A stretch of DNA of 64,000 bases, from contig NZ_CP026538.1 in NCBI RefSeq assembly GCF_004135975.1, positions 3,100,001-3,164,000 on the forward strand, in the 5' to 3' direction. The stretch comes from Solidesulfovibrio carbinolicus. Its GTDB lineage: Bacteria; Desulfobacterota; Desulfovibrionia; Desulfovibrionales; Desulfovibrionaceae. The notes under the pieces were generated by a model. That model was not told the DNA's origin and ran no database searches. It saw nothing but the letters and a program-made list of their open reading frames with translations. A program made the translations under genes and the position numbers. Shown piece after piece: positions 1 through 64,000 of this stretch. Numbering within the stretch: the first letter of the stretch is position 1; the number at the start of each line of letters is the position of its first letter.

Positions 1-473
1 CGCCGGGCGATAAGCCCCGCGATCTGCACCACGGTAAACCGGGCTCCCTCGGAATCGGTGACGACAATGACGTTGCGCTCGTTGTCCGTGGAAGCCTTGT
101 CCAACGACGCGTTGAAGAATTTGCCCGGGATGTAGCGCACTTCCGAGATGACGCCAGTGACCGGCGAGCGGTTCACGTGGACGTTAAAGACGTTCATGAA
201 CACGCACACGACCTGGCGCATCTCGCCCGTGATCGGGTCGGCCGCCTCGCCGAGCTTGCAGACCACGCCGTCGGCCGGGGACACGGCAATGCCGTTTTCC
301 GTGGGCGCGGTGCGGTCCGGGTCGCGGAAGAAATTGAGGGAAAAAATCGTGGCCAACAGGCTGATGGTGGCCAGACAGGGCCAGCGCAGCAGGGCGAAAA
401 CCAGGGTCGTCAAAGCGAAAACGCCGATGATGGGCAGGCCGTCACGAGCCAGGCCGCAAATGGGCTTATACAT
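1..473 (-). CDS. psd: Phosphatidylserine decarboxylase-related protein (partial, C-terminus cut by window edge)
   Basis: The first 157 residues of a membrane-associated phosphatidylserine decarboxylase of the short, archaeal-like type, which makes phosphatidylethanolamine from phosphatidylserine. An N-terminal hydrophobic stretch (about residues 10-50) is followed by the typical 'FFRDPDR' and 'SPADGVV' motifs and then 'VFMNVFNVHVNR', all characteristic of this family. The self-cleaving Ser motif near the C-terminus lies outside the window, so catalytic competence cannot be judged. The ATG directly abuts the TAA of the upstream HAD gene (TAAATG), so the two are probably translated as one operon. 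A phosphatidylserine synthase gene often follows in related genomes, but that is outside this view. Confidence 0.85.
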   Translation of the reverse strand, partial: MYKPICGLARDGLPIIGVFALTTLVFALLRWPCLATISLLATIFSLNFFRDPDRTAPTENGIAVSPADGVVCKLGEAADPITGEMRQVVCVFMNVFNVHVNRSPVTGVISEVRYIPGKFFNASLDKASTDNERNVIVVTDSEGARFTVVQIAGLIAR

Positions 474-1100
474 TTAAAGCGCTCCAAGGGGCGGGCACAG
501 GTCGGCCAGTTCGGCGAAAAACGACTCCCGGTCCCGGTATAAAAGGGTTTTAAAGCCCAGTCGGGCAGCCAGTTCCGTATTGTGGGCCGCGTCGTCGATG
601 AAAAGCGACTCTCCGGCCGTCACGTCCATGGCCGCAAGCGCCAGCTCGAAAAACGCCGCCTCGCGCTTTGACGTGCCATGATGGTAGCTGTTAAAGACCT
701 GATCGAAATGGGAAAAGACGTCGTGCCGGGCGTCAAGCCGGGCCAGCCACTCGGTCTGGTCGCTTAAGATCGCGGTCTTAAGGCCCAGGCCGCGCACCGC
801 GTCGGCCAGGGCGAACATGTACGGTCGGGGCACAAACCGCGACAGCACGACCTCGGTCAGATGCGCGTCGCCAGCCGCAATGCCCGTGGCCTTGCGAAAG
901 GCCTGCCAGAACCCGGCCTCGTCGCAGCCGCCGACCACAAACCGCGTGGTCCAGGCCATCTCATAGGCCGTGGGCACGATCTCGGCCGGATCGCGACCGG
1001 CCTCCCGGGCGATGTCGATAAGCGCCTGGCGAAAGCCCTCCTCAGCCAACACGCCGCCAAAATCGAAAAACACGGCCCGAAGTCCACATAGCTGGCTCAT
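474..1100 (-). CDS. HAD-superfamily hydrolase (subfamily IA, YihX-like)
   Basis: A 208-residue cytoplasmic HAD phosphatase. Motif I is 'FFDFGGVLA' near the N-terminus with the nucleophilic Asp; as in many YihX-like members the usual second Asp is replaced. Motif II Ser is in 'AILSDQTEW', the motif III Lys in 'TSKREAAFF', and motif IV in 'FIDDAAHN'. The open frame extends 11 codons further upstream, but the ATG at 1100 starts just before the motif I strand and has a GGGG-type ribosome site at the right distance, so this start is preferred. Substrate is unknown; small sugar phosphates are usual for the subfamily. It is directly coupled to the downstream phosphatidylserine decarboxylase gene. 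Confidence 0.85.
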   Translation of the reverse strand: MSQLCGLRAVFFDFGGVLAEEGFRQALIDIAREAGRDPAEIVPTAYEMAWTTRFVVGGCDEAGFWQAFRKATGIAAGDAHLTEVVLSRFVPRPYMFALADAVRGLGLKTAILSDQTEWLARLDARHDVFSHFDQVFNSYHHGTSKREAAFFELALAAMDVTAGESLFIDDAAHNTELAARLGFKTLLYRDRESFFAELADLCPPLGAL

Positions 1101-1204
1101 GGTTCCCCCATTTCTCGCGGCGTCGCTTCCCATGCCGGCCCGAAGGCCGTATACACGGAAAACGCCCGCAAGGCTTTAGCCGTAAAGAGCGTCCCAAGCA
1201 AGTC

Positions 1205-1297
1205 GGGAATAGTGGAGAGGAGAAGATGCCTCCGGCGGCCGGGGCCTGTGGCCCCCGGCCCCCCCATTCGAAGAAAAAAGGGGGGGGGAACTGGTCG
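1205..1297 (+). repeat. Dispersed GC-rich intergenic repeat, copy A
   Basis: The core GCCTCCGGCGGCCGGGG (1228-1244) is followed by a G/C hairpin and a purine-rich tail ending in a run of G. The same architecture recurs at about 18158-18240 (opposite strand), 30247-30330, 37041-37100 and 53781-53868. All copies are intergenic, and most lie just after a stop codon. Confidence 0.75.
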
Positions 1298-1338
1298 GGG
1301 GCGTATTGAAAGGGCGGATTGAGGAAAGGAAGAAAACA

Positions 1339-2298
1339 ATGGCGGATACCATTCGTGTCGGGGTCAGCTCCTGCCTGCTCGGCAACCCCGTTCGCTACGA
1401 CGGCGGCCACAAACGCGACAGCTACGTCGTCGATACCCTGGGCCGCTATTTCGAGTTCGTGCCCGTGTGCCCGGAAATCGAATGCGGCCTGGGCGTGCCG
1501 CGAGAAGCCATGCGGCTGGTCGGCGATCCCGAGGCTCCGCGCCTGGTCACCATCAAGACCGGAATCGATCTCACCGAACGGATGAACGCCTGGGCCGCGG
1601 CCCGCGTGGCCGAACTGGCCGAGGAGCGGCTGTGCGGCTTTATCTTCAAGGCCAAGTCGCCTTCCAGCGGCATGACCCGGATCAAGGTCTATAATGATAA
1701 AGGCGCTCCGGCCGAACGCGGGGTCGGGCTTTTCGCCAGGGCCTTCATGGACCGCTTTCCGCTGATTCCGGTGGAGGACGAGGGGCGGCTGCACGACGAC
1801 AAGCTGCGGGAAAACTTCATCGAGCGCATATTTGCCATGCAGCGCTTCCGCGACGCCGTGGCCGGCGACGGCCGCTCAACCCTGGTTTCGCGCCTGATCG
1901 CCTTCACCGCCGGGCACAAGCTGCTTTTTATGGCCCATAGCCCGGAGCTGGCCCGGCAAATCGGCCGGCTCACGGCCGAAGCCAGCAAATGGCCGGCCGA
2001 CGGCCTCGTCCATGCCTACGAGACCCTGCTCATGAAAACCCTGGCCCTGCCGGCCACCCCGGCCAAACACGCCAACGTGCTCCAGCACGCCATGGGGTAT
2101 TTCAAAACCGTGCTGAGCGCCGACGAGAAAGCGGAACTCAACGAAGTCATCGCCAACTACCGCCTGGGGCTCACCCCGCTCATCGTGCCCGTGACGCTCA
2201 TTGTCCACTTCACCCGCAAATACGACGTGGCCTATTTGAAGGACCAGGCCTACCTGGCCCCCCACCCCATCGAACTCAAACTGCGCAACCACGCCTGA
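1339..2298 (+). CDS. DUF523 and DUF1722 domain protein (YbgA-like)
   Basis: A 319-residue two-domain protein. The N-terminal DUF523 part carries 'SSCLLGNPVRYDG' (residues 10-22), a 'CPEIECGLG' segment and 'FKAKSPSSGM'. The C-terminal DUF1722 (YbgA-like) part has 'AGHKLLFMAHSP' and an 'ALPATPAKHANVLQHAMGYF' stretch. The order and length match the standard fused family; the biochemical role is not established in the literature I know. The open frame begins at 1306, but ATG 1339 is preceded by a GAGGAAAGGA ribosome site and starts right before the first conserved strand. It stands after a dispersed repeat and 14 bases before the serine hydrolase gene, so the two may be co-transcribed. Confidence 0.85.
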   Translation: MADTIRVGVSSCLLGNPVRYDGGHKRDSYVVDTLGRYFEFVPVCPEIECGLGVPREAMRLVGDPEAPRLVTIKTGIDLTERMNAWAAARVAELAEERLCGFIFKAKSPSSGMTRIKVYNDKGAPAERGVGLFARAFMDRFPLIPVEDEGRLHDDKLRENFIERIFAMQRFRDAVAGDGRSTLVSRLIAFTAGHKLLFMAHSPELARQIGRLTAEASKWPADGLVHAYETLLMKTLALPATPAKHANVLQHAMGYFKTVLSADEKAELNEVIANYRLGLTPLIVPVTLIVHFTRKYDVAYLKDQAYLAPHPIELKLRNHA

Positions 2299-2312
2299 GC
2301 CGGAGCTTTTCC

Positions 2313-3425
2313 ATGCCGTTTTTCCGTTGTGTCGCTTTTCTTTTCGCCCTGGCCGTCCTTGGAGCCGCCGTCCCGCGCCCGGCCCCGGCCGCTCCCCTGC
2401 CCGGCCGCCAGACCACGGCCCATGTGGTCGAGGGGCTGACCCGCTCAGGACGCGTCCACGGCCTGGTGGTCGGCTACGTCAGCCCGGCCGGCCAGGCCGT
2501 CTACGGCTTCGGCCGGCGCGACGAATCCTCGCGCTCGGCCGCCCCGGACGGCCGTACGCTTTTTGAGATCGGCTCCATCACCAAGAGTTTCACCGGCATC
2601 CTGCTGGCCCAGGAAGTCATCGCCGGCAAGCTGCGCGACACCGACCCCATCCGCCTCATGCTGCCCGAGGGAACCATCGGCAAGGACTCGCCGCTCTACT
2701 GGGTGAGCCACCTCGATCTGGCCACCCACACCTCGGGCCTGCCCGTGGCCCCGGACAACCTGCCGTCCAAGGACCCCGCCAATCCCCTGGCCGGCTATTC
2801 CACGGGCCTGCTCCTGCGCGCCCTGGAAACCGCCAAGCCCATCGCGCCGGTGGGCCAGAACTTCTATTACAGTAATATGGGCGCGGCCCTTTCCGGCTAC
2901 ATCCTGGCCCGGGCCGCCGGGATGGACTATGAAAAGCTCGTGGTCGAGCGCATTTGCGCCCCTCTGGGCATGGACGACACCCGGGTGACCCTGTCCGAGG
3001 ACCAGCGCGCCCGCATGACCCACGGCCACAACGACAAGGGCAAGGTCGTGCCCAACTGGGAGGTCACGGGCCTGGAAGGGGCCGGGGCCCTGCGCTCCAC
3101 CGCCGACGACCTGCTCACCTACGCTGCCGCCAATCTGGGCCTGATCCAGACGCCCATCCTGCCGGCCGCGCTTTTCGCCCATCTGCCGCGCAAACACGTC
3201 TCGGACATCCCGGCGCTGTACATCGGCTATTTCTGGAACGTCATGAATTTCGCCGGCAAGGCCTACGTGCTCCACGCCGGGCGCTCGGGAGGCTATTTCG
3301 CCCTGGTCCTCATGTCGCCGGCCGATCTGTCGGCCGTGGTCTTTTTAAGCGACACCGAGGGCGACTTCACCAAGGAGAGCTGGCGGCTTCTGGAACTTTT
3401 GACCGGCAAATCCATCAAGTCCTGA
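2313..3425 (+). CDS. Secreted serine hydrolase, beta-lactamase class C family
   Basis: A 370-residue protein with a signal peptide (cleavage likely near residue 27) and a class C beta-lactamase/penicillin-binding fold. All three catalytic motifs are visible: S88-I-T-K91, Y186-S-N188 and H321-A-G. Such proteins hydrolyse D-amino-acid peptides, esters or beta-lactams in the periplasm; the sequence alone does not tell which. The open frame extends far upstream inside the preceding gene in another frame; ATG 2313 is chosen because the signal peptide begins there. An intrinsic terminator follows 28 bases after the stop. Confidence 0.85.
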   Translation: MPFFRCVAFLFALAVLGAAVPRPAPAAPLPGRQTTAHVVEGLTRSGRVHGLVVGYVSPAGQAVYGFGRRDESSRSAAPDGRTLFEIGSITKSFTGILLAQEVIAGKLRDTDPIRLMLPEGTIGKDSPLYWVSHLDLATHTSGLPVAPDNLPSKDPANPLAGYSTGLLLRALETAKPIAPVGQNFYYSNMGAALSGYILARAAGMDYEKLVVERICAPLGMDDTRVTLSEDQRARMTHGHNDKGKVVPNWEVTGLEGAGALRSTADDLLTYAAANLGLIQTPILPAALFAHLPRKHVSDIPALYIGYFWNVMNFAGKAYVLHAGRSGGYFALVLMSPADLSAVVFLSDTEGDFTKESWRLLELLTGKSIKS

Positions 3426-3452
3426 CCCCGCGCCCGCATGCCCCCATCCCCC

Positions 3453-3485
3453 AAGCCGCCGAGGTCCGCCTCGGCGGCTTTTTTG
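3453..3485 (+). terminator. Intrinsic terminator after serine hydrolase gene
   Basis: A perfect 12-bp stem (3453-3464 with 3469-3480) with a TCCG loop, followed by a T run. It closes the DUF523-serine hydrolase unit. Confidence 0.85.
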
Positions 3486-3781
3486 CGGGCGGTGGCCCGG
3501 CCCATCCGTTCGGGCCGGGCCAGGCCGGACTCAAGAAAACCCCTGGAGATTCCGGCCCATGACGGCCCGCCCGTAAAATCTGGCGTCCAAGCCGGCCGAA
3601 CCGGCCCGACAAACGCCATCCAAGTTGAAATTATTATCTAATAATATCATAGTATTAATTCTTGAAAATGGAAATTTGAAAATTTTCTGTTGACGAGGGG
3701 GCCGGATTTTGACAGTTATGCGCCTCGGCAACGGCGGCCGCCCCGCCGAGCTGGACCGGATGAAAAAGTTGAAGAAAGTTG

Positions 3782-3810
3782 TTGACAACCGGGACGGCAG
3801 CGAGTAAATA
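3782..3810 (+). promoter_or_regulatory. Sigma-70 promoter for the tRNA-Cys/tRNA-Gly unit
   Basis: Perfect -35 TTGACA at 3782-3787, 17-base spacer, -10-like TAAATA at 3805-3810, placed 19 bases before tRNA-Cys. The rest of the gap 3486-3781 is first GC-rich, then an AT-rich stretch (about 3625-3690) with no gene I can support. Confidence 0.65.
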
Positions 3811-3829
3811 CTCGGACTCCTTGAAACGA

Positions 3830-3904
<75 letters not shown>

Positions 3905-3919
3905 CAAGCTGATCTTTGA

Positions 3920-3994
<75 letters not shown>

Positions 3995-4006
3995 AATGAA
4001 AATCGC

Positions 4007-4040
4007 AAGGGCCGGCCCGCAAAGCCGGCCCTTTTTCTTT
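4007..4040 (+). terminator. Intrinsic terminator after tRNA pair
   Basis: A 10-bp perfect stem (4007-4016 with 4024-4033) ending in a T-rich tract, 12 bases after the tRNA-Gly CCA end. Confidence 0.85.
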
Positions 4041-4084
4041 GCCTTGTCCCTGCTCTTGGGCTATTGCCGGAAATTCATACCGCA

Positions 4085-4828
4085 ATGGGAGTCTTTGTGG
4101 ACACAACCATCGCTCTTGACGCCCCCCTCGACGAACTGCTCGACGCGGCCCGCTGCCGCTACGACGTCTGCTTTGAACCCGTGACCGTGGGCGACACCCG
4201 CCTGGAGCTCCTGCAAATCGCCGACGTGGCCGCGCTCATTGACCGCCAGCTCGCCGCCGCCGGCGACGGGCCGGTGGATCTGCCCTACTGGGCCGCCGTC
4301 TGGCCCGGGGCCGTGCTGCTGGCCCATGCCCTGCCGAGCCTGGGCGATCCGGCCGGACGCTCGGCCCTGGAAGTCGGCTGCGGCATCGGCGTGGCCGGAC
4401 TTTTCGCCGCCGCCGCCGGCTACGACACCCTGCTCACCGACATCCACCCCGACGCCCTGCTTTTTACGCAAATAAACATCCTGCATAACGGCCTGGCCCA
4501 CCGGGCCAAGGTCGCCCGGGCCGACTTCACCGCCGACCGGCTGGGCCGGCGCTTCGACGCCATCCTCGGGGCCGAGGTGCTCTACATGCAGGACGCTTAC
4601 CGGGGGCTGATGAAATTCCTGCTGGCCCACATCGCCCTCAAAAAAGACGCCTCCGTGCTCCTGGCCAAGGACTACACCCGAAAGGCCACCCGCTTCCTGG
4701 CCATGGCCGACGAGGAGTTCGCCATCGCCGAGCGCGTGGTGGGCTTTAAGGAAACCAATCCCGAGTCCGGCCAGCCCGAACGCAAGCTCTGTCAGCTCTA
4801 CCGCCTGACCCCGAAAAAGGTCGCCTAG
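4085..4828 (+). CDS. Class I SAM-dependent methyltransferase (METTL21/ETFB-lysine MTase-like)
   Basis: A 247-residue cytoplasmic methyltransferase. The 'PYWAAVWPG' signature (67-75) precedes motif I 'LEVGCGIGVAGL' (95-106) and the acidic SAM-ribose residue D119. This order is typical of the methyltransferase-16 group, which includes protein-lysine methyltransferases, so a protein substrate is plausible but unproven. The open frame starts upstream inside tRNA-Gly; ATG 4085 is the first usable start after the tRNA terminator. It is followed after 30 bases by the YcaO gene and then by dsrC, which makes a shared modification role worth testing. Confidence 0.75.
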   Translation: MGVFVDTTIALDAPLDELLDAARCRYDVCFEPVTVGDTRLELLQIADVAALIDRQLAAAGDGPVDLPYWAAVWPGAVLLAHALPSLGDPAGRSALEVGCGIGVAGLFAAAAGYDTLLTDIHPDALLFTQINILHNGLAHRAKVARADFTADRLGRRFDAILGAEVLYMQDAYRGLMKFLLAHIALKKDASVLLAKDYTRKATRFLAMADEEFAIAERVVGFKETNPESGQPERKLCQLYRLTPKKVA

Positions 4829-4858
4829 ACCCAATCCGCTTTTCGCATCGGAAATGCC

Positions 4859-6607
4859 ATGACCCACGACACCATCGAGGCCGCCGGCCTGTCCCACCGC
4901 CCCAAGGGCTACACCGTCGATCAGGATAAAATCATCAGCCCCGTCGAAACCATCGCCCGGGCCAGGGCCGCGTTCGCCCGCCTGGGCCAGGGCGTGTTGG
5001 CCGAAACCAAGCGCATCGACACCGGGCGGCTGGGCATTCCGGTCTTTTTGAGCATCTGCGGCGACGAAGCCCGCAGCGTCATGCCCACCCGCAAACAGAT
5101 GGGCAAAGGGGCCAGCCCCGAGCAGGCCGAGGCCTCGGCCCTGATGGAACTGGCCGAACGCTTCAGCTTCTTTTCCTTCTGGCGGGACGAGGCCCGCTTC
5201 CTGCCGGCCACCTGGACCGAAGCCGAGGCCGCGTACGGCGACGCGCTTATTCCGCTGTCCGTCATCCTCCAGTCCGTGGGCGAGACCCTAAGCGAGGCCG
5301 ACGCCCGGCGCATCCTCGACCTGGTCCCCTGGCGCTTTGTCAAGGTGCGCGACGTGGCCGCCGGCAAGGACGTGGCCGTGCCCTTGGACTGGTTTAAGAT
5401 CTTAAACGAATTCAACGGCTCATCCGCTGGCAACTGCTTCGAGGAATCCGTGCTCCAGGGGGCGTGCGAGCTGGTCGAGCGCCATGTCTGCGCCGTCATT
5501 GACCGCGAGCGCCGCGTGGTCCCGACCATCGACCCGGCCGGCATCGCCGATCCGGTGCTTGTGAAGCTTCTGGCCGCCTTCGAGAGCCAGGGCGTCAAGG
5601 TGTGGCTCAAGGACTTCACCCTGGGCCAGCCCGTGCCCACCGTGGCCGCCATCGCCTACGACCCGGCCACTTTTCCCCACGCCTCGGAGATCGTTTTCAC
5701 CGCCGGCACGGCCGCCTCGCCGGCCAAGGCCGCCATCCGGGCGCTGACCGAAGTGGCCCAGCTGGCCGGGGATTTCGAGTCGCTCAGCAACTACGAGGCC
5801 TCGGGCCTGCCCAAGTTCACGAGCCTGGACGAAGCGGCCTGGGTCCTGGACGGGCCGCTGGTGGCGCTGGAGAGTCTGCCGAGCATTGAACGGGCCGACA
5901 TCGCCGAGGAGCTGGCCGAGCTGGCCCAGGCCCTGGGCCGGCTGGGCTACAGGCTTCTCACCGTGGACACCACCCATCCCGAACTGGGGCTTTCGGCCAA
6001 TTACAACGTCATCCCGGGCTTTTTGTTCCGCGAGCGCACTCCGGCCGCCAGCCTGGGGCTTTTCACCGGTCGGCTCTTGGCCGAGGAGGCCGATCCGGCC
6101 ACGGCCGACGCCGGGCTGGCCGCCCTGGCCGAGGTCTACCCCAGCGCCCCATTCGTGCCCTTTTTCGAGGGTGTGCTGTCCCTGCGCCTGGGCGACGCCG
6201 AGGCGGCCGCCGCCCAGTTCGCCTGCGCTGAAAATCTCCAGCAAAGCGCCGAAGACAAAGGCCTGGCCGCCTTCTATCAGGCCCATGCCCTGTCCCAGCT
6301 CGGCCGCTTCGAGGACATCGTGCCCATCCTCGATCGGGCCATCGGCCTGTGCCCCGAGGTGAAGGAATACTTCAACCTGCGCGGGGTGGCCCATTTCAAG
6401 GCCGCACGCTTTGAAGCCGCCGCCGCCGACTTCGCCGCCGCCCTGGAGCTTGACTCGGGTTCAGCCATGGATCTGGCCAACCTGGGGCTGTGCCAGGCCC
6501 GCCTGGGCAACGGCCCCCTTGCCGAGCACTACCTGGAAGCGGCCCTGAAACTGGACCCGTCCATCACGTTTGCCCGCGACGAACTGGCGGCCTTGCAACG
6601 GCCTTAA
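4859..6607 (+). CDS. ycaO: YcaO-domain protein with C-terminal TPR region
   Basis: A 582-residue protein with the length and layout of E. coli YcaO (N-terminal ATP-binding YcaO cyclodehydratase-type domain, then a helical TPR-like tail from about residue 400). Characteristic acidic segments such as 'EASALMELAERFSFF' and 'CFEESVLQGACELVERH' supply the Glu/Arg residues that bind ATP-Mg in this family. YcaO enzymes activate peptide-bond oxygens with ATP; the E. coli protein has been linked to RimO-dependent beta-methylthiolation of ribosomal protein S12. No leader peptide or TfuA partner is visible nearby. Context (methyltransferase upstream, dsrC downstream) hints at a protein-modifying role, which is inference. 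Confidence 0.85.
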   Translation: MTHDTIEAAGLSHRPKGYTVDQDKIISPVETIARARAAFARLGQGVLAETKRIDTGRLGIPVFLSICGDEARSVMPTRKQMGKGASPEQAEASALMELAERFSFFSFWRDEARFLPATWTEAEAAYGDALIPLSVILQSVGETLSEADARRILDLVPWRFVKVRDVAAGKDVAVPLDWFKILNEFNGSSAGNCFEESVLQGACELVERHVCAVIDRERRVVPTIDPAGIADPVLVKLLAAFESQGVKVWLKDFTLGQPVPTVAAIAYDPATFPHASEIVFTAGTAASPAKAAIRALTEVAQLAGDFESLSNYEASGLPKFTSLDEAAWVLDGPLVALESLPSIERADIAEELAELAQALGRLGYRLLTVDTTHPELGLSANYNVIPGFLFRERTPAASLGLFTGRLLAEEADPATADAGLAALAEVYPSAPFVPFFEGVLSLRLGDAEAAAAQFACAENLQQSAEDKGLAAFYQAHALSQLGRFEDIVPILDRAIGLCPEVKEYFNLRGVAHFKAARFEAAAADFAAALELDSGSAMDLANLGLCQARLGNGPLAEHYLEAALKLDPSITFARDELAALQRP

Positions 6608-6684
6608 GCCTCAAAATTCATTGCAACCAAGCGTCATTTATTACAAAAGCAAAATAAAGCTGTCGCCTGTTCGATGAAAAACCG

Positions 6685-6870
6685 TTGACAGGAACCGTTT
6701 TTCGCGATTACGGTTTCAAACGTAACGCGGGAGCCTGACGCCCCAAAGGTGCCGGTTCCCCTTCAATCATGACCCATCGGGCATCAAGGGTGCTCTGATT
6801 CTGGGTAACGCCTCCCGCCACGCGGGAAGGCGTAGGGCCGCCCGGCTGCAAGGCAATCTCGGCCGGGCGC
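6685..6870 (+). promoter_or_regulatory. Promoter and structured leader of dsrC
   Basis: A perfect -35 TTGACA (6685-6690) with an 18-base spacer to TACGGT (6709-6714) predicts a start near 6720 and a leader of about 180 bases. The leader holds a strong hairpin (6808-6818 with 6822-6833) whose left arm CTCCCGC (6812-6818) could instead pair with GCGGGAG at 6727-6733. A second 8-bp hairpin follows (6839-6846 with 6862-6869). I do not recognise it as a named riboswitch. Confidence 0.45.
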
Positions 6871-6901
6871 TTGTATCATCAACCGTTTAAGGAGGATGCG
6901 C

Positions 6902-7219
6902 ATGGCTACTGTTGAATACAAAGGCAAAACCTTCGAGGTCGATGAAGACGGCTTCCTGCAGAAGTTTGAAGACTGGACCCTGGAATGGGTTGACTACGTG
7001 AAGGACTCCGAGGGCATCAAAGAGCTGACCCCGGAGCACAACAAGGTCATCGAGTTCCTGCAGGACTACTACAAGAAGAACGGCATCGCCCCGATGGTGC
7101 GCATCCTGTCCAAAGTGACCGGATTCAAGCTGAAGCACATCTACGAGCTGTTCCCCTCCGGACCGGGTAAAGGAGCCTGCAAAATGGCCGGCCTGCCCAA
7201 GCCCACCGGCTGCGTCTAG
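6902..7219 (+). CDS. dsrC: DsrC, sulfur-carrier protein of dissimilatory sulfite reduction
   Basis: A 105-residue DsrC/TusE-family protein. Both redox cysteines of true DsrC are present in the flexible C-terminal arm: C93 and the penultimate C104, ten residues apart. DsrC carries the zero-valent sulfur made by DsrAB as a trisulfide and passes it to the membrane DsrMKJOP complex. A perfect AAGGAGG site at 6889-6895 places the start at ATG 6902 and excludes the in-frame ATG at 6896, which would touch the ribosome site. dsrAB is not in the window, in line with the stand-alone location usual in Desulfovibrio. A strong promoter and terminator bound it as a single-gene transcript. Confidence 0.97.
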   Translation: MATVEYKGKTFEVDEDGFLQKFEDWTLEWVDYVKDSEGIKELTPEHNKVIEFLQDYYKKNGIAPMVRILSKVTGFKLKHIYELFPSGPGKGACKMAGLPKPTGCV

Positions 7220-7241
7220 AGCTTTCGCTCTTCGAGGAAGA

Positions 7242-7272
7242 AAGGCGGCGGGGCGACTCGCCGCCTTTTTTG
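7242..7272 (+). terminator. Intrinsic terminator of dsrC
   Basis: A 9-bp perfect stem (7242-7250 with 7259-7267) running directly into a T6 tract, 22 bases after the dsrC stop codon. Confidence 0.9.
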
Positions 7273-8010
7273 CGTCCTTTGTTCCTCTTCTTGCGCTGAC
7301 GCGCCTCCCTCGCGTGTGGCCTTGCCGCCGCCGGCAGGGCGTCCCGTTGCCGGCCGGCCCTGCCGGCAGCGGGACGAGAAGCCGTGGCCTGCCGCTGCAG
7401 CCGGTCCAAGTCCATGCCTTCGCCGGCCTTTGCCGCCGGATTCTGCCCATACCGTCGCCGCCTCCGGCCGTGCCGTCCCCGACGGCCTGCCCGGGCCGAC
7501 AGTCCGCACGGGGGCTGACCATCTCCGACCTGGCCGCGACGCTTGCCGCGACGGATGCCCGTCCGTACCGTCGCGGCATGTCGGTCGCGTGTTCCTGACC
7601 TCCGCGCCCGAGCCCTGCCCCACCAATCCGGCCCGTTGCCGCCGTCCTCTTCGGCCTTTGGCCTGTCTGCATCCCCAAAGTTTTACCCGGCGCTGGCCTG
7701 TCGCTTTCCAGACCTCACCCAAAACCCGACCAAACCCGGCGCCAACTGGCGAGGCCATACTCTTCAGCCGTCTGAAAATAAAGGCTAAATCACGGTATTT
7801 ACGTTGTTTTATCAAGTCACACAATCGACGCACCGGCTCTGTGACAATTGTCGACAGTTTGGCGACGCATGTCACTTTTGTGTCAAATCAAGACCTCGGT
7901 AAAAAATTTTTTACCAACCCCTTGCGTTATCCCCGAGGCTTCGGGTAATAGTTTCTCATGTCCGGGGGGTAGCCTCCCCCGGATACGCGCCGGGCATGTT
8001 TTGAGAGACG
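7273..8010. other. Long non-coding gap upstream of the porin gene
   Basis: About 740 bases without a supportable gene. Open frames exist on both strands but show no family motifs and low-complexity Pro/Arg/Ala composition. The left half is very GC-rich with runs of GCCGGC. The right 250 bases are AT-richer and probably carry the porin promoter. Two palindromes stand out: GACAATTGTC at 7843-7852, and an 18-base perfect one (GGTAAAAAA mirrored) at 7898-7915. Confidence 0.5.
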
Positions 8011-8028
8011 AAAGGAGGAAGGATTATC

Positions 8029-9498
8029 ATGATGAAGCGTATTGCCGCCCTGGCTCTCGTGGCCACCTTCGTGCTGGGGGCTTTTGCCTCCGCCCAGGCC
8101 GCCACCGAAGTCAAAATGACCGGTGACGCCCGTATCTACGGCGTCTTTTTCGCCAACCACAACTTCACCGGCTGGAACACCTCTTCGTGGACCAGCGCCA
8201 CCAGCCCCACCACCTGGAAAAAGGCTGGCACCCAGACCGAAGACCGTTTCCAGATCTGGGAACGTTTTCGTCTGCGCTCCGACTTCGTGGCCAACGAGGC
8301 CGTGAAGTTCCGTCTGGGCATCCGCGTTGAGAACACCTGGGGCAAGGGCACCTTCACCGCTGCCAACCCCGAAGTCGCCATCGACGTCTACCAGGCCTAC
8401 CTGCAGTTCAAGGTGCCCGGTTGCCAGGATGTCGAAGTGACCGCCGGTCTCCAGGACATCGACCTGCCCCAGTCCAAGCTGTTCTACGCCTCCCCGGTCT
8501 TCGGCGGCGACCGCATCGCCGCGCTGACCGTGAGCGCCCCGCTCATCGACAAGACCCTGAGCGTGCTCGCCGGCTTCGGTCGTCTCATCGACACCAACCG
8601 GACCTACGACACCACCACCACTCAGGTCGCCGACGAACTGGATATGTACTTCCTGGCCCTGCCCATCACCCTTGATGGCTTCAAGGCCACCCCGTGGGGC
8701 GCTGTCGCCGTCGCCGGCGACGCCGCCAACTACTGGACCACCGGCTTCGCCCAGAACCTGGTCTCCGGCGGCACCTTCGTGTCCCCCGCTCTGTGGAAGA
8801 ACGACCAGAACGCCTTCTGGTGGGCCGGCGGCGCTTTCGAAGTGACCGCTCTTGACCCCGTGAAGTTCTACGCTGACGTGATCTACGGCGCCGGCGCCCA
8901 GTCCGACCGCAAGAAGAGCAAGCGTCAGGGCTGGTTTATTGACCTCGGCGTCGAGTACACCGGCTGGGACATCCTGACCCCGCAGGTCTTCGGCTGGTGG
9001 TCCACCGGTGAAGACGGCTCCACCCGCAACGGTTCCGAGCGTATGCCGATGGTCCGCCCCAACTGGGGTCCGGGCAACAGCTTCCTGTTCGACGATTCGC
9101 AGGAGCTGGCCAAGGAAGGCAACATGGGCGTGTCCCCGGTGGGCAACTGGGGCCTGGGCGCTTCGCTGAACAACATCACGTTCATCGAAAAGCTGACCCA
9201 CCGCCTGACCTTCACCTACGTCCGCGGCACCAACTCCCCGGCTGCCCTGCGTAACCTCAACAACCTGATCGGCACCAATCCCTACTTCTCCATGGGTCGC
9301 GACCTGACCCAGAACGAGCAGGTGATGGCCATCAACTTCGACAACAAGTACATGATCTACGAGAACCTGGCCGCCGTCATGGAAACCGGCTGGGCTCACG
9401 GCGACTTCCAGGAGAGCGTCTGGGGTCGTCGCCTGGCTGAAAAGTCCCGTTCCGGCGATGCCTGGAAGGTGGCTTTCGGTCTGACCTACAAGTTCTAG
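8029..9498 (+). CDS. Outer-membrane homotrimeric porin (Desulfovibrio family)
   Basis: A 489-residue outer-membrane beta-barrel. It has a clean signal peptide (1-24, ending ASAQA), alternating beta-strand composition rich in aromatic residues, and a C-terminal Phe ('LTYKF') used by the BAM machinery. The N-terminal 'MTGDARIYGVFF' strand is typical of the major Desulfovibrio porins. Codon use is noticeably biased to C-ending codons and to CGT for arginine, as expected for a very abundant protein. The ribosome site AAGGAGG (8012-8018) favours ATG 8029 over 8032. A terminator follows the stop. Confidence 0.9.
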   Translation: MMKRIAALALVATFVLGAFASAQAATEVKMTGDARIYGVFFANHNFTGWNTSSWTSATSPTTWKKAGTQTEDRFQIWERFRLRSDFVANEAVKFRLGIRVENTWGKGTFTAANPEVAIDVYQAYLQFKVPGCQDVEVTAGLQDIDLPQSKLFYASPVFGGDRIAALTVSAPLIDKTLSVLAGFGRLIDTNRTYDTTTTQVADELDMYFLALPITLDGFKATPWGAVAVAGDAANYWTTGFAQNLVSGGTFVSPALWKNDQNAFWWAGGAFEVTALDPVKFYADVIYGAGAQSDRKKSKRQGWFIDLGVEYTGWDILTPQVFGWWSTGEDGSTRNGSERMPMVRPNWGPGNSFLFDDSQELAKEGNMGVSPVGNWGLGASLNNITFIEKLTHRLTFTYVRGTNSPAALRNLNNLIGTNPYFSMGRDLTQNEQVMAINFDNKYMIYENLAAVMETGWAHGDFQESVWGRRLAEKSRSGDAWKVAFGLTYKF

Positions 9499-9524
9499 TT
9501 CGTCTCCTCGATTCTACCGGCGCG

Positions 9525-9555
9525 AAGGCCGGGGCCGCAAGGTCCCGGCCTTTTT
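9525..9555 (+). terminator. Intrinsic terminator of porin gene
   Basis: A 9-bp perfect stem (9525-9533 with 9544-9552) followed by T5, 26 bases after the stop codon. Confidence 0.88.
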
Positions 9556-9679
9556 ACTTGTCGCCGCAAGCGCGTCGGTGGTTACAAGAAACTGCCGCGA
9601 ACAGCCGAGACGTTCCCGGCCGTTTGGGCTCGTGGAAAGGGGGAGAACGGCCCGTGCGGGCCAAAGCGCAAGAACGCGG

Positions 9680-11068
9680 CTACCGGCCGGGCCGGCAGAA
9701 AAGCGGCAGCACCGCCCCGGTCACATCGCGTTCCACTTCAATGACGTTGCGCTGCCCGGAACTGGGCGCCGAAACAAAGGGAACCTGGCCACGGGATAAA
9801 AAGGCCTTGAGCGAGGCCAGGGGCACGGCAAAGCCCACGTCGCCCAGCCCCTCGCCCACCCTGGCCCGCACAGCCGCGCCATCGCGGCGCGCCCGCACCA
9901 CCCCGGCCACCCGGCCGCCTGCGTCCAGGAGCGGCCCGCCGCTGTTGCCCGGCAGGACCTCGGCGCTCACGGCCAGATCCCCGGCCGGCCCCATGCCGCT
10001 GGCCAAATCCCGGGTGCGGCCCGAAGTCACGCGCATCCGGCCCGTACGCGCCGCCTCGCCCGGGTAGCCCGCGGCAAAAACCGGCGTCCCCGGGGAGAGT
10101 TCCCGTCCTTCGCGCAGGACGAGAACCTTGTCCGGGGCTACGGCCAGCCGCACCAACGCCAAGTCGTGTTCCGGGTCCAGGCGCAACAGGCTGGCCGCCA
10201 CAGGCTTGCCGTCCACCATGGCCACAAGGCTCTTGCAACCCTCGGCCACATGGGCGTTGGTGACCACATGCCCCAACCGGCTGACCACAAAGCCCGTGCC
10301 GGTGCGCAGGCTTTCGGCCGGTTTTTCGTCCTGGCGCGGTGAAACCTCCCGACCGCCAGACCGACCCCGGATGGCCTGGGCCTGGGCCGGCGGCAGTTCG
10401 CTGGCCGCCTGGGCCGACAGCCGGCCAAGGCGGGAGGCGAAAGGCTCGCCAAGCCGCCCCTTGCTCTCGGCAAAAAGGGCCAGGCGGTAGGCTTCGGCCG
10501 GATCGCGGGGAACCACCTTGCCGGCCAGATAAAGCTCGCCCAATAACACCGCCGCCTCGCCCGAACCGGCGGCCATGGCCTTGCGCAGATAGCCCGGCGC
10601 GTCCGAGGCCGGCCCCAGGCGACCTTCCAGGCGCATGGCTCCGGTGAGCAGCAACGCCTGGGCCGAGCCGCGCCCGGCCGCCTTGCGCAGCCAATCCCCG
10701 GCTCGCGAGTCGCTTTGGGGAACGCCCCGGCCCTCCAGATGCAGCACGGCCAGGGACAGCATGGCCGGCACCGAGCCGCCGTCGGCTGCCCGACGATACC
10801 ACTTGGCCGCTTCGGCCGCATCGGGCGGCGTGCCGCCCCGGCCGGCCTCGGCCATGCGGCCGGCCAGCCAGAAGGCGGCCGGATTGTCCGCGGAAAGAAG
10901 CGGCCGCAGCTCCTGTCTGGCCCGGGCATCGTCCCCGCGCTCGTACGCGCGCAAAGCGTCGTCGAAATCGGCCCAGGCCGATCCCGCGCCCCCCGGCAGC
11001 GCCAGGGACAGGCCAAGCAGCCCGGCGGCCACGGCCCTGAAAGCGCCTGAAGCAGGACGCACCGGCAT
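9680..11068 (-). CDS. Secreted Sel1-repeat and trypsin-like serine protease
   Basis: A 462-residue exported protein. A signal peptide (ending near 'SAWA') is followed by Sel1-type helical repeats (about residues 35-200), recognisable by recurring 'A..LAGRMAEAGRG', 'AAKWYRRAADGG' and 'A..LL..L...G' patterns. A trypsin-like domain comes next with His in 'VTNAHVAEG', Asp in 'EHDLALVRL' and Ser in 'GNSGGP' (around residue 375). It resembles HtrA-type periplasmic proteases in which the substrate- or partner-binding part is Sel1 instead of PDZ. Its ATG overlaps the stop codon of the upstream gene by one base (TGATG), so translation is coupled. Confidence 0.8.
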   Translation of the reverse strand: MPVRPASGAFRAVAAGLLGLSLALPGGAGSAWADFDDALRAYERGDDARARQELRPLLSADNPAAFWLAGRMAEAGRGGTPPDAAEAAKWYRRAADGGSVPAMLSLAVLHLEGRGVPQSDSRAGDWLRKAAGRGSAQALLLTGAMRLEGRLGPASDAPGYLRKAMAAGSGEAAVLLGELYLAGKVVPRDPAEAYRLALFAESKGRLGEPFASRLGRLSAQAASELPPAQAQAIRGRSGGREVSPRQDEKPAESLRTGTGFVVSRLGHVVTNAHVAEGCKSLVAMVDGKPVAASLLRLDPEHDLALVRLAVAPDKVLVLREGRELSPGTPVFAAGYPGEAARTGRMRVTSGRTRDLASGMGPAGDLAVSAEVLPGNSGGPLLDAGGRVAGVVRARRDGAAVRARVGEGLGDVGFAVPLASLKAFLSRGQVPFVSAPSSGQRNVIEVERDVTGAVLPLFCRPGR

Positions 11069-11580
11069 CAGTGGCCACTCTTTTTAGCCGGCGGCGGCGC
11101 GGGCGGTTCGGCCGGCAGGGGCGTTTCCTGGCCGGGCCGGCAAAAGCCGTAGCGCTGGGAGACCTGCGGTTCGCTGCCGGCCCCGTGGCGGGAGGAAACC
11201 ATGAGCAGGTTGTCCGAAGCGCCGGCATGGACCGGATAGACCGTCACCATGGTCACGCCGCCGTCGGCGTAGCGGGCCATGACCGACAAGCCCGCCGGCG
11301 AAACCATGAGCACGCCCGGCGTCTCCAGGGCATCCTCCTCCAGCACGGCCCGATTCTTGGCCCGGTCCGTGACGGCGATGGTCAGTCCCGGCGTGTTGGG
11401 ATCCAGGGGCGGCTTGAGGCTCACCCGCCCCTGGGGCGTAAAAACGGCGCTCAGGCCCTGGCTATAGGCGCAGGCCAGCCGTTTGGTCGTGGCCAGGATT
11501 TTGGCCGGCTCTTCGGCCAGGGCCTGGCCGCTGGTCAGGATCGACAGGCAGACCGCCAGCATCCAAGAGAACCGATTCAT
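11068..11580 (-). CDS. Secreted protein of unknown function, coupled to the Sel1 protease gene
   Basis: A 170-residue protein with a signal peptide (residues 1-22, ending 'GQALA'). The mature part has no family I recognise; it contains 'VFTPQGRVSLKPPLDPN' and a Pro/Lys-rich C-terminus. The longer upstream frame is rejected because ATG 11580 has an AAGGAGAAGG ribosome site and begins the signal peptide. The stop overlaps the start of the downstream Sel1/trypsin-like protease by one base, so a substrate, inhibitor or partner role for that protease is possible, but this is only context. Confidence 0.65.
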   Translation of the reverse strand: MNRFSWMLAVCLSILTSGQALAEEPAKILATTKRLACAYSQGLSAVFTPQGRVSLKPPLDPNTPGLTIAVTDRAKNRAVLEEDALETPGVLMVSPAGLSVMARYADGGVTMVTVYPVHAGASDNLLMVSSRHGAGSEPQVSQRYGFCRPGQETPLPAEPPAPPPAKKSGH

Positions 11581-11761
11581 GCCTTCTCCTTGGCGCGACG
11601 TGCGCCCGGGCGACTGTAGGAAGTCCCGACCGGCCCGGTCAAGCCGGGAAGCAGGACTTGCCGACCGGCCGGGCTTGGCGTAGTGTCCGCCGCCTCGACG
11701 GTCGGCAAATCTGCCTAAGTCCCGTCCTTGCCGCCGCCCTTTTTCCGGAGTTGCACGCAAC

Positions 11762-12046
11762 ATGCAGAAGTACCGCGTTTATTTTGCCACTAAAGTGCTT
11801 GTTACATCGGGTTGGTTTCGTCGCCAAAAAAGCGTATCGGAAACAGAATACGTCGTTGTCTATGGACACAACGAGGCCCATGCCGTCAAGGAAGCCAAGG
11901 CTCGTATCGACCTTGGCGCTCTGGGGATGCCCTTCCAGGTGACGCGCATCCAGGCCGCCCTGGCCGAGGATGCCGAAGGCTACCATGGCTCCCTGGCCCC
12001 CAAGGACCGGCCGACACCGGAACCGGAGCGCGCCGACGAAGACTGA
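11762..12046 (+). CDS. Small conserved-looking protein of unknown function
   Basis: A 94-residue soluble protein with no signal peptide or membrane segment and no family I recognise. The N-terminal half ('MQKYRVYFATKVLVTSGW', then 'ETEYVVVYGHNEAHAVKEAK') has an alternating beta-strand/helix pattern, and the C-terminus is acidic and Pro-rich. It lies 28 bases before the EI24-type membrane protein gene with the same orientation, so they may share a transcript. Confidence 0.65.
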   Translation: MQKYRVYFATKVLVTSGWFRRQKSVSETEYVVVYGHNEAHAVKEAKARIDLGALGMPFQVTRIQAALAEDAEGYHGSLAPKDRPTPEPERADED

Positions 12047-12074
12047 TCGGAGCGCCCCCAAGGAGGCGACCGCC

Positions 12075-12800
12075 ATGTTGACCGCCTTTCCCAAAGGACT
12101 CGCCGCCCACGCCAGGGGCATCCGCTTCGCCCTGGCCCACAAAGGCTATCTGGGCCTTTGCGCCATTCCCTTTGCCCTGGCCCTGGTGCTCTACGGCGTG
12201 GGCTTTGCCGTGTTCGCCAGCCACGGCGACCAAATGCTGGCCGCCTTATGGTCCCCCGACGCCCAGGCCGGCGGGCTGGCCGGCGCGCTGGCCTGGCTGT
12301 ACCTGCACGTGTTCAAGTACATCCTGTATGTCCTGGCCTTTGTCATCATGTATTTCCTGTTCATGGTCACGGCCAACATCCTGGCTGCGCCGCTTTACGA
12401 CCACATGGCCGGGCGTATGCTGGCCCTGGCCGGCGCGTCGCGCCAGGGGCCGGCCCTGTCCTTTGGCCGGCTGATGCTGGAAGAAATCAAGAAAGCGGTC
12501 TTTGTCATGGCCGCGCCGCTGCTGCTGCTTTTTATTCCGGTCCTGGGGCAGGTGCTGGCCCCGGCTGCGGCGGCCATGCTTCTGGCGCTGGATTTCCTCG
12601 ACTACCCGTTTTGCCGGGAAGAAGAGCGCTTTGGCGTGCGGCTGCGCCGGCTGACCAAAAATCCCCTGCTGTTGCTGGGTTTTGGGCTGCCGCTGCTTAT
12701 CCCTGGCCTCAACATCCTGCTCTTCCCCTTCGCCATCCTGGGCGGCACGCTGCTCTATCTCGACCTGACCGGGCGCTCCGTGAACCCGCCTGGAAAATGA
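12075..12800 (+). CDS. EI24-domain (CysZ-like) inner-membrane protein
   Basis: A 241-residue polytopic membrane protein with about four to five hydrophobic helices. The pattern, including the amphipathic 'LDFLDYPFCREEERFGVRLR' stretch and the preceding 'AAAAMLLA', matches the EI24/CysZ family. E. coli CysZ mediates sulfate entry, which would be of interest in a sulfate reducer, but the family is broad and the assignment to sulfate is only a possibility. ATG 12075 is chosen for the AGGAGG at 12061-12066. A 19-bp hairpin follows 40 bases after the stop. Confidence 0.75.
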   Translation: MLTAFPKGLAAHARGIRFALAHKGYLGLCAIPFALALVLYGVGFAVFASHGDQMLAALWSPDAQAGGLAGALAWLYLHVFKYILYVLAFVIMYFLFMVTANILAAPLYDHMAGRMLALAGASRQGPALSFGRLMLEEIKKAVFVMAAPLLLLFIPVLGQVLAPAAAAMLLALDFLDYPFCREEERFGVRLRRLTKNPLLLLGFGLPLLIPGLNILLFPFAILGGTLLYLDLTGRSVNPPGK

Positions 12801-12840
12801 CAATTCCGACACGTTAGCGTCAAGAAATCCCGGATACGCT

Positions 12841-12880
12841 GGCTGCGGCCGCCTTGGGGCTCCCCAAGGCGGCCGCAGCC
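12841..12880 (+). terminator. Long perfect hairpin between EI24 gene and kup
   Basis: 19-bp perfect inverted arms (12841-12859 and 12862-12880) separated by two bases, followed by CTCTT. No clean T run, so terminator function is likely but not certain. It lies across the upstream part of the open kup frame, which argues that kup starts further downstream. Confidence 0.6.
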
Positions 12881-12907
12881 CTCTTGCCCGCCGCAGGCCC
12901 CGGCGCT

Positions 12908-14875
12908 ATGAAAGCCCGGTTTGCCCGCCCGGGCAGCCGGCAGCCGCCGGATCGCAGCACCCTGTCCGTGGAGAACCGATTGAAAAGCCCCCGCGCCGCC
13001 CACGGCGGCCACGCCCCAAAGCCCACCGCCGCCCTGACCCTGGCCGCTCTTGGCGTCGTTTTCGGCGACATCGGCACAAGCCCGCTGTACGCCATCAAGG
13101 AATGCTTCCACGGCATCCACGCCATCGCCGTGACCCCGGACAACATTCTGGGCGTGCTGTCGCTCATTTTCTGGTCCCTGACCATGGTCATCACGGTCAA
13201 GTATGTGCTTTTCATCACCGCCGCCGACAACCGGGGCGAGGGCGGCATCTTCGCCCTCATCGAGCTTTTGCCCAAGGACGCCGGCCATCGCCACGTGCGC
13301 ACGGTCCTGGCTTTTCTGGGGCTTTGCGGCGCGGCGCTGCTCTACGGCGACGGCATCATCACCCCGGCCATTTCCGTGCTCTCGGCCGTGGAGGGCCTGA
13401 CCGTGGCCACCGACGCCGCCGCCCCCCTGGTCATGCCCATCACCTGCCTGATCCTGTTTGGGCTCTTTGCCGTCCAGCGACGGGGCACGGCCGGCATCGG
13501 CAAGGTTTTCGGGCCGGTCATGCTCGTCTGGTTCGGCGTGCTGGCCGTGCTGGGGCTTAAGGAAATCCTGCTGGCTCCCCAGGTGCTCTCGGCCGTCAAC
13601 CCGATCCATGCCTTCAAGTTCTTCCTGGAAAACCACCTCCATGGGGTGGTGGTGCTCGGCTCGGTGGTGTTGTGCATCACCGGCGGCGAGGCCCTGTATG
13701 CCGATCTTGGCCATTTCGGCCGCCGGCCCATCCAGCGCTCCTGGCTGCTGGTGGTCTTCCCCTGCCTGCTGCTCAACTACTTCGGCCAGGGCGCGGGGTT
13801 GCTGCTTGATCCTTCCATCGCCCCCAACCCGTTTTACAGCCTCGTGCCCGACACCCTGCTCTACCCCATGGCGGCCCTGTCCACGGCGGCCACGGTCATC
13901 GCCTCCCAGGCGCTTATCTCCGGGGTCTTTTCGCTCACGCGCCAGGCCATCCAGCTTGGCGTGTGCCCGCGGCTTCGCATCGTGCACACTTCCAGCGACA
14001 TGGAAGGACAGATCTACATCCCGGAAGTCAATTTCGCCCTCATGTGGGCCTGCATCGGCCTGACCCTGGCCTTTGGCGAATCCAGCCGCCTGGCCGCCGC
14101 CTACGGCATCGCCGTCACGGCCACCATGGGCATCACCTCCATCCTCTACTTCTTCGTGGCCCGCTGGACCTGGAAACAACCGCTGTATCGCGTGCTGCCC
14201 CCGGTCCTGATCTTTTTGGCCTTCGATCTGGCCTACTTTGGCTCCAACCTCCTCAAGGTGGCCGACGGCGGCTGGTTCACCCTGCTCATCGCCGGCCTGA
14301 TCGTCCTGGCCATGGCCACCTGGAAAGACGGCCGGGCCGCCCTGCGCCGGCTGTCCGTGGCCACGGCCGTGCCGCTGCGGCTGTTTTTGTCCGAGATCTC
14401 GACCAAAAATCCCATCCGCGTGCCCGGCACGGCCGTGTTCATGTCGCTGTCGCCCCAGGGCACGCCGGTCACCCTGCTCCACCACTACAAGCACAACAAG
14501 GTCTTCCACGACAAGGTCGTGATCCTAAGCGTCACCGCCTCCGACGTGCCCACCGTCCCCGAGGCCGACCGTCTGGACATCCAGGACATGGGCCAGGGCT
14601 TTTACCGGATCGTGGCTCGCTACGGCTTCATGGAAACCCCGGACGTGCCGGCCGTCATGGCCCAGGCCCGGAGCCTCGGCGTGCCCATCGCTCCGCCGGC
14701 CGACACCACCTATTTCCTGGGCCGCGAGAGCCTGCTCACCACGGGCAAGGCCAAAATGGCCGGCTTTCGCAAGAGCCTTTTCGCGCTTATGTCGCGCAAC
14801 GCCCGGCCGGCCACGGCCTACTTCGGGTTGCCGCCGGGACGGGTGGTGGAGCTGGGCGTCCAGGTGGAGCTCTAG
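12908..14875 (+). CDS. kup: Kup-type potassium uptake transporter
   Basis: An approximately 655-residue Kup/HAK/KT transporter that imports K+ together with protons across the inner membrane. Hallmarks are 'LTLAALGVVFGDIGTSPLYA' near the N-terminus, 'GEGGIFALIELL', 'LYGDGIITPAISVLSA', 'GGEALYADLGHFG' and about twelve hydrophobic segments, then the usual hydrophilic C-terminal domain. The exact start is uncertain: the open frame begins at 12854 inside a hairpin, ATG 12908 is used here, and GTG 12968 or TTG 12980 would give a length closer to the E. coli protein. It is not in an obvious operon. Confidence 0.9.
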   Translation: MKARFARPGSRQPPDRSTLSVENRLKSPRAAHGGHAPKPTAALTLAALGVVFGDIGTSPLYAIKECFHGIHAIAVTPDNILGVLSLIFWSLTMVITVKYVLFITAADNRGEGGIFALIELLPKDAGHRHVRTVLAFLGLCGAALLYGDGIITPAISVLSAVEGLTVATDAAAPLVMPITCLILFGLFAVQRRGTAGIGKVFGPVMLVWFGVLAVLGLKEILLAPQVLSAVNPIHAFKFFLENHLHGVVVLGSVVLCITGGEALYADLGHFGRRPIQRSWLLVVFPCLLLNYFGQGAGLLLDPSIAPNPFYSLVPDTLLYPMAALSTAATVIASQALISGVFSLTRQAIQLGVCPRLRIVHTSSDMEGQIYIPEVNFALMWACIGLTLAFGESSRLAAAYGIAVTATMGITSILYFFVARWTWKQPLYRVLPPVLIFLAFDLAYFGSNLLKVADGGWFTLLIAGLIVLAMATWKDGRAALRRLSVATAVPLRLFLSEISTKNPIRVPGTAVFMSLSPQGTPVTLLHHYKHNKVFHDKVVILSVTASDVPTVPEADRLDIQDMGQGFYRIVARYGFMETPDVPAVMAQARSLGVPIAPPADTTYFLGRESLLTTGKAKMAGFRKSLFALMSRNARPATAYFGLPPGRVVELGVQVEL

Positions 14876-15050
14876 GGCCGCCCCTCCAGCCCAGCCGGCC
14901 CAATGGGCCATGCGCGGGAGCCGGCGTCCGGGCGGCGCCGCGGCGATTCCAGCCGGCCCGGCCCCTTCCCCTTGACCCAGGCGGCGTCCTGCCGTAACCC
15001 AAGGCGCGGCAAAAGCCGCAGAATTTGTTCCTGCCGGAAACGAGGAGCGC

Positions 15051-16226
15051 ATGACCGATACGCCCAAGCCCGTAGACGATCCTAAAGAGCTGCCCGAGGC
15101 CGCCCCTGCCGGCGACGCCTTGCCTGACACCGCCGCCGACACGCCGCCGCCGCCGTCCCCAGCTGTTGGCAGCGCTTCGGGCATGAAGGAAGCGCCGCTG
15201 CTGGAACATCTGGTGGAGCTGCGCCAACGCTTGGTGCGCTGCCTCATCGCCGTGGGCGTGGGGTTTGCGCTGAGCTATTCCTTTGCCGAGCGCCTGCTTG
15301 ACGTGCTCCTCAAGCCCCTGATGGACGTCATGCCGGCCGGCAGCAAGCTCATCGCCACCAGCCTGCCCGAGACGTTTTTCACGGTCATGAAGCTGGCCAT
15401 GGTGGCCGGCGCGTTCGTGGCCAGCCCCTATATCTTCTATCAGCTGTGGCAGTTCGTGGCCCCGGGGCTGTACAAAGAGGAACGCAAGATCATCATTCCC
15501 GTGGCCTTCGCCACGGCGGTGTGTTTCGTCGGCGGGGCGCTTTTCGGCTATTTCATCGTGTTCCCGTTTGGGTTTAAGTTCTTCGTGGACTACGCCTCGG
15601 ACTACATCACGGTCATGCCGACCATCAGCGCCTATTTCTCCCTGGCCGTCACGCTGCTGTTCGCTTTTGGCGTCATCTTCGAACTGCCGGTCTTCATCTT
15701 TTTCCTCACCAGCCTGGGCATGGTCGGCACCAAGGCCCTGCGCAAATTCCGCCGCTGGGCCATCCTGTTGAGCTTCGTCGTGTCCGCCGTGCTGACGCCC
15801 ACCCCGGACGCCATCAACCAGCTGCTCATGGCCGGCCCCATGATCGTGCTCTATGAGGTGGGCATCTGGGTGTCCTGGTTCGTGGACAAGCAACGATTGG
15901 AGGAAAAGGCCCGGCGCAAGGCCGAGCAGGAAGCCGCCGCCGACGGCGGCCCCAAGGAGCCGCCGCGTTCGCCCGACACGCCGGGCGCGCCCGAAGCCCC
16001 CGAAGCCACGGCAACCGCCGACGCCGACGCTGCCCCGGACGAGGCCGCAACAAACAGCGAGGCTCGGGCGACCAGCCCTGCCGACGCCGTCCCGGCCGAT
16101 GTCGCGAGCGCGGACGACGCCGTGCCCACTGCCGCAGCGCCTACGGCCGACGCCCAGGAGGGCAAGAAGACCGCGGATGCCGACGCGGCCGCCAAGGACG
16201 ACGGCCAAGGCCCCAAGGCCGGCTAG
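15051..16226 (+). CDS. tatC: TatC, twin-arginine translocase subunit, with long Ala/Asp/Pro tail
   Basis: A 391-residue TatC. The core (about residues 45-285) shows six membrane helices, the N-terminal 'LLEHLVELRQRL' motif and the periplasmic 'PETFF' segment with the conserved Glu that contacts signal peptides. TatC recognises the twin-arginine signal; the window itself encodes two Tat substrates (FdhA and HydA). Both ends are unusual: an acidic/Pro-rich N-terminal extension of about 45 residues and a C-terminal tail of about 100 residues rich in Ala, Asp and Pro. tatA/tatB are not next to it. Confidence 0.93.
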   Translation: MTDTPKPVDDPKELPEAAPAGDALPDTAADTPPPPSPAVGSASGMKEAPLLEHLVELRQRLVRCLIAVGVGFALSYSFAERLLDVLLKPLMDVMPAGSKLIATSLPETFFTVMKLAMVAGAFVASPYIFYQLWQFVAPGLYKEERKIIIPVAFATAVCFVGGALFGYFIVFPFGFKFFVDYASDYITVMPTISAYFSLAVTLLFAFGVIFELPVFIFFLTSLGMVGTKALRKFRRWAILLSFVVSAVLTPTPDAINQLLMAGPMIVLYEVGIWVSWFVDKQRLEEKARRKAEQEAAADGGPKEPPRSPDTPGAPEAPEATATADADAAPDEAATNSEARATSPADAVPADVASADDAVPTAAAPTADAQEGKKTADADAAAKDDGQGPKAG

Positions 16227-16743
16227 ACCAAGCGCCGTTCCAAGGCCGAGAAGCACCACTTAGACATTGAAATAAAAAGACTCTTTCGGAGAAACTCCCA
16301 ATCCGAAGCCTGTGGCGGGCAAAACAATCCGCGTTTTTTGCCCGCCGCCAACAGCCCGGCATCACGGACCATTCCGAAAGGGGAGCGCCATGCTCCCCTT
16401 TCGTTCGCGTCTAACGCGCCGCCAACCCGGCCTTTTTGGCAACCGACGGACCACCCGCCCCCGCCTTGACACGGCGTCCCGCAAACGCCATAGGTAGGCT
16501 ACAGGCAGGCAAGGCCGCAGCGTCTTGCCCAAGCCCGCTTCCAAGACGACGCCAATGCGCGCGTCGCCCCGTCGCCGACAGTCGGCGGCCGGGGCATGTC
16601 TCGCGCCACGCGAGCCACTCCACCAACGCGGTCGACCGCGACGGCCGGGCCACACGCGCCCGACCTACAGCCGACGCCAACAGGCATCGATATGCCAGAT
16701 GCCGGCGTCAACGGCGCGGTCGCCCCGAAGCCATGGAGCGACG
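16227..16743. other. Non-coding gap with one strong hairpin (16375-16403)
   Basis: About 500 bases without a supportable gene. The only clear element is a 12-bp perfect hairpin (16375-16386 with 16392-16403), which may end the tatC transcript although no T run follows. The stretch from 16500 to 16740 is GC-rich and I see nothing in it. Confidence 0.5.
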
Positions 16744-17250
16744 ATGCGACAAGCACGAATCGTGATAACCGCCCTGACCCTGCTCGTAACGTCCCTGTCC
16801 CTGCCGGGCTGCGCCACGGCCCGAGGCGGCAGCCAGCTTGCCGAGGCCGCCCCCTCGACGACCAAGAAAAAACCCGAGGAAGCGGCCGTGGGCCGCCTCG
16901 ACGATCCCGGGTATCTCTTCGGCACGCGGCCGCTGGCGCCTTCCAAGTCCGTGCGCGTCAAGGCCCTGGCCTACACCGGCTGCTCGCCCAAGGCCAAGAA
17001 CAAACGGGCCACGAAAGGCGCTTGGGGCGACGTGCTCACCCGGGACGGCAAGGCCGTGGCCGTTTCACCCGACCTCCTCGACATGGGCCTGGACCGGGGC
17101 GACCTCATCACCATCGAGGGCCTGGGGCAGTTCAAGGTTCTGGACATCATGCACGGCCGCCACGACAAGACCATCGACATTTTCTACGGCGACGACGCCT
17201 GCGGCGCGGTGCAGTGGGGCAAACGCACGCTGACCATCACCTGGCAGTGA
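16744..17250 (+). CDS. 3D-domain lipoprotein
   Basis: A 168-residue lipoprotein. The lipobox 'SLPGC' places the lipidated Cys at residue 23. The mature part ends in a 3D domain (named for three conserved Asp residues), seen in 'MGLDRGDLITIEGLGQFKVL' followed by 'DKTIDIFYGD'. This fold is shared with the catalytic barrel of MltA-type lytic transglycosylases and related cell-wall enzymes, so a peptidoglycan-linked role at the membrane is plausible. The longer upstream frame is rejected because the signal peptide begins at ATG 16744. Confidence 0.82.
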   Translation: MRQARIVITALTLLVTSLSLPGCATARGGSQLAEAAPSTTKKKPEEAAVGRLDDPGYLFGTRPLAPSKSVRVKALAYTGCSPKAKNKRATKGAWGDVLTRDGKAVAVSPDLLDMGLDRGDLITIEGLGQFKVLDIMHGRHDKTIDIFYGDDACGAVQWGKRTLTITWQ

Positions 17251-17519
17251 CGCCCCGGCCGGCCTGACGCGCCCGCCCTGTTGGCGCGCCCGCGACGCCT
17301 CCGTTGGCCAGCCCGGAGAGAGCGACGTTACGCCTTGCCGACAGCCTGGCGTGCACCGACGCCTTTTGAAGACCAGACTGTCCTGCACGCCCTCTCATGG
17401 CGTTCGGCAATGCGCCGCTTTCGCGGCGTTGTCGTCTGGCCCGGCCCCGTATCGCCGACAACGAAGAGCAAGCCGCCCTCCTTCTTCGCCCCTGGGCGTT
17501 GGCAACCCGGGGGGAGACG

Positions 17520-17729
17520 TCAGAACCCGGCTGGCAGCGCTTCCACCAGCACGTAGCGGGCGGCGAATCCCAAGGCATAGACCACGACAAAGGCCAGGAA
17601 GGCGGTCCGAAAGACGCCGGCCCCGCCGTTTTTTTCGGCCCGCCGGGCCAGGATGAAGCCCAGGACGGCGGCCAGCACGATGCCAAGCCCCAGGGCCGCC
17701 CCGACCACCGCCAACGACAACTCTTCCAT
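17520..17729 (-). CDS. Small two-helix membrane protein of unknown function
   Basis: A 69-residue protein with two hydrophobic segments (about residues 5-27 and 40-62) joined by a short basic loop 'ARRAEKNGG'. ATG 17729 is preceded by an AGGAGGG ribosome site, which decides the start over the longer frame. No family recognised. Upstream sits the AT-rich inverted-repeat element described at 17789-17891. Confidence 0.6.
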   Translation of the reverse strand: MEELSLAVVGAALGLGIVLAAVLGFILARRAEKNGGAGVFRTAFLAFVVVYALGFAARYVLVEALPAGF

Positions 17730-17788
17730 GCCCCTGCCCTCCTGCCTGTTTCCCGCCTTGTAGCCCATTGGCGGCCATTGTCCACCTC

Positions 17789-17891
17789 GTGTCGCGTCCG
17801 CGAAAAGCGCATATGGTTTTTTGGAGTCAACGAGCTAAAACCATTTATTTTTCTTAAAAAATACTCTCGTATTTTGTAAGGGACGCGACAC
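17789..17891. repeat. AT-rich element bounded by 11-bp inverted repeats
   Basis: GTGTCGCGTCC (17789-17799) and its exact complement GGACGCGACAC (17881-17891) enclose about 80 AT-rich bases. Inside are ATGGTTTT/AAAACCAT arms and the hairpin AAAATAC-TCTC-GTATTTT (17858-17875). The inner part, read on the minus strand, resembles the element at 54006-54055. Confidence 0.55.
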
Positions 17892-17973
17892 TCGTTTGCA
17901 GTCGCGCCCGGCCGGACAAGGCGATACGGCCAGGGGCATGAAAAAGCGCGCGCCCTTTCGAGCGCGCGCCGTG

Positions 17974-17990
17974 AAAAACCAGCGGTTTTT
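17974..17990. terminator. Short A/T-flanked hairpin, possible terminator
   Basis: AAAAACC-AGC-GGTTTTT, preceded by a GCGCGCG-rich hairpin around 17946-17969. It lies in the 515-base gap between the small membrane protein and gltA, where I see no gene. Confidence 0.4.
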
Positions 17991-18157
17991 GCCGCAACGC
18001 CTGCGGGCGACAGGCTTGTCATAGGGCCGCGATAGTGACCCTGCCGCGATCGTTTCCTCGCCAGCCCGAACCGGCCGCCACCCACCTTCCCTTTTCTCTG
18101 CTGGCTGGGTCTTCGCCTGCCGGTCTTTAACCGACCGAGTTGCCGGCTACCAACGAG

Positions 18158-18240
18158 GCCCCTTTAAACCCTTCTTCCATTGCAGGAGTCCGGGGGGATC
18201 ATCCCCCGGCCGCCGGAGGCGTATCTTCCCTCTGCCTCTC
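18158..18240 (-). repeat. Dispersed GC-rich intergenic repeat, copy B
   Basis: Minus-strand copy of the family, placed directly after the gltA stop. The core GCCTCCGGCGGCCGGGGG is followed by a hairpin of G and C runs and the same AATGGAAGAAGGG-like tail. Confidence 0.75.
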
Positions 18241-18244
18241 TCCC

Positions 18245-19531
18245 CTACCGCTGGTCCAGCGGCACGTATGGCCGGCGGGCCGGGCCGGTGTAGATCTGGC
18301 GCGGCCGGTGGATGCGGGTCGTGACGTCACGGTTTTCCTCGTGCCAGTGGGCGATCCAGCCGGGCAGCCGGCCGATGGCGAACATGACCGGGAACATGTT
18401 GACCGGGATGCCCAGGGCCCGCAGGATGATGCCGGAGTAGAAGTCCACGTTGGGGTAGAGCTTGCGGCTCTTGAAGTAGTCGTCGTTTAGGGCCGCTTCC
18501 TGGAGTTCCAGGGCGGCGTCCATGAGGGGGTCGCTGACGCCGGTTTCCAGCAGCAGGTTGTCGGCGGCCTTTTTGAGCACCTTGGCCCGGGGATCGAAGT
18601 TCTTGTAGACCCGGTGGCCAAAGCCCATGAGCCGTTTTTCCTTGCGCTTGACCATGTCCAGGAAGGTTTTGACCTTGTAGCGGCCGGCCATCATCTCGGT
18701 AAGCATCTGGATGACGGCGGCGTTGGCTCCGCCGTGCAGGCGTCCCCACAGGGCGCAGATGCCCGAGGACACGCTGGCGAACAGGTTGGCCTTGGTGGAG
18801 CCGACCATGCGCACGGTGGAGCAGGAGCAGTTCTGTTCATGGTCGGCGTGGACCACCAGAAACAGCGTCAGCGCCGCCACGGCCGCCTTGGTGGGCTCGT
18901 AGTCGCGGTTGGGCACGGAAAACATCATGTGCAGGAAGTTGCGGCAATAGCTGAGGTTCGGGTCGGGATACATGAACGGCAGGCCCAGGGATTTGCGGTA
19001 GCTGAAGGCCGCGATGGTGCGCACCTTGCTGATGAGCTTGGCCACGGCCAGGCGGAATTCGTCCGGGCTTTGGATTTCCAGCAGTTCGGGGTGGTAGTTG
19101 CCCAGGGAATTGATGACCGCCGACAAAATGGCCATCGGCTGGCCGCCGGGCTGAAACCCGTCGAAATGATGGAGCAAACCTTCGTGCAACAGCTCATGTT
19201 CGGACAACAGCCCGCGAAAGGCCGCACGTTCTTCGAGGGAGGGCAATTTGCCGAAGATCAGCAGCATGGCGGTTTCAATAAATGTGCTTTTTTCCGCCAA
19301 TTGTTCGATGGGGATGCCGCGGTGTCGCAGGATGCCCTTTTCGCCGTCCACGAAGGTGATGGCCGACTGGCAGGAGCCGGTGTTGCCGTAGCCGGGATCG
19401 AAAGCCAGCAGCCCGGCGTCCTTTTCCAGGGAGGTGATGTCGATGCCGACTTCGCCTTCGCTGCCGACCAGCACGGGCAGTTCGATGGAAAGGTCGCCGT
19501 ATTTGAGAATGGCGGCGTTGGATTTGGTCAT
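18245..19531 (-). CDS. gltA: Citrate synthase (type II, hexameric class)
   Basis: A 428-residue citrate synthase condensing oxaloacetate and acetyl-CoA. The size and N-terminal beta-rich extension ('[15 protein letters not shown]') match the E. coli GltA class that forms hexamers. Active-site regions are present: '[17 protein letters not shown]', '[13 protein letters not shown]' and '[14 protein letters not shown]', which hold the catalytic His residues and the substrate-binding Arg. The longer frame is cut to ATG 19531, which has a GGAGAAACC ribosome site. Downstream lies a dispersed repeat; upstream is fdhE on the same strand, 224 bases away. Confidence 0.95.
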
Positions 19532-19755
19532 GGTTTCTCCTCGGGCGCTCAGGATGCGGGAGAACGGCCCCAAGGGGCGCGGGGCCTTGATCAGTGCTTC
19601 GTCGACCGGCTTTTGTAGAAAAAAAATTCGGCCTTGTCTTCCCAAGAAATACGGCCCACCCCGCCGCCTTCCCCCGCCATCCTGAGCGCGACAGCGCCAA
19701 ACATCCGAAATACCGTATCTTATGTGGCCTTTGCCTCAACCCTCGGGCGTCATCC

Positions 19756-20637
19756 CTAGCCCCAGACCATCTGCCGCCAATCCATGGTGGCCGGCCGGTG
19801 GCCGTGCTGGCGGGCCAAAAGTTCGATGGGCGTCAGGGTCAGGGCGGCCACCTCGGGTGGCAGGCCGGGCAGGGCCTCGGCCGCCAGTTCGCCCAGGAAA
19901 TGGTTGCAGCGCCGGCACACGGCGACCCGCTCGCTCTCGTAGCCCGGCACGGCATAGACCTGCCCCTGGGGTCCCGGGGCCTCGCAGTGGGGGCATTCGC
20001 GGCGGGCAAAACGCCAGGTCGCGGCGCAAAAGGAGCAGGTCATGACTAGACCGGATGCGTCGCGCCGGCCATGGCCGGGCCAGGAGCCGCACACCGGGCA
20101 ATAGCCCCGGTTCCAGGCCATGCCCTCGACCAGCGGGGCAAGCGCCCGGCCACGCGCCATGGCCAGGGGCGTGACCAGCTGCACGCACCAAAACCCGAGC
20201 ACCCGGGGATCGACGCCAAGGGACCGGCCCAGGGCAATGAGCGCGGCGCGCCGGTCGGCCAGCAGATGGCCCACGGCCTCATCCAGGAATTCCGGCTCGC
20301 GGCAGGCGGCCTGGCCGACGTTGAGCAGATCGGCCCGGATGTCGCGAAAGCCGGCGGCCAGCACCGGATGCAGGGCCTCGAAGACCCGGCGCAGGGCCAG
20401 GCGGTCCATGGGGAATTCCTCGCGCGGCGAGAGGCTGGCCCCCTGCCCCAGGCGCACCGGATCGGGCTTGGGCAGGGGGACTGTCCCGGCCTCCCGGTCC
20501 AGCTCGGCCAAAAGCGGTTCCCGGGCCAGGAGCAAGCCCACGAAGGGATCGAGAAAAGCCCGGGCATGGGGCCGCTCCCTGCGCAAGCGCTGCACGGCGT
20601 CGGGGATGGACAGCAACTGATCGTCGGATTGGGTCAT
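19756..20637 (-). CDS. fdhE: FdhE-family formate dehydrogenase accessory protein (first copy)
   Basis: A 293-residue cytoplasmic rubredoxin-like protein required for formate dehydrogenase maturation in E. coli. Its C-terminal half has four Cys-pair motifs: 'CPVC', 'CSFC', 'CPHC' and 'CRRC', as in FdhE. ATG 20637 follows a GGGGAGG ribosome site. It is transcribed away from fdhA, sharing the 399-base intergenic region. A second, divergent FdhE-like gene lies after fdhB, so the FDH genes are bracketed by two accessory paralogues. Confidence 0.88.
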   Translation of the reverse strand: MTQSDDQLLSIPDAVQRLRRERPHARAFLDPFVGLLLAREPLLAELDREAGTVPLPKPDPVRLGQGASLSPREEFPMDRLALRRVFEALHPVLAAGFRDIRADLLNVGQAACREPEFLDEAVGHLLADRRAALIALGRSLGVDPRVLGFWCVQLVTPLAMARGRALAPLVEGMAWNRGYCPVCGSWPGHGRRDASGLVMTCSFCAATWRFARRECPHCEAPGPQGQVYAVPGYESERVAVCRRCNHFLGELAAEALPGLPPEVAALTLTPIELLARQHGHRPATMDWRQMVWG

Positions 20638-21036
20638 GACGCCTCCCCGGAGCGGCCCGGCGTTGGGTCGTGGCGGATCGCCCGGCAACATTGGGGCGGC
20701 CTGTTCTAGCCCAGGCGATGCCAAGAACCCCCGTCGGCGTCAAGGCGGGCCAGCGGCTGCGACAGCCCCTTCCAGGCTTTGTCCGCCAACCGGAGGCGCA
20801 AACTTTTTTCTTTGTATTTAAAATAACTTAGCTCGAAATTCCAGGCACTTGCGGCCCTATCGCATCAGTTTTCCAAATGAAACCGTGACTGCTTGTGCCA
20901 GATCTTGCGCAATCGGGATTGGTTTGACCGGCGGTAGCCTGCTTTTTATGACACTAATGTGCCTGATTAGACATAACACGTGGGATGCCGGGCGGTTTCG
21001 CCGCCTGATCGCTGGGGAACCTTTCAAGGAGGCCGT
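20638..21036. other. Divergent control region between fdhE and fdhA
   Basis: About 400 bases with no gene. The part from 20805 to 20985 is AT-rich compared with its surroundings and probably carries the fdhA promoter. I could not identify a convincing sigma-54 or sigma-70 pair. The AAGGAGG at 21026-21032 fixes the fdhA start. Confidence 0.5.
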
Positions 21037-24000
21037 ATGGGCATATCACGACGCGGATTTATGAAACTGACGGGGGCCGGTCTGGCCTGCCTGGGTCTTA
21101 AGGACCTGGGCCTGGACCCCCGTCCGGCGGCGGCGTACGCCACGACGCTGCGCATCGAAGGGGCCAAGGAATACCAGTCCACCTGCCCGTTTTGTTCGTG
21201 CGGGTGCAGCATTTTGATGTTCGTCAAGGACGGCAAGTTCTTAAGCTCCGAAGGCGACCCGGACTATCCGGTCAGCGAAGGGGCCCTTTGCCCCAAGGGC
21301 GCCGCTTTCCACTCCATGCACGTCAGCCATCACCGGATATTAAAGCCCAAGTACCGGGCTCCGGGCAGCGACAAGTGGGAAGAAAAGGACTGGGACTTCG
21401 TCCTGGACCGCATCGCCAAGCGCGTCAAGGAGACCCGCGACCGCGACTTCATGGAGAAAAACGACAAGGGACAGACCGTTAACCGGGTCGAGTCCATCTT
21501 CCACCTCGGCACCTCCCAGATGGACAACGAGGAGTGCGCCGTCACCCACCAAATGCTTCGCAGCCTGGGGGTCGTCCATCTCGACCACCAGGCCCGGGTC
21601 TGACACTCGCCCACTGTACCGGCTCTGGCAGAGTCGTTCGGACGCGGCGCGATGACCCAGCACTGGATTGACATCAAAAACGCCGACGTGGTGCTCATCA
21701 TGGGCAGCAACGCGGCGGAACACCACCCCATCTCGTTCAAATGGGTGCTTGCGGCCAAGGACGCCGGGGCCACGGTCATTCACGTGGACCCCAAGTTCTC
21801 CCGCACCTCGGCCCGTTGCGATTTCCACGTGCCCCTGCGTTCCGGCACGGACATCGCATTCCTCGGCGGCCTCATGAAGTACATCATGGACAAGGATCTG
21901 TACTTCAAGGACTACGTCGTCGACTACACCAACGCTTCCTTTATCGTCTCCGAAGGCTTCAGCTTCAAGGACGGTCTGTTCTCGGGTTTCGATCCGGTCA
22001 CTAAGACCTATGATCGCAAGACCTGGACCTTTGACAAGGACGAGAACGGCATTCCCAAGAAAGACAAGACGCTGCAGCACCCGCGTTGCGTCTTCCAGAT
22101 GATGAAGCAGCACTATTCCCGCTACGGCATCGACACGGTTTCCGGCATCACCGGCGTGTCCAAGGAAAATCTGCTCAAGGTCTGGGACGCGGTGGCTTCC
22201 ACGGGCAAACCGACCAAGGTTGCCACCATGATGTACGCCCTGGGCTGGACCCAGCATTCGGTGGGCGTGCAGAACATCCGCTGCGCCGGCATCCTCCAGC
22301 TGCTTCTGGGCAACGTGGGCATGGCCGGCGGCGGCGTCAACGCCATGCGCGGCGAGCCCAACGTCCAGGGTTCCACCGACCACGCCCTGCTCTATGACGC
22401 GCTCCCCGGTTACCATTCCGTGCCGACCACGGCCTGGCCGACCCTGGCCGACTACCTCAAGGCCAACACGCCGGTGACCAAGGACCCCAAGAGCGTCAAC
22501 TGGTGGCAAAACCGGCCCAAGTACGTGGTGAGTCTGCTCAAGGGCTGGTTCGGCGACGCGGCCACCCCGGAAAACGAGTTCGGCTATGGCTGGCTGCCGA
22601 AAATCGAGCCCAACGTCGAGTACGCCAGCTTGTTCATGTTCGACAAGATGTACAAGGGCAAGATCAAGGGCGGGTTCATCTATGGCCACAACCCGGCCAT
22701 GTCCATGCCCAACACCCACAAGATCAGAAAAGCGCTGAGTAACCTTGACTGGCTGGTCATCGGCGAGGCCCACGAGACCGAGACCTGCGCCTTCTGGCGC
22801 CAGCCCGGCACGGACCCCAAGTCCGTCAAGACCGAGGTTTTTATGCTGCCGTCGTGCCAGCGCGGCGAAAAGGACGGCACCACCTCCAACTCCGGCCGCT
22901 GGCACATGTGGCACTACAAGGGCTATGAGCCGGCCGGCGACAGCAAGCCCATGGGCTGGATGGTCGTCGAGATCATGAAGGGTGTGCGGTCCCTCTACAA
23001 GAAGGAAGGCGGTGCGTTCCCGACGCCCATCCTCAACGCCGACTGGTACGAGCAGTACGACGCGGACTTCATGGCCAAGAAGATCAACGGCCAGTTCACC
23101 CGCGACGTCACCATCGGCGACAAGCAGTACAAGAAGGGCGACCAGGTGCCGGCCTTTGCCATGCTGGCCGCCGACGGTTCCACCACCAGCCTGTGCTGGG
23201 TCTACGCCGGCAGCTACGGCCCCGGCGGCAACCTGACCAAACGCCGCGACCACACCCAAACGCCCATGCAGGCCAAGATCGGCCTGTTCCCGAACTACTC
23301 CTGGGCCTGGCCCGTCAACCGGCGCATCATCTACAACCGCGCCTCGGTGGACGTGAACGGCAAGCCGTTCAATCCGGCCAAGACCGTCATCGCCTGGGAA
23401 GAGGGCAAATGGATCGGCGACGTGCCTGACGGGCCGGCGCCCCCCATGGCCGATCCCAAGGGCGTGTATCCGTTCATCATGCATACCGAAGGCTTTGGTC
23501 AGCTCTTCGGCCCCGGCCGCGTGGACGGCCCCCTGCCCGAACACTACGAACCGGCGGAAACGCCCATCACGGCCAACCCCTTCTCCAAGCAGATGAGCAA
23601 CCCCTGCATGAAGGTGGCGGAAAGCGACATCGACGCCCTGGCCAAAAACGGCGATCCGCGCTTTCCCATCGTGCTCACCACCTACAGCCTCACCGAGCAC
23701 TGGTGCGGCGGCGGCGACACCCGCAACACCCCGGCCCTGCTCGAAGCCGAACCCCAGCTCTATGTGGAGATCAGCCAGGAGCTGGCCAAGGAAAAAGGCG
23801 TCAAAAATGGTGATGTCATCATCATTGAGACCCTGCGGGGCAAGGTCGAGGCCGTGGCCATGGTCACGGTGCGCATGACGCCGCTGACCGTGCAGGGCAA
23901 GACCCTTCACCTGATCGGGATGCCGTTTTGCTTCGGCTGGACCACCCCGGGCTGCGGCGACGCCACCAACCGCCTGACGGTTTCCGTGGCCGACCCCAAC

Positions 24001-24075
24001 ACCCGCATCCCCGAGTACAAGGCCTGCCTGTGCAACGTGCGCAAGGCCGACAAGGTGACGGAACTGCAACGCTAA
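21037..24075 (+). CDS. fdhA: Periplasmic formate dehydrogenase catalytic subunit, selenocysteine-containing (UGA at 21601)
   Basis: A 1012-residue W/Mo-bis-MGD formate dehydrogenase alpha subunit read through an in-frame TGA (21601-21603) as selenocysteine 189. The residues around it (ARV-Sec-HSPTV) are those of FDH active sites, and both flanking frames are in register and complete, so this is not a frameshift. The N-terminus has a Tat signal 'SRRGFMK' and a [4Fe-4S] motif 'CPFCSCGC' with a later 'CPKG'. The enzyme oxidises formate to CO2 in the periplasm. ATG 21037 replaces an upstream GTG because of AAGGAGG. fdhB follows after 57 bases containing a strong hairpin. No membrane or cytochrome subunit is present. 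Confidence 0.97.
21601..21640 (+). promoter_or_regulatory. Bacterial SECIS element downstream of the fdhA UGA
   Basis: A 7-bp stem (21620-21626 with 21630-21636) with a GGC loop begins 16 bases after the UGA, the usual place for the SelB-binding hairpin. One G-U pair is included. The loop resembles the GGU-type loop of E. coli fdhF. Confidence 0.6.
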
Positions 24076-24081
24076 CGCGCA

Positions 24082-24112
24082 TCGCGGCCGGGAGAAATTC
24101 TCCCGGCCGCGA
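24082..24112 (+). promoter_or_regulatory. 15-bp perfect hairpin between fdhA and fdhB
   Basis: Arms 24082-24096 and 24098-24112 are exact complements around a single A. It fills most of the gap between the two subunit genes and lacks a T run, so it may protect or set the ratio of the fdhA message instead of terminating it. Confidence 0.6.
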
Positions 24113-24132
24113 CTTATGAAGGGGAGTCCGCC

Positions 24133-24861
24133 ATGCCCAAGGCGTTTTTCATTGATACTTCACGTTGCACGGCCTGCCGGGGTTGCCAGGTGGCCTGCAA
24201 GGAATGGCACCAGCATCAGGCCGTGCCCACGCTGCAACGCGGCACGCACCAGAACCCGCCCGACTTTACGCCGTACAACTACAAAATCGTGCGGTTTAGC
24301 GAACACAAGATCGACGGCAAGATCAAATGGCTGTTTTTCCCGGACCAGTGCCGCCATTGCCTGGTCCCGCCCTGCAAGGACGCCGCCGACGCCTACGTGC
24401 CCGGGGCCGTTGTCCAGGACGAGGCCACCGGCGCCGTGCTCTACACCGACAAGACCAAGCAGCTCACCATCGACCAGGCCCGGGAAGTGCGCGACGTGTG
24501 CCCCTACGCCATCCCCGTGCGCAACGAAGCCACCGGGATGCTCAGCAAGTGCGACTGGTGCATCGACCGCCAGCGCGCCGGCATGAAGCCCGCCTGCGTC
24601 AAGACCTGCTGCACCGGCTCCATGAACATCGGCGAGCGGGCCGACATGCTGGTCCTGGCCCGCCAGACCCTGGAAAAAGTGAAAAAGACCCACCCCGAGG
24701 CGACCCTTCTCGATGAAGACTACCTCGCGGTGATTTACCTCATTACCGAACCGCGCAAGCTGTACCACGAATTCGCCGAGCGCCGGGAGCAGATGCATCC
24801 CATGATCAGGCAAGCCTTCCTGGCCATGCTGGCCCGCCCCGCGTCGCGCCTTCGCGGATAA
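24133..24861 (+). CDS. fdhB: Formate dehydrogenase iron-sulfur subunit
   Basis: A 242-residue ferredoxin-like electron-transfer subunit with four [4Fe-4S] cluster motifs: 'CTACRGCQVAC' near the N-terminus, 'CRHCLVPPC', 'CPY' with neighbouring Cys residues, and 'CDWCIDRQRAG...C...C'. There is no signal peptide or C-terminal membrane helix, so the protein is expected to be exported together with FdhA by the Tat system and to pass electrons to a soluble periplasmic cytochrome c3-type protein, as in Desulfovibrio FdhAB. A GGGGAG ribosome site precedes ATG 24133. Confidence 0.95.
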   Translation: MPKAFFIDTSRCTACRGCQVACKEWHQHQAVPTLQRGTHQNPPDFTPYNYKIVRFSEHKIDGKIKWLFFPDQCRHCLVPPCKDAADAYVPGAVVQDEATGAVLYTDKTKQLTIDQAREVRDVCPYAIPVRNEATGMLSKCDWCIDRQRAGMKPACVKTCCTGSMNIGERADMLVLARQTLEKVKKTHPEATLLDEDYLAVIYLITEPRKLYHEFAERREQMHPMIRQAFLAMLARPASRLRG

Positions 24862-24882
24862 CGCCGCCGTTCGTGTTCCCGC

Positions 24883-24933
24883 GGACCGGCCCGTCCGCCA
24901 TCTGCCAGTGGCGTCCGGGCCGGTCCGTCTTTT
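24883..24933 (+). terminator. Probable terminator after fdhB
   Basis: 11-bp perfect arms (24883-24893 and 24916-24926) with a 22-base loop, followed by GTCTTTTC. Confidence 0.6.
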
Positions 24934-24993
24934 CAGGCCAAAGGCTTTCGCCTATCCTGAAGAACTTTTCACTTTCTCCCCGAGGTTGCCTCC

Positions 24994-25902
24994 ATGCGCA
25001 TGCGCATTCCCCACGCTCCCCAGCCTGATCTGCCCGACATGCCGCCGCCGGACGCGTCCCAGGCCCTGGCCCAACCGTTCGTCGCCCTGGCCGCAGCGCG
25101 CCGCGACATCGCCGCCGGCCTGCCCCAGGGGCTTTTTGCCGTCGCTTATGACCCGGACCGCTTCGCCGCCGGCGAAACGCTTTTGGCCGACGTCGAGCCG
25201 GCCGTGCTCGTGCCGGGTTTCCTGGCCGCCGCCGAGAAGCTGCTGCCGGCCATGACCGGCATTTTCCCGGCCCTGTCCCGGGAAGCCGGGACGCTCGGCC
25301 AATTCCTGGCCCAGGGACCGCGCCTGGCCGGGGCGCTTGTGGCCGCCTTTTTCACCGACGCGGCCGAGGATTTCCAAGCCTTGGGCGCGGAAATGGGCAT
25401 CCGGCCGGAGACGCTGCTGTTTTTGACCCAGGAGATCGTCGCCACGGTGCTGCGGGCCGAAGCCCCCGGCATCGCCGCCCTGGCCGACGACGCGCTGTGG
25501 CGCAAGAGCCACTGCCCGGTATGCGGCTCCGCCCCGGACCTGGGCCTGCTCAAGGAGCAGCCCGAGCCGTCGGAGTTCCTCATCGCCAAGGCCGGGCGGC
25601 TGATGCTCCACTGCTCGCTGTGCGGCCATCTGTGGCGCTTTCCCCGGCTCACCTGCCCGACCTGCGGCGAGACCGATCACGAAAAGCTCGAGCTCTTCAT
25701 GCCCGAAGGCCGGGCGCGCGAGCGCATCCACGCCTGCACCACCTGCCGCCGCTATTTCGTGGTGACCAACCGGGTGGACAGCGATCTGGCCTTCGACCCC
25801 GACGCCCTGGGGCCGGCCCTGGCCCACCTCGACGCCGCCGCCCGGGAGCGGGGCTACGAGCCGGTCTGCGTCATGCCCTGGAACCAGTTCGAAGCGTCGT
25901 AA
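24994..25902 (+). CDS. fdhE2: FdhE-family accessory protein (second copy)
   Basis: A 302-residue FdhE paralogue. It keeps the four Cys-pair motifs: 'CPVC', 'CSLC', 'CPTC' and 'CTTC', but differs strongly from the first copy outside them and has a longer N-terminal helical region. It lies directly after fdhB in the same direction, so its product is the likelier dedicated partner of this FDH; the other copy is divergent. FdhE proteins act in the cytoplasm before Tat export. The choice between ATG 24994 and the in-frame ATG 25000 is open. Confidence 0.85.
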   Translation: MRMRIPHAPQPDLPDMPPPDASQALAQPFVALAAARRDIAAGLPQGLFAVAYDPDRFAAGETLLADVEPAVLVPGFLAAAEKLLPAMTGIFPALSREAGTLGQFLAQGPRLAGALVAAFFTDAAEDFQALGAEMGIRPETLLFLTQEIVATVLRAEAPGIAALADDALWRKSHCPVCGSAPDLGLLKEQPEPSEFLIAKAGRLMLHCSLCGHLWRFPRLTCPTCGETDHEKLELFMPEGRARERIHACTTCRRYFVVTNRVDSDLAFDPDALGPALAHLDAAARERGYEPVCVMPWNQFEAS

Positions 25903-25927
25903 ATCCGCCGCACCCGCCCAAAGGACG

Positions 25928-25963
25928 AACGCGCCCGCCGTCAGAAGACAGCGGGCGCGTTTT
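25928..25963 (+). terminator. Intrinsic terminator after second fdhE
   Basis: An 11-bp perfect stem (25928-25938 with 25951-25961) followed by a short T run, 25 bases after the stop. Confidence 0.82.
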
Positions 25964-26187
25964 GCGTCGGATGCGGCGTGCGTTGTCGGCGGGAGCGCGG
26001 CTCTTTGCGGCGACGCCGGGGGATTATCCTGTCTCCTGGCCTGGGGCAAAGCCGACAAGGCACGCCCCGCCGCCGTCCGGTCGGGTCATGCCAATGCCAT
26101 TTCTCAAACAAAAGCAAATGGCAAACAACCCATTGATTCAATTGTCTATTTCTACAACACAACTGTCGTCATGTTGTAGAATAGGCG

Positions 26188-26559
26188 TTACGCGCCTGAG
26201 GCCGTCCCGGTCGGAACCGGCGCGCCGTCCGGGGCGCAACCGGACTCGGACGCGGCCGGTTCGGCGGAAAACCGCCCGCCCCGGGTCGGCAGGGGCGGTG
26301 CGGGACGACGCCCGTAGCGCAAATGCCAATAGGCCCAGGAGCGGACGTCAAAAACGCCTGGCGGAGCGTTATCCAGGGCCTCGCGGTATTCCTGCGGCCC
26401 GACCAGCCCTTCCAGACGGCGCAAATCCTCAATGCCGCCATAGGTCATGACATGGGCCAGGAAATGCCTGGGATCGGCCAGGGCTTCGGCCGGCTCCTTG
26501 AACCAGACCACGCGCCGGGCCACCTCCAGCAATTCCGGGGTTTCGGGCAGCGGCTTCAT
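26188..26559 (-). CDS. Small partner protein of the AbiEii-like gene
   Basis: A 123-residue soluble protein. The front part (about 1-92) has a conserved-looking core: 'VVWFKEPAEAL', 'FLAHVMTYGG', 'EALDNAPPGVFDVRSWAYWH', ending in Pro-rich 'RPAPPLPTR'; the last 30 residues look disordered. I recall proteins of this type encoded beside AbiEii-family nucleotidyltransferases, which suggests the other half of a toxin-antitoxin or defence pair, but no function is established here. Its ATG overlaps the stop of the upstream AbiEii-like gene by four bases (ATGA), so translation is coupled. Confidence 0.65.
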   Translation of the reverse strand: MKPLPETPELLEVARRVVWFKEPAEALADPRHFLAHVMTYGGIEDLRRLEGLVGPQEYREALDNAPPGVFDVRSWAYWHLRYGRRPAPPLPTRGGRFSAEPAASESGCAPDGAPVPTGTASGA

Positions 26560-27233
26560 GGGCGGGACTCCGACTCGGGCCCGGGCCTTGGCTTGAAAGG
26601 CGCGAGCACCGGCAGCCGCCCAGGGTCCACACCGGCCACGGCGGCGCGCAAACGTGCGCGCACGTCCTCCGGCAAGGTCGGCACATCGTCGAAATAGCTG
26701 AGCGCCTTAAGCGAAATCAGGGGATTGAAGCTTGCGCCGTACACGACCCGTCCGGCGGCCAGGGCCGTGGCCAAGTCGAGTCCATGGCGCAGCAAGGTGT
26801 CGATGTCGCGGTAGTCCTTGGCCTCGGCCCGTTGCTGCACCACCGCGACTTTGGTTCCGGCGATGTCCGCCAGGGAGGCGGCCCAGACCTTGCTCCCCAG
26901 GGCCTGCTGCCTTGGCGCGACCTGTCCGAGACCAAGTGCGCCAAAAAACGAAACCAGCACCGGCCCGCCGCGATCCACCCGGCAGGTCAGGGTGTTGGCC
27001 GCAACCTGCACCTGTTCGGCGTCCAGCAGATACGGTACGTCCCGGGCGAGCCGCCTGGGGTCAAAAGGCTCATTGGAAAAAAAGTCGAAATCAACCGAAA
27101 CGCGGTGCCCCAGGCGCAGTGCCAGGGCCGTGCCGCCGTAGAGGGTGAACTGCCCGGGGGTGGCGTCAAGTTCCGGCCACAGCCGGCGCTGGGCCTGCGG
27201 CAGGATGTCCAGCATTGGGGAGAAAACGTCCAT
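26556..27233 (-). CDS. AbiEii/AbiGii-type nucleotidyltransferase (toxin-like)
   Basis: A 225-residue nucleotidyltransferase-like protein. The diagnostic motif 'GGTALALRLGHRVSVDFDFF' (33-52) carries the Gly pair, the His-Arg and the Asp-x-Asp expected of AbiEii enzymes, and a later 'KDYRDIDTLL' segment matches motif III of that family. Characterised AbiEii toxins (MenT-type) transfer nucleotides to tRNA. Here the gene order is toxin first, small partner second, opposite to the usual antitoxin-first order of AbiEi-AbiEii, and no AbiEi-type winged-helix antitoxin is visible. The pair is flanked by core genes. Confidence 0.72.
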   Translation of the reverse strand: MDVFSPMLDILPQAQRRLWPELDATPGQFTLYGGTALALRLGHRVSVDFDFFSNEPFDPRRLARDVPYLLDAEQVQVAANTLTCRVDRGGPVLVSFFGALGLGQVAPRQQALGSKVWAASLADIAGTKVAVVQQRAEAKDYRDIDTLLRHGLDLATALAAGRVVYGASFNPLISLKALSYFDDVPTLPEDVRARLRAAVAGVDPGRLPVLAPFKPRPGPESESRP

Positions 27234-27316
27234 GCCCGCATCCTATCCGATGGCGAAGCGGCGCGGCAACGGATTTTGCCCCCGCCTGCCGTCGGGACTC
27301 CTGCCAGACTCCAGCC

Positions 27317-27922
27317 CTACGCCCCCCGCCGGGACAGCATAAACATGCCGTAGGTGGCCAGCAGGTTCGGCAAAAAGGTCACCACCGCGCCCTTCTCGTG
27401 GTGGTGCGGCGTGCTCACCGCTGTCTCGCGTTCGATGGCAAAGCCTTCCTTGCGGCAAAAACGCCGAAAGTCCCGGATGGTGATGACCCGGATGTTGGGC
27501 GTGTCGTACCACTCGTAGGGCAGCTCCCGCGACACCGGGGCCCGGCCGCGAAACAGCAGCTGCCCCCGGATGCGGTAATAGGCGAAATTGGGGAAGCTCA
27601 CGATGCCGCGCTTGCCCACCCGCAGCATCTCGCGGATGAGCCGGGCCGGCTCGTAGACCTGCTGCAAGGTCTGCGAGAGGATCACGTAGTCGAAATGGCC
27701 GTCGGGATAGTCGGCCACTTCCTCGTTGATGTCCCCGTGCAGAATCGACAGTCCCTTCTCGATGCCCTGGCTGACCTTGCCCTCTTCCCGCTCGATGCCC
27801 GTGCCGCGCACGCCCTTGTCCACCGACAGGATATGGAGCAGATCCCCCGAGCCGCAGCCGAGATCCAGGACTTTCGAGCCGGGCTCGATCCAGGAGGCGA
27901 TGATGGACAGGTCATAACGCAC
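27317..27922 (-). CDS. metW: MetW, methionine biosynthesis methyltransferase-like protein
   Basis: A 201-residue class I methyltransferase-fold protein. The SAM-binding motif 'VLDLGCGSGDLL' lies near the N-terminus, and 'YPDGHFDYVILSQTLQQV' and 'SFPNFAYYRIRGQLLFRGR' are MetW signatures. MetW is known to associate with MetX in homoserine acylation in several bacteria. The start overlaps the 3' end of metX by 11 bases, which supports co-translation and joint action. Confidence 0.93.
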   Translation of the reverse strand: MRYDLSIIASWIEPGSKVLDLGCGSGDLLHILSVDKGVRGTGIEREEGKVSQGIEKGLSILHGDINEEVADYPDGHFDYVILSQTLQQVYEPARLIREMLRVGKRGIVSFPNFAYYRIRGQLLFRGRAPVSRELPYEWYDTPNIRVITIRDFRRFCRKEGFAIERETAVSTPHHHEKGAVVTFLPNLLATYGMFMLSRRGA

Positions 27923-29105
27923 GGGCGTCCTCCTTGGCGGCGTCGACCAAAGCCCGGTCCAGGAAGCGGGCGATCATGCCCGAAAGGCGGGCGTTTGGCA
28001 GCAAAAAGGCGTCATGCCCCCACTTGGCCTCCAGCTCCACGAAGCTTACGTCCAGGCCGTTTTTCTTCATGGCCTGGACCATGGCCCGGGACTGGTAGGT
28101 GGGATAAAGCCAGTCCGAGGAAAAGGAGGCCACCAGATAGCGGCACTTGGCCTTGGCAAAGGCGGCCACGGCCGAGCCGCAGCCGTGGCTGGCCTCCAAA
28201 TTGAAATAATCCGCCGCCTTGGTGATGTAGAGAAAGGAATTGGCGTCGAAGCGGTCCACGAACTTCTGGCCCTGGTAGCGCAGGTAGGATTCCACCTGGA
28301 AATCGGGCTCCTCCAGGACAAAGGAGTTCTCGCAGCGGTCCTGGAGCCGGCGGTCGAACTTCTGGCGCATGGCTTCGTCGGACAGATAGGTGATATGCCC
28401 GATCATCCGGCCAACGGCCAGGCCGTGGGCCGGCGGCACGCCGTCGTAGTAGTTGCCGCCGTTCCAGTTGGGGTCGGCCATGATGGCCTGCCGGGCGACC
28501 TCGTTAAAGGCGATGGCCAGGGCCGAATGCTTGGTGGTGGTGGCCAGGGGCACGGCCGTGCGCACCATGTCCGGGTAGCGCACCGACCATTCCAGGGCCT
28601 GCATCCCGCCCATCGAGCCGCCGACCACGCTTAAGAGTTTCGTCACGCCCAGGTGTTCGACCAGCCGCTTTTGCGCCCGCACCATGTCGCCGATGGTGAT
28701 GACCGGAAAGGTCAGGCCATAGGGCTGGCCCGTGGCCGGATCAAGCGAGGAAGGCCCCGTGGATCCCATGCAACCGCCGATGACGTTGGAGCAGATGACG
28801 TAGTAGCGGTCGGTGTCGATGGGCTTGCCCGGGCCGATCATGATGTCCCACCAGCCGGGTTTGGCGTCGCCGGGCTCGTAGTAGCCGGCGGCGTGGGAAT
28901 CGCCGGTGAGTGCATGGAGCACGAGCACGGCGTTGTCGGCCCGTTCGTTTAACTGGCCGCAGGTCTCGTAGGCCAGGACCACCGGCCCCAGGGCGCGCCC
29001 GGATTCGACCGTCAGCGGGCTGTCGGCTTCGGCCACCGTGAAAAACCGCTTTTCCACCCGGCCGACGCTGGTTCCCGATGGGGAATGTTCGATGTATTCG
29101 CTCAT
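27912..29105 (-). CDS. metX: Homoserine O-acetyltransferase
   Basis: A 397-residue alpha/beta-hydrolase that transfers an acyl group from CoA to homoserine in methionine synthesis. The nucleophile elbow 'GGSMGGMQALEW' (Ser near residue 162) is diagnostic; the catalytic His lies in 'WGHDAFLL' and an Asp in the late 'SSDWLYP' region. 'NVIGGCMGSTGPSS' is another MetX signature. metW overlaps its end. Some family members use succinyl-CoA, which sequence inspection alone does not exclude. Confidence 0.93.
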   Translation of the reverse strand: MSEYIEHSPSGTSVGRVEKRFFTVAEADSPLTVESGRALGPVVLAYETCGQLNERADNAVLVLHALTGDSHAAGYYEPGDAKPGWWDIMIGPGKPIDTDRYYVICSNVIGGCMGSTGPSSLDPATGQPYGLTFPVITIGDMVRAQKRLVEHLGVTKLLSVVGGSMGGMQALEWSVRYPDMVRTAVPLATTTKHSALAIAFNEVARQAIMADPNWNGGNYYDGVPPAHGLAVGRMIGHITYLSDEAMRQKFDRRLQDRCENSFVLEEPDFQVESYLRYQGQKFVDRFDANSFLYITKAADYFNLEASHGCGSAVAAFAKAKCRYLVASFSSDWLYPTYQSRAMVQAMKKNGLDVSFVELEAKWGHDAFLLPNARLSGMIARFLDRALVDAAKEDARAL

Positions 29106-29265
29106 GAAAGCCTCGTGCCCAGTCTCCTACCAGCCCGGGCGGGAAAGTCAAAGGGAGGCCGCGCGCCAAGCCATTTCCGCCCCCGCCCGCCAATGGCGTC
29201 GGGACTGTACGGGAGAGGCGCTTCGGCGTAGACTGTCCCCAACGCCAATGGAGGACCGAAGTCTC

Positions 29266-30246
29266 ATGCCCATCAGACGCCTTGCCGCGCTGCTCGCGCC
29301 CCTGGCCCTGTCCATGACCCTGGCCGCCGGCCCGGCCCTGGCCGCCGAACCCGACAAAAAACCCGCCGACTTCCGGGGTGTGGTCTGGGGCGCGCCGGCC
29401 TCGTCCCTGGCCGACCTCAAGCCCATCGACCGCGATGGCGACATCATCCACGGCGAACGCGCCGGCGAGAAAAAAGAACTCGGCGGCATGCCGCTCAAAA
29501 ACGTCACCTATTCCTTTTTCAAGGACCAGTTCTACCACGCCGAAATCGGCTACGACGCCCCCGGAGCCTCCGAGGCCCTGGAAAAGGGCTTGGTCGCCAA
29601 ATACGGACCGCCCGACGCCACCCGCCGCAAGACCGACGCCACCGGCCACCCCTACGAAGTCTCCACCTGGAACTGGCCCGGCGCGGTCTTTATCGGCCAC
29701 CGCCGTGACCTTGGCGGCAACGCCGGCCGCGTGTTCTATTTCTACGCCCCCCTGACCGAAGCCTCGGCCAAGACCCAACCAAGCCTGGGCCAGACCGCCA
29801 AGGCCCCGGCTGAAGCCGCCGCCCCGGCCTCGGGCGAGGGCAGCTACCGCGTCAAGAAAGGCGACAGCCTGGAGCGCATCGCCAAAAAACAGGGCACGAC
29901 CGTCGCCGCCATCGAGGCCGCCAACCCGGGCCTGACCGATAAAAACCTCAAGGCCGACGCGTCCATCAAGCTGCCCGGCAAAAGCGGCGATAAGCCCCCC
30001 AAAAAGCCCGCCCCCCCGTTGCTCCCCGGCCAGTACATCGAATACACCGTCAAGGAAGGCGAAATCCTGTCCAAGGTGGCCAACGCCCACGGTGCGCGCT
30101 CCCGCGACGTCATCGCCGCCAACCCCGACATCGAACCCGACAACATCCGCCCGGGCACGGTGCTGCGCATCCCGGTCAAGAAAGACGCGCCCAAGCCGGA
30201 ACAAAAAGGCGAGGAAATCGAAGTCGTCGCGCCTGCGGCGCAGTAA
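29266..30246 (+). CDS. Exported protein with two LysM domains
   Basis: A 326-residue secreted protein. A signal peptide (ending 'GPALA') precedes a domain of about 140 residues resembling the calcium-free 'VVWGAPASSL' modules that follow folding-type signal regions in Desulfovibrio, for which I have no function. Two LysM domains follow: 'YRVKKGDSLERIAKKQG' (about 195-240) and 'YTVKEGEILSKVANAHG' (about 262-306), which bind peptidoglycan glycan strands. So the protein is probably anchored to the periplasmic wall. ATG 29266 is chosen for the signal peptide; GGAGG at 29250-29254 precedes it. Confidence 0.75.
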   Translation: MPIRRLAALLAPLALSMTLAAGPALAAEPDKKPADFRGVVWGAPASSLADLKPIDRDGDIIHGERAGEKKELGGMPLKNVTYSFFKDQFYHAEIGYDAPGASEALEKGLVAKYGPPDATRRKTDATGHPYEVSTWNWPGAVFIGHRRDLGGNAGRVFYFYAPLTEASAKTQPSLGQTAKAPAEAAAPASGEGSYRVKKGDSLERIAKKQGTTVAAIEAANPGLTDKNLKADASIKLPGKSGDKPPKKPAPPLLPGQYIEYTVKEGEILSKVANAHGARSRDVIAANPDIEPDNIRPGTVLRIPVKKDAPKPEQKGEEIEVVAPAAQ

Positions 30247-30330
30247 AGGGAAGAGGGAAGAGTGCCTCCGGCGGCCGGGGGCCTGAGGCCCCCGGACCCC
30301 CCAAATGAAGAAGGGGTAAAGGGGGCTGGC
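30247..30330 (+). repeat. Dispersed GC-rich intergenic repeat, copy C
   Basis: Begins right after the LysM gene stop. Core GCCTCCGGCGGCCGGGGG (30264-30281), a hairpin of GGGGGCC/GGCCCCC, then CAAATGAAGAAGGGG and a G run, as in the other copies. Confidence 0.78.
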
Positions 30331-30390
30331 CGTTCACCTGCGCGGCGGCACATCACAATACAAGCGTTTAGCCGCGCGAATACGCGCCTC

Positions 30391-30430
30391 ACAAGATCGG
30401 CCGGTCCACAGGATCGGCCGATCTTGTTTG
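30391..30430 (+). terminator. Hairpin, probable terminator before the MauE-rhodanese gene
   Basis: 13-bp perfect arms (30391-30403 and 30415-30427) followed by a short T run. Confidence 0.55.
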
Positions 30431-30564
30431 GCGAGGACCCCGGCCAAACGAACGCATCACGTTTGTCGATGTGTTGCCGGCAAAGGCATCGAACTTCCGT
30501 ATTTGTCGCTGCCGCTGCGGCATGGTAAGCCGTTGGAATTAAATTCTCCAGACGGTTGACCGAC

Positions 30565-31563
30565 ATGCGACATATCGCCGCCCTTCTCACCTCGCTGTGG
30601 ATGTACCGAGCCGTGCGTGCCGCCCTGGCCGTGGCCTTCATCGTGGCCGGCGTGTTCAAGCTCGCCGATCAACGATCCTTTGTCCTGACCATCAAGGCCT
30701 TTGGCGTACTGCCCACCGACCTCGTCAAACCCGTGGCCGCCGCCATGCCGGTATTGGAGATCGTCGGCGGCCTGCTGCTGCTTTTTGACCTCCCCGGCGG
30801 ACTGGCCGTCATTGGCGGACTGCTCCTGCTGTTTATCGCCGTCATCGTCAACGCCATCCGCCAGGGCCTGGACATCGACTGCGGCTGCTACGGCCCGGGC
30901 GACGTCGAGGGCGAAGTGTACCACGGCCTGTGGCCGACGCTGTGGCGTGATCTCGTCATGCTGGCCGGAGTCGCCTACTGCCTGGCCTGGCGGGCCGGCC
31001 GCAACCGCCCGCCCCATCCGCCAACCCGCAACCCCCAAGGAGTCTTCATGCGCGCCTGCAAACTGATCCTGGCCCTGGCCGCCGTCCTGGCCCTGGCCGT
31101 TCCCGCCCTGGCCGACAAATTCGAGGACGAAGCCGCCAAGGAAAAAGAAGCCGTCAAACTCGTGCGCGACACCCAGAAGGCCGGCTACGGCCTGGTGACC
31201 ACCGAGGAACTCAAGAAGTGGATGGACGAGAAAAAGCCCATGGTCATCGTGGACACCATGCCCTTTGAGGACAGCTTCAAAAAGGAACACGTCCCCGGCG
31301 CGGTCAGCTTCGTCTTCCCCATTCCCGACATGACGACCTGGGACGCCAAGGAAACCGGCGGCAAGACCGAGGCCGACTACGAAAAGCTGCTTGGCCCGGA
31401 CAAGAACAAGACCATCGTGGTCTACTGCGGCTTCGTCAAATGCACCCGCAGCCACAACGGCGCGGTCTGGGCTCAAAAGCTCGGCTACAAAAACGTCGTG
31501 CGCTACCCCGGCGGCATCTTCGCCTGGAAGGGCGCGGCCTACCCCGTCGAAGCCGTGAAGTAA
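30565..31563 (+). CDS. MauE/DoxX-like membrane domain fused to a periplasmic rhodanese
   Basis: A 332-codon frame joining two modules. Residues 1-150 form a MauE-type four-helix membrane domain with the redox pair 'DCGCYG', typical of partners of periplasmic disulfide enzymes. From Met162 a second hydrophobic segment ('LILALAAVLALAVPALA') looks exactly like a signal peptide and leads to a rhodanese domain with Cys288 in 'VYCGFVKC'. A good internal ribosome site (AAGGAG, 31037-31042) precedes the Met162 ATG at 31048. Either one anchored protein or two products are made from this frame. Rhodaneses move sulfane sulfur; context is a sulfate reducer. ATG 30565 is preferred over an upstream TTG. 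Confidence 0.75.
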   Translation: MRHIAALLTSLWMYRAVRAALAVAFIVAGVFKLADQRSFVLTIKAFGVLPTDLVKPVAAAMPVLEIVGGLLLLFDLPGGLAVIGGLLLLFIAVIVNAIRQGLDIDCGCYGPGDVEGEVYHGLWPTLWRDLVMLAGVAYCLAWRAGRNRPPHPPTRNPQGVFMRACKLILALAAVLALAVPALADKFEDEAAKEKEAVKLVRDTQKAGYGLVTTEELKKWMDEKKPMVIVDTMPFEDSFKKEHVPGAVSFVFPIPDMTTWDAKETGGKTEADYEKLLGPDKNKTIVVYCGFVKCTRSHNGAVWAQKLGYKNVVRYPGGIFAWKGAAYPVEAVK

Positions 31564-31589
31564 GGACGCCAACGCGGGGCGTTGCCCCG

Positions 31590-31645
31590 CGCCCCACCGG
31601 GGGGGGATCATCCCCCCCGGTCCCCCTGGCAAGGGGATGCTCCGG
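31590..31645 (+). repeat. G/C-run hairpins related to the dispersed repeat
   Basis: ACCGGGGGGGGATCATCCCCCCCGGT and neighbouring GGGG/CCCC arms lie after the rhodanese stop. The hairpin matches that of copy B, but the GCCTCCGGCGGCC core is absent. Confidence 0.5.
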
Positions 31646-31764
31646 GGGGTCAAACCCTGCGGCCAGCCGGGAGCCCCGGGAAAAGCAGCGGCAGGCACAG
31701 CCCCCCTCCTTCGGCCGACCACCCCCTTGCTTGTCCACACCGCCCGCAACCGGTAGAAGAAACT

Positions 31765-32334
31765 ATGAACGCGCCATTTTCCGACACCGCCCGTATCGAC
31801 GCCCTGGCCCTTGGCGTGGCCGACAAGGCGTCCAAGCTTTTCACCCACCGCAAGCTCCTGTGCGCCGAGGCCATCCTGGTGGCCGTCAACGAGACCTTTG
31901 GCTCGCCCATAAGCGAGGACCAGGCCGTGGGCATGGCCGCCGGACTCACCGCCGGCTTGGGCGACCAGGGCTGCCTGTGCGGGGCCGTGGCCGGGGCCTG
32001 CGCCGCCATCGGCGTCCTGTGCGCCCGGGGCGACCATGCCGCCTCCCGGGCCGGCGTGCGCCTGGAGTCCGCCGCCGTCCACCAGGCCTTCACCGAACGC
32101 CACAAGTCGTCGTGCTGCCGGGTGCTGACCAAGCATGTGAAAAACGACGCAAGCGCCCACATGGTCCAGTGCGCCGCGCTCACCGGCTACGGGGCCGAAC
32201 TGGCCGTGCGCTCCGTCCTGCGCCTGCGCCCGGAGTTGCTGGACTGCCCAGAGGCGGCCCTGGCCGCCGAAGCCCCGGCGTGCGCCCGGGTGCGCTGGCT
32301 GCTGTCGCTTTTTTGCCGCAAGAAAGCCGGCTGA
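31765..32334 (+). CDS. C_GCAxxG_C_C family redox-type protein
   Basis: A 189-residue Cys-rich protein. The conserved signature appears as an early Cys in 'KLLCAEAI', then 'GCLCGAVAGA', then 'SCCRVLT', followed by further Cys residues; this pattern defines the C_GCAxxG_C_C family found mostly in anaerobes. A redox or metal-binding role is presumed; none is proven. There is no signal peptide. The long upstream open frame runs through a repeat and is rejected in favour of ATG 31765. It follows the rhodanese gene by 200 bases, so a sulfur-related link is possible but not shown. Confidence 0.75.
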   Translation: MNAPFSDTARIDALALGVADKASKLFTHRKLLCAEAILVAVNETFGSPISEDQAVGMAAGLTAGLGDQGCLCGAVAGACAAIGVLCARGDHAASRAGVRLESAAVHQAFTERHKSSCCRVLTKHVKNDASAHMVQCAALTGYGAELAVRSVLRLRPELLDCPEAALAAEAPACARVRWLLSLFCRKKAG

Positions 32335-32559
32335 CCGCCTCCCGCAGCCGCATTTTCGGGCTAAACTGCCGGCTGTCTTCGCTTGCCCCGCCCTTCCCTA
32401 TCCCGCTGCTCCCGCCGGCTCCTGGTCCGTTTCTGCCGAACCGGCAGCCTCCTCGCTTTTGGCTTGCGCCGCGCCAACCCAGCTCGTCCGCCCGACGCTT
32501 TGGACTTCACTTCCACGCCGGGCCGCCGTATGCCTGCCCCAAACGTGAGGAGACCCGCC

Positions 32560-33426
32560 ATGTCCATTCGCCCTTTGCGCGCCTTCTGGCTCGCCGCGCT
32601 GCTGCTTGCCGCCCTGGCCGCCCCGGCCTCGGCCCAGACCCTTTCCGCCAAGGCCGCCCGCGATCTGGCCGTCCTGGCCACCGCCTATCCGGGCCTTGTG
32701 ACCGCCATCGAAGTCGATGCGGCCGGCCGGACCACCGTTGTCCTCAACGACGGTACGCGTTTACCCTATGACGACGGCCGGGCCAAATCGCCCGAGGAAT
32801 TGCTCGATCATCCCGACATCAAGGACATGCTGGCCGAACCGTACGCCCTAGGGCCGGTGACGGCCGAGCCGGCCCAGGGTTTTTCCCCGGGACGGCGGCG
32901 CGTCGAGCCGCTATTCCTGGCGCTTTATGGCCACGACAAGCAGCAGGTGACGGCCAACTGCCGCCCCGTCTCGTTCCTGGGCCAGACCATGGCCTTTAAC
33001 ACGCGCTTCGGCGCGGCCGAGGCCTTTGCCCGGGTTTCGGCCCGGCTCGGCCAGATGACAACCGCCGATTCGTCCTTGCGCCGCCATCTGCTTCCGGCCT
33101 CGGGCGGCGTGGTCTGGCGGGTCATCGCCGGCACGCGCAGATTGTCCGTGCATGCCTTCGCCGCCGCCGTGGACGTCAGCCCCAAGGGCAACCCATACTG
33201 GCGCAATCTGCCGCGCGGCACGAACATGTTGGCCACGCGCCAGGCCTTCCCGGTTGCCATCGTCGCGGCTTTCGAAGCCGAGGGGTTCATCTGGGGCGGC
33301 AAGTGGTCGGAGTTTGACCTCATGCACTTCGAGTACCGGCCGGAGCTGATCCTGCTGGCCCGGCTGGCGCGCGGCGAAAACCTGCCGCTGGCCGACATCC
33401 GCGGCCTTGTGAAAGCCGTGCGCTGA
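32560..33426 (+). CDS. Exported M15-family metallopeptidase (VanY/D-Ala-D-Ala carboxypeptidase-like)
   Basis: A 288-residue periplasmic protein with a signal peptide (ending 'APASA'). The zinc-binding motifs of LAS/M15 peptidases are visible: 'SVHAFAAAVDVSP' gives the first His and Asp, and 'WSEFDLMHFEY' gives the second His with its preceding Asp. Such enzymes cut D-Ala-D-Ala or D,L-peptide bonds in peptidoglycan. ATG 32560 is chosen because of GAGGAG (32547-32552) and the signal peptide. It is separated from the hydrogenase operon by 333 bases. Confidence 0.82.
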   Translation: MSIRPLRAFWLAALLLAALAAPASAQTLSAKAARDLAVLATAYPGLVTAIEVDAAGRTTVVLNDGTRLPYDDGRAKSPEELLDHPDIKDMLAEPYALGPVTAEPAQGFSPGRRRVEPLFLALYGHDKQQVTANCRPVSFLGQTMAFNTRFGAAEAFARVSARLGQMTTADSSLRRHLLPASGGVVWRVIAGTRRLSVHAFAAAVDVSPKGNPYWRNLPRGTNMLATRQAFPVAIVAAFEAEGFIWGGKWSEFDLMHFEYRPELILLARLARGENLPLADIRGLVKAVR

Positions 33427-33759
33427 AGAAACTTGAGCATACTTTTATCAAAACAATAACACTTAATGGCCAGTATTTTTTTATTCATATCCAGAACTTC
33501 TTCCAGGGCAGATAGCTCGTAACACCCTCGAATCACGTGAAAAATTTACCATTCCCCATTGACGTCACAACCATTTCGTGATGAACTGCCAAAGGGAACA
33601 CTAACTAGGCAGCGGCATAGGCATATGCCGCCAGTCCGGACGGCGCGGCTTGGCCGTCGCGCCCGGCAGGCGCCGAAGCGAGGGAACGATGCAACACGGC
33701 CTGGACGCCTCCATCAGTCGTCGGGGTCGTGCCCCTTCGTAAAACCAAGGAGGACGTTT
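33427..33759. other. Upstream control region of the hydrogenase operon
   Basis: A gap of 333 bases without a gene. The first 170 bases are AT-rich. TTGACG (33559-33564) with a 17-base spacer to TGAACT (33582-33587) is the best promoter candidate. ATCACG/CGTGAT arms bracket this region, and the leader has an 8-bp hairpin (33612-33619 with 33624-33631). A perfect AAGGAGG (33747-33753) precedes hydA. Confidence 0.4.
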
Positions 33760-34704
33760 ATGAACTTTTCCGTGGGTCTTGGCAGGGATGATGCGGAAAA
33801 ACGGCTTGAGCGAAACGGCGTCTCCCGCCGCGACTTCATGAAATTCTGCGCCGCCGTGGCCGCGGCCATGGGCATGGGTCCCGCGTTCGCGCCCAAGGTA
33901 GCGCAGGCGCTGACGGCCAAACGCCGGCCGTCGGTCGTGTGGCTGCACAACGCCGAGTGCACCGGTTGCACCGAAGCGGCGCTGCGCACCATCAAACCGT
34001 TCATTGATTCGCTGATCCTGGACACCATCTCCCTGGATTACCAGGAGACCATCATGGCCGCCGCCGGCGACGCCGCCGAGGACGCGCTGCACAAGGCCGT
34101 GGAATCCCCCGACGGCTTCTACCTCGTGGTCGAAGGCGGCTTGCCCACCATCGACGGCGGCAACTGGGGCATGGTTTCCGGCCATCCGATGCTCGCCACC
34201 ACCAAGAAGCTGGCCCCCAAGGCCAAGGGCGTCATCTGCATCGGCACCTGCGCCGCCTACGGCGGCATCCAGAAGGCCAAGCCCAACCCGAGCCAGTCCA
34301 TCAGCGTCACCGAGGCCACCGGCCTGGCCACCATCAACATCGCCGGCTGCCCGCCCAACCCCATCAATTTCATCGGCGCCGTGGTCCATGTCCTGGAAAA
34401 GGGCATCCCCGAGCTTGATTCCAACGGCCGCCCGAAGATCTTCTTCGGCGAGCTTGTCCACGACAACTGCGAACGCCTCAAGCACTTCGAGAACTCCGAA
34501 TTCGCCCCCTCCTTTGACTCCGAGGAAGCGAAAAAGGGCTACTGCCTCTACGAACTCGGCTGCAAGGGTCCGGTCACCTACAACAACTGTCCCAAGGTCC
34601 TGTTCAACCAGGTCAACTGGCCCGTCAAGGCCGGCCACCCCTGCATCGGCTGCAGCGAGCCGGACTTCTGGGACACCATGACCCCCTTCTACGAGCAGGG
34701 CTAA
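33760..34704 (+). CDS. hydA: Periplasmic [NiFe] hydrogenase small subunit
   Basis: A 314-residue electron-transfer subunit with a Tat signal 'SRRDFMK' (near residue 23) ending around 'AQA'. Cysteines for the three Fe-S clusters appear in '[10 protein letters not shown]', '[10 protein letters not shown]', 'CPPNP', '[12 protein letters not shown]', '[10 protein letters not shown]' and '[11 protein letters not shown]', then 'GCSEPDFWD'. The lack of a C-terminal membrane anchor marks it as the soluble Desulfovibrio type that delivers electrons to cytochrome c3. It lies 71 bases before the large subunit gene. Both subunits travel together using this single Tat signal. Confidence 0.96.
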
Positions 34705-34775
34705 CCCCCCCGCCTCGGCAAAGGGACCACCGGACAACACACCAGCACCGAACGTTTTCGTGACGGAGGAAGCAT

Positions 34776-36470
34776 ATGGCTGAGAGCAAACCCACGCCGC
34801 AATCGACCTTCACCGGCCCCATTGTGGTCGATCCCATCACCCGCATCGAAGGTCACCTGCGGATCATGGTCGAAGTGGAAAACGGCAAAGTCAAGGACGC
34901 CTGGAGTTCCTCGCAACTCTTCCGCGGCCTGGAAATCATCCTCAAAGGCCGCGATCCTCGCGACGCCCAGCACTTCACCCAGCGCGCCTGCGGCGTGTGC
35001 ACCTACGTGCACGGCCTGGCCTCGACCCGCTGCGTCGACGACGCCGTCAAGGTCAACATCCCGGCCAACGCCCGCATGATGCGCAACCTGGTCATGGCCT
35101 CCCAGTATCTCCATGACCACCTGGTCCACTTCTATCACCTCCACGCCCTGGACTGGGTGGACGTGACCAACGCGCTCAAGGCCGATCCGGTCAAGGCCGC
35201 CAAGCTGGCCGAAACCATCGCCCCGGCCCGCCCCGGCAACTCCGCCGAAAGCCTCAAGGCCGTTCAGGACAAACTGAAAGCCTTCGTGGAAACCGGACAG
35301 CTCGGCATCTTCACCAACGCCTACTTCCTCGGCGGCCACAAAGCCTACTACCTGCCGCCCGAAGTCGATCTCATCGCCACCGCCCACTACCTGGAAGCCC
35401 TGCACATGCAGGTCAAGGCGGCCAGCGCCATGGCCATTCTCGGCGGCAAGAACCCCCACACCCAGTTCACCGTCGTGGGCGGTTGCTCCAACTACAACGC
35501 CATGTCCAAGGACGCCCTGGCCAACTACCTGTCACTGACCCAGGAAGTCTGCAAGTTCGTCAATGACGTCTACATCCCCGATCTGCTGGCCGTGGCCGGC
35601 TTCTACAAGGATTGGGGCGGCATCGGCGGCTGCACCAACTACATGGCCTTCGGCGAGTTCGCCACCGACGAAAGCACCCCCGAAAAGCACATGGAGTCGT
35701 CGTTCTTCCCGGCCGGCGTCATCATGAACCGCGACCTCGGCAAGGTGGACAAGGTCGATCTCGGCGCCATCTACGAAGACGTCAAGTACTCCTGGTACAA
35801 GCCCGGCGCCGACGGCCTGCACCCCTACGACGGCGTCACCGATCCCAAGTACACCAAGCTCGACGACAAGGACCACTACTCCTGGATGAAGGCCCCCCGC
35901 TACAAGGGCAAGGCCATGGAAGTCGGTCCCCTGGCCCGGTGCTTCCTGGCTTACGCCAAGGGACAGCCCGAGTTCAAAAAGATCATCGACACCGTCCTGA
36001 CCAAGCTCTCCGTCCCGGCCACGGCCCTGCACTCGACCCTGGGCCGCACCGCCGCCCGCGGCATCGAGACCGCCATCGTCGCCGCCAAGATGGAAACCTG
36101 GATCAAGGAATTCGCCGACAGCTCCGCCAAGGACAACACCTTGTGCGCCAAGTGGGAAATGCCCGGCGAATCCAAGGGCGTGGGCCTGTGCGACGCCCCT
36201 CGCGGCGCGCTGTCCCACTGGATCCGCATCAAGGACAAGAAGATCGACAACTTCCAGCTCGTCGTGCCCTCCACCTGGAACCTCGGCCCCCGCGGCGCCG
36301 CGGGCGACAAGAGCCCGGTCGAGGAAGCGCTGATCGGCACTCCCATCGCCGATCCCAAGCGCCCCGTCGAAATCCTGCGCACGGTCCACGCCTTCGATCC
36401 CTGCATCGCCTGCGGCGTGCACGTCATCGAACCCGAGACCAACGAAATCCTCAAGTTCAAGGTTGTCTAA
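34776..36470 (+). CDS. hydB: Periplasmic [NiFe] hydrogenase large subunit
   Basis: A 564-residue catalytic subunit that splits H2 at the Ni-Fe centre. The N-terminal ligand motif 'RACGVC' and the C-terminal 'DPCIACGVH' supply the four Ni-binding Cys residues; no Sec codon replaces the last pair, so this is the [NiFe] and not the [NiFeSe] class. Fifteen residues follow the C-terminal His ('VIEPETNEILKFKVV'), the peptide removed by the maturation protease encoded just downstream. ATG 34776 has GGAGGA upstream. An intrinsic terminator separates it from the protease gene, so protease mRNA should be less abundant. Confidence 0.97.
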   Translation: MAESKPTPQSTFTGPIVVDPITRIEGHLRIMVEVENGKVKDAWSSSQLFRGLEIILKGRDPRDAQHFTQRACGVCTYVHGLASTRCVDDAVKVNIPANARMMRNLVMASQYLHDHLVHFYHLHALDWVDVTNALKADPVKAAKLAETIAPARPGNSAESLKAVQDKLKAFVETGQLGIFTNAYFLGGHKAYYLPPEVDLIATAHYLEALHMQVKAASAMAILGGKNPHTQFTVVGGCSNYNAMSKDALANYLSLTQEVCKFVNDVYIPDLLAVAGFYKDWGGIGGCTNYMAFGEFATDESTPEKHMESSFFPAGVIMNRDLGKVDKVDLGAIYEDVKYSWYKPGADGLHPYDGVTDPKYTKLDDKDHYSWMKAPRYKGKAMEVGPLARCFLAYAKGQPEFKKIIDTVLTKLSVPATALHSTLGRTAARGIETAIVAAKMETWIKEFADSSAKDNTLCAKWEMPGESKGVGLCDAPRGALSHWIRIKDKKIDNFQLVVPSTWNLGPRGAAGDKSPVEEALIGTPIADPKRPVEILRTVHAFDPCIACGVHVIEPETNEILKFKVV

Positions 36471-36493
36471 CCCGCAACCCCAAGCCTATCCTT

Positions 36494-36527
36494 GGAGAAC
36501 CCGGCCCCGGCCGGGTTCTCCCTTTTT
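36494..36527 (+). terminator. Intrinsic terminator within the hydrogenase operon
   Basis: 13-bp perfect arms (36494-36506 and 36509-36521) followed by T5, located between the large subunit and the maturation protease genes and ending 12 bases before the latter's start codon. Confidence 0.8.
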
Positions 36528-36539
36528 CAAGGAGCACCC

Positions 36540-37034
36540 ATGACCGACTCCAGCCGCAAAATCCTCATCCTCGGCGTCGGCAACATCCTCTACGCCGACG
36601 AAGGCGTCGGCGTGCGCGCCGTGGAACGCCTGCTGGAAACCTACGATTTCTCCGACAACGTCACCCTCATGGACGGCGGAAACCTCGGCATGCGGCTCAT
36701 GCAGCCGCTCATGGACAGCGACTACTGCATCGTCCTCGACGCCGTGCTCGGCGGCGACCAGCCCGGCACCATCTACCGGTTCACTGGCGAGGATCTGCGC
36801 AAATCCCTGGCCTTCAAGGACTCCATGCACCAGTCCGACCTCGTCGATACCCTCATCTACTGCGAACTCGTCGGCAAACGGCCCGAAACCGTGGTCATCG
36901 GCATGGAACCCTACGATTTCAAGAACATGAGCATCGAACTCACCGACATCGTCGCCGACCGGCTGCCCGCCATGCTCGACATCGCGCTCAAAGAACTCGC
37001 CGAAGCCGGCGGCGTCGCCACGCCCAAGGCGTAG
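36540..37034 (+). CDS. hydD: [NiFe] hydrogenase maturation protease
   Basis: A 164-residue cytoplasmic endopeptidase of the HyaD/HybD family that cleaves the C-terminal peptide of the large subunit after Ni insertion. The Ni-binding Glu is in 'YADEGVGV', the Asp in 'DGGNLGM', and the His in 'FKDSMHQSDLV', in the expected order. ATG 36540 has AAGGAG (36528-36533), which overlaps the end of the preceding terminator region, so read-through transcripts expose it. Confidence 0.93.
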   Translation: MTDSSRKILILGVGNILYADEGVGVRAVERLLETYDFSDNVTLMDGGNLGMRLMQPLMDSDYCIVLDAVLGGDQPGTIYRFTGEDLRKSLAFKDSMHQSDLVDTLIYCELVGKRPETVVIGMEPYDFKNMSIELTDIVADRLPAMLDIALKELAEAGGVATPKA

Positions 37035-37040
37035 GGCGAA

Positions 37041-37100
37041 AAAGAGAAGAAGCCTCCGGCGGCCGGGGGGATTATCCCCCCGGTGGGTCTGGGCAGCGCC
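37041..37100 (+). repeat. Dispersed GC-rich intergenic repeat, copy D
   Basis: Begins after the hydD stop. Core GCCTCCGGCGGCCGGGGGG followed by ATTAT and CCCCCCGG, a hairpin close to that of copy B. Confidence 0.72.
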
Positions 37101-37107
37101 CAGCGCG

Positions 37108-39687
37108 TCATGGGATGACGCCCTGGCGTACCGTCTCCGTGCCGAGGACTTGCCCGTCGCCGTCCAGTCGCACGGTAATCGCGCCATTGTCCTTGGTGGC
37201 AAGAACCGGACAGGGCAATCGCGCCAACGCCTCGACGACCTTGGCGGAAGGATAGTGGCCGGCGTCGCCGCAGCTGACGAGAGCGATTTTCGGGGCCACG
37301 GCGGCGTAGAAGCGGCGCGACAGGCTGGAGCTGGAGCCGTGGTGGGGCAGGACAAGGACGTCGGCTTGCAGGTTTTGGCCGGAGGCGGCGAGTTTTCGCA
37401 GTACGGCGGTTTCGGCGTCGCCGGGAAAAAGGGCCAGGCCGTGGCCGTTTCGGGTCAGACGCAGGATGAGCGAACCGTTGTTGTGGGAAAGATCGGCCTG
37501 GGGGCCGGGGTGGAGGACGTCGAGCACAAGGCCGTGGCCGAGATCAAGGCTGTCGCCGGCGGCCAGGGACCGGGTCGGAATACGGCGGCGGGCGAGGACT
37601 TCGGCCAGGGCCGGGCCGAGTTCGCCTTCAGGCGCGCCGCCGTTGTCCAGATAGGTTACGATGGCGAAGCGGTCCAGGAGCGAGACGTAGCCTTTGACGT
37701 GGTCGCTGTGAGGATGGCTGGCGATGGCCATCTCCAGGCGCGGCGGGCGGCCGTCGGCGAGGTAGGCCCCGACCACGGCCCGGCCGACGTCGAAGGAGCC
37801 GAAAAGGCCCCCGGCGTCGATGAGGAGCCTTTGGCCGCCGGGCAAGGCCACGGCCACGGCCTGCCCCTGGCCCACGTCCAGGACGGTGACGGCGACCTCC
37901 TGGGAAAACGCCTCAAGCCCGCGTGTCAGACTCGGGCCGGTCAGCAGCAGCAGGCTCACGGCCAGGGCGGCTTTTGGCAGCGGCCTCTTGGAGGCCACGG
38001 CCAGGGCCAGGGCGGCGAGCAGGCCGTAGCAGCCCAGCAGCTCCGGGGCCGAGGGGCGCAGCACGGCCCGGGCTGTCAGCAGGCCCTGGGCATCCAGGGC
38101 GGCCAGACCACGCATGAGCCAGGCGCAGCAGTCGGCCCCGGCCGTCAGCAGCGTGTGGGCGAGGGCACCAAGTCCGGGAACGGCGGCCGCCGCCGCGCCG
38201 CACAGGACCAGCGGCATGACCAGGCAGCCGAGGATGGGCAGCCACACCAGATTGATCCAGGGCGCGAAGGCGAAGTCGCCGAAAAGCCGGGCAATGAGCG
38301 GCAACACGGCGGCCTCGGCGGCAAGGCTCGTCCAGAGGATGCCCAGGCCGCCGACGAGGAGGGTTCGCAGAAGCGTGCCTTGGCCCGGAATGCGGGAAAT
38401 CGCCCGGGCAAAGGGCGGCCAGAACAGGGCAATGCCGGCCACGGCCAGGGCCGAGAGCTGGAGGCTGGCGCTAAAGGCAGCCAGCGGCGAGACGACAAGA
38501 AAGGCGGCCAGGGCCAGGAACAGGCCGTCGAAAAGGGCCTTGTCGCGCCCCCAAAGCAGCATGAAGCCAAAAGCGGCGAACATCAACGCGGCGCGCACAA
38601 GCGACGGCGAGCCGCCGCCGATCCAGCAGTAGCCAACGACCAACGGCGCGGCGGCCAGGACGATGAGTTTTGGGCGCGGCAGGCGCAGATAGAGGCGGGG
38701 CATAAGACGCCCGACGGCCAGCACCAGCGCGGCGGCCAGCCCAACGACATAGGCCACGTTCATGCCGGACAGGGCCAGGGTATGGGCCAGGGAGGCCCGG
38801 CGCACCAGCTCAAGGTCGGTTTCGGCGAAGCCGGACTTGTCGTCGAAAAGCAGCGCCGCCACCATGGCCCGGCCGGCCGAGGCGGCGCTGTCGTCCAGCG
38901 AAGTGGCGGGCGAGACGGCGGGCGGCGGGGCCAGGGCAGCGGCCACCCGGTCGCGCAGGGCCTGCCGCCAGAGGGCCAAGGCGTTGTCGCTGACAGCCAG
39001 ACGCGTGAGGTCGCCGCGCCCGCCCTTGGCGTAGGCGCGAAAAAATACGCCTTCCAGGCGGCGCAGGAAGGCGAAGTCGGTGGTTCCGGGGTTGGCGAAG
39101 CCGGCGGTCGGGCGGATGCGGCCGGTCACGGCCAGGACGTCGCCGGGAACGGGCGTCAGGTCGGGCTGGTCGAAGGTGACGGCCAACCGGCCGGGCAGCG
39201 GCGCAGCGGCGCAGTCGGGGCCGGTCAGGCGCACCTCGTCCAGGACCAGGGCCAGGCGACGCCCCGGCCGGGGATCGACGCTGGCGACGCGCCCCACGGC
39301 GGTGAGGGTTTTGGCGGCCAGGCACGGCGGCGCGTCAGGCGTTGCCGGCAGGGCCAGCCAGCCCGCGCCAAGGCCCAGGGCGAAGGCGGCGGCCAGGGCC
39401 GGCAGGCCCGGCCTCATGTTGCGCCCTTTCACCAATTCAAGCACTTTTTTGAAATCTTGGGATTTTTTGGGGTCCGTTGGCCTTAAGCCAGGATCAGCGC
39501 GCTTCAAGGGGTCGACAGGCGGTGACAGACCGCCCACGAACAGGGCGAGCAAGGCCAGGCCGAGAAGCGCAGGCAGCAGATATTCCACGCCCAGGATGCC
39601 GCCGGCATAGGCCAAAAGGCAGGGCTGCCAGGGCAAAAGCGGCGGCACGCCCCGGCCGGCGTCGTCATGGGGCGGGTCGTGCGCCAA
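37108..39687 (-). CDS. comEC: ComEC/Rec2 DNA-uptake channel
   Basis: An 859-residue inner-membrane protein. The layout is complete: N-terminal hydrophobic segments, a DUF4131-type beta domain (about 120-250), the competence channel domain with 'LALSGMNVAYVVGLAAALVL' (about 310) and many helices, and a C-terminal metallo-beta-lactamase domain with 'SHPHSDHVKGY'. It carries single-stranded DNA into the cytoplasm in natural transformation; many non-competent bacteria also keep it. It is convergent with the hydrogenase operon. Confidence 0.92.
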   Translation of the reverse strand: MAHDPPHDDAGRGVPPLLPWQPCLLAYAGGILGVEYLLPALLGLALLALFVGGLSPPVDPLKRADPGLRPTDPKKSQDFKKVLELVKGRNMRPGLPALAAAFALGLGAGWLALPATPDAPPCLAAKTLTAVGRVASVDPRPGRRLALVLDEVRLTGPDCAAAPLPGRLAVTFDQPDLTPVPGDVLAVTGRIRPTAGFANPGTTDFAFLRRLEGVFFRAYAKGGRGDLTRLAVSDNALALWRQALRDRVAAALAPPPAVSPATSLDDSAASAGRAMVAALLFDDKSGFAETDLELVRRASLAHTLALSGMNVAYVVGLAAALVLAVGRLMPRLYLRLPRPKLIVLAAAPLVVGYCWIGGGSPSLVRAALMFAAFGFMLLWGRDKALFDGLFLALAAFLVVSPLAAFSASLQLSALAVAGIALFWPPFARAISRIPGQGTLLRTLLVGGLGILWTSLAAEAAVLPLIARLFGDFAFAPWINLVWLPILGCLVMPLVLCGAAAAAVPGLGALAHTLLTAGADCCAWLMRGLAALDAQGLLTARAVLRPSAPELLGCYGLLAALALAVASKRPLPKAALAVSLLLLTGPSLTRGLEAFSQEVAVTVLDVGQGQAVAVALPGGQRLLIDAGGLFGSFDVGRAVVGAYLADGRPPRLEMAIASHPHSDHVKGYVSLLDRFAIVTYLDNGGAPEGELGPALAEVLARRRIPTRSLAAGDSLDLGHGLVLDVLHPGPQADLSHNNGSLILRLTRNGHGLALFPGDAETAVLRKLAASGQNLQADVLVLPHHGSSSSLSRRFYAAVAPKIALVSCGDAGHYPSAKVVEALARLPCPVLATKDNGAITVRLDGDGQVLGTETVRQGVIP

Positions 39688-39904
39688 AATGTTGCATCCC
39701 TGTCACGGTATTTTGCCCGGGATTGTAGAAAGCTTGGGGTCCGGCGGCAAGGGCCTTCGGCGGTTGCGGGCGCTGCCTCGGCGGGCGGCCGCATCCGGCG
39801 TCGTCCGGGCCTGGGTTTGCCCGCTCCGCTTGTCACCGGCCCGGCTTGGGGATAATGCTGTGAACCAATCCCCGCGCCCGGCCGGGCGCGACCAAGGAGC
39901 CTCC

Positions 39905-40246
39905 ATGCACCGCCGCAGCATCGCCCTGTGCCTTTTCGCCGGACTGGCCCTGGCCGGTTGTTCCCAGGTCCAGCCCATCATGACGCCCCAGGAATTCGCC
40001 GCCGGTTGCGCCCAGGGCGCGGCCGGGGCCGACGCCGCTTGCTCGGCCAAGGTCTGCCAAGTCTACCAGGCCGTGGTCACGGACTATTACGAGAACATGG
40101 AAGGCTGCTACGCTGCCTGCAAGGACCGGGCGGCCTCCCTGGAAACCGGAGCCGATCCGGCCTGTCTGGCCATAATCCAGGGCGAGAAGGACCGGTGCAT
40201 GGATTATTGCAACCGCAAGTTCTACCGCTGCAACTGCGCCAAGTAA
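39905..40246 (+). CDS. Small Cys-rich lipoprotein of unknown function
   Basis: A 113-residue lipoprotein with a signal peptide and lipobox 'LALAGC' (Cys 19). The mature part has ten further Cys residues, several in pairs spaced three apart ('CYAAC', 'CMDYC', 'CNC'), suggesting disulfides in a helical hairpin fold. No family recognised. ATG 39905 is favoured by the AAGGAG upstream and the signal peptide. It precedes the PfpI-family gene by 53 bases in the same direction. Confidence 0.7.
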   Translation: MHRRSIALCLFAGLALAGCSQVQPIMTPQEFAAGCAQGAAGADAACSAKVCQVYQAVVTDYYENMEGCYAACKDRAASLETGADPACLAIIQGEKDRCMDYCNRKFYRCNCAK

Positions 40247-40299
40247 GGTCAGCCAAACGCCGCGCCAGGCGGCGAAACCCCACAGACAAGGAGTACCCC

Positions 40300-40887
40300 A
40301 TGGCGGTCAAGAAAATTCTCATGCTCGTCGGCGACTATGTCGAGGACTATGAAGTGATGGTCCCCTTCCAGATGCTGCTCATGGTCGGCCACGACGTCAA
40401 GGCCGTGTGCCCGGGCAAGAAGGCCGGCGAGACCGTGCGCACCGCCGTGCACGATTTCGAGGGCGACCAGACCTACAGCGAAAAGCCCGGCCACAACTTT
40501 GCGCTCAATTTCGACTTCGACGCCGTGGACCCGGCCGCCTTCGACGCCCTGGTGGTGCCCGGCGGCCGCGCCCCGGAATACATCCGGTTAAATCCCCGGG
40601 TCATCGAGATCGTCAAACATTTCGGGGCGACCAAAAAGCCCATCGCCGCCGTGTGCCACGGCCAGCAGGTGCTGGTCACGGCCGACGTCATCGCCGGCTG
40701 CCAGTGCATGGCCTACCCGGCGGTGCAGCCCGACATCGAACGGGCCGGGGCCACCTACGTTGGCCCCAACGAAACCTTCACCAACGCCGTGACCAGCGGC
40801 AACATCGTCACCGGCCCGGCCTGGCCGGCCCATCCCCAGTGGATGCGCCAGTTCCTGGACCTGCTCGGCACGAAAATCGAAGCCTAG
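40300..40887 (+). CDS. DJ-1/PfpI family protein
   Basis: A 195-residue cytoplasmic protein of the DJ-1/PfpI superfamily. The nucleophilic Cys is in 'AAVCHGQQ', and 'ALVVPGGRAPEYIR' and an N-terminal Glu in 'GDYVEDYEV' complete the active-site set. Members act as glyoxalases/deglycases, proteases or chaperones; the class with 'GDYVEDYE' is common in bacteria and its substrate is unsettled. ATG 40300 has AAGGAG at 40288-40293. Confidence 0.88.
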   Translation: MAVKKILMLVGDYVEDYEVMVPFQMLLMVGHDVKAVCPGKKAGETVRTAVHDFEGDQTYSEKPGHNFALNFDFDAVDPAAFDALVVPGGRAPEYIRLNPRVIEIVKHFGATKKPIAAVCHGQQVLVTADVIAGCQCMAYPAVQPDIERAGATYVGPNETFTNAVTSGNIVTGPAWPAHPQWMRQFLDLLGTKIEA

Positions 40888-41241
40888 GCTCCAGTCTGAA
40901 GACCAACCGGCGGCAGCTTTGCGTCCATCCTGATCCGCGAGGCTGCCGCCGCGTCGTGGCGTCGGGCGGCGCGTCCCTTGAAAAACATGCTGAAACTTTC
41001 GAAAAATGATTCTTTTTCGTGAGGTTGTTCCCCAAACACCGCTGACGCTTTTTTGAGGATGCAACGTAGGCCATCCGTGGCCAACGCCCGGCCTGCCGGC
41101 TCGAACTCACGGGAGAGCGCGCCGGTCCGGCCGGCGCGCCCCCAAATCCCCCCCTTTTTTCCACGGCGCAACGATGGTATAGCCCTGGGCGACCACCCGC
41201 CCGGCGGCGGCCCACCCGGCCCGCCGGCGCAACGAGGCGCT
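40888..41241. other. Non-coding gap after the PfpI gene
   Basis: About 350 bases. It holds two hairpins: 9-bp arms 40911-40919 with 40944-40952, and CGAAAAA/TTTTTCG at 41000-41019. I see no gene or clear promoter in it. Confidence 0.4.
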
Positions 41242-41661
41242 ATGATCGACAAGACAAAACTGGATCGCCTGCGGCAACTCATCGGCGACTTTGCCGTCAA
41301 CAAAGGAAAAGTGCTCCTGCTCGTTTCCTTTCTGCTCTTTATCGTCGCCGCCTACTACGTCATGGACTTCATCACCGAGGACAGCCTGGCGGTGAAGTAC
41401 AAGAAGACCACGGCCCTGGTCGAGGAAGTGCAGGAAACGAAAAACGTCCTGACCATCGTCACCAGCCAGGGGTTCTTTGTCGTCGATCCCGGGCTGCGCT
41501 CGGACAAATTCAAAAACATCGCCGACTTCTTCCGCAAGGTCAAAGAAGACGGCTCGCCCGTGCGCATCGACTATAAGGACGTCGGCAACGACAAGGTCAT
41601 CGAAAACGTCTTTTACCGGGCGGAATCCAACAAATTCGGCAAGATAGGTTCGCTTAAATAG
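41242..41661 (+). CDS. Membrane-anchored protein of unknown function
   Basis: A 139-residue protein with a short cytoplasmic start, one membrane helix (about residues 23-43, 'VLLLVSFLLFIVAAYYVM') and a C-terminal soluble part that would lie in the periplasm. The soluble part has beta-strand character ('VLTIVTSQGFFVVDP', 'SPVRIDYKDVGNDKVI'). No family recognised. The open frame extends upstream, but ATG 41242 with 'GAGG' upstream is the natural start before the helix. Confidence 0.65.
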   Translation: MIDKTKLDRLRQLIGDFAVNKGKVLLLVSFLLFIVAAYYVMDFITEDSLAVKYKKTTALVEEVQETKNVLTIVTSQGFFVVDPGLRSDKFKNIADFFRKVKEDGSPVRIDYKDVGNDKVIENVFYRAESNKFGKIGSLK

Positions 41662-41740
41662 ACCCGGCCGGCCGGCAAATACAAAGCGGCGGTCGGCCAA
41701 CGCCGCCCGCCGCTTCAAAAAAGCCCGGCCAATGGCCGCT

Positions 41741-41854
41741 CTACCAGTCCTGATCCTTGGGCTTGTTGGCCTGCTGGGACTTGATCAGCAGCAGGGAAAT
41801 AAAGATGGTCGCAAACCCGAACAGCACGATAAGCCCGGCGAAATCAAATTTCAC
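41741..41854 (-). CDS. 37-residue single-span membrane peptide, GTG start
   Basis: A short frame starting with GTG (41854-41852) and ending with TAG, reading KFDFAGLIVLFGFATIF and then a charged tail with 'SQQANKPKDQDW'. One clean membrane helix and a polar C-terminus are typical of real small membrane proteins. A hairpin (41684-41692 with 41707-41715) with a T-rich tail on the minus strand follows its stop. It is divergent from the exported protein at 41901. The ribosome site is weak (GGGGG). Confidence 0.45.
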   Translation of the reverse strand: MKFDFAGLIVLFGFATIFISLLLIKSQQANKPKDQDW

Positions 41855-41900
41855 GGCGAACCCCCAGAAATGTTTTTGTGAAAAAAATCCTTACTCCCAA

Positions 41901-42251
41901 ATGACCAGCCTGTCCAGACATGCCCGCCTTTTGGGCGGTAGCCTCGCCCTGGCGCTTACCTGCCTGGCCTGCTCGCCCGGGCCAGCCCAGGCCGCCGTCA
42001 TCGAGGTCGGCGTGGATGCCTACAAGGTCAACGGCGGCCCGGCCGAAACCGCCGCCTGGGACGTGGCCGAACGGCTGGCCATGGCCAAGGACGTGGCCAT
42101 CGTGGTCATGAACCCCAAGGCCAACAAGGGGACCGTCCAGATCCTCATGCAAAACCTCGAAACCCTCAAGATTCCCACGCTTTTCACCAAAAAAGCCGAT
42201 TACGACGTTTTGCTTAAGCGCGGTTTCATCAAGCCCCATCCCGCGCCTTGA
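41901..42251 (+). CDS. Exported protein of unknown function upstream of the B12 operon
   Basis: A 116-residue protein with a signal peptide (ending near 'PAQA'). The mature part, about 85 residues, reads as an alternating alpha/beta unit ('VIEVGVDAYKVNG', 'AMAKDVAIVVMNPKA', 'TLKIPTLFTKKADYDVLL') and looks like a small domain that could sense or bind something, but I recognise no family. The long upstream frame has no signal peptide and is rejected. It ends 34 bases before the cobalamin riboswitch. Confidence 0.6.
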   Translation: MTSLSRHARLLGGSLALALTCLACSPGPAQAAVIEVGVDAYKVNGGPAETAAWDVAERLAMAKDVAIVVMNPKANKGTVQILMQNLETLKIPTLFTKKADYDVLLKRGFIKPHPAP

Positions 42252-42285
42252 CAGGCGGCCGCCCCCCGGCTACCTCCCCGGAAAT

Positions 42286-42445
42286 CGACCTGGGTGCCCT
42301 CACGGGCTTAATAGGGAATCCCGTTCAAATCGGGAGCGGTCCCGCCGCCGTCAGTTCCACGCAAAGGTCGGCCTCCACGCGCGCCACTGGGAAGCACTTC
42401 CCGGGAAGGCCGGGGCCGATGGAACAAGCCGGAAGACCTGCCCGG
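42286..42445 (+). promoter_or_regulatory. Cobalamin riboswitch
   Basis: The conserved blocks occur in order: GGTGCC (42292-42297) with ATAGGGAA, then GGGAGCGGTCCCGCC with CCGTCA, then GCCACTGGGAAG, and finally the B12 box GCCGGAAGACCTGCC (42428-42442). It lies about 120 bases before cbiK. Downstream, GCCGGCAA/TTGCCGGC arms near 42461-42483 could form the switching hairpin. Binding of adenosylcobalamin is expected to repress the operon. Confidence 0.9.
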
Positions 42446-42564
42446 GTTCTGGCACATCCCGCCGGCAACGAGGGCTTTTGCCGGCCGGGACGCGGCTTCG
42501 GGCGCTTTTTCGTCTCCCGTCCGCTTTCCTCAAGAGCCCTCCATTTCCGTGGAGGTTACCTGGC

Positions 42565-43467
42565 ATGATTCGTCTGACCCGTCTTACGCATCTGGCGCGC
42601 TTGGTCCTGTCCCTGTCCCTGGTCCTGGCCCTGGCCGCCCCGGCCGCCGCCGGCCACGACGCCAAGAAGGAACCGAAAAAAGCCATTGTCGTGGCCGCCT
42701 TTGGCACCACCGTGCCCGAGGCCGCCCCGGCCATCGAAAAGATGGTGGCCCGGGTCAAGGCCGCCTATCCCGGCGTGCCCGTGACCCTGTGCTACACCGC
42801 CGCCATGATCCGGGCCAAACTGGCCAAGGAAGGCAAACGCGTGCCCTCCCCGGCCGAGGCCCTGGCCGCCCTGCCCGATCAGGGCGTCACCGACGTGGCC
42901 CTTTTTTCCCTGCAAACCGTCCCCGGGCACGAATACCACGACCTCGTGCGCACGGCCGCCGCGTTCTCGCGCATGCCCAAGGGTCTGTCCCGGGTCGAGG
43001 TGACCGCGCCGCTGTTGTTTGAGGCCGAGGATTTCGCCAAGGCCGCCGCCGCGCTGCTTGAAGCCGCGCCCAAGGACCGCAAGCCCGGAGAAGCCGTCAT
43101 CTTCGTCGGCCACGGCACCGAGCATCCCGCCAACATGGCCTATCCGGCCCTGCAGTACAGCCTGTGGCGGCTGGATAAAAACGCCTTTGTCGCCACCGTG
43201 GAAGGCACGCCCTCCTTTGACGACGCCGTGGCCGAACTCCAGGCCAAGGGCGTCAAGAAAGCCTGGCTCATTCCGCTTTTTGCCGTGGCCGGCGACCATG
43301 CCCGCAACGACATGGCCGGCAAGGAAAAGGACTCCCTGGCCTCGATGCTCACCGCCGCCGGCGTGGAGACCAAGGCCGTGCTGGCCGGCGCGGCCGAGCA
43401 TAGCGGCGTGGCCGACATCTGGATCGAACACCTCAAGACAACCTTCGACGCCCTGCCCGGGAAATAA
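42565..43467 (+). CDS. cbiK: Periplasmic sirohydrochlorin cobaltochelatase (CbiK-P type)
   Basis: A 300-residue class II chelatase with a signal peptide (ending 'PAAAG'), which marks it as the periplasmic CbiK variant known from Desulfovibrio vulgaris. The chelatase core begins 'AIVVAAFGTTVPEA'; the metal-binding His residues lie in 'TVPGHEYHDL' and 'FVGHGTEHPAN'. It inserts Co2+ (or Fe2+) into sirohydrochlorin. ATG 42565 has GGAGG upstream and begins the signal peptide, rejecting the longer frame. Its stop overlaps the permease ATG by one base. Riboswitch control and the neighbours (importer, CbiL) tie it to corrinoid synthesis. Confidence 0.92.
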   Translation: MIRLTRLTHLARLVLSLSLVLALAAPAAAGHDAKKEPKKAIVVAAFGTTVPEAAPAIEKMVARVKAAYPGVPVTLCYTAAMIRAKLAKEGKRVPSPAEALAALPDQGVTDVALFSLQTVPGHEYHDLVRTAAAFSRMPKGLSRVEVTAPLLFEAEDFAKAAAALLEAAPKDRKPGEAVIFVGHGTEHPANMAYPALQYSLWRLDKNAFVATVEGTPSFDDAVAELQAKGVKKAWLIPLFAVAGDHARNDMAGKEKDSLASMLTAAGVETKAVLAGAAEHSGVADIWIEHLKTTFDALPGK

Positions 43468-44513
43468 TGCCGCCACACGCCTTCCCCCGGGGCGGGGTCC
43501 TGAAGCGGACCCTGCCCCTTGTCCTGGCCGGGCTGGCTGCGCTCAGCGCCGCCTGTCTGGCCGGGGCCTATCCGGCTGCCCCGGGGGACGTGCTGGCCGT
43601 GCTGGCCCGGGCGGCCGGCCTGGCCGTCCCGGCTCCGGCCGATCCGGCCCTGCCCACGGTGGTCATGGAACTGCGCCTGACCCGGGCGCTTTTGGCCTAT
43701 GGCGTGGGCGCGGCCCTGGCCGTGGCCGGCGCGGCCTTCCAGGGCGTGCTGCGAAATCCCCTGGCCGATCCCTTTACCCTGGGCGTCTCGGGCGGCGCGG
43801 CTTTTGGCGCGGCCTTGTCCCTGACGCTGGGCCTGGGCGCGGCCCTGGGCTCAACGCTCGTCACCCCGGCCTGCGCCCTGGCCGGCGGCGGCGCGACCCT
43901 GGTCGCGGTCCTGGCCCTGTCCCGGCTGGCCGGGGGGCTGCGACGCGAGACGGTGGTTTTGTCCGGCATCGTGGCGGCCACCTTCCTGTCCGCCCTGCTC
44001 TCCCTGGTCAAGGCGCTTAACGAAGAATCCGTGGCCGGCATCGTGTTCTGGATCATGGGCGGCTTTCAGGGCAAGGGCCGGGCCGAACTGGCCCTGTTCC
44101 TCCCCTGCCTGCTGCTTGGCCTGGCCGGCGTGGCGCTGTTCCTTCGCGAGCTGGACATTTTGCTCTTGGGCGAACGCCAGGCCCGGCAGCTCGGCGTGGC
44201 CGCCGGCCGGTCGCGGCTGGCCCTTCTTGGCGCGGCGAGCTTACTCACCGCCGGCGCCGTGGCCGTTTCCGGGGTCATCGGCTTTGTGGGGCTTATCGCC
44301 CCCCATGCCTGCCGGCGGCTCTACGGCGGCGAACACGGGGCGCTGGTGCCCCAGGCCGCCCTGGCCGGCGGGGCGCTGTTGTGCGGGGCCGACGTCCTGG
44401 CCCGGGTGATCCTGCCCGGCGGCGCGGAGTTGCCCGTGGGCGTGGTCACGGCCCTGCTCGGCGGGCCGTTTTTTTGCTTCCTGCTCCTGACCGGGCGCGG
44501 GGGGCGGGCGTGA
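43467..44513 (+). CDS. FecCD/BtuC-type ABC importer permease
   Basis: A 348-residue inner-membrane permease with about ten helices. 'LRLTRALLAYGVGAALAVAG' and 'RNPLADPFTLGVSGGAAFGA' are hallmarks of the FecCD/BtuC family, and 'GVIGFVGLIAPHACRRLYG' is the coupling-helix region that docks with the ATPase. Family members import iron chelates, haem or cobalamin. The start overlaps the cbiK stop (TAATG), and the end overlaps the ATPase start (GTGA). Position under a B12 riboswitch suggests a corrinoid or cobalt-tetrapyrrole substrate. Confidence 0.9.
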   Translation: MPPHAFPRGGVLKRTLPLVLAGLAALSAACLAGAYPAAPGDVLAVLARAAGLAVPAPADPALPTVVMELRLTRALLAYGVGAALAVAGAAFQGVLRNPLADPFTLGVSGGAAFGAALSLTLGLGAALGSTLVTPACALAGGGATLVAVLALSRLAGGLRRETVVLSGIVAATFLSALLSLVKALNEESVAGIVFWIMGGFQGKGRAELALFLPCLLLGLAGVALFLRELDILLLGERQARQLGVAAGRSRLALLGAASLLTAGAVAVSGVIGFVGLIAPHACRRLYGGEHGALVPQAALAGGALLCGADVLARVILPGGAELPVGVVTALLGGPFFCFLLLTGRGGRA

Positions 44514-45322
44514 TCCGCTGCCGCGACCTGACCAGCGGCTACCGGGGCCGGGCTGTCCTTGGCGGGCTGAGCCTTACCGTGGCCGCCGGGGAAATGGTCG
44601 CCGTCCTTGGCCCCAACGGTGCGGGCAAGACCACGCTGCTGTTGGCGCTTTCGGGTGTGCTGTCGCCGGGCGCGGGCACGGTGGTCCTGGCCGGGCGCGA
44701 TCTGGCCGAACTCACCGACCGGCAGCGGGCCAGGCTCGTGGCCTCCGTGCCCCAGCGCGGCGAAAACACCGGGGAACTGGCCGTGCGCTCGGTGGTGCTC
44801 ATGGGGCGCTATCCGTATCTGGGATTTCTTGGCGGCTACGGCCCGGAAGACCACCGGGCGGCCGAGGCGGCCATGGAGGCCGTGGGCCTGGGCGGTCTTG
44901 CCGACAGACGCCTTCATGAACTGTCCGGCGGCGAATTCCAGCGGGTGCTGGCCGCCCGGGCCTTGGCCCAGGAAAGCGGCATTTTGCTTCTGGACGAAGC
45001 CTCGGCCAGCCTGGACATCGCCCGCAAGATGGACCTCTACCGCTTGCTCGCCACCCGTAACGCGGCCGGGGTCACCATTCTGGCCGCCCTGCACGACATC
45101 AATCTGGCCGCGCTGTTCTGTCGGCGGCTGGTGTTTCTCAAAGATGGCCGCATCGAGGCCGACGGCCCCACGGCCGAGGTTTTTACGCAGCAAACCCTTT
45201 CGAGGATTTATGAAACCGACATCATCGTCATTGCCCATCCCCAGACCGGCGCGCCCCAGGCGTTGGCTGCCGGCGGCGGTCTGCCTGCTGGCCGGCCTGC
45301 TGGCGGCCGCGCCGGCCCATAG
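44510..45322 (+). CDS. ABC importer ATPase (BtuD/FecE type), GTG start
   Basis: A 270-residue ATPase with all motifs: Walker A 'GPNGAGKTT', Q-loop, signature 'LSGGEFQ', Walker B 'ILLLDEASASLD' and H-loop 'ALHD'. It starts with GTG (44510) overlapping the permease stop by four bases; the longer frame upstream lies inside the permease gene and is rejected. The last 35 residues (Gly/Ala/Pro-rich) are encoded in a 113-base overlap with the binding-protein gene and look like an unneeded extension. It powers the importer encoded on both sides of it. Confidence 0.9.
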   Translation: MIRCRDLTSGYRGRAVLGGLSLTVAAGEMVAVLGPNGAGKTTLLLALSGVLSPGAGTVVLAGRDLAELTDRQRARLVASVPQRGENTGELAVRSVVLMGRYPYLGFLGGYGPEDHRAAEAAMEAVGLGGLADRRLHELSGGEFQRVLAARALAQESGILLLDEASASLDIARKMDLYRLLATRNAAGVTILAALHDINLAALFCRRLVFLKDGRIEADGPTAEVFTQQTLSRIYETDIIVIAHPQTGAPQALAAGGGLPAGRPAGGRAGP

Positions 45323-46136
45323 CCAAGGCCCGGCCGTCGTCGATGACCTGGGCAACACCGTCGCCCTTTCCGCCCCGGCTCGGCGCGTCGTGCCGCTTTA
45401 CGGCGCTTTTGTGGATATCCTGGCCGGCATGGGACTGACCGACCGCGTGGTCGCCCGCACCGAAGCCGACCCGGCTCCGGCCGGCGAGCCGGAACTGCCG
45501 GTCATCGGCACCCACATGCGCCCCAACATTGAGCGCGTCCTGGCCGTGCGCCCGGATCTCGTGTTGCAAATGGACGGCCGGGGCGAAGCCCGGGAATCTG
45601 CCGCCAGGCTCGCCGGCCTGGGCATCCCCACGGCGGTCTTTGCCGTGTCGGATTTTCCAACGTTATTTTCCGCCATTGACCGCATCGGCGTGCTGTGCGG
45701 CGACGAAACCGGGGCGCGCAACCTGCGTGAAGCCCTGGCTGGCCGCCTGCTCGCCGTCAAAAGGCCGGCCGGCCCGCCGCCCAAGGTCTTTTTTGAGGTG
45801 CGCTCGGGCAGCCTGCTGGCCGCCGGCAACACCTCCATGGCCTCGGCCGTCATCGCCGCCGCCGGCGGCAACAACGCCGTGACGACAAAGGACAAAATCG
45901 TGCGATTATCCGACGAGGAACTGCTGCGCCTGGCCCCGGACGTCTGCCTCACCCAGCGCGGCCCCATGAACCCCGAAGCCCGGTCCATGGCCGAGCGGCC
46001 CGAGTACGCCACGCTGCCCTGCGTGCAAAACGGCCGGGCCTTTGTGGTGGACGAGGCGACCTTCTCCCGGCCCGGGCCGGGAAGCGTGACGGCCGTGGAA
46101 GAACTGGCCGCGCTGCTGTCCGGGAGGCCGTCATGA
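45210..46136 (+). CDS. ABC importer periplasmic binding protein (BtuF-like)
   Basis: A 308-residue class III periplasmic binding protein. A signal peptide (ending 'APAHS', after a Pro/Arg-rich n-region) precedes the two-lobed fold with 'VVDDLGNTVALSAPARRVVPL', 'IERVLAVRPDLVLQ' and 'DEELLRLAPDVCL'. ATG 45210 lies within the ATPase gene (113-base overlap) but is the first Met able to start the signal peptide. It ends overlapping cbiL by four bases (ATGA). Ligand is probably a corrinoid precursor or cobalamin, from context. Confidence 0.85.
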   Translation: MKPTSSSLPIPRPARPRRWLPAAVCLLAGLLAAAPAHSQGPAVVDDLGNTVALSAPARRVVPLYGAFVDILAGMGLTDRVVARTEADPAPAGEPELPVIGTHMRPNIERVLAVRPDLVLQMDGRGEARESAARLAGLGIPTAVFAVSDFPTLFSAIDRIGVLCGDETGARNLREALAGRLLAVKRPAGPPPKVFFEVRSGSLLAAGNTSMASAVIAAAGGNNAVTTKDKIVRLSDEELLRLAPDVCLTQRGPMNPEARSMAERPEYATLPCVQNGRAFVVDEATFSRPGPGSVTAVEELAALLSGRPS

Positions 46137-46846
46137 CCCGCCCGGGAACGCTTTTCGGCATCGGCGTCGGCCCCGGCGACCCGGAGCTGGTGACGCTTAA
46201 GGCCGTGCGCGTTCTTGGCGCGGTGGACGCCGTCTTTGCCGCCTCGTCGAGCAAAAACGACTATTCCATCGCCGAGGCCATCGTCGCCCCCCATCTGCCG
46301 GCCAGCCAGGGGCTCACCCGTCTGCCCTTTCCCATGACCCGCGATCAGGCCGCCCTGGACGCGGCCTGGGCAAAAAACGCCGCAGCCATGGCCGCAGTGT
46401 TGGCCGCCGGGCGCGACGCGGCCTTTATCACCCTGGGCGATCCGCTGCTCTACAGCACCTTTGGCTACGTGCTCCCGCGCCTGCGCGATCTTGTGCCGGG
46501 CCTTGCCGTGGAGATCGTGCCCGGCATCACCTCGTTTCAGGCGGCAGCAGCCCGCACCGGCCAGGTACTGGCCGAGGGCGGCGAAAACCTGCTGGTGGCT
46601 TCGGGCATCGACGACGACGGCCGGCTGGCCGCCGCCCTGGAAACGGCCGACAACGCCGTGATCCTCAAAGCCTACAAAAGCTTTCCCCGGCTTCGCGCCC
46701 TGCTCTCCGGCCTGGGTCTGTCCCGAGGCACGACCTTCGTCACCCGCCTGGGCCATGACGGCGAGGCCGTGGAGCGCGACCTGGACAACGCCCCCGAACG
46801 CCCCCATTACCTGTCGCTGTGCCTGATCAAGCGGGGGCGCGGCTAG
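46133..46846 (+). CDS. cbiL: Cobalt-factor II / precorrin-2 C20-methyltransferase
   Basis: A 237-residue cytoplasmic SAM-dependent methylase of corrin synthesis. The family start 'LFGIGVGPGDPELVTLKAV' is diagnostic, followed by 'FITLGDPLLYSTFGYV' and 'EIVPGITSFQAAAARTGQVL', which set it in the CobI/CbiL branch. It methylates C20 of cobalt-sirohydrochlorin (anaerobic route), the product of CbiK. It is the last gene of the riboswitch operon and overlaps the binding-protein gene by four bases. Confidence 0.92.
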   Translation: MTRPGTLFGIGVGPGDPELVTLKAVRVLGAVDAVFAASSSKNDYSIAEAIVAPHLPASQGLTRLPFPMTRDQAALDAAWAKNAAAMAAVLAAGRDAAFITLGDPLLYSTFGYVLPRLRDLVPGLAVEIVPGITSFQAAAARTGQVLAEGGENLLVASGIDDDGRLAAALETADNAVILKAYKSFPRLRALLSGLGLSRGTTFVTRLGHDGEAVERDLDNAPERPHYLSLCLIKRGRG

Positions 46847-46903
46847 CAACAAACACGGCGGTCCGAACGTTTAAGCGGCCCCGTCCGCCCAAGCGTCGCG
46901 GCC

Positions 46904-48283
46904 CTAGCAAGGGACGCTGAGCGCCAGCCCGCCCTGGGCGGTTTCCTTGTATTTGGTGCACATGTCGCGCCCGGTCTGGGCCATGGCCGCGATGGCCTGG
47001 TCCAGGCCCACCACATGGTGGCCCGGGGTCTCGGCGGCGGCGATCTGGTAGGCGGCAAACGCCTTGACCGCACCCATGGCGTTGCGCTCGATGCAGGGAA
47101 TCTGGACGTAGCCGGCCACCGGGTCGCAGGTCAGGCCCAGGCAGTGCTCCAGGGCGGTTTCGGCGGCGTTTTCCACCACATGGACGCCATGCCCGTTGGC
47201 CTGGGCCAAAAAGGCGGCGGCCATGGCCGAGGCCACGCCCACCTCGCCCTGGCAGCCCACTTCCGCGCCGCTCACCGAGGCGTTATGCTTGGCTAAAAGG
47301 CCCACCATGCCGGCCACGAGCAAGGCCTCGCGGAAGTTCTTGCGAAACACGCCGGCCGTGGGGCGCAGCACCTTGGCGATGTAGAGCACTCCGGCCAGCA
47401 CGCCGGCCGCCCCGGCCGTGGGCGCGGTGACGATAATGTGGCCGCAGGCGTTCTCCTCGGCCCCGGCAAAGGCGCAGGCGCAAAGGGCCAGGATGGGCCG
47501 GTCAGCCATCTGCGGGTCCTGGCGGTAGCGCGCGAAAAGAACGCCCGCCTTGCGCCACAGCCCAAGCGGCCCCGGCAGCGGCCCCTCTGCCTCCAGCCCA
47601 CGCTCCACCACGTCGATCATCACCCGCATGACGCCGTCAAGCCGCTCCACGATGGCCTGCCGGGACAGGCCGCTGACCACCTCTTCATTGGCCATGAGCA
47701 CGTCGGGCAGGGACAGGCCCGTCTCCTCCACCAAGCGGCGCAGGCCGGCCATGCTCGAATAGGGATACGGCGGCAGGGGCCGCACCGGAGGTTCCTCGCC
47801 CTGCCATTCCACGAACCCGCCGCCCACGGAATAGGCCTCCCGCGTAAAAAGCACGGTCCCGTCCCCGGCCGTCACCCGAAACACCATGGTGTTGGGGTGG
47901 CGCGTGGGCACGGTCAGCAGGTCGAGGGCCACGGCGCGCGGCGAAATGGCGATGCTCCGCCCGGCCACGACGACCGTCCCGCCGGGATAGTCGCTCAGGC
48001 CGTCGACGATGTCGGGCGGGCAGGATTCCGGGCGATGGCCGAGCAGCCCGGCCAGAAGCGCCTGGGGCGTGCCATGGCCCTGGCCGGTGGCGGCCAGGGA
48101 GCCCAGCAGGCGCACGTCCACGGCGGCGGCCCGGTCCAGGGTTTCGGCCGGCAGGCCCGAGACGGCCGCCAGGAAATCGGCGGCGGCGCGCATGGGGCCG
48201 ATAGTGTGGGAACTCGACGGCCCGGGGCCGATCTTGAACAGGTCGAGGATGGGCGTGGCGATGGGCGGGCGGGCGGCGTCCAT
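46904..48283 (-). CDS. sdaA: L-serine ammonia-lyase (iron-sulfur type)
   Basis: A 459-residue single-chain L-serine dehydratase that turns serine into pyruvate and ammonia. The beta domain comes first ('FKIGPGPSSSHTIGPMRAA'), then the alpha domain with Fe-S cysteines in 'ACGHIIVTAPTAG', 'CLGLTCDPVAG' and 'IPCIERN'. ATG 48283 is the start of the conserved first helix; the frame to 48547 has no support. The end, 'ALSVPC', places a Cys at the C-terminus, a feature of these enzymes that occupies the fourth cluster position. Cytoplasmic. Confidence 0.95.
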   Translation of the reverse strand: MDAARPPIATPILDLFKIGPGPSSSHTIGPMRAAADFLAAVSGLPAETLDRAAAVDVRLLGSLAATGQGHGTPQALLAGLLGHRPESCPPDIVDGLSDYPGGTVVVAGRSIAISPRAVALDLLTVPTRHPNTMVFRVTAGDGTVLFTREAYSVGGGFVEWQGEEPPVRPLPPYPYSSMAGLRRLVEETGLSLPDVLMANEEVVSGLSRQAIVERLDGVMRVMIDVVERGLEAEGPLPGPLGLWRKAGVLFARYRQDPQMADRPILALCACAFAGAEENACGHIIVTAPTAGAAGVLAGVLYIAKVLRPTAGVFRKNFREALLVAGMVGLLAKHNASVSGAEVGCQGEVGVASAMAAAFLAQANGHGVHVVENAAETALEHCLGLTCDPVAGYVQIPCIERNAMGAVKAFAAYQIAAAETPGHHVVGLDQAIAAMAQTGRDMCTKYKETAQGGLALSVPC

Positions 48284-48291
48284 GGATGTCC

Positions 48292-48537
48292 TTACGGGGT
48301 TTCGGGGTTGTCGGGCGTCTGGTCCGGGGAGGCGGCCTGGGGCGTGGGCGAAACAAGCTGGTCCAGGAGCGCCTCGGCGTTGTCCGGGCTCATGTAGCGC
48401 CGGCCCGAGGCCACGGTGCGGATGGCCACGAACAGTTCGCTGTCCAGGGCCTGCTTCTCGATGGAGCCCAGGGCTCCGGCGCTCATGACAAAGCCCATGT
48501 CGGTCTTGAAGAAGCCGAACTTGAGCAGATCGGGCAC
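48292..48537 (-). pseudogene. Short frame resembling the end of a NarL-type receiver domain
   Basis: An 81-codon GTG-initiated frame. The segment 'SAGALGSIEKQALDSELFVAIRTVASGRRYMSP' follows the pattern of the last strand and helix of NarL-type response-regulator receivers ('AGA.GYLLK....EL..AIR.VA.GRRYLSP'), but the phospho-acceptor half and the DNA-binding domain are missing and the C-terminus is Pro-rich. It ends 8 bases before sdaA on the same strand. A gene remnant is the most likely reading; a short stand-alone protein is possible. Confidence 0.4.
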
Positions 48538-48580
48538 GGCCCGTCAAAACGACGCAATGCCGGCGATACGCGGGTCGGCG

Positions 48581-49093
48581 TCAGTCGGCCTTGCCCTTAA
48601 AAAACAGCGCGAACAGCCGCCCCGGCCCCAGGGCTTTTTCCAGCTGGCGCACGGCGAAAAGGGGGATCAGGGTCACATAAAGGATCAGGAAGTTGGCCAG
48701 CACTTCCTGTTTTTGCATATTAAGGACGGCATCAATCCCCCAGGCCAGACCACGGCCGTGCAGCAGGCCGTCCACGATCTTTTCCACAAAGGAGAAGATG
48801 ATGACCAGCAAGCTGCACAACAAGGTCTGACGCAAGGCGGCGAGAATGAGCGGTCCGCGAGGCGCGCTTCTGCCCAGACCCAGCCAGTCGCCCAAAAGAA
48901 TGACCTTGGCCAGGATGGCCGCTTCGAACAGGGAATAGCCGTAGTGGTAGTAGGAGAGGTTATGCTCCTGTAGCACCAGGCGCTTGTAGATGGTAAACGA
49001 GCCAAGAAAAGCGGCCAGATAGACAAAGAGCATGAGGTACTCCTTGGTCTCCTGGACGAAGCGTTCCTTGACCCTGGCTTTGTCGATGGGCAT
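48581..49093 (-). CDS. Four-helix inner-membrane protein of unknown function
   Basis: A 170-residue membrane protein with four hydrophobic helices (about residues 19-38, 52-72, 85-105 and 130-150). 'YHYGYSLFEAAILAKVILLGD' in the second helix region includes polar residues that may line an interface. No family that I can name. ATG 49093 has a GGAGGA ribosome site; the longer frame is rejected. It stands alone between non-coding stretches. Confidence 0.7.
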   Translation of the reverse strand: MPIDKARVKERFVQETKEYLMLFVYLAAFLGSFTIYKRLVLQEHNLSYYHYGYSLFEAAILAKVILLGDWLGLGRSAPRGPLILAALRQTLLCSLLVIIFSFVEKIVDGLLHGRGLAWGIDAVLNMQKQEVLANFLILYVTLIPLFAVRQLEKALGPGRLFALFFKGKAD

Positions 49094-49463
49094 GTCCGTC
49101 CTCCGATGGCGACGCGCGGCCTGAGGCCGGCTTTCTGAGAACATGCCGATTCCATGGGAAAATACAACTCTCATGTCGTGCAGGAGGGAATGCCCAAACC
49201 GCAGCTCTCACGCTCCACCACCCAAAGATGGCAATCAGAAACTCCAAGAGATTGGCGCGCTCGCCGCGCCTTCCGAAACGGCCTCGCCGGGCTGGGGCCA
49301 GGTTCGGAAAATTCCGGGCCACTCACTCGTACGGCAACAGACTCCACGAACTGTTTACATTTGAAAATCAGCGGCAAAAGGGCGCGTACGCCGCAGTGCG
49401 CCGGCAAGGCCTTTGTGGACGCAAGGTACAAAGCCGGATGCACCGGGCCTGTCCCCGCCGGTC
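49094..49463. other. Non-coding gap between membrane protein and CBS gene
   Basis: About 370 bases of mixed composition, AT-richer than its surroundings. It holds one small palindrome (CCGGAATTTTCCG on the minus strand, near 49310). I see no gene, promoter or terminator I would defend. Confidence 0.4.
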
Positions 49464-49952
49464 TCAGGGATGCGCAGCCAGGGGAGCGCACTCCCGGCGC
49501 ATCTCGCGGAAGATCTCGCCCAGGGGCACAAGCCCCAGGAGCTTGTCTCCTTCCAGCACCACGGCGAACCGGCTGTCGGCCTTGATCATGGCGTCCAGGA
49601 CCAGATGCAGGGAATCCGACGGCGCGACCTTGGGGATGTCGCGCCGGGCGGCCTCGGACGCCTTCCGGGCCATGCAGCGGCGGCAGGCCAGTCGGTAGGT
49701 GTCCTCGAAATCGTCGTCGCCCAGGCTTTCGCGCAGGCTGGCGTCCAGTGCGCAGTCGTTTAAGTCCGACAACAGCGTGCGCAGGCTGACGATGCCCACG
49801 AACCGGCCGGCCCGCATGACCGCGGCGGCGTCGAGGTCCGGGCTTTTCTCCAAGTGGCGCGACAGTTTGTCAGCCACGGTCTCCAGGGACTCGGCGGCAT
49901 CGACGGCAAGCACGTCGGTGCGCAAGGCGTCAAAGGCGCGTTTGCGTAGCAT
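49464..49952 (-). CDS. CBS-domain pair protein
   Basis: A 162-residue protein made of two CBS motifs: the first around 'VMRAGRFVGIVSLRTLL' (about 44-61) and the second around 'ADSRFAVVLEGDKLLGLVPLGEI' (about 128-150). Together they form a nucleotide-binding Bateman module. No catalytic domain is attached, so it presumably senses adenine nucleotides and acts through a partner. A 'CRRC' pair lies between the motifs, unusual in this family. It precedes nothing in its own direction within 370 bases. Confidence 0.82.
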   Translation of the reverse strand: MLRKRAFDALRTDVLAVDAAESLETVADKLSRHLEKSPDLDAAAVMRAGRFVGIVSLRTLLSDLNDCALDASLRESLGDDDFEDTYRLACRRCMARKASEAARRDIPKVAPSDSLHLVLDAMIKADSRFAVVLEGDKLLGLVPLGEIFREMRRECAPLAAHP

Positions 49953-50017
49953 GGTCGTCTCCGATGGCGTGGAAAGCCCCAATGTAGCCTGGACCGCGCC
50001 GGTTTGCCAAGTTCCGC

Positions 50018-51277
50018 TCAGTCAAAATCCGCCAAAAGCGCTCCGATATGCACCCGTCCAAAGAGCACCACGGGCGAATATTTGTTGCGAAGCCGCCAGA
50101 CCGCCTGCTGGAGCTGATCGGACGTAATGCCGTTTCGCAGCGCCGTGTAGGCCTCGATAAAGGCGGCCAGGGAGTCGCAGACCTTGAGCAGCTCGCCGTC
50201 CTTGGGATCAAAGGCGTCGAGGTTGCAGCGCCCGTCCAGATCGGCCGGCGTCACCCGCGACGCCTTGCCGGTCTCGTCGCGGATGGACTCGTAAAATTCC
50301 GACCCCACTTCCATGCCGAGCAGATAGGACAACCGCTCCGCCAGCCCGGCGTAGCCGCCGCGCTTGAGCACCGAAAACACCCGGCGCTCCAGCTCGCGCT
50401 CTTCATATTCCTTGATCATGTCGCCAAGGGTGCTCACCGACTGCTTGACCGGCGAGATGATGTCGCGGGTCAGCAGTTCGGGCATGTCGTGGACCAGGCC
50501 GGCGAAGAAGTTGTTCAGTCTGCGGGCCGGGCAGGCCCCCACGGCCAGACTGAAGAAATAGCCGTAGGCCGCCACCAGAAACATGTGGCCCAGGACCGAG
50601 GTCTCCGGGATGCGTGGCGTCTGGGACCAGCGGGTCTGGAAACGCAGCTGCCCCAGCAGCCGGCCGAAATGCCCCAGCGGTGTTTTCCTGCCGGCGAAAA
50701 GCCCGTCGGCCAGGTCGGTCACGCCGCGCAGGTCGGCAAACCGGGCCAAACCGCCGGTAAAGGACGACTCGATGTCGAGGAGTTCGTCGTCCCAGGGGTT
50801 GTCGCGCTTAATTAAGGAATATTCCCAGCCGCTGGCATAGAGGTGGGCGGCGTCGAGGATGCGCCGGGCCGGGGAGTCGCCCTCCGGCACGGCCAGATAG
50901 GCTGTCAACCGCTGCCAGAAGCCGTCGCCCAGTTCGCGCACGCGTGGTTCGAGCTGGTCCAGCACCCAGTCGGTGAGCTGGCGATAGTGGGCCGGGTTGG
51001 CCTTGATCTTATAGAAGACCGGCGGCTTGATGTCGGTGATGACCAGCCGGTAGAGGTATTCAAAAAGCCCGCCCTCGACGATTTCCAGCCCCAGCGCCAG
51101 CTTCTCGGCCTCGGCCAGGCCCTCTGAATTCAACTCATAGAGCATCCAGGCCACCATCATCTTATGGGCCTGCTTGTCCACCTCCACCAGATCCATGCTG
51201 CGGTGCTTGTCGTTCCAGCGCTTCATGAACGACCCGGCAAACAAAAACTGCAAAAGCCCCTTGCGCACGCTGACCAT
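50018..51277 (-). CDS. HD-domain protein (YfbR-like phosphohydrolase fold)
   Basis: A 419-residue cytoplasmic protein. The HD core with 'TSVLGHMFLVAAYGYFF' and 'AGLVHDMPELLTRDIISPVK' (about 240-300) matches HD hydrolases of the YfbR/HDIG-like group that remove phosphates from nucleotides. The 200-residue N-terminal and 100-residue C-terminal helical regions are not assigned. Nucleotide hydrolysis is likely but the substrate is unknown. ATG 51277 (AAGGAG upstream) is preferred over 51295. It is divergent from rplM. Confidence 0.78.
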   Translation of the reverse strand: MVSVRKGLLQFLFAGSFMKRWNDKHRSMDLVEVDKQAHKMMVAWMLYELNSEGLAEAEKLALGLEIVEGGLFEYLYRLVITDIKPPVFYKIKANPAHYRQLTDWVLDQLEPRVRELGDGFWQRLTAYLAVPEGDSPARRILDAAHLYASGWEYSLIKRDNPWDDELLDIESSFTGGLARFADLRGVTDLADGLFAGRKTPLGHFGRLLGQLRFQTRWSQTPRIPETSVLGHMFLVAAYGYFFSLAVGACPARRLNNFFAGLVHDMPELLTRDIISPVKQSVSTLGDMIKEYEERELERRVFSVLKRGGYAGLAERLSYLLGMEVGSEFYESIRDETGKASRVTPADLDGRCNLDAFDPKDGELLKVCDSLAAFIEAYTALRNGITSDQLQQAVWRLRNKYSPVVLFGRVHIGALLADFD

Positions 51278-51496
51278 GCCTGCTCCTTGGATCACGGCGG
51301 CCGGCCCCGGACGAGCCCCGCTCCTGCGTACAAAGGGCCTCGCCCTTTTGGGCAGACTACGCCAAACGCGCCGCGTTGTCTTCGGGTTCCAAATGCGCTA
51401 AATTTACGCCTCCGCCGCCCCCCCCAAATAACCCCGGACCAGCGCCGACAGGGGCTTTGGGCGCGCCGCCCGGACCGGGCCGGACGAAAATTCCAG

Positions 51497-51525
51497 TTGA
51501 CAACCGCGCGCCCCGGGAATACAGA
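51497..51525 (+). promoter_or_regulatory. Promoter of rplM-rpsI
   Basis: TTGACA (51497-51502), 17-base spacer, TACAGA (51520-51525), about 33 bases before the rplM start codon, which leaves a short leader with an AGAGGAG ribosome site. Confidence 0.65.
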
Positions 51526-51557
51526 ATTCGTCTTTCGAGCACATCAGAGGAGCCGCC

Positions 51558-51986
51558 ATGAAAACGTTTAGCCCGAAGCCCACAGATATTACCCGCAATT
51601 GGTTCGTGGTCGACGCCTCGGACAAGATCCTCGGCCGCCTCGCTTCCGCCGTGGCCGTTCGCCTGCGCGGCAAGCACAAGGTGGAGTTCGCCCCGCATAT
51701 GGATACCGGCGACTGCATCATCGTGGTCAACGCCGCCAAGGTGCTGACCACCGGACGCAAGCTGGACCAGAAGAAATACTATCGCCACTCCGGATGGATC
51801 GGCGGCCTGAAGGAAACTTCCCTGCGCGACATGCTGGCCAAAAAGCCGGAAGACGTCATTCGCAAGGCCGTGCGCGGCATGCTGCCCAAAAACCGTCTCG
51901 GTCGGGCCATGCTCAAGAAGCTGAAGATCTACGCCGGCGAAGCCCACCCCCACGAGGCCCAGAAGCCCGAAACCCTGGACGTCTAA
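51558..51986 (+). CDS. rplM: 50S ribosomal protein L13
   Basis: A 142-residue ribosomal protein, the full family length. Signatures include '[17 protein letters not shown]', '[16 protein letters not shown]', '[13 protein letters not shown]' and '[15 protein letters not shown]'. It binds 23S rRNA early in 50S assembly. It is followed by rpsI after 24 bases, the universal bacterial pairing. Codon use is strongly biased. Confidence 0.98.
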
Positions 51987-52010
51987 CCCGGCATCCCGGA
52001 GAACGCACCA

Positions 52011-52403
52011 ATGAGCGACGAATTTTACTACGGAACAGGCCGCCGCAAATCCGCCGTGGCCCGCACCCGCCTCTACAAAGGCAATGGCCGCATCCTCGTC
52101 AACGACCGGCCCTTCGAAGAGTACTTCCCCCGGCCCACCTTGCTTGCCATCGTGCGCCAGGCCCTGGCCTTGACCAAGCTGGAAGGCCGCCTGGACGTCA
52201 AGGTCAACGTTGCCGGCGGCGGCATGACCGGCCAGGCCGAAGCCGTGCGCCACGGCATCTCCCGGGCCCTGTGCCTCCTGGACCCCGAGCTGCGCGGCGT
52301 TCTCAAGAAGGCCGGCCTGCTCACCCGCGACTCCCGCGAAAAGGAACGCAAAAAGTACGGCCAGCGCGGCGCCCGCGCCCGCTTCCAGTACTCGAAGCGT
52401 TAA
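52011..52403 (+). CDS. rpsI: 30S ribosomal protein S9
   Basis: A 130-residue ribosomal protein. '[15 protein letters not shown]' at the N-terminus and the basic C-terminal tail '[17 protein letters not shown]', which reaches the P-site tRNA, are diagnostic. It shares the rplM transcript and is followed by an intrinsic terminator. Confidence 0.98.
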
Positions 52404-52430
52404 TCCACGCGGCGATTACAGGACGATTCG

Positions 52431-52461
52431 AGGCGGAACCGCGAAAGCGGTTCCGCCTTTT
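52431..52461 (+). terminator. Intrinsic terminator of rplM-rpsI
   Basis: A 12-bp perfect stem (52431-52442 with 52447-52458), GAAA tetraloop, then a short T run. Confidence 0.9.
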
Positions 52462-52484
52462 GGCGTTCGCGCAAGGAGGTCCCC

Positions 52485-53795
52485 ATGGCCGAACACAAGC
52501 CCCGCCCCAAACTCATCTTTGCCGACGCCGCCGGCAACATCTACGACCACCCGGACCTCGAAATGCTCGTGCGCCGGGGCGACCGCCTGGAACCGCCCAG
52601 GCCCGACGAAATCATCGCCCTGCCCCCGGAGTCCGAACTCTTCCTGCTGCCCGGCCGCGACGCCCTGGGCTTTGATCCCGATTCCGGCGAGATCGAACGC
52701 CTGGACGAACGCGCCGTGGCCGCTTTCGTCAGCCCGGGCTACACGCTTTCGGCCACCGCCGCCTACGCCGCCCGCGACGGCGCGCCGACCCTGCCCCTTT
52801 TCGCCTACGGCGCGGTGGGGTTCAGCGGCGACCGTTTTTACGTGTGCGCCGCCAAGGTCGACAACGACCCGCGCCAGATTTTCACCGGCATCCCCCGCGA
52901 CTGCATCATGAAGGGCGCCCAGGCCCTGCGCCGCAAATTCCCCAAAAACCGCCTCATCGATCACCTCTCGGGCTGTGCGCTCACCTCCTGCTGCCCGGCC
53001 GCCCGCAACCTGGCCCTGGGTCGCTTTGAAGCGCCCCTGCCCACCTCCCGGGCCTGCAACGCCCGCTGCATCGGCTGCCTGTCGCTCCAGGACCCGGACT
53101 CCGGCTTTCCCTCGACCCAGACGCGCATCCGCTTTCGCCCCACGGCCCAGGAAATCGTCGAGGTCATGACCGAACACGGCCGCCGCGAAAAGCGCCCCGT
53201 GTTCTCCTTCGGTCAGGGCTGCGAAGGCGAACCCCTCACCGAAGCCAAGGTCATCGGCGAGGCCGTCACCCGCTTTCGCCAATCCGGTGGCCAGGGCACG
53301 GTCAACATCAACACCAACGCCAGCCTGCCCGAGGCCGTGGAAACCTTCGCCGCCGCCGGCGGATCATCGATTCGCGTGAGCCTGTCCAGCGCCGAACCGG
53401 CCCTCTACCAAGCCTACTATAGGCCCCAAGGCTACGTCTTCGCCGACGTGCGCCAGTCCATCGCCCGGGCCAAGGCCGGCGGACTCTTCGTGTCGCTCAA
53501 TTACCTCTTCTTCCCCGGCGTCTCGGACACCGAAGCCGAACTGGCCGCCCTCACCGAACTGGTCGAGGCCAACAAAGTGGACTTCATCCAGCTGCGAAAC
53601 CTCAATCTTGACCCCGAACTTTACATGCAGGTGGCGACCGCAAGCGGCGTCCTGGCCGATCCCGCCCGCCAGGCCTCCATGGGGCTGGCCCACTTCCGCA
53701 AACGCCTGCGCAAGGCCTGCCCATGGTTGAAATTCGGCTATTTCAATCCGTACTTGGGGGATAGAGACGGGTTGAGGGATAAAGAGGAAGAATAA
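52485..53795 (+). CDS. Radical SAM protein of unknown substrate
   Basis: A 436-residue protein. The radical SAM cluster motif CxxxCxxC is C191-NAR-C195-IG-C198. A 'GQGCEGEPL' segment follows, matching the second conserved region (GGE-like) of the fold. The N-terminal 185 residues form a separate domain that opens with 'KLIFADAAGNIYDHPDLEML'; it contains 'SGCALTSCCPAARN', adding Cys residues just before the cluster. I know of similar Desulfovibrio proteins without an assigned reaction. AAGGAGG upstream decides the start at 52485. It ends in Glu-rich residues followed by a dispersed repeat. Confidence 0.85.
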   Translation: MAEHKPRPKLIFADAAGNIYDHPDLEMLVRRGDRLEPPRPDEIIALPPESELFLLPGRDALGFDPDSGEIERLDERAVAAFVSPGYTLSATAAYAARDGAPTLPLFAYGAVGFSGDRFYVCAAKVDNDPRQIFTGIPRDCIMKGAQALRRKFPKNRLIDHLSGCALTSCCPAARNLALGRFEAPLPTSRACNARCIGCLSLQDPDSGFPSTQTRIRFRPTAQEIVEVMTEHGRREKRPVFSFGQGCEGEPLTEAKVIGEAVTRFRQSGGQGTVNINTNASLPEAVETFAAAGGSSIRVSLSSAEPALYQAYYRPQGYVFADVRQSIARAKAGGLFVSLNYLFFPGVSDTEAELAALTELVEANKVDFIQLRNLNLDPELYMQVATASGVLADPARQASMGLAHFRKRLRKACPWLKFGYFNPYLGDRDGLRDKEEE

Positions 53796-53868
53796 GAGGA
53801 AGATGCCTCCGGCGGCCGGGGGCTGAGGCCCCCGGACCCCCCAAATGGTCAAGGGGGGAACGGGGCTG
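53781..53868 (+). repeat. Dispersed GC-rich intergenic repeat, copy E
   Basis: Follows the radical SAM gene stop. GAGGAAGAT, core GCCTCCGGCGGCCGGGGG, hairpin with GGCCCCC, then ACCCCCCAAATGG and a G run; nearly identical to copy C. Confidence 0.78.
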
Positions 53869-53913
53869 CGCCGTAGAGCCAGGATTTTACCAAGGGGCGT
53901 ACGCCCCAAACGA

Positions 53914-53966
53914 GAAGCCGCCCCTGGCGCGGACCGGATACTCCGGTCTGCGCCAGGGGCGGCTTC
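53914..53966. repeat. Very long hairpin between radical SAM gene and purM
   Basis: 17-bp perfect outer arms (53914-53930 and 53950-53966), then one G-T position and 6-bp inner arms (53932-53937 with 53943-53948) around ATACT. No T run on either side. It may stop both convergent transcripts. Confidence 0.65.
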
Positions 53967-54005
53967 GGCGTTTCAGGGAAAGGTCGGCCTAGGCTTCGCA
54001 TCCCC

Positions 54006-54055
54006 CAAAAATACGATAGTATTTTTAACAAACCATGGTTTTAGCCTGTTGTCTG
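54006..54055 (+). repeat. AT-rich hairpin element related to 17812-17878
   Basis: The hairpin AAAAATAC-GATA-GTATTTTT (54007-54026) followed by CATGGTTTTAGC and GTTGTCT. The minus-strand version at 17812-17878 shares the hairpin, ATGGTTTTAGC and GTTGACT in the same order. On the minus strand it could end purM transcription. Confidence 0.5.
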
Positions 54056-54088
54056 CGAAATGTCCTCTGCGCTGTCCGTGGGCGCAAC

Positions 54089-55150
54089 CTAGACTTCGCC
54101 GTCCGGGAAGACCACTTCGACCTGCTCGGCCCCGTCCTTGCGGATGTCGATGCGGCCAATGACCCGGGCGTACTCGCCAAGGGCTTTCAAGCGCTGCATC
54201 ACGTCGTCGGCGATCTCCGGGGCCACAATGAGCATGTAGCCCACGCCGCAGTTGAAAATCTGCAGCATCTCCGGCCAGGTCAGATTGCCCTGAGCCTTGA
54301 GCCAATCGAACACCGGCGGCACATGCCAGGAGCCGAAACGGATGTTGGCGGCCACGCCCTTGGGCAGGACGCGGTTGACGTTGTCATAGAACCCGCCGCC
54401 CGTGATGTGGACCATGCCGCGAATCTCGAAGTCGCGCAGCAAATTCAGCACGGTCTTGCCGTAGATGCGGGTGGGGGCCAAAAGCGCCTCGGCCATGGTC
54501 TGGGTGGAATTGGGCAGGGGATCGCTGCCCGTCAGCCCCGAGGCGGCGAAGAGCTTGCGGATCAGCGAATAGCCGTTGGAATGCGGCCCGGATGAGTTGA
54601 TGCCGATGACCACGTCACCAACGCCGATGGACGAACCGTCCACGATCTTGGGATAGTCCACCAGCCCCACGCAAAAGCCGGCCAGATCGTATTCCTCGTC
54701 GGCGTAGAAGCCGGGCATCTCGGCCGTCTCGCCGCCTAAAAGCGCGCACCCGGCCTCCTTGCAGCCGTTGGCGATGCCGGTGATGACCTGCTCGGCCAAC
54801 CCCACGGACAGCTTGCCGGTGGCGAAATAGTCGAGGAAGAAAAGCGGCTTTGCGCCCTGCACCAGGATGTCGTTGACACACATGGCCACAAGGTCGATAC
54901 CGATGGTATCGTGCTTGGCGAACTCGTGGGCGAGCTTGAGCTTGGTGCCCACCCCGTCGGTGCCGGAGACCAGCACCGGTTCCGCGCAGGTCTCGGTGTC
55001 GAGCTTGAAAAGCCCGCCGAAACCGCCGATATCCGAAAGGACGCCCTTGCCGTACGTGCCGGCCACAAGGGACTTGATGCGCGAAACCAGGGTATTGCCG
55101 GCGTCGATGTCGACGCCCGCCGCCTTGTAGGCTGCCGCTCTGTCGGCCAT
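54089..55150 (-). CDS. purM: Phosphoribosylformylglycinamidine cyclo-ligase
   Basis: A 353-residue AIR synthetase, the fifth step of purine synthesis. Signatures: 'DIGGFGGLF', 'SGTDGVGTKLKLA', 'AMCVNDILVQGAKPLFFLDY', 'GGETAEMPGFY' and 'GINSSGPHSNGYSLIRK'. Length is normal. AAGGAG precedes ATG 55150. The start codon lies only 29 bases from that of the divergent gene, so promoters must overlap neighbouring coding sequence or the leader must be very short. Confidence 0.97.
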   Translation of the reverse strand: MADRAAAYKAAGVDIDAGNTLVSRIKSLVAGTYGKGVLSDIGGFGGLFKLDTETCAEPVLVSGTDGVGTKLKLAHEFAKHDTIGIDLVAMCVNDILVQGAKPLFFLDYFATGKLSVGLAEQVITGIANGCKEAGCALLGGETAEMPGFYADEEYDLAGFCVGLVDYPKIVDGSSIGVGDVVIGINSSGPHSNGYSLIRKLFAASGLTGSDPLPNSTQTMAEALLAPTRIYGKTVLNLLRDFEIRGMVHITGGGFYDNVNRVLPKGVAANIRFGSWHVPPVFDWLKAQGNLTWPEMLQIFNCGVGYMLIVAPEIADDVMQRLKALGEYARVIGRIDIRKDGAEQVEVVFPDGEV

Positions 55151-55179
55151 GATGGGTCGCTCCTTGGGGGAAATGCCGT

Positions 55180-55788
55180 ATGAAAACGCGCCATGCTAGC
55201 CGCTTTGCCGACGGAGTTCAAGGGAACGCGGCTCCTCGCCGAAGCCCGGCGACGCTCCTGGCCGCCGCCCTGGCCCTGGCCGTCGCCCTGCCCGGCCCGG
55301 TCCTGGCCGACGGCGGCCCGTCCGGCCAATCCCCGGCCTACGGCCCGCCGCCCGAGCCGCCTTCCCCCAGCGATTGGGACCGTGACGACGCTCCCCGGCG
55401 CGACACGCGCATCGGGACCATTGACCACGGCAAGCTCGGCCGCGACGACGACGGCAACGTCACCATGCAGGTCGGCCCGCGCCCCAAAAAAGACCAGGGC
55501 CAGTCCCAGGCCGGCCCGTTCTACATCTATCCGCAAATTGGCATGCCCCCCGGCCCCTACGGCCAGCAGCCCGGCTCTCCAGGCCAGCAGCCGCCCGGCC
55601 GGCAGGGCCAACCGGGGCAATACGGACCGCCGGGACAACAAGGGCCATACGGACAATACGGCCAGCCCGGCCAGGGGCAACACCCCGGCCAACCCGGCCA
55701 GGGCGGCCAGCCGCCCCAAGGGCAATCCGGCGGCCCCGGCAGCCAGGGCAATCCCTGGAACCAGTGGAATCAAGCCGGCCAGCCCTAG
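55180..55788 (+). CDS. Exported Pro/Gly/Gln-rich protein
   Basis: A 202-residue secreted protein. After a signal region (about 23-43, ending 'GPVLA') the first 90 mature residues are acidic and include 'RRDTRIGTIDHGKLGRDD'; the rest is a low-complexity tail of 'GQPGQ', 'GPYGQ' and 'PPGQQ' units. Such tails are flexible and common in envelope or surface proteins. No family recognised. It ends 71 bases before the AmmeMemoRadiSam gene. Confidence 0.6.
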   Translation: MKTRHASRFADGVQGNAAPRRSPATLLAAALALAVALPGPVLADGGPSGQSPAYGPPPEPPSPSDWDRDDAPRRDTRIGTIDHGKLGRDDDGNVTMQVGPRPKKDQGQSQAGPFYIYPQIGMPPGPYGQQPGSPGQQPPGRQGQPGQYGPPGQQGPYGQYGQPGQGQHPGQPGQGGQPPQGQSGGPGSQGNPWNQWNQAGQP

Positions 55789-55859
55789 GGCCAAGCCCCT
55801 CCGGCCGCCGGCAACGGCTCCTGAAGCCATTGCCCCAACATCAAGAAAGGGAGGTCGCC

Positions 55860-56876
55860 ATGCATCCCGCCGCGCTGTGGAAAGCCCTGCCCGACGGCCG
55901 CGTGTCCTGCCGGCTGTGTTCCCATTTCTGCCGCATAGCCCCCGGCCGGCGCGGATTGTGCGGCGTGCGCGAAAATCGGGACGGCGCGCTTTTCACCCTG
56001 GTCCATGACCGGGTGGCGGCGGTCAACCTCGATCCGGTGGAAAAAAAGCCGCTCTACCATTTCCTGCCGGGCACGACGACCTTTTCCTTCGGGACCATGG
56101 GCTGCAACCTGTCCTGCGCCTTTTGCCAGAACGCCGGCCTGTCCCAGCCGCCGCGCCAGGGCAAGGCCATTGCCGGCGAGACGGTCGATCCGGCCGGGCT
56201 TGTAGCCGCCGCCAAACGCAGCGGCGCTGCCTCGGTGTCCTACACTTATTCCGAACCTACGGTGTTTTACGAGCTCATGGCCGACACGGCCGAGCTGACC
56301 CAGGCCGAGGGGCTTAAAAACATCATGGTTTCCAACGGCTTCATGAGCCGGGCCTGTCTGGATGCCCTGGCCGGGCGCATCCACGCGGCCAACATCGACC
56401 TCAAGGCCATGCGGGAAGACTTCTACCACCGCGTCTGCGGCGCGCATCTGCGCCCGGTGCTGCAAAATCTCGTCACCATCCGCAAGCTTGGCTGGTGGCT
56501 GGAGGTGACGACGCTTATCATCCCGGGCCTTAACGACGCTCCCGAGGAACTGCGCGAGCTGGCCGATTTTCTGGTCCAGGAGCTCGGGCCGGAAACGCCC
56601 TGGCACATCTCGCGCTTCCATCCCGATTTCGCCATGCGCGACCGGCCGCCCACGCCCACACGCACCCTGGCCCTGGCCTGGGACATCGGCCGCGAGGCCG
56701 GTCTGCGCTACGTCTATGTGGGCAACGTCCACGACGCGGCCCGCAGCGCCACCTACTGCCCCGGCTGCGGCGAGCGGCTGATCGAACGCGAGGGCATGGG
56801 GCTTACGGCGGCGCGCACGGTGGAAGGACGCTGCGGCTCCTGCGGGGCGGTCATTGCCGGCGTCGGGCTGCCGTAA
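55860..56876 (+). CDS. amrS: AmmeMemoRadiSam-system radical SAM enzyme
   Basis: A 338-residue radical SAM enzyme. The cluster motif CxxxCxxC is in 'GCNLSCAFCQN'; an N-terminal Cys group 'CRLCSHFCRI...CGVR' and a C-terminal 'CPGCG...CGSCG' zinc-ribbon complete the AmrS layout. 'TYSEPTVFYEL' and 'NIDLKAMREDFY' are strong signatures. AmrS is related to pyruvate formate-lyase activating enzymes and is predicted to act with the AMMECR1 and Memo proteins; neither partner is in this window. AGGGAGG decides ATG 55860. Confidence 0.92.
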   Translation: MHPAALWKALPDGRVSCRLCSHFCRIAPGRRGLCGVRENRDGALFTLVHDRVAAVNLDPVEKKPLYHFLPGTTTFSFGTMGCNLSCAFCQNAGLSQPPRQGKAIAGETVDPAGLVAAAKRSGAASVSYTYSEPTVFYELMADTAELTQAEGLKNIMVSNGFMSRACLDALAGRIHAANIDLKAMREDFYHRVCGAHLRPVLQNLVTIRKLGWWLEVTTLIIPGLNDAPEELRELADFLVQELGPETPWHISRFHPDFAMRDRPPTPTRTLALAWDIGREAGLRYVYVGNVHDAARSATYCPGCGERLIEREGMGLTAARTVEGRCGSCGAVIAGVGLP

Positions 56877-57015
56877 CCGGCCACCTGGGCCGGCCGACGC
56901 GTCCGGCGCGGCCACGGGCGTCGTCGAAGGCCGACCCTCGCCCAAAATACCGGGAGTCCGACCGGATGCCTGCTTGCCTTGGGAGGAGAGTTGCAGTAAC
57001 GAGAACCCTCTTCGT

Positions 57016-57092
57016 CGGGGCGTGGCGCAGACTGGTAGCGCGCCTGCTTTGGGAGCAGGATGCCGGGTGTTCAAATCACCTCGCCCCGACCA
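57016..57092 (+). tRNA. tRNA-Pro (TGG)
   Basis: A complete cloverleaf: acceptor CGGGGCG pairs with CGCCCCG, anticodon TGG at 57050-57052, T-arm GGTGTTCAAATCACC, encoded CCA. It forms the left border of the accessory island. Confidence 0.95.
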
Positions 57093-57100
57093 GCAAATTC

Positions 57101-57135
57101 AATGGCTTACGAGTAAAATCGTAGGCCATTTTTTG
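57101..57135 (+). terminator. Intrinsic terminator after tRNA-Pro
   Basis: A 12-bp stem with one wobble (57101-57112 with 57119-57130) leading into T6. Confidence 0.85.
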
Positions 57136-57482
57136 TTGAAAAAGTTTTGGGTACAAATTGGGGTACAAAAAGTAAGCCCGTTGGGCACGGCCCGGGGAAC
57201 GCCCCGGCGAAACTGTCCAAGAAACCCTAGACCGCTACAGCAGTTCTTAAAACAATCGCATCCCGACCTGGACACAGTCTTTTTTTTAGGGTATGGGTTA
57301 TAAACTGAGAAATATCTCAGTGCTGTGCGCTTTTTTTAGAAATCGCAACAGCAGCAAGTCGTAGAGATTGCCATGGACCAAGGTTGTTGAACGCTGAACA
57401 AACACCGGGCACAACCAAATCTACTCCGTTCTTTGCTCTTGTTGTAGCATGCATTTGAAACCGAAAACAAAACGGTGACAAA
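57136..57482. other. Island border region with GGGTACAAA direct repeats
   Basis: About 350 AT-richer bases. GGGTACAAA appears twice within 22 bases (about 57148-57169), a pattern often seen at the tRNA-side end of integrase-mobilised elements. A second terminator-like hairpin ACTGAGA-AATA-TCTCAGT (57304-57321) is followed by a T7 run. No gene is supported here, and no integrase is present in the window. Confidence 0.45.
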
Positions 57483-58319
57483 ATGTCCATGAAAAACAAC
57501 CGCGCATCTTCTTTGAGACTTCATATACTTACACGCATTGCTTCGTCAGCTTGTTTGCTTATATTTTTCACTATTTTCCCCTGTGCCGCTGCGGACTCAA
57601 CCGCCGAGACACAGGCGACATCGCGCGAAGAAGTGCAGTTTGATCGGTTACAAGGCGTTATTAAAAATATTCGAGCAAGAGTTTGGACTCTTGAGCTGCC
57701 AAATGGACAGACCAAAGACATCCGGCTGGCAAAAAACGTCTATTTGCACCCCCTCTCCGGATTGGACGAGCATAATCTCATTGCTGACCTCAAGGGCGTC
57801 GAGGACATCCCCAAGGGTGCGAGGGTGATTGTTTCGGGCCAAGTCTACACCAATGACCCGATTGTGCTGGCCAAGGAAGTGACCGTTCTGGGTTTGGACG
57901 AAGAGGCCTTGCTTATTGAGCGTCCGGACTGGTGGTCGTCACAGGCACGTTCTCTCGCCGACTTTTGGATTCGGGCGTATTTTCATGACGGGGACATCGC
58001 GGATCCTTCCAACTACCGCACTGTGATCAACAAAATCGGCAGCCCCAGGCCGGAGTTGGTCAACTTACAAGAAACGGCCACGCTTTCGCGGCTCATTTAC
58101 GGACTGAGTTCAACCTATATCATCACTGGAAATCAAAGAGTGCTTCGGGCCGCCAGCGAGTTCGTCCGCTTTCAGCGCGAACGGATGCGCATTGAGTCTG
58201 CGGACGGCAAGCACGTTTACTGGCTTCACGCCCGGCGCGGCGGATGTGAGTTGACGATCAATTTGAGACGCGTTTCGCGCGATTTGATACAAACCCCGTC
58301 GCCCGTCTGGCCTCGGTAA
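57483..58319 (+). CDS. Exported protein of unknown function, probably 3'-truncated
   Basis: A 278-codon frame with a signal peptide (about 14-37, ending 'PCAAA'). Residues 52-130 form a small beta-rich domain ('RLQGVIKNIRARVWTLELPNG', 'IPKGARVIVSGQVY'), and from 145 a helical domain starts ('SSQARSLADFWIRAYF', 'ETATLSRLIYGLSSTY') that resembles the beginning of an alpha/alpha-toroid such as AGE-type epimerases. It stops soon after 'YWLHAR', much too early for a full toroid, and the last 28 residues look out of frame. Its base composition is more AT-rich than the core genes, which suggests transfer. Confidence 0.55.
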   Translation: MSMKNNRASSLRLHILTRIASSACLLIFFTIFPCAAADSTAETQATSREEVQFDRLQGVIKNIRARVWTLELPNGQTKDIRLAKNVYLHPLSGLDEHNLIADLKGVEDIPKGARVIVSGQVYTNDPIVLAKEVTVLGLDEEALLIERPDWWSSQARSLADFWIRAYFHDGDIADPSNYRTVINKIGSPRPELVNLQETATLSRLIYGLSSTYIITGNQRVLRAASEFVRFQRERMRIESADGKHVYWLHARRGGCELTINLRRVSRDLIQTPSPVWPR

Positions 58320-58370
58320 TTGATACTGTCCCGGGAGAATGGGGGAAGGGGGTGGACGGTGGGGCCTCTC

Positions 58371-58444
58371 GCAAAACCCCACATAGCGCTCCAGGCGGCT
58401 GCCCGTGCTACGGCAGAGAGAATATCACCGTGTCACGTCCACCA
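58371..58444 (+). repeat. Island direct repeat, copy 1
   Basis: About 74 bases, most of them shared with copy 2, containing CGTGCTACGGC and GAGAATAT and ending in CCGTGTCAC. It is bracketed by short inverted arms GGTGGAC (near 58351) and GTCCACC (58437-58443). Confidence 0.75.
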
Positions 58445-58462
58445 AGGGGACTTTAAACGAAG

Positions 58463-58505
58463 CACGCGGCAGGAGCAACGCGCTTTGGGCTGCTCCTGCC
58501 GCGTG
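58463..58505. terminator. 15-bp perfect hairpin between the island direct repeats
   Basis: Arms 58463-58477 and 58491-58505 are exact complements with a 13-base loop. It could end transcription from the phage genes on the minus strand, though no T run follows directly. Confidence 0.6.
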
Positions 58506-58540
58506 ATGATGGCGGATGGCGAGGCCCCCCACCCGCTTTC

Positions 58541-58615
58541 GCGGAAACCTCGCATGGCGCTCCGGGCATCTGCCCGTGCTACGGCCGGGAGAATATTACC
58601 GTGTCACACCCGCCA
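58541..58615 (+). repeat. Island direct repeat, copy 2
   Basis: About 75 bases matching copy 1. It is bracketed by inverted arms GATGATGGCGG (58505-58515) and CCGCCATCATC (about 58610-58620), an arrangement parallel to copy 1 with a different arm sequence. Confidence 0.75.
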
Positions 58616-58669
58616 TCATCGGCTTGCCGTATAACAAAAAACGGTTCTCGTGTACAGCATGACAAAAAA

Positions 58670-60745
58670 TTATTCCCGCTTGGCTTCCGCCGTATTGTGC
58701 TTGTTGACCACCCGCGCCATCTCATGTCCATCGACAAAGAGTTGGGCGTTGAAATTGATGGTGCGCTCATCCTTCACAACAAGGTTCTTGGCCGCTTCCA
58801 TCGTTTCGGGCGAAGGCTCATAAAGCCACTTGCCTGTTTGACGACCGGCCATGCCCCCGGCGAACCAACCACCGAGTCCCCCCAGGAATGCCCCGATGGC
58901 GGTGCCAATGATAGGGATAGCAGAGCCAAGCGCCGCGCCTGCCGTCGCGCCAGCCAGGGCCGTAGCGGTGGCCCCGTAGGTTTCGGCATTATTAACGTTT
59001 TTCTGCGCCCGGCTGAGGCTTGGGTCGGTCTCGGTATTATAGATGTCCCAGGCGGCCTTTCCTGCGAGCAACCACGGCGCGGTCTTGGTTCCCGCGCCGA
59101 CGAGGGCGGTTGTTCCTTTCTCCAGCAAGCCTTTCGTGCCGGCGGTTACGGCCGCCGCGCCTGCCCCGCCGCCCGTCAGCATGTGAAAGCCGCCTGCCGC
59201 GAGCAGGCCGGCGGAAAACGCGCCTACGGCGGTGCTGGCCTCGGCGACCACGGTGGCAAGCCCCGGGAACTCCCGGGCAAGGTTCGTGGCGGCGTCTATG
59301 ACGGTGTTGAGCGCCGGACCGATGTTCTCAAACGTGCGAGACATCGCATTGTCTTTCTCGTTCTGGAGTTGTTGCGCCTTGAATTCGGTAGTCTGCGAAG
59401 CGACGTTGAACCCTTTTTCCACTGCACCGTGCGCATTGTTCAACCCTGAATAGATATTTGCGATATAGTCTTTTTGAGTCATCAGACCGACAAGCCCTAG
59501 CTGCGCCTGTCTGTCTTGAAAATACTTCCCAAGAAGGCTACCCTGGACAATGTCGGCCATCTGTTCGAGAAGAGAAGACTTCTCCTTGTCGTCCTTGCTG
59601 GCGACAATTTTTTTCTTGAGTGCCTGAAAGTCCTTATTTTTTCCGAATACCTCGGTTTCCATGAGTTTTACAATCGCTGTAAGCGGGTCCATCCCTTTGC
59701 CGGCGGCCAAAGCAAGCGTTTTTTGAACATCGATACCTGCCTTCTTGCCGAAGTCTTGTTGCGTATCAGGAGAAGTCAGCTTGCCCAAGAGGTTGGCCAA
59801 GTTGTTGGCGGCCTTGTCGTTGCTCCCCGCCACCACGGCTTCCCCCTGCAACGACGCAACCAAGCGCTTAAAGCCCTCCATGTTTTTCATGCCTTTGGCT
59901 TCGGCCATCAACTCCGGCATCCATTTGGCCATGTCCTTGCCTTCAAAGGAACCCAGCTGGCCGCCTTTGACAATGACATCCAGGGCCTCTTCAATTTGAT
60001 CTTCGCCAAAATACCCTTGCTTCAAGCCGGACAAGACTGTTTTGGCAAGCTCATTGGCCGTGATGTCTCCGCCGGTAGAGGCTTTGAGGACTTTCGGCAA
60101 GGTACGCGATGCCAACCCCTGTTCCATTCCCCCCGCAAACAGGCTGTTAAGGGTTTCTGCCGCATTTTCGCGGGTACCACCCCCGATCTTCGTCGATTCG
60201 GTGATGACCTTGTTTAGCGTCTGCATGCCCGCGATCTGGCCCGCCTCATCCTTGTCGGCATAGGCCACACGGGCCATCTTGTTCAGGCGACTCTCATAGC
60301 TGATGGGCTTTTCCAGGGCGCGCCCGGCCACCATGCTGGCGGCGGCCACGCCCGCCCCGGCTTGGCCGACGCCCTTCACCACGCCCATGGCCACATGGCC
60401 GGCCGTACCCACGCCACGCAAAGCGTCGCGCAGGCGTAGGCCGGCCTTGGCCGTCTGGTCGATTTCCCGGCTGGCTTGGCGGCTCTCCCGGGCAACGTCC
60501 CCCACCTCTTTGGCGGTACGGCGGGCCGCTTGACCCATGCCGCCCATGAGCTTGTCCGTGCGCGCGGCGGCGATGCCCAAGGACCGCACCCCATCCCCGG
60601 CGCGGCCCACTTCACGGGCGGCGGCCCCGACGCCTTGGCCCGTGCCATGGGCGGCCCGGGTGAGCGTATCCAGGGACTTTGCCGCCCGGCCGCCCATCTC
60701 GTCACGAAGGCGCAGTATCACCGATATAACGGTATCCTTGGCCAT
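58670..60745 (-). CDS. Phage tail tape-measure protein (Mu-like)
   Basis: A 691-residue tape-measure protein. The N-terminal 110 residues are helical and Ala/Arg-rich with heptad-like repeats ('AAARTDKLMGGMGQAARRTAK'). The middle has the phage TMP core ('ISYESRLNKMARVAYADKD', 'IGGGTRENAAETLNSLF', 'GDITANELAKTVLSGLKQGYFG'). Hydrophobic Gly/Ala-rich stretches near the C-terminus ('GAALGSAIPIIGTAIGAFLGGLGGW') match the membrane-active part. The protein sets tail length and enters the host envelope. Its ATG follows immediately after the stop of the frameshifted tail-chaperone product. The genes normally downstream in Mu are absent here. Confidence 0.9.
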   Translation of the reverse strand: MAKDTVISVILRLRDEMGGRAAKSLDTLTRAAHGTGQGVGAAAREVGRAGDGVRSLGIAAARTDKLMGGMGQAARRTAKEVGDVARESRQASREIDQTAKAGLRLRDALRGVGTAGHVAMGVVKGVGQAGAGVAAASMVAGRALEKPISYESRLNKMARVAYADKDEAGQIAGMQTLNKVITESTKIGGGTRENAAETLNSLFAGGMEQGLASRTLPKVLKASTGGDITANELAKTVLSGLKQGYFGEDQIEEALDVIVKGGQLGSFEGKDMAKWMPELMAEAKGMKNMEGFKRLVASLQGEAVVAGSNDKAANNLANLLGKLTSPDTQQDFGKKAGIDVQKTLALAAGKGMDPLTAIVKLMETEVFGKNKDFQALKKKIVASKDDKEKSSLLEQMADIVQGSLLGKYFQDRQAQLGLVGLMTQKDYIANIYSGLNNAHGAVEKGFNVASQTTEFKAQQLQNEKDNAMSRTFENIGPALNTVIDAATNLAREFPGLATVVAEASTAVGAFSAGLLAAGGFHMLTGGGAGAAAVTAGTKGLLEKGTTALVGAGTKTAPWLLAGKAAWDIYNTETDPSLSRAQKNVNNAETYGATATALAGATAGAALGSAIPIIGTAIGAFLGGLGGWFAGGMAGRQTGKWLYEPSPETMEAAKNLVVKDERTINFNAQLFVDGHEMARVVNKHNTAEAKRE

Positions 60746-61224
60746 TTAACGCCCCTTGCGTCTTACGGGCACGATACGGCGCCCTCGGGAAGACGGGGAA
60801 ACCTTGCCCGTCAGAATGTCCACAAACGCCTTGATTTCGGGAAGGGTCATGGCGCGGACCTCGGCCAGAGTCAGGGAACGGCCCGCGAGCATCGCTTCAA
60901 GGAACCTGTAGTCCCTTAAGCGACGTTCGCGGGCTTGAGCTTTCCCTGAAGTTCGCCCTCGGCGGACTCCAGGACGCTGTATTCGCTGTAGTGCAGGCCG
61001 GCGAGCAGTTCCGGGGTGATCTGTTCCGCCGTGAGTTCTCCCAGGCGGGTCAGGGTCCGCGACCAGACGTAACGGGACAGCCGGGCCGTACAGGCTTTCT
61101 CGGGGGCCTGTTCGATGGCCCATTCCATGTCGTCGAGCGTCGGCATACGCATCTCGAACCGGGTATGCAGGTTGCCTTCGGAATCCGTGTAGCCGTAATG
61201 CAGCGTTCCTTCGACCGTGACCAT
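60746..61224 (-). CDS. Tail assembly chaperone, -1 frameshifted long form (gpGT-like)
   Basis: A second product of the same start. A shift to the -1 frame at 60940-60946 gives a protein of 159 residues whose extra part reads 'RERRLRDYRFLEAMLAGRSL' and 'MTLPEIKAFVDILTGKV', and ends one base before the tape-measure ATG. In phage lambda the equivalent GT product binds the tape measure during tail assembly. The -1 frame is open throughout and has no start of its own with a ribosome site. Confidence 0.75.
60916..61224 (-). CDS. Phage tail assembly chaperone, short form (Mu gp41-like)
   Basis: A 102-residue protein: 'YTDSEGNLHTRFEMRMPTLDD', then helical 'MEWAIEQAPEKACTARLSRY' and 'TRLGELTAEQITPELLAGLH'. 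Position before the tape-measure gene and the presence of a frameshift site mark it as a tail assembly chaperone. The zero-frame stop TAA (60916-60918) comes shortly after the slippery heptamer. Confidence 0.85.
   Translation of the reverse strand: MVTVEGTLHYGYTDSEGNLHTRFEMRMPTLDDMEWAIEQAPEKACTARLSRYVWSRTLTRLGELTAEQITPELLAGLHYSEYSVLESAEGELQGKLKPANVA
60940..60946 (-). promoter_or_regulatory. Programmed -1 ribosomal frameshift site GGGAAAG
   Basis: On the coding strand the heptamer G GGA AAG (X XXY YYZ) lies in frame in the chaperone gene, 21 bases before its stop. It is the same heptamer used by phage lambda G/GT. Confidence 0.8.
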
Positions 61225-61248
61225 GATTTTCTCCTTTGTCGGCAGCGG

Positions 61249-61449
61249 TTAAGCCGCCGGGTTGTCAGTTGCAGCGGCTTCGCCGTCCTGGACGATCTCA
61301 ACGGAAAGGTCGGGATCGTCCTGAAGCGCGGCGAGCTGCTTGCGGGAAAGGGTTCGGGCCTCGATGTCCTGGGGAGCCGCGCCGAAGTGGCGGCCCCCTC
61401 GGTAGTGCCCTCCCCGTAACGAACGGACGCGGACGATGCGGGTGTCCAT
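61249..61449 (-). CDS. Small Mu-like protein downstream of the head gene (gp35/HI1506-like)
   Basis: A 66-residue protein: 'MDTRIVRVRSLRGGHYRGGRHF', then 'LSRKQLAALQDDPDLSVEIV' and an Ala/Asp-rich end. Location directly after the major head gene and the 'L...QLAALQ.DP.L.VE' pattern match the small gp35/HI1506-related proteins of Mu-like phages. AGGAGG upstream fixes ATG 61449; the gap to the head gene is 8 bases. Confidence 0.7.
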   Translation of the reverse strand: MDTRIVRVRSLRGGHYRGGRHFGAAPQDIEARTLSRKQLAALQDDPDLSVEIVQDGEAAATDNPAA

Positions 61450-61457
61450 GAAGCCTC

Positions 61458-62363
61458 CTAGCCCAGCCAGGGCGTGACGAGCAGCTCGCACAGGCCCTTG
61501 TTGGGGTTGTCGCCGCCGTTGGCCAGACGGTCGGCCAGGACCACTTCATGCGCCTTGACCCGGAGCGTGGGCGGAACCACCAGGAGCGTGGGCCGGATGC
61601 CGAGGGGACGGCCGCCGTCCGCCTTGTAGGACGCCATGGCCCCGTAGGCCGCATTGAAGTTCTCGGAATTAAGCGGCAGGCGGGAGCAAAAGGCCATCTG
61701 CCAGAAGGCGAAGCCGGCGTTGCAGCGGTAGCGGATGCCGAAGCGGTATTCATCCTTCATGAACACGGCTTCGTCGCGGGTATCGGTCAAGGCCGTCAGT
61801 TCGGGCTTGGTCCTTTCCTGGAAGATCACGGGCTTGATCGTCCGCGAGTCGTCGAGAAGATACCATGCGGGATCGGTACCGGCGGCGCAATTGGAGACCA
61901 AGGCCGGCGCGCCCGTGCCGTCCACGTTCGGATAAACGGGGTGTTCCGTGTCGAAATAGTTCTGCCCGTCGTAGCAGGAAAGCGCGCCGCCCTGGGAGAG
62001 CAGGCCGAAAACCAGCTCGTCGGGGAAGACCTTGGCCGCGCGGCCCATCTCCCCGAAAATGGGCTTGTAAACGCCGACTTGGTCGTCTTCGATGTCCACC
62101 CGGCTCACGGAAACGGTGGACTCGTATTTCTTGTTGGTGATGCTGTAGGCGTGCGCCTTCATGTCCCGCACGACGCGTTCGCCCATCCACTCCCGGAACT
62201 GCGGAAATTGCCCGAGCCAACCGTAAATATTGGCTTTGGAGGTTGAAGAGAGCCGCGTGGCCACCTTGTCCCATGCCGTGGGCGTCTTCTCGAACTCGCG
62301 ATTGAATTCGCCGCGAAAGCCGACGCACAACGCGTCCAGAAGGCCCGGGGTGATAAGAGCCAT
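61458..62363 (-). CDS. Mu-like phage major head protein (gpT)
   Basis: A 301-residue major capsid protein of the Mu gpT family. 'VGFRGEFNREFEKTPTAWDKVA' at the N-terminus, 'NIYGWLGQFPQFREWMGERVV' and 'YDGQNYFDTEHPVYPNVDG' are family signatures. It builds the T=7 icosahedral shell. The ATG abuts the stop of the protease gene with no space, typical of this phage gene pair. Full family length, no broken codons. Confidence 0.93.
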   Translation of the reverse strand: MALITPGLLDALCVGFRGEFNREFEKTPTAWDKVATRLSSTSKANIYGWLGQFPQFREWMGERVVRDMKAHAYSITNKKYESTVSVSRVDIEDDQVGVYKPIFGEMGRAAKVFPDELVFGLLSQGGALSCYDGQNYFDTEHPVYPNVDGTGAPALVSNCAAGTDPAWYLLDDSRTIKPVIFQERTKPELTALTDTRDEAVFMKDEYRFGIRYRCNAGFAFWQMAFCSRLPLNSENFNAAYGAMASYKADGGRPLGIRPTLLVVPPTLRVKAHEVVLADRLANGGDNPNKGLCELLVTPWLG

Positions 62364-63251
62364 CTACAGCGCCTCCTTCCCGGCGAGGTATTCCACTTCG
62401 GTCAGGCCCAAGAGTCTGGCCGCTTCCTTTTCCGCGTCGGATAAGGCGACCACGCAAGTGGGATTTTCCGTCAAGGCGACGAGGCGCTTGCCTTCCAGGA
62501 ATTCGGCTTCCGTCCGGCCAAGAAGCCGCGCGGCCTCGCGGTCAGCATCCGACAGAGCGACCCGAGGTGCGCCAGTGGGGGAAGACGACGAGCCGGGACG
62601 AAGTTTGCCCAGGAAGGCCCGCAGCTTTTGGGGATGCTGCGTTCCCAGGTCCACGGCCCATCCTTCCAGGGCCTTGGGCAAAATGCCCTCGGCGATGGCG
62701 GCCTTGACCAGGATCGGGGCCGGGGTGTTCCCGTCCAGGTCCAGGGAGGCGGCCACGGCCATGAGGCCGTCAAGGGCGGGGGTGTTGGTGAGCCCGGCAT
62801 TGATGAAGCGCCGGACCGCTCCGGTTTTGTTGTCGAACTCGAAAAAGGGGCTGATATAGCGGTATTCGCCGGAGGCGATGCAGGTCCGGGCGCGTTCGGT
62901 CCAGGTGGCCTTGGCGAAAAGGCCCTGGCCGGGAAAGTAGGCAAGGGCCTGAATCCAGCCCGCCGCCGGGGCGGGTTGACCGTTTTCACGCGAGCGGAGG
63001 CTTTGGTGTTCGTAGTCCACGACGGGGCGGGCCTCGCGCGCGTCCACATCCGCAATGATGTCCGGGGCGATAGAGGCGTCCATGAACCAGACTTTCGTTT
63101 CACAGCCCTGGATATTGCCGGGCCGGCCGTCGCTCGCCGCGAATTGGCCTTCCGGGAAGAGTTGGACGTTGTAGCCCGTGGGCAACGCCTTGGGGTCCTC
63201 GGGAAGCTGGATGGCCAGCGAGGCCGTAAATTGGCCGGGATGATGTTCCAC
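62364..63251 (-). CDS. Mu-like head maturation protease/scaffold (gpI), GTG start
   Basis: A 295-residue protease-scaffold. The protease core has 'DASIAPDIIADVDAREARPVVDYEHQS' split over residues 65-90 with the His in 'YEHQS', then 'YRYISPFFEFD' and 'GLTNTPALDG' with Ser/Thr candidates. The C-terminal 65 residues hold a duplicated segment: 'LSDADREAARLLGRTEAEFL' and 'LSDAEKEAARLLGLTEVEYL'. It starts with GTG (63251); the ribosome site CAGGAG lies in the last codons of mor. It trims the head and guides shell assembly. Confidence 0.9.
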   Translation of the reverse strand: MEHHPGQFTASLAIQLPEDPKALPTGYNVQLFPEGQFAASDGRPGNIQGCETKVWFMDASIAPDIIADVDAREARPVVDYEHQSLRSRENGQPAPAAGWIQALAYFPGQGLFAKATWTERARTCIASGEYRYISPFFEFDNKTGAVRRFINAGLTNTPALDGLMAVAASLDLDGNTPAPILVKAAIAEGILPKALEGWAVDLGTQHPQKLRAFLGKLRPGSSSSPTGAPRVALSDADREAARLLGRTEAEFLEGKRLVALTENPTCVVALSDAEKEAARLLGLTEVEYLAGKEAL

Positions 63252-63254
63252 GTT

Positions 63255-63764
63255 CTACTCCTGATTGGTTTTCAAGGACACGGCCCCGTTTGGCGCTCTG
63301 GAGGCGCTCTCTGAATCCTGACCAACAACCCGGCGTCTTCGCCTTTCAGCCGTAACAACCCCCGGGTCCGTGCCCTTGAGAATCGACCAGATGTGGCGAT
63401 CCGAAAAATTATGCCGTCGAGCAAGGAGTTTGACGGCTTCTTGCGCCCCTATTGTGGTGCGAAGTAATTCTTCATACTCAAGACAGATGGAGACATTCCG
63501 ATGAAGCAAGGCCTCCTTGCGTCCCATCGGAATATACAGTTCGCTTCCGCCAAAAGCCCATATCAGCTTCTCGGTGACTTCCTTTCCGAGAACTGCTTCA
63601 ATGTTTTGAGGCCATGCGGACTTTCCGTTTGGAAACCGCATCGTTGTTCCGCCAAAGCTTTTGACAAGTCGAATGGTCGATTCATATCCGATATGGTGCA
63701 CAAGTTCGGACATGACGTCGCAGGCCTTACAGGCAGGGCGGTGAAGCGCTTCGCGTTGACTCAT
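63255..63764 (-). CDS. mor: Mor/C-type transcription activator of Mu-like phages
   Basis: A 169-residue DNA-binding activator. The dimerisation part includes 'GGTTMRFPNGKSAWPQNIEAVLG' with 'LIWAFGGSELYIPMG', and a helix-turn-helix follows in 'AVKLLARRHNFSDRHIWSILKG', as in Mu Mor and C. In Mu, Mor turns on the middle promoter and C the late promoters. Here it is followed within 3 bases by the protease gene, although many genes normally lie between. A Cys pair 'CKAC' near the N-terminus and a basic C-terminus (RRRRR) are extra features. Confidence 0.85.
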   Translation of the reverse strand: MSQREALHRPACKACDVMSELVHHIGYESTIRLVKSFGGTTMRFPNGKSAWPQNIEAVLGKEVTEKLIWAFGGSELYIPMGRKEALLHRNVSICLEYEELLRTTIGAQEAVKLLARRHNFSDRHIWSILKGTDPGVVTAERRRRRVVGQDSESASRAPNGAVSLKTNQE

Positions 63765-63849
63765 GCGAAACAGATAGCCTCACCGCCCTATATTGCGCGA
63801 GATGAAGGGATTCAGTTGGTTGGCAGAGCAGGCAAAAGAAGGGGTAAGG

Positions 63850-64000
63850 CTATGTCGCCGAAGCCATTTTCTTTGTTAAAGTGGCCAAGCGTTTGTCGAG
63901 AACGCTGATAACGGCCTGGAGTTGCCCGCGTGTAGCGTATTCCAGCCTATCCAGTCCGGTTTGACGCTTTAAAATGCCTGACGCGTAGGTCCATGGCATG
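63850..64000 (-). CDS. gemA: GemA-like protein (partial, N-terminus beyond the window)
   Basis: The last 49 residues of a frame that continues past the window. 'YASGILKRQTGLDRLEYATRGQLQAVISVL' follows the C-terminal pattern of Mu GemA (gp16) regulatory proteins. In Mu gemA lies directly before mor, and it does so here, 85 bases upstream of it. Confidence 0.75.
   Translation of the reverse strand, partial: MPWTYASGILKRQTGLDRLEYATRGQLQAVISVLDKRLATLTKKMASAT

Follow-up and report, generated by a model that had tools for sequence, protein, structure and literature searches.

A compact Mu-like transposable element of Solidesulfovibrio carbinolicus is probably a phage satellite

The window analysed was a stretch of 64,000 nucleotides of the Solidesulfovibrio carbinolicus genome (G000; contig NZ_CP026538.1, positions 3,100,001 to 3,164,000). 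A seven-gene cluster at its edge forms the right end of a complete Mu-like element of 12,926 bp, C1:3158245-3171170. The features are as follows, with positions beyond the window given the prefix C1.

57483..58244, plus strand, 5' part of an interrupted host gene (AGE/GlcNAc 2-epimerase-like)
58240..58244, target-site duplication GCGGA, 5 bp (second copy C1:3171171-3171175)
58245..64000, in-window part of the element (the rest runs past the window edge to C1:3171170)
58245..58305, right end; TGACGATCAxTTTGA is common to the left and right ends
58374..58444, 71-nt repeat, copy 1
58545..58615, 71-nt repeat, copy 2 (83%)
58670..60745, minus strand, tape measure protein, 691 aa (phrog_794, 3e-134, nearly the whole profile)
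60746..61224, minus strand, tail assembly chaperone (102 aa) with -1 frameshift extension (phrog_508, 3e-17)
60940..60946, minus strand, slippery heptamer GGGAAAG, in frame in the chaperone
61249..61449, minus strand, short gp35-like protein, 66 aa (weak: FluMu_N 0.0026, phrog_27280 2e-7)
61458..62363, minus strand, major head protein T, 301 aa (PF10124 2e-119, phrog_371 5e-125)
62364..63251, minus strand, short protease/scaffold protein I, 295 aa (PF10123 8e-65)
63255..63764, minus strand, Mor activator (PF08765 6e-12)
63850..64000, minus strand, 3' part of GemA (PF06252 1e-16); the window stops inside the gene, which extends to C1:3164512
C1:3164447-3164512, beyond the window, hammerhead-II
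C1:3164531-3165163, beyond the window, coiled-coil protein (cc)
Beyond the window, listed between cc and MuB, wHTH gene
C1:3166237-3166995, beyond the window, MuB
C1:3167016-3169163, beyond the window, MuA
C1:3170129-3170941, beyond the window, repressor

Each of the seven cluster genes has an open frame on the minus strand, and the gaps of 85, 3, 0, 8, 24 and 0 bases given in the initial annotation were reproduced from the ORFs, with the gp35 start taken at MDTRIV. The frameshift site described there as intact was also recovered, the -1 frame of the chaperone staying open up to the tape measure start. Past the tape measure, repeats and unrelated sequence had been described; the repeats stand, as the two 71-nt copies, but the ‘unrelated’ part is the interrupted host gene, the 3' part of which has PF07221. 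Joining the flanks minus one target copy regained a single open frame. The only third genomic match to the 71-nt repeat lies inside a full-size Mu-like prophage, C1:1665587-1665685, and with 3 places only the right-end repeats were ruled out as genome-wide repeats for G000. The left-end terminal bases are AC (reverse complement), not TG, in both G000 and a second genome, G266, and the left-end block, which is retained beyond the transposase site, resembles that of full-size phages.

The cluster as first described is cut off by the window edge. Extension to the right found MuA, MuB (profile matches phrog_310 6e-144 and phrog_296 7e-51) and the repressor but neither terminase nor a site-specific integrase. 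No match to terminase, portal, sheath, baseplate or lysis genes was obtained among the element's 16 ORFs scanned, and no site-specific integrase among the same ORFs, the integration gene being MuA-type; HMMs for portal, TerL and sheath were empty on the element. The late genes reported as missing are thus not in the unseen flank either. The MuA/MuB transposition genes and the short target duplication (GCGGA) place the element with the Mu-like transposable phages, while the complete virion gene set (head, packaging, tail, lysis) of a full Mu-like phage is not present. Being small, complete and mobile, and carrying integration and replication genes of its own beside an incomplete virion set, the element fits the general description of a phage satellite in these respects.

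The same genome carries a full-size Mu-like prophage spanning C1 about 1642.7-1681.4 kb (both ends judged by eye). This has terminase, portal, head-tail adaptor, sheath, baseplate and endolysin, all six of which the element is without; MuF and tail tube stand outside this comparison, the prophage ORF examined for MuF giving no family match. The element's T stands at 68% to the T of the prophage and 59% to that of DMS3, and the prophage counterpart of the 66-aa gp35 is an ORF of 114 aa. MuA, MuB, repressor, GemA, Mor, the left-end block and the short target duplication are common to the element and Mu-like transposable phages. Set against Mu-like phages of about 37-39 kb, the element differs in having 12.9 kb, a shortened and remodelled I and an additional cc gene. 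Tail-length redirection was rejected, as the tape measures are no shorter than full-size ones (691 aa in the element against 701 aa in the prophage and, in a second comparison, 629 against ORFs of 623-639), and hammerhead-II RNA was rejected as a satellite hallmark, being present also in the four full-size loci of the seven scanned. Full-size I and T are also found in G266 and G152. No match to full-size I or T was obtained in G270, G003 or G203, and such a helper is therefore not always resident.

The scaffold segment of the element's I is largely gone and its C-terminal motif is doubled. A census gave 219 distinct complete I ORFs of median 349 normalised aa, after removal of 3'-open ORFs and of those whose last 120 aa were identical; seven compact entries fell at 188-226 and G000/G266 at 292, and I is short in every well-supported compact element that has I. 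Two copies of the C-terminal motif occur in 6/10 short I as against 1/204 full-length I (Fisher 1e-8; collapsing the short I to lineages gives 5e-5). In this count full-length meant ORFs of >=306 normalised aa, among them L074, which is a compact candidate too; the short set includes G581 and omits L078 (a split ORF), and L389, L127, L349 and L188 are in neither class. On a tree of 86 I, with family loci and every fourth other locus as rows, the nine compact rows with good support take 5 changes and the starred branches force 5; an earlier count with L349 and G581 as compact gave 7 changes, 5 forced, and dropping both gave 5, 5 forced. One clade of short I appeared in 0/200 bootstrap trees (AU p 2e-5). 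As far as this tree of the protease part of I can be read, since recombination could mimic separate origins, the short I forms do not form one clade.

The cc model has helices at 12-72 and 78-165, a predicted long helical hairpin, and a Foldseek search of the PDB gave no match at E <= 0.001 and nothing specific. The G000-type cc has 4 strong matches across 288 family genomes, all within compact elements; G180, G174, G052 and G164 gave weak matches. It was rejected as a known phage protein, with no match among 50,697 phage records, and a viral scan with cc returned the known sister alone. Two public plasmid records label the cc protein ‘glyoxalase’. The cc groups are alike in coiled-coil look only. 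cc or cc2 occurs in 11 loci and portal in 166, with both together in none, though only 68/166 portal loci extend to an early gene among those sought, which makes the test of this exclusivity weaker than the bare count implies; the locus counts include some repeated records. In a further 14 loci MuA stands without portal or a G000/G152-type cc; short contigs or cut stretches account for several of them, so MuA without portal was not used alone as a criterion.

A search for the gene order elsewhere found a sister element in Desulfovibrio sp. DV, which has the same mor-I-T junctions and a short I at a different site with its own duplication. Further compact elements were found in Desulfovibrionaceae and Vibrio, and the transposases differ in some. 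Ends were resolved in six elements (G152, G003 and G270a excluded), all six with duplicated flanks. Among the virion genes sought, those kept are subsets of I, T, gp35, tail chaperone and tape measure only, and the portal, TerL and sheath HMMs gave zero matches across ten compact elements. Gene sets differ: the three Vibrio elements are without I, and T is absent from G152, G270 (two), L241, L274 and L418. IMG/VR contains several compact elements as short viral contigs. A phylum sample for I (395 genomes) gave the short candidate G581, with no transposition genes found on the stretch examined; four further rows, weak or short (G632, G645, G405 and G432:C22), and G035 from a separate search were set aside.

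Values of dN/dS between the element and its sister were.092 for T,.127 for I,.17 for mor,.143 for gemA and.19 for MuA, which indicates purifying selection on T, I and mor between the two. The pair G152/L241 gave.206 for I,.241 for the chaperone and.135 for the tape measure. Vibrio values (MuA.039, chaperone.092, cc.185) are rough owing to dS of 1.1-2.3, and 7/10 Vibrio comparisons are saturated. The tape measure is less constrained in other comparisons (.46 for L274/L241,.39 for G000 against the resident prophage). Values for cc were.33,.51,.57 and.38 in four pairs, the top value among the compared genes in three, and within G270 I gave.44 and mor.53 on 17 and 13 changes. Apart from the mostly saturated Vibrio comparisons, the ratios point to genes kept by selection, not decay.

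Among known satellites, the cf-PICIs are likewise of satellite size and encode a major capsid protein and a protease of their own; PMC10690885 also assigns them portal, connectors and terminase. Of that set the present element has capsid and protease only, and it moves by MuA/MuB; the site-specific integrase of PICI, P4-like and PLE elements is not present among its scanned ORFs. CpmB of SaPI1 joins to a different body the C-terminus by which the helper scaffold binds coat (PMC5644958, PMC6893505), Sid of P4 is helical with coiled-coil propensity (PMC6893505) and TcaP of PLE is an external scaffold (PMC10945586). All three are size-redirecting scaffolds and, like the candidate proteins here, small and scaffold-like. 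The short I parallels CpmB in having the C-terminal motif of its full-size form; unlike CpmB, Sid and TcaP, the putative altered scaffold here is the protease/scaffold protein itself, with the motif doubled. PmCI172 is a Pasteurella multocida PICI that has a capsid-like protein, and small particles (T = 4-sized) occur in its host strain, which carries a resident Mu-like prophage (PMC6893505); the text consulted there does not describe it as transposable or mention cc or short I. No description of Mu-like or transposable satellites with capsid genes was found in the open literature searched, including available text of PMC4936722, PMC11389934 and PMC2628397, and novelty is provisional.

The cluster is probably part of a transposable phage satellite that derives from a Mu-like phage and moves in helper particles. 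A satellite using helper tails had been one proposal of the initial annotation; the satellite fits best, but ‘helper tails’ is too narrow, since with terminase, portal and connector absent a helper would need to supply packaging, much of the head and most of the tail. The compact elements in other bacteria likewise suggest parasites of full-size phages, not dead phages. That they are decaying Mu-like prophages with a few late genes kept by chance seems improbable: many late genes are lost, repeats lie at the right end and a T remnant with a stop does exist elsewhere in this genome (C1:1681951-1682519), but six elements have intact ends at independent sites, dN/dS is low, the mor-I-T junctions recur in a second species, and a similar retained set with the same kind of change in I is seen in several lineages. 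Simple decay and truncation at the window edge were both rejected, since the ends are intact and a sister element exists.

Interference with other phages has more in its favour, though we think it unlikely. Here the kept or altered virion proteins would poison the assembly of Mu-like phages in a dominant-negative manner (superinfection exclusion), and the element would spread by transposition, plasmids or occasional transduction with no specific packaging. Two Vibrio members are on plasmids, the G266 member has a CHAT-NB-ARC-TPR gene, the G203 contig displays transposase, AAA piece, I and cc only, its end falling in the transposase, and published defence strategies include interference with the assembly of virions or tails (PMC10884400 and PMC11364771). 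Against this, the left-end block is retained past the transposase site and the six resolved elements all fall within 9.6-14.1 kb; many known satellites interfere too, and interference does not exclude the satellite reading. An ordinary transposon carrying capsid cargo for host use, as an encapsulin-like container or gene transfer agent, could account for the genes being kept, and T and protease could in principle form shells. It is highly improbable given that T is missing from several members, that a transfer agent would need the portal and terminase that are not present, and that the elements are not fixed in the family, with the 4 places of the G000-type cc and differing insertion sites. 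The differing sites equally disfavour the chromosomally kept particle gene set once proposed for the cluster.

On the best reading, conversion of Mu-like phages into transposable satellites has happened repeatedly, and the satellites would redirect the assembly of a helper. Such an element would integrate and replicate by its own MuA/MuB, as the observed genes and duplicated flanks suggest, and may travel in the particles of a full-size Mu-like helper that would give terminase, portal, connector, most of the tail and lysis. The virion genes kept would be those touching particle assembly. By analogy with CpmB, Sid and TcaP, cc and the short motif-doubled I may bind coat protein to give small heads for about 10-14 kb, and the element's own T, with chaperone and tape measure in some, may tune or replace helper parts. 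One route, which we put forward tentatively, is that packaging, connector and most tail genes were lost, the I scaffold segment was stripped with its C-terminal motif kept or doubled, and a coiled-coil scaffold was added; some elements keep chaperone and ruler, and helper head and tail assembly would then perhaps both be steered.

Known satellite families mostly integrate via site-specific recombination. If true, a transposition-driven satellite class would open a new way of parasitising phages, with many potential landing sites, plasmids included. Elements of this kind are easily missed behind misnamed proteins and short viral contigs. Short I forms without a single origin on the tree would provide a natural experiment relating scaffold length and coat-binding motifs to capsid size, and the elements would test whether defective-looking prophages could be proto-satellites.

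The 64,000-nt window occupies C1:3100001-3164000 of the Solidesulfovibrio carbinolicus chromosome (C1, NZ_CP026538.1; genome size 4.69 Mb). The initial annotation had proposed looking beyond its right edge for transposase or terminase. The extension revealed the transposase MuA and further early genes; terminase was not among the 16 ORFs scanned in the element, nor were portal, sheath, baseplate or lysis families. The genes around the cassette are:

Right of the window, minus strand, ahead of MuA in gene order: two small regulators
Minus strand: MuA, 715 aa
Minus strand, after MuA: MuB, 252 aa
Minus strand, between MuB and cc: wHTH regulator
Minus strand, between the wHTH regulator and gemA: cc, a coiled-coil protein of 210 aa
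Plus strand, far end of the element: repressor

After cc the minus strand continues with gemA, mor, I (protease/scaffold protein), T (major head protein), gp35, chaperone and tape measure. ORF reading and family searches found these seven genes all present and open, with intervals of 85, 3, 0, 8, 24 and 0 bases, as the initial annotation had claimed. Both ends carry TGACGATCAxTTTGA and GCGGA flanks the element on either side; removing the element with one GCGGA copy returns a host AGE/GlcNAc-2-epimerase-like gene to one open frame. The element is complete at 12,926 bp. A full-size Mu-like prophage resident on the same chromosome (~1642.7-1681.4 kb) has terminase large subunit, portal, head-tail adaptor, sheath, endolysin, and baseplate hub and wedge. 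MuA, MuB, GemA, Mor, I, T, chaperone and tape measure belong to families usual in Mu-like phages. No description of the gene combination, its recurrence or the altered I was met in the titles, abstract openings and passages of the literature searched.

A MuA search of 288 Desulfovibrionaceae genomes gave a single close match elsewhere (77%), in Desulfovibrio sp. DV (element L043). This sister keeps the order cc, gemA, mor, I, T (I 90.5%, T 96.3%), followed by a gp35 fragment; the place of chaperone and tape measure is taken by a 1139-aa CHAT-NB-ARC-TPR gene and a 149-aa ORF on the opposite strand. Its ends match those of the S. carbinolicus element, GAATC flanks it and its length is 14,137 bp. 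Between the two, dN/dS calculated with our own Nei-Gojobori script was.092 for T,.127 for I,.143 for gemA,.17 for mor and.19 for MuA, the repressor comparison being saturated. Since dS is unequal among genes, both elements are mosaic.

The repeat at window positions 58374-58615 also occurs in the resident prophage (C1:1665587-1665685), near a NACHT/nSTAND-type gene (L011:2594-5011), and by eye a similar stretch lies ahead of the CHAT gene in L043. Right-end-like sequence was seen by eye at C1:1681400-1682530 (L012), adjoining the left end of the resident prophage, together with a broken T/gp35 remnant from another Mu-like prophage. Hammerhead ribozymes type II (RF02276) lie at or just ahead of the gemA 5' end in compact and full-size Mu-like elements, and overlap the longest gemA ORF in L008 (the C1 stretch with the element) and L043:

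L008:8448-8513 (C1:3164447-3164512), minus strand: hammerhead RF02276
L043:12419-12484: hammerhead RF02276
Further loci L044, L046, L047, L050, L057 and L058: hammerhead RF02276

Two further family matches, in genomes G152 and G003, proved compact once their sequence was examined. G152 has MuA, MuB, gemA, mor, cc2 (a coiled-coil protein), I (221 aa), chaperone and tape measure; G003, whose gene order differs, carries T, I, chaperone, tape measure, cc2, mor and gemA. IMG/VR contigs L241 and L274 have a different transposase and a cassette akin to that of G152 (L241, 85% DNA identity across 3.7 kb). Genome G270 holds two elements with unlike transposases yet 95% alike from mor to I, one having an 8-bp repeat and TG...CA ends. 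G203 has I and cc2 together with a transposase, within which the contig stops. A Vibrio branch (locus L169, plasmids NZ_CP097295.1 and NZ_CP020079.1) combines MuA, MuB and Mor with cc (annotated 'glyoxalase'), an ORF of 126 to 139 aa and tape measure; T and chaperone occur in two of its three members and I in none. All three have TG...CA ends and 6-bp duplications, each different (TTAAAG, TCATGC, ATATAA). L349, L074, L078 and G581 are less certain compact candidates. On contig L349/L177 (IMGVR_UViG_2843904799_000001) mor, short I, T and tape measure directly adjoin Mu-like early genes, and another T is present; it is perhaps a satellite adjoining a helper.

At their right ends the G270 elements each bear three copies of a ~105-nt structured unit, whose consensus fold has compensatory change in 10 of 33 pairs and which gave no gathering-level match in Rfam. 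Among 14 genomes of the genus it occurs only in G270 (six) and G265 (one):

L353:11803-12402: ~105-nt units
L352:12664-13121: ~105-nt units
G265:C6:85693-85796: single ~105-nt unit

cc was found in 11 of 238 scanned loci, representing nine distinct elements, and in none of 166 portal loci, 68 of which extend to an early gene sought. The S. carbinolicus type had four strong matches in the 288 genomes, each in a compact element, and weaker ones in G180 (4e-10) and three others (~1e-4). Its model shows two long helices and a disordered tail bearing conserved IPxLRxxW, and in three of four pairs it evolves faster than the other compared genes. The cc of the Vibrio branch forms a family of its own (phrog_16182), resembling the Desulfovibrionaceae protein only in gene position and coiled-coil appearance. 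An unannotated 84-aa stretch of an ICP1 isolate (MW794173.1:9656-9907), 54% identical to the Vibrio type, was its sole matching record among 50,697 phage records.

Full-size I comprises protease and scaffold; in KS10, a related phage, the protease gene contains the scaffold gene in frame (PMC2628397). Among 219 distinct complete ORFs from 394 loci the median was 349 normalised aa; seven compact entries measured 188-226, those of S. carbinolicus and Desulfovibrio sp. DV 292, G581 227 and the split L078 156. An alignment of 13 I proteins placed the lost segment in the middle, scaffold part, and D79, H82 and S134 of the S. carbinolicus protein, invariant throughout, are probably catalytic. The C-terminal motif LSxxExxAARLLGxxxxxY occurs once in 181, not at all in 22 and twice (weakly) in one of 204 full-size proteins; at equal threshold six of ten short proteins have it twice and four once. 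By eye, the two G270 proteins also show a second, gapped copy. Its position, and analogy with SaPI CpmB, which has the coat-binding C-terminal motif of its helper's scaffold (PMC5644958), suggest that the motif may bind coat protein.

In a tree of 86 protease domains of I, the S. carbinolicus and Desulfovibrio sp. DV proteins lie beside a full-size I (G126), G203 beside G206, and L241, L274 and G152 beside L242 and L275. The nine well-supported compact rows require five changes (gains or losses), forced by starred branches. A single clade of compact I appeared in no bootstrap tree, the bootstrap being not fully settled, and was rejected by the AU test (p 2e-5).

Judging from genes and ends, transposition and maintenance would proceed through MuA, MuB and the repressor. 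The S. carbinolicus element cannot make virions alone because it has neither terminase nor portal. By eye, its left 75 bp resemble those of the group's full-size phages beyond the transposase site, and a left-end pattern scan matched six of 25 loci, one probably spuriously, and the resident prophage. The Mu packaging site lies in that zone of the left end. The element DNA may be packaged by a helper's terminase, with cc and short I redirecting head size. The six elements with resolved ends span 9.6-14.1 kb, about one third of a full Mu-like genome, and PmCI172 is reported to make T = 4-sized heads in a strain holding a Mu-like prophage (PMC6893505). Alternatively, the kept or altered virion proteins might only poison competing phages. 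On the reading that a helper packages them, the compact elements are classed as phage satellites with putative helper dependence.
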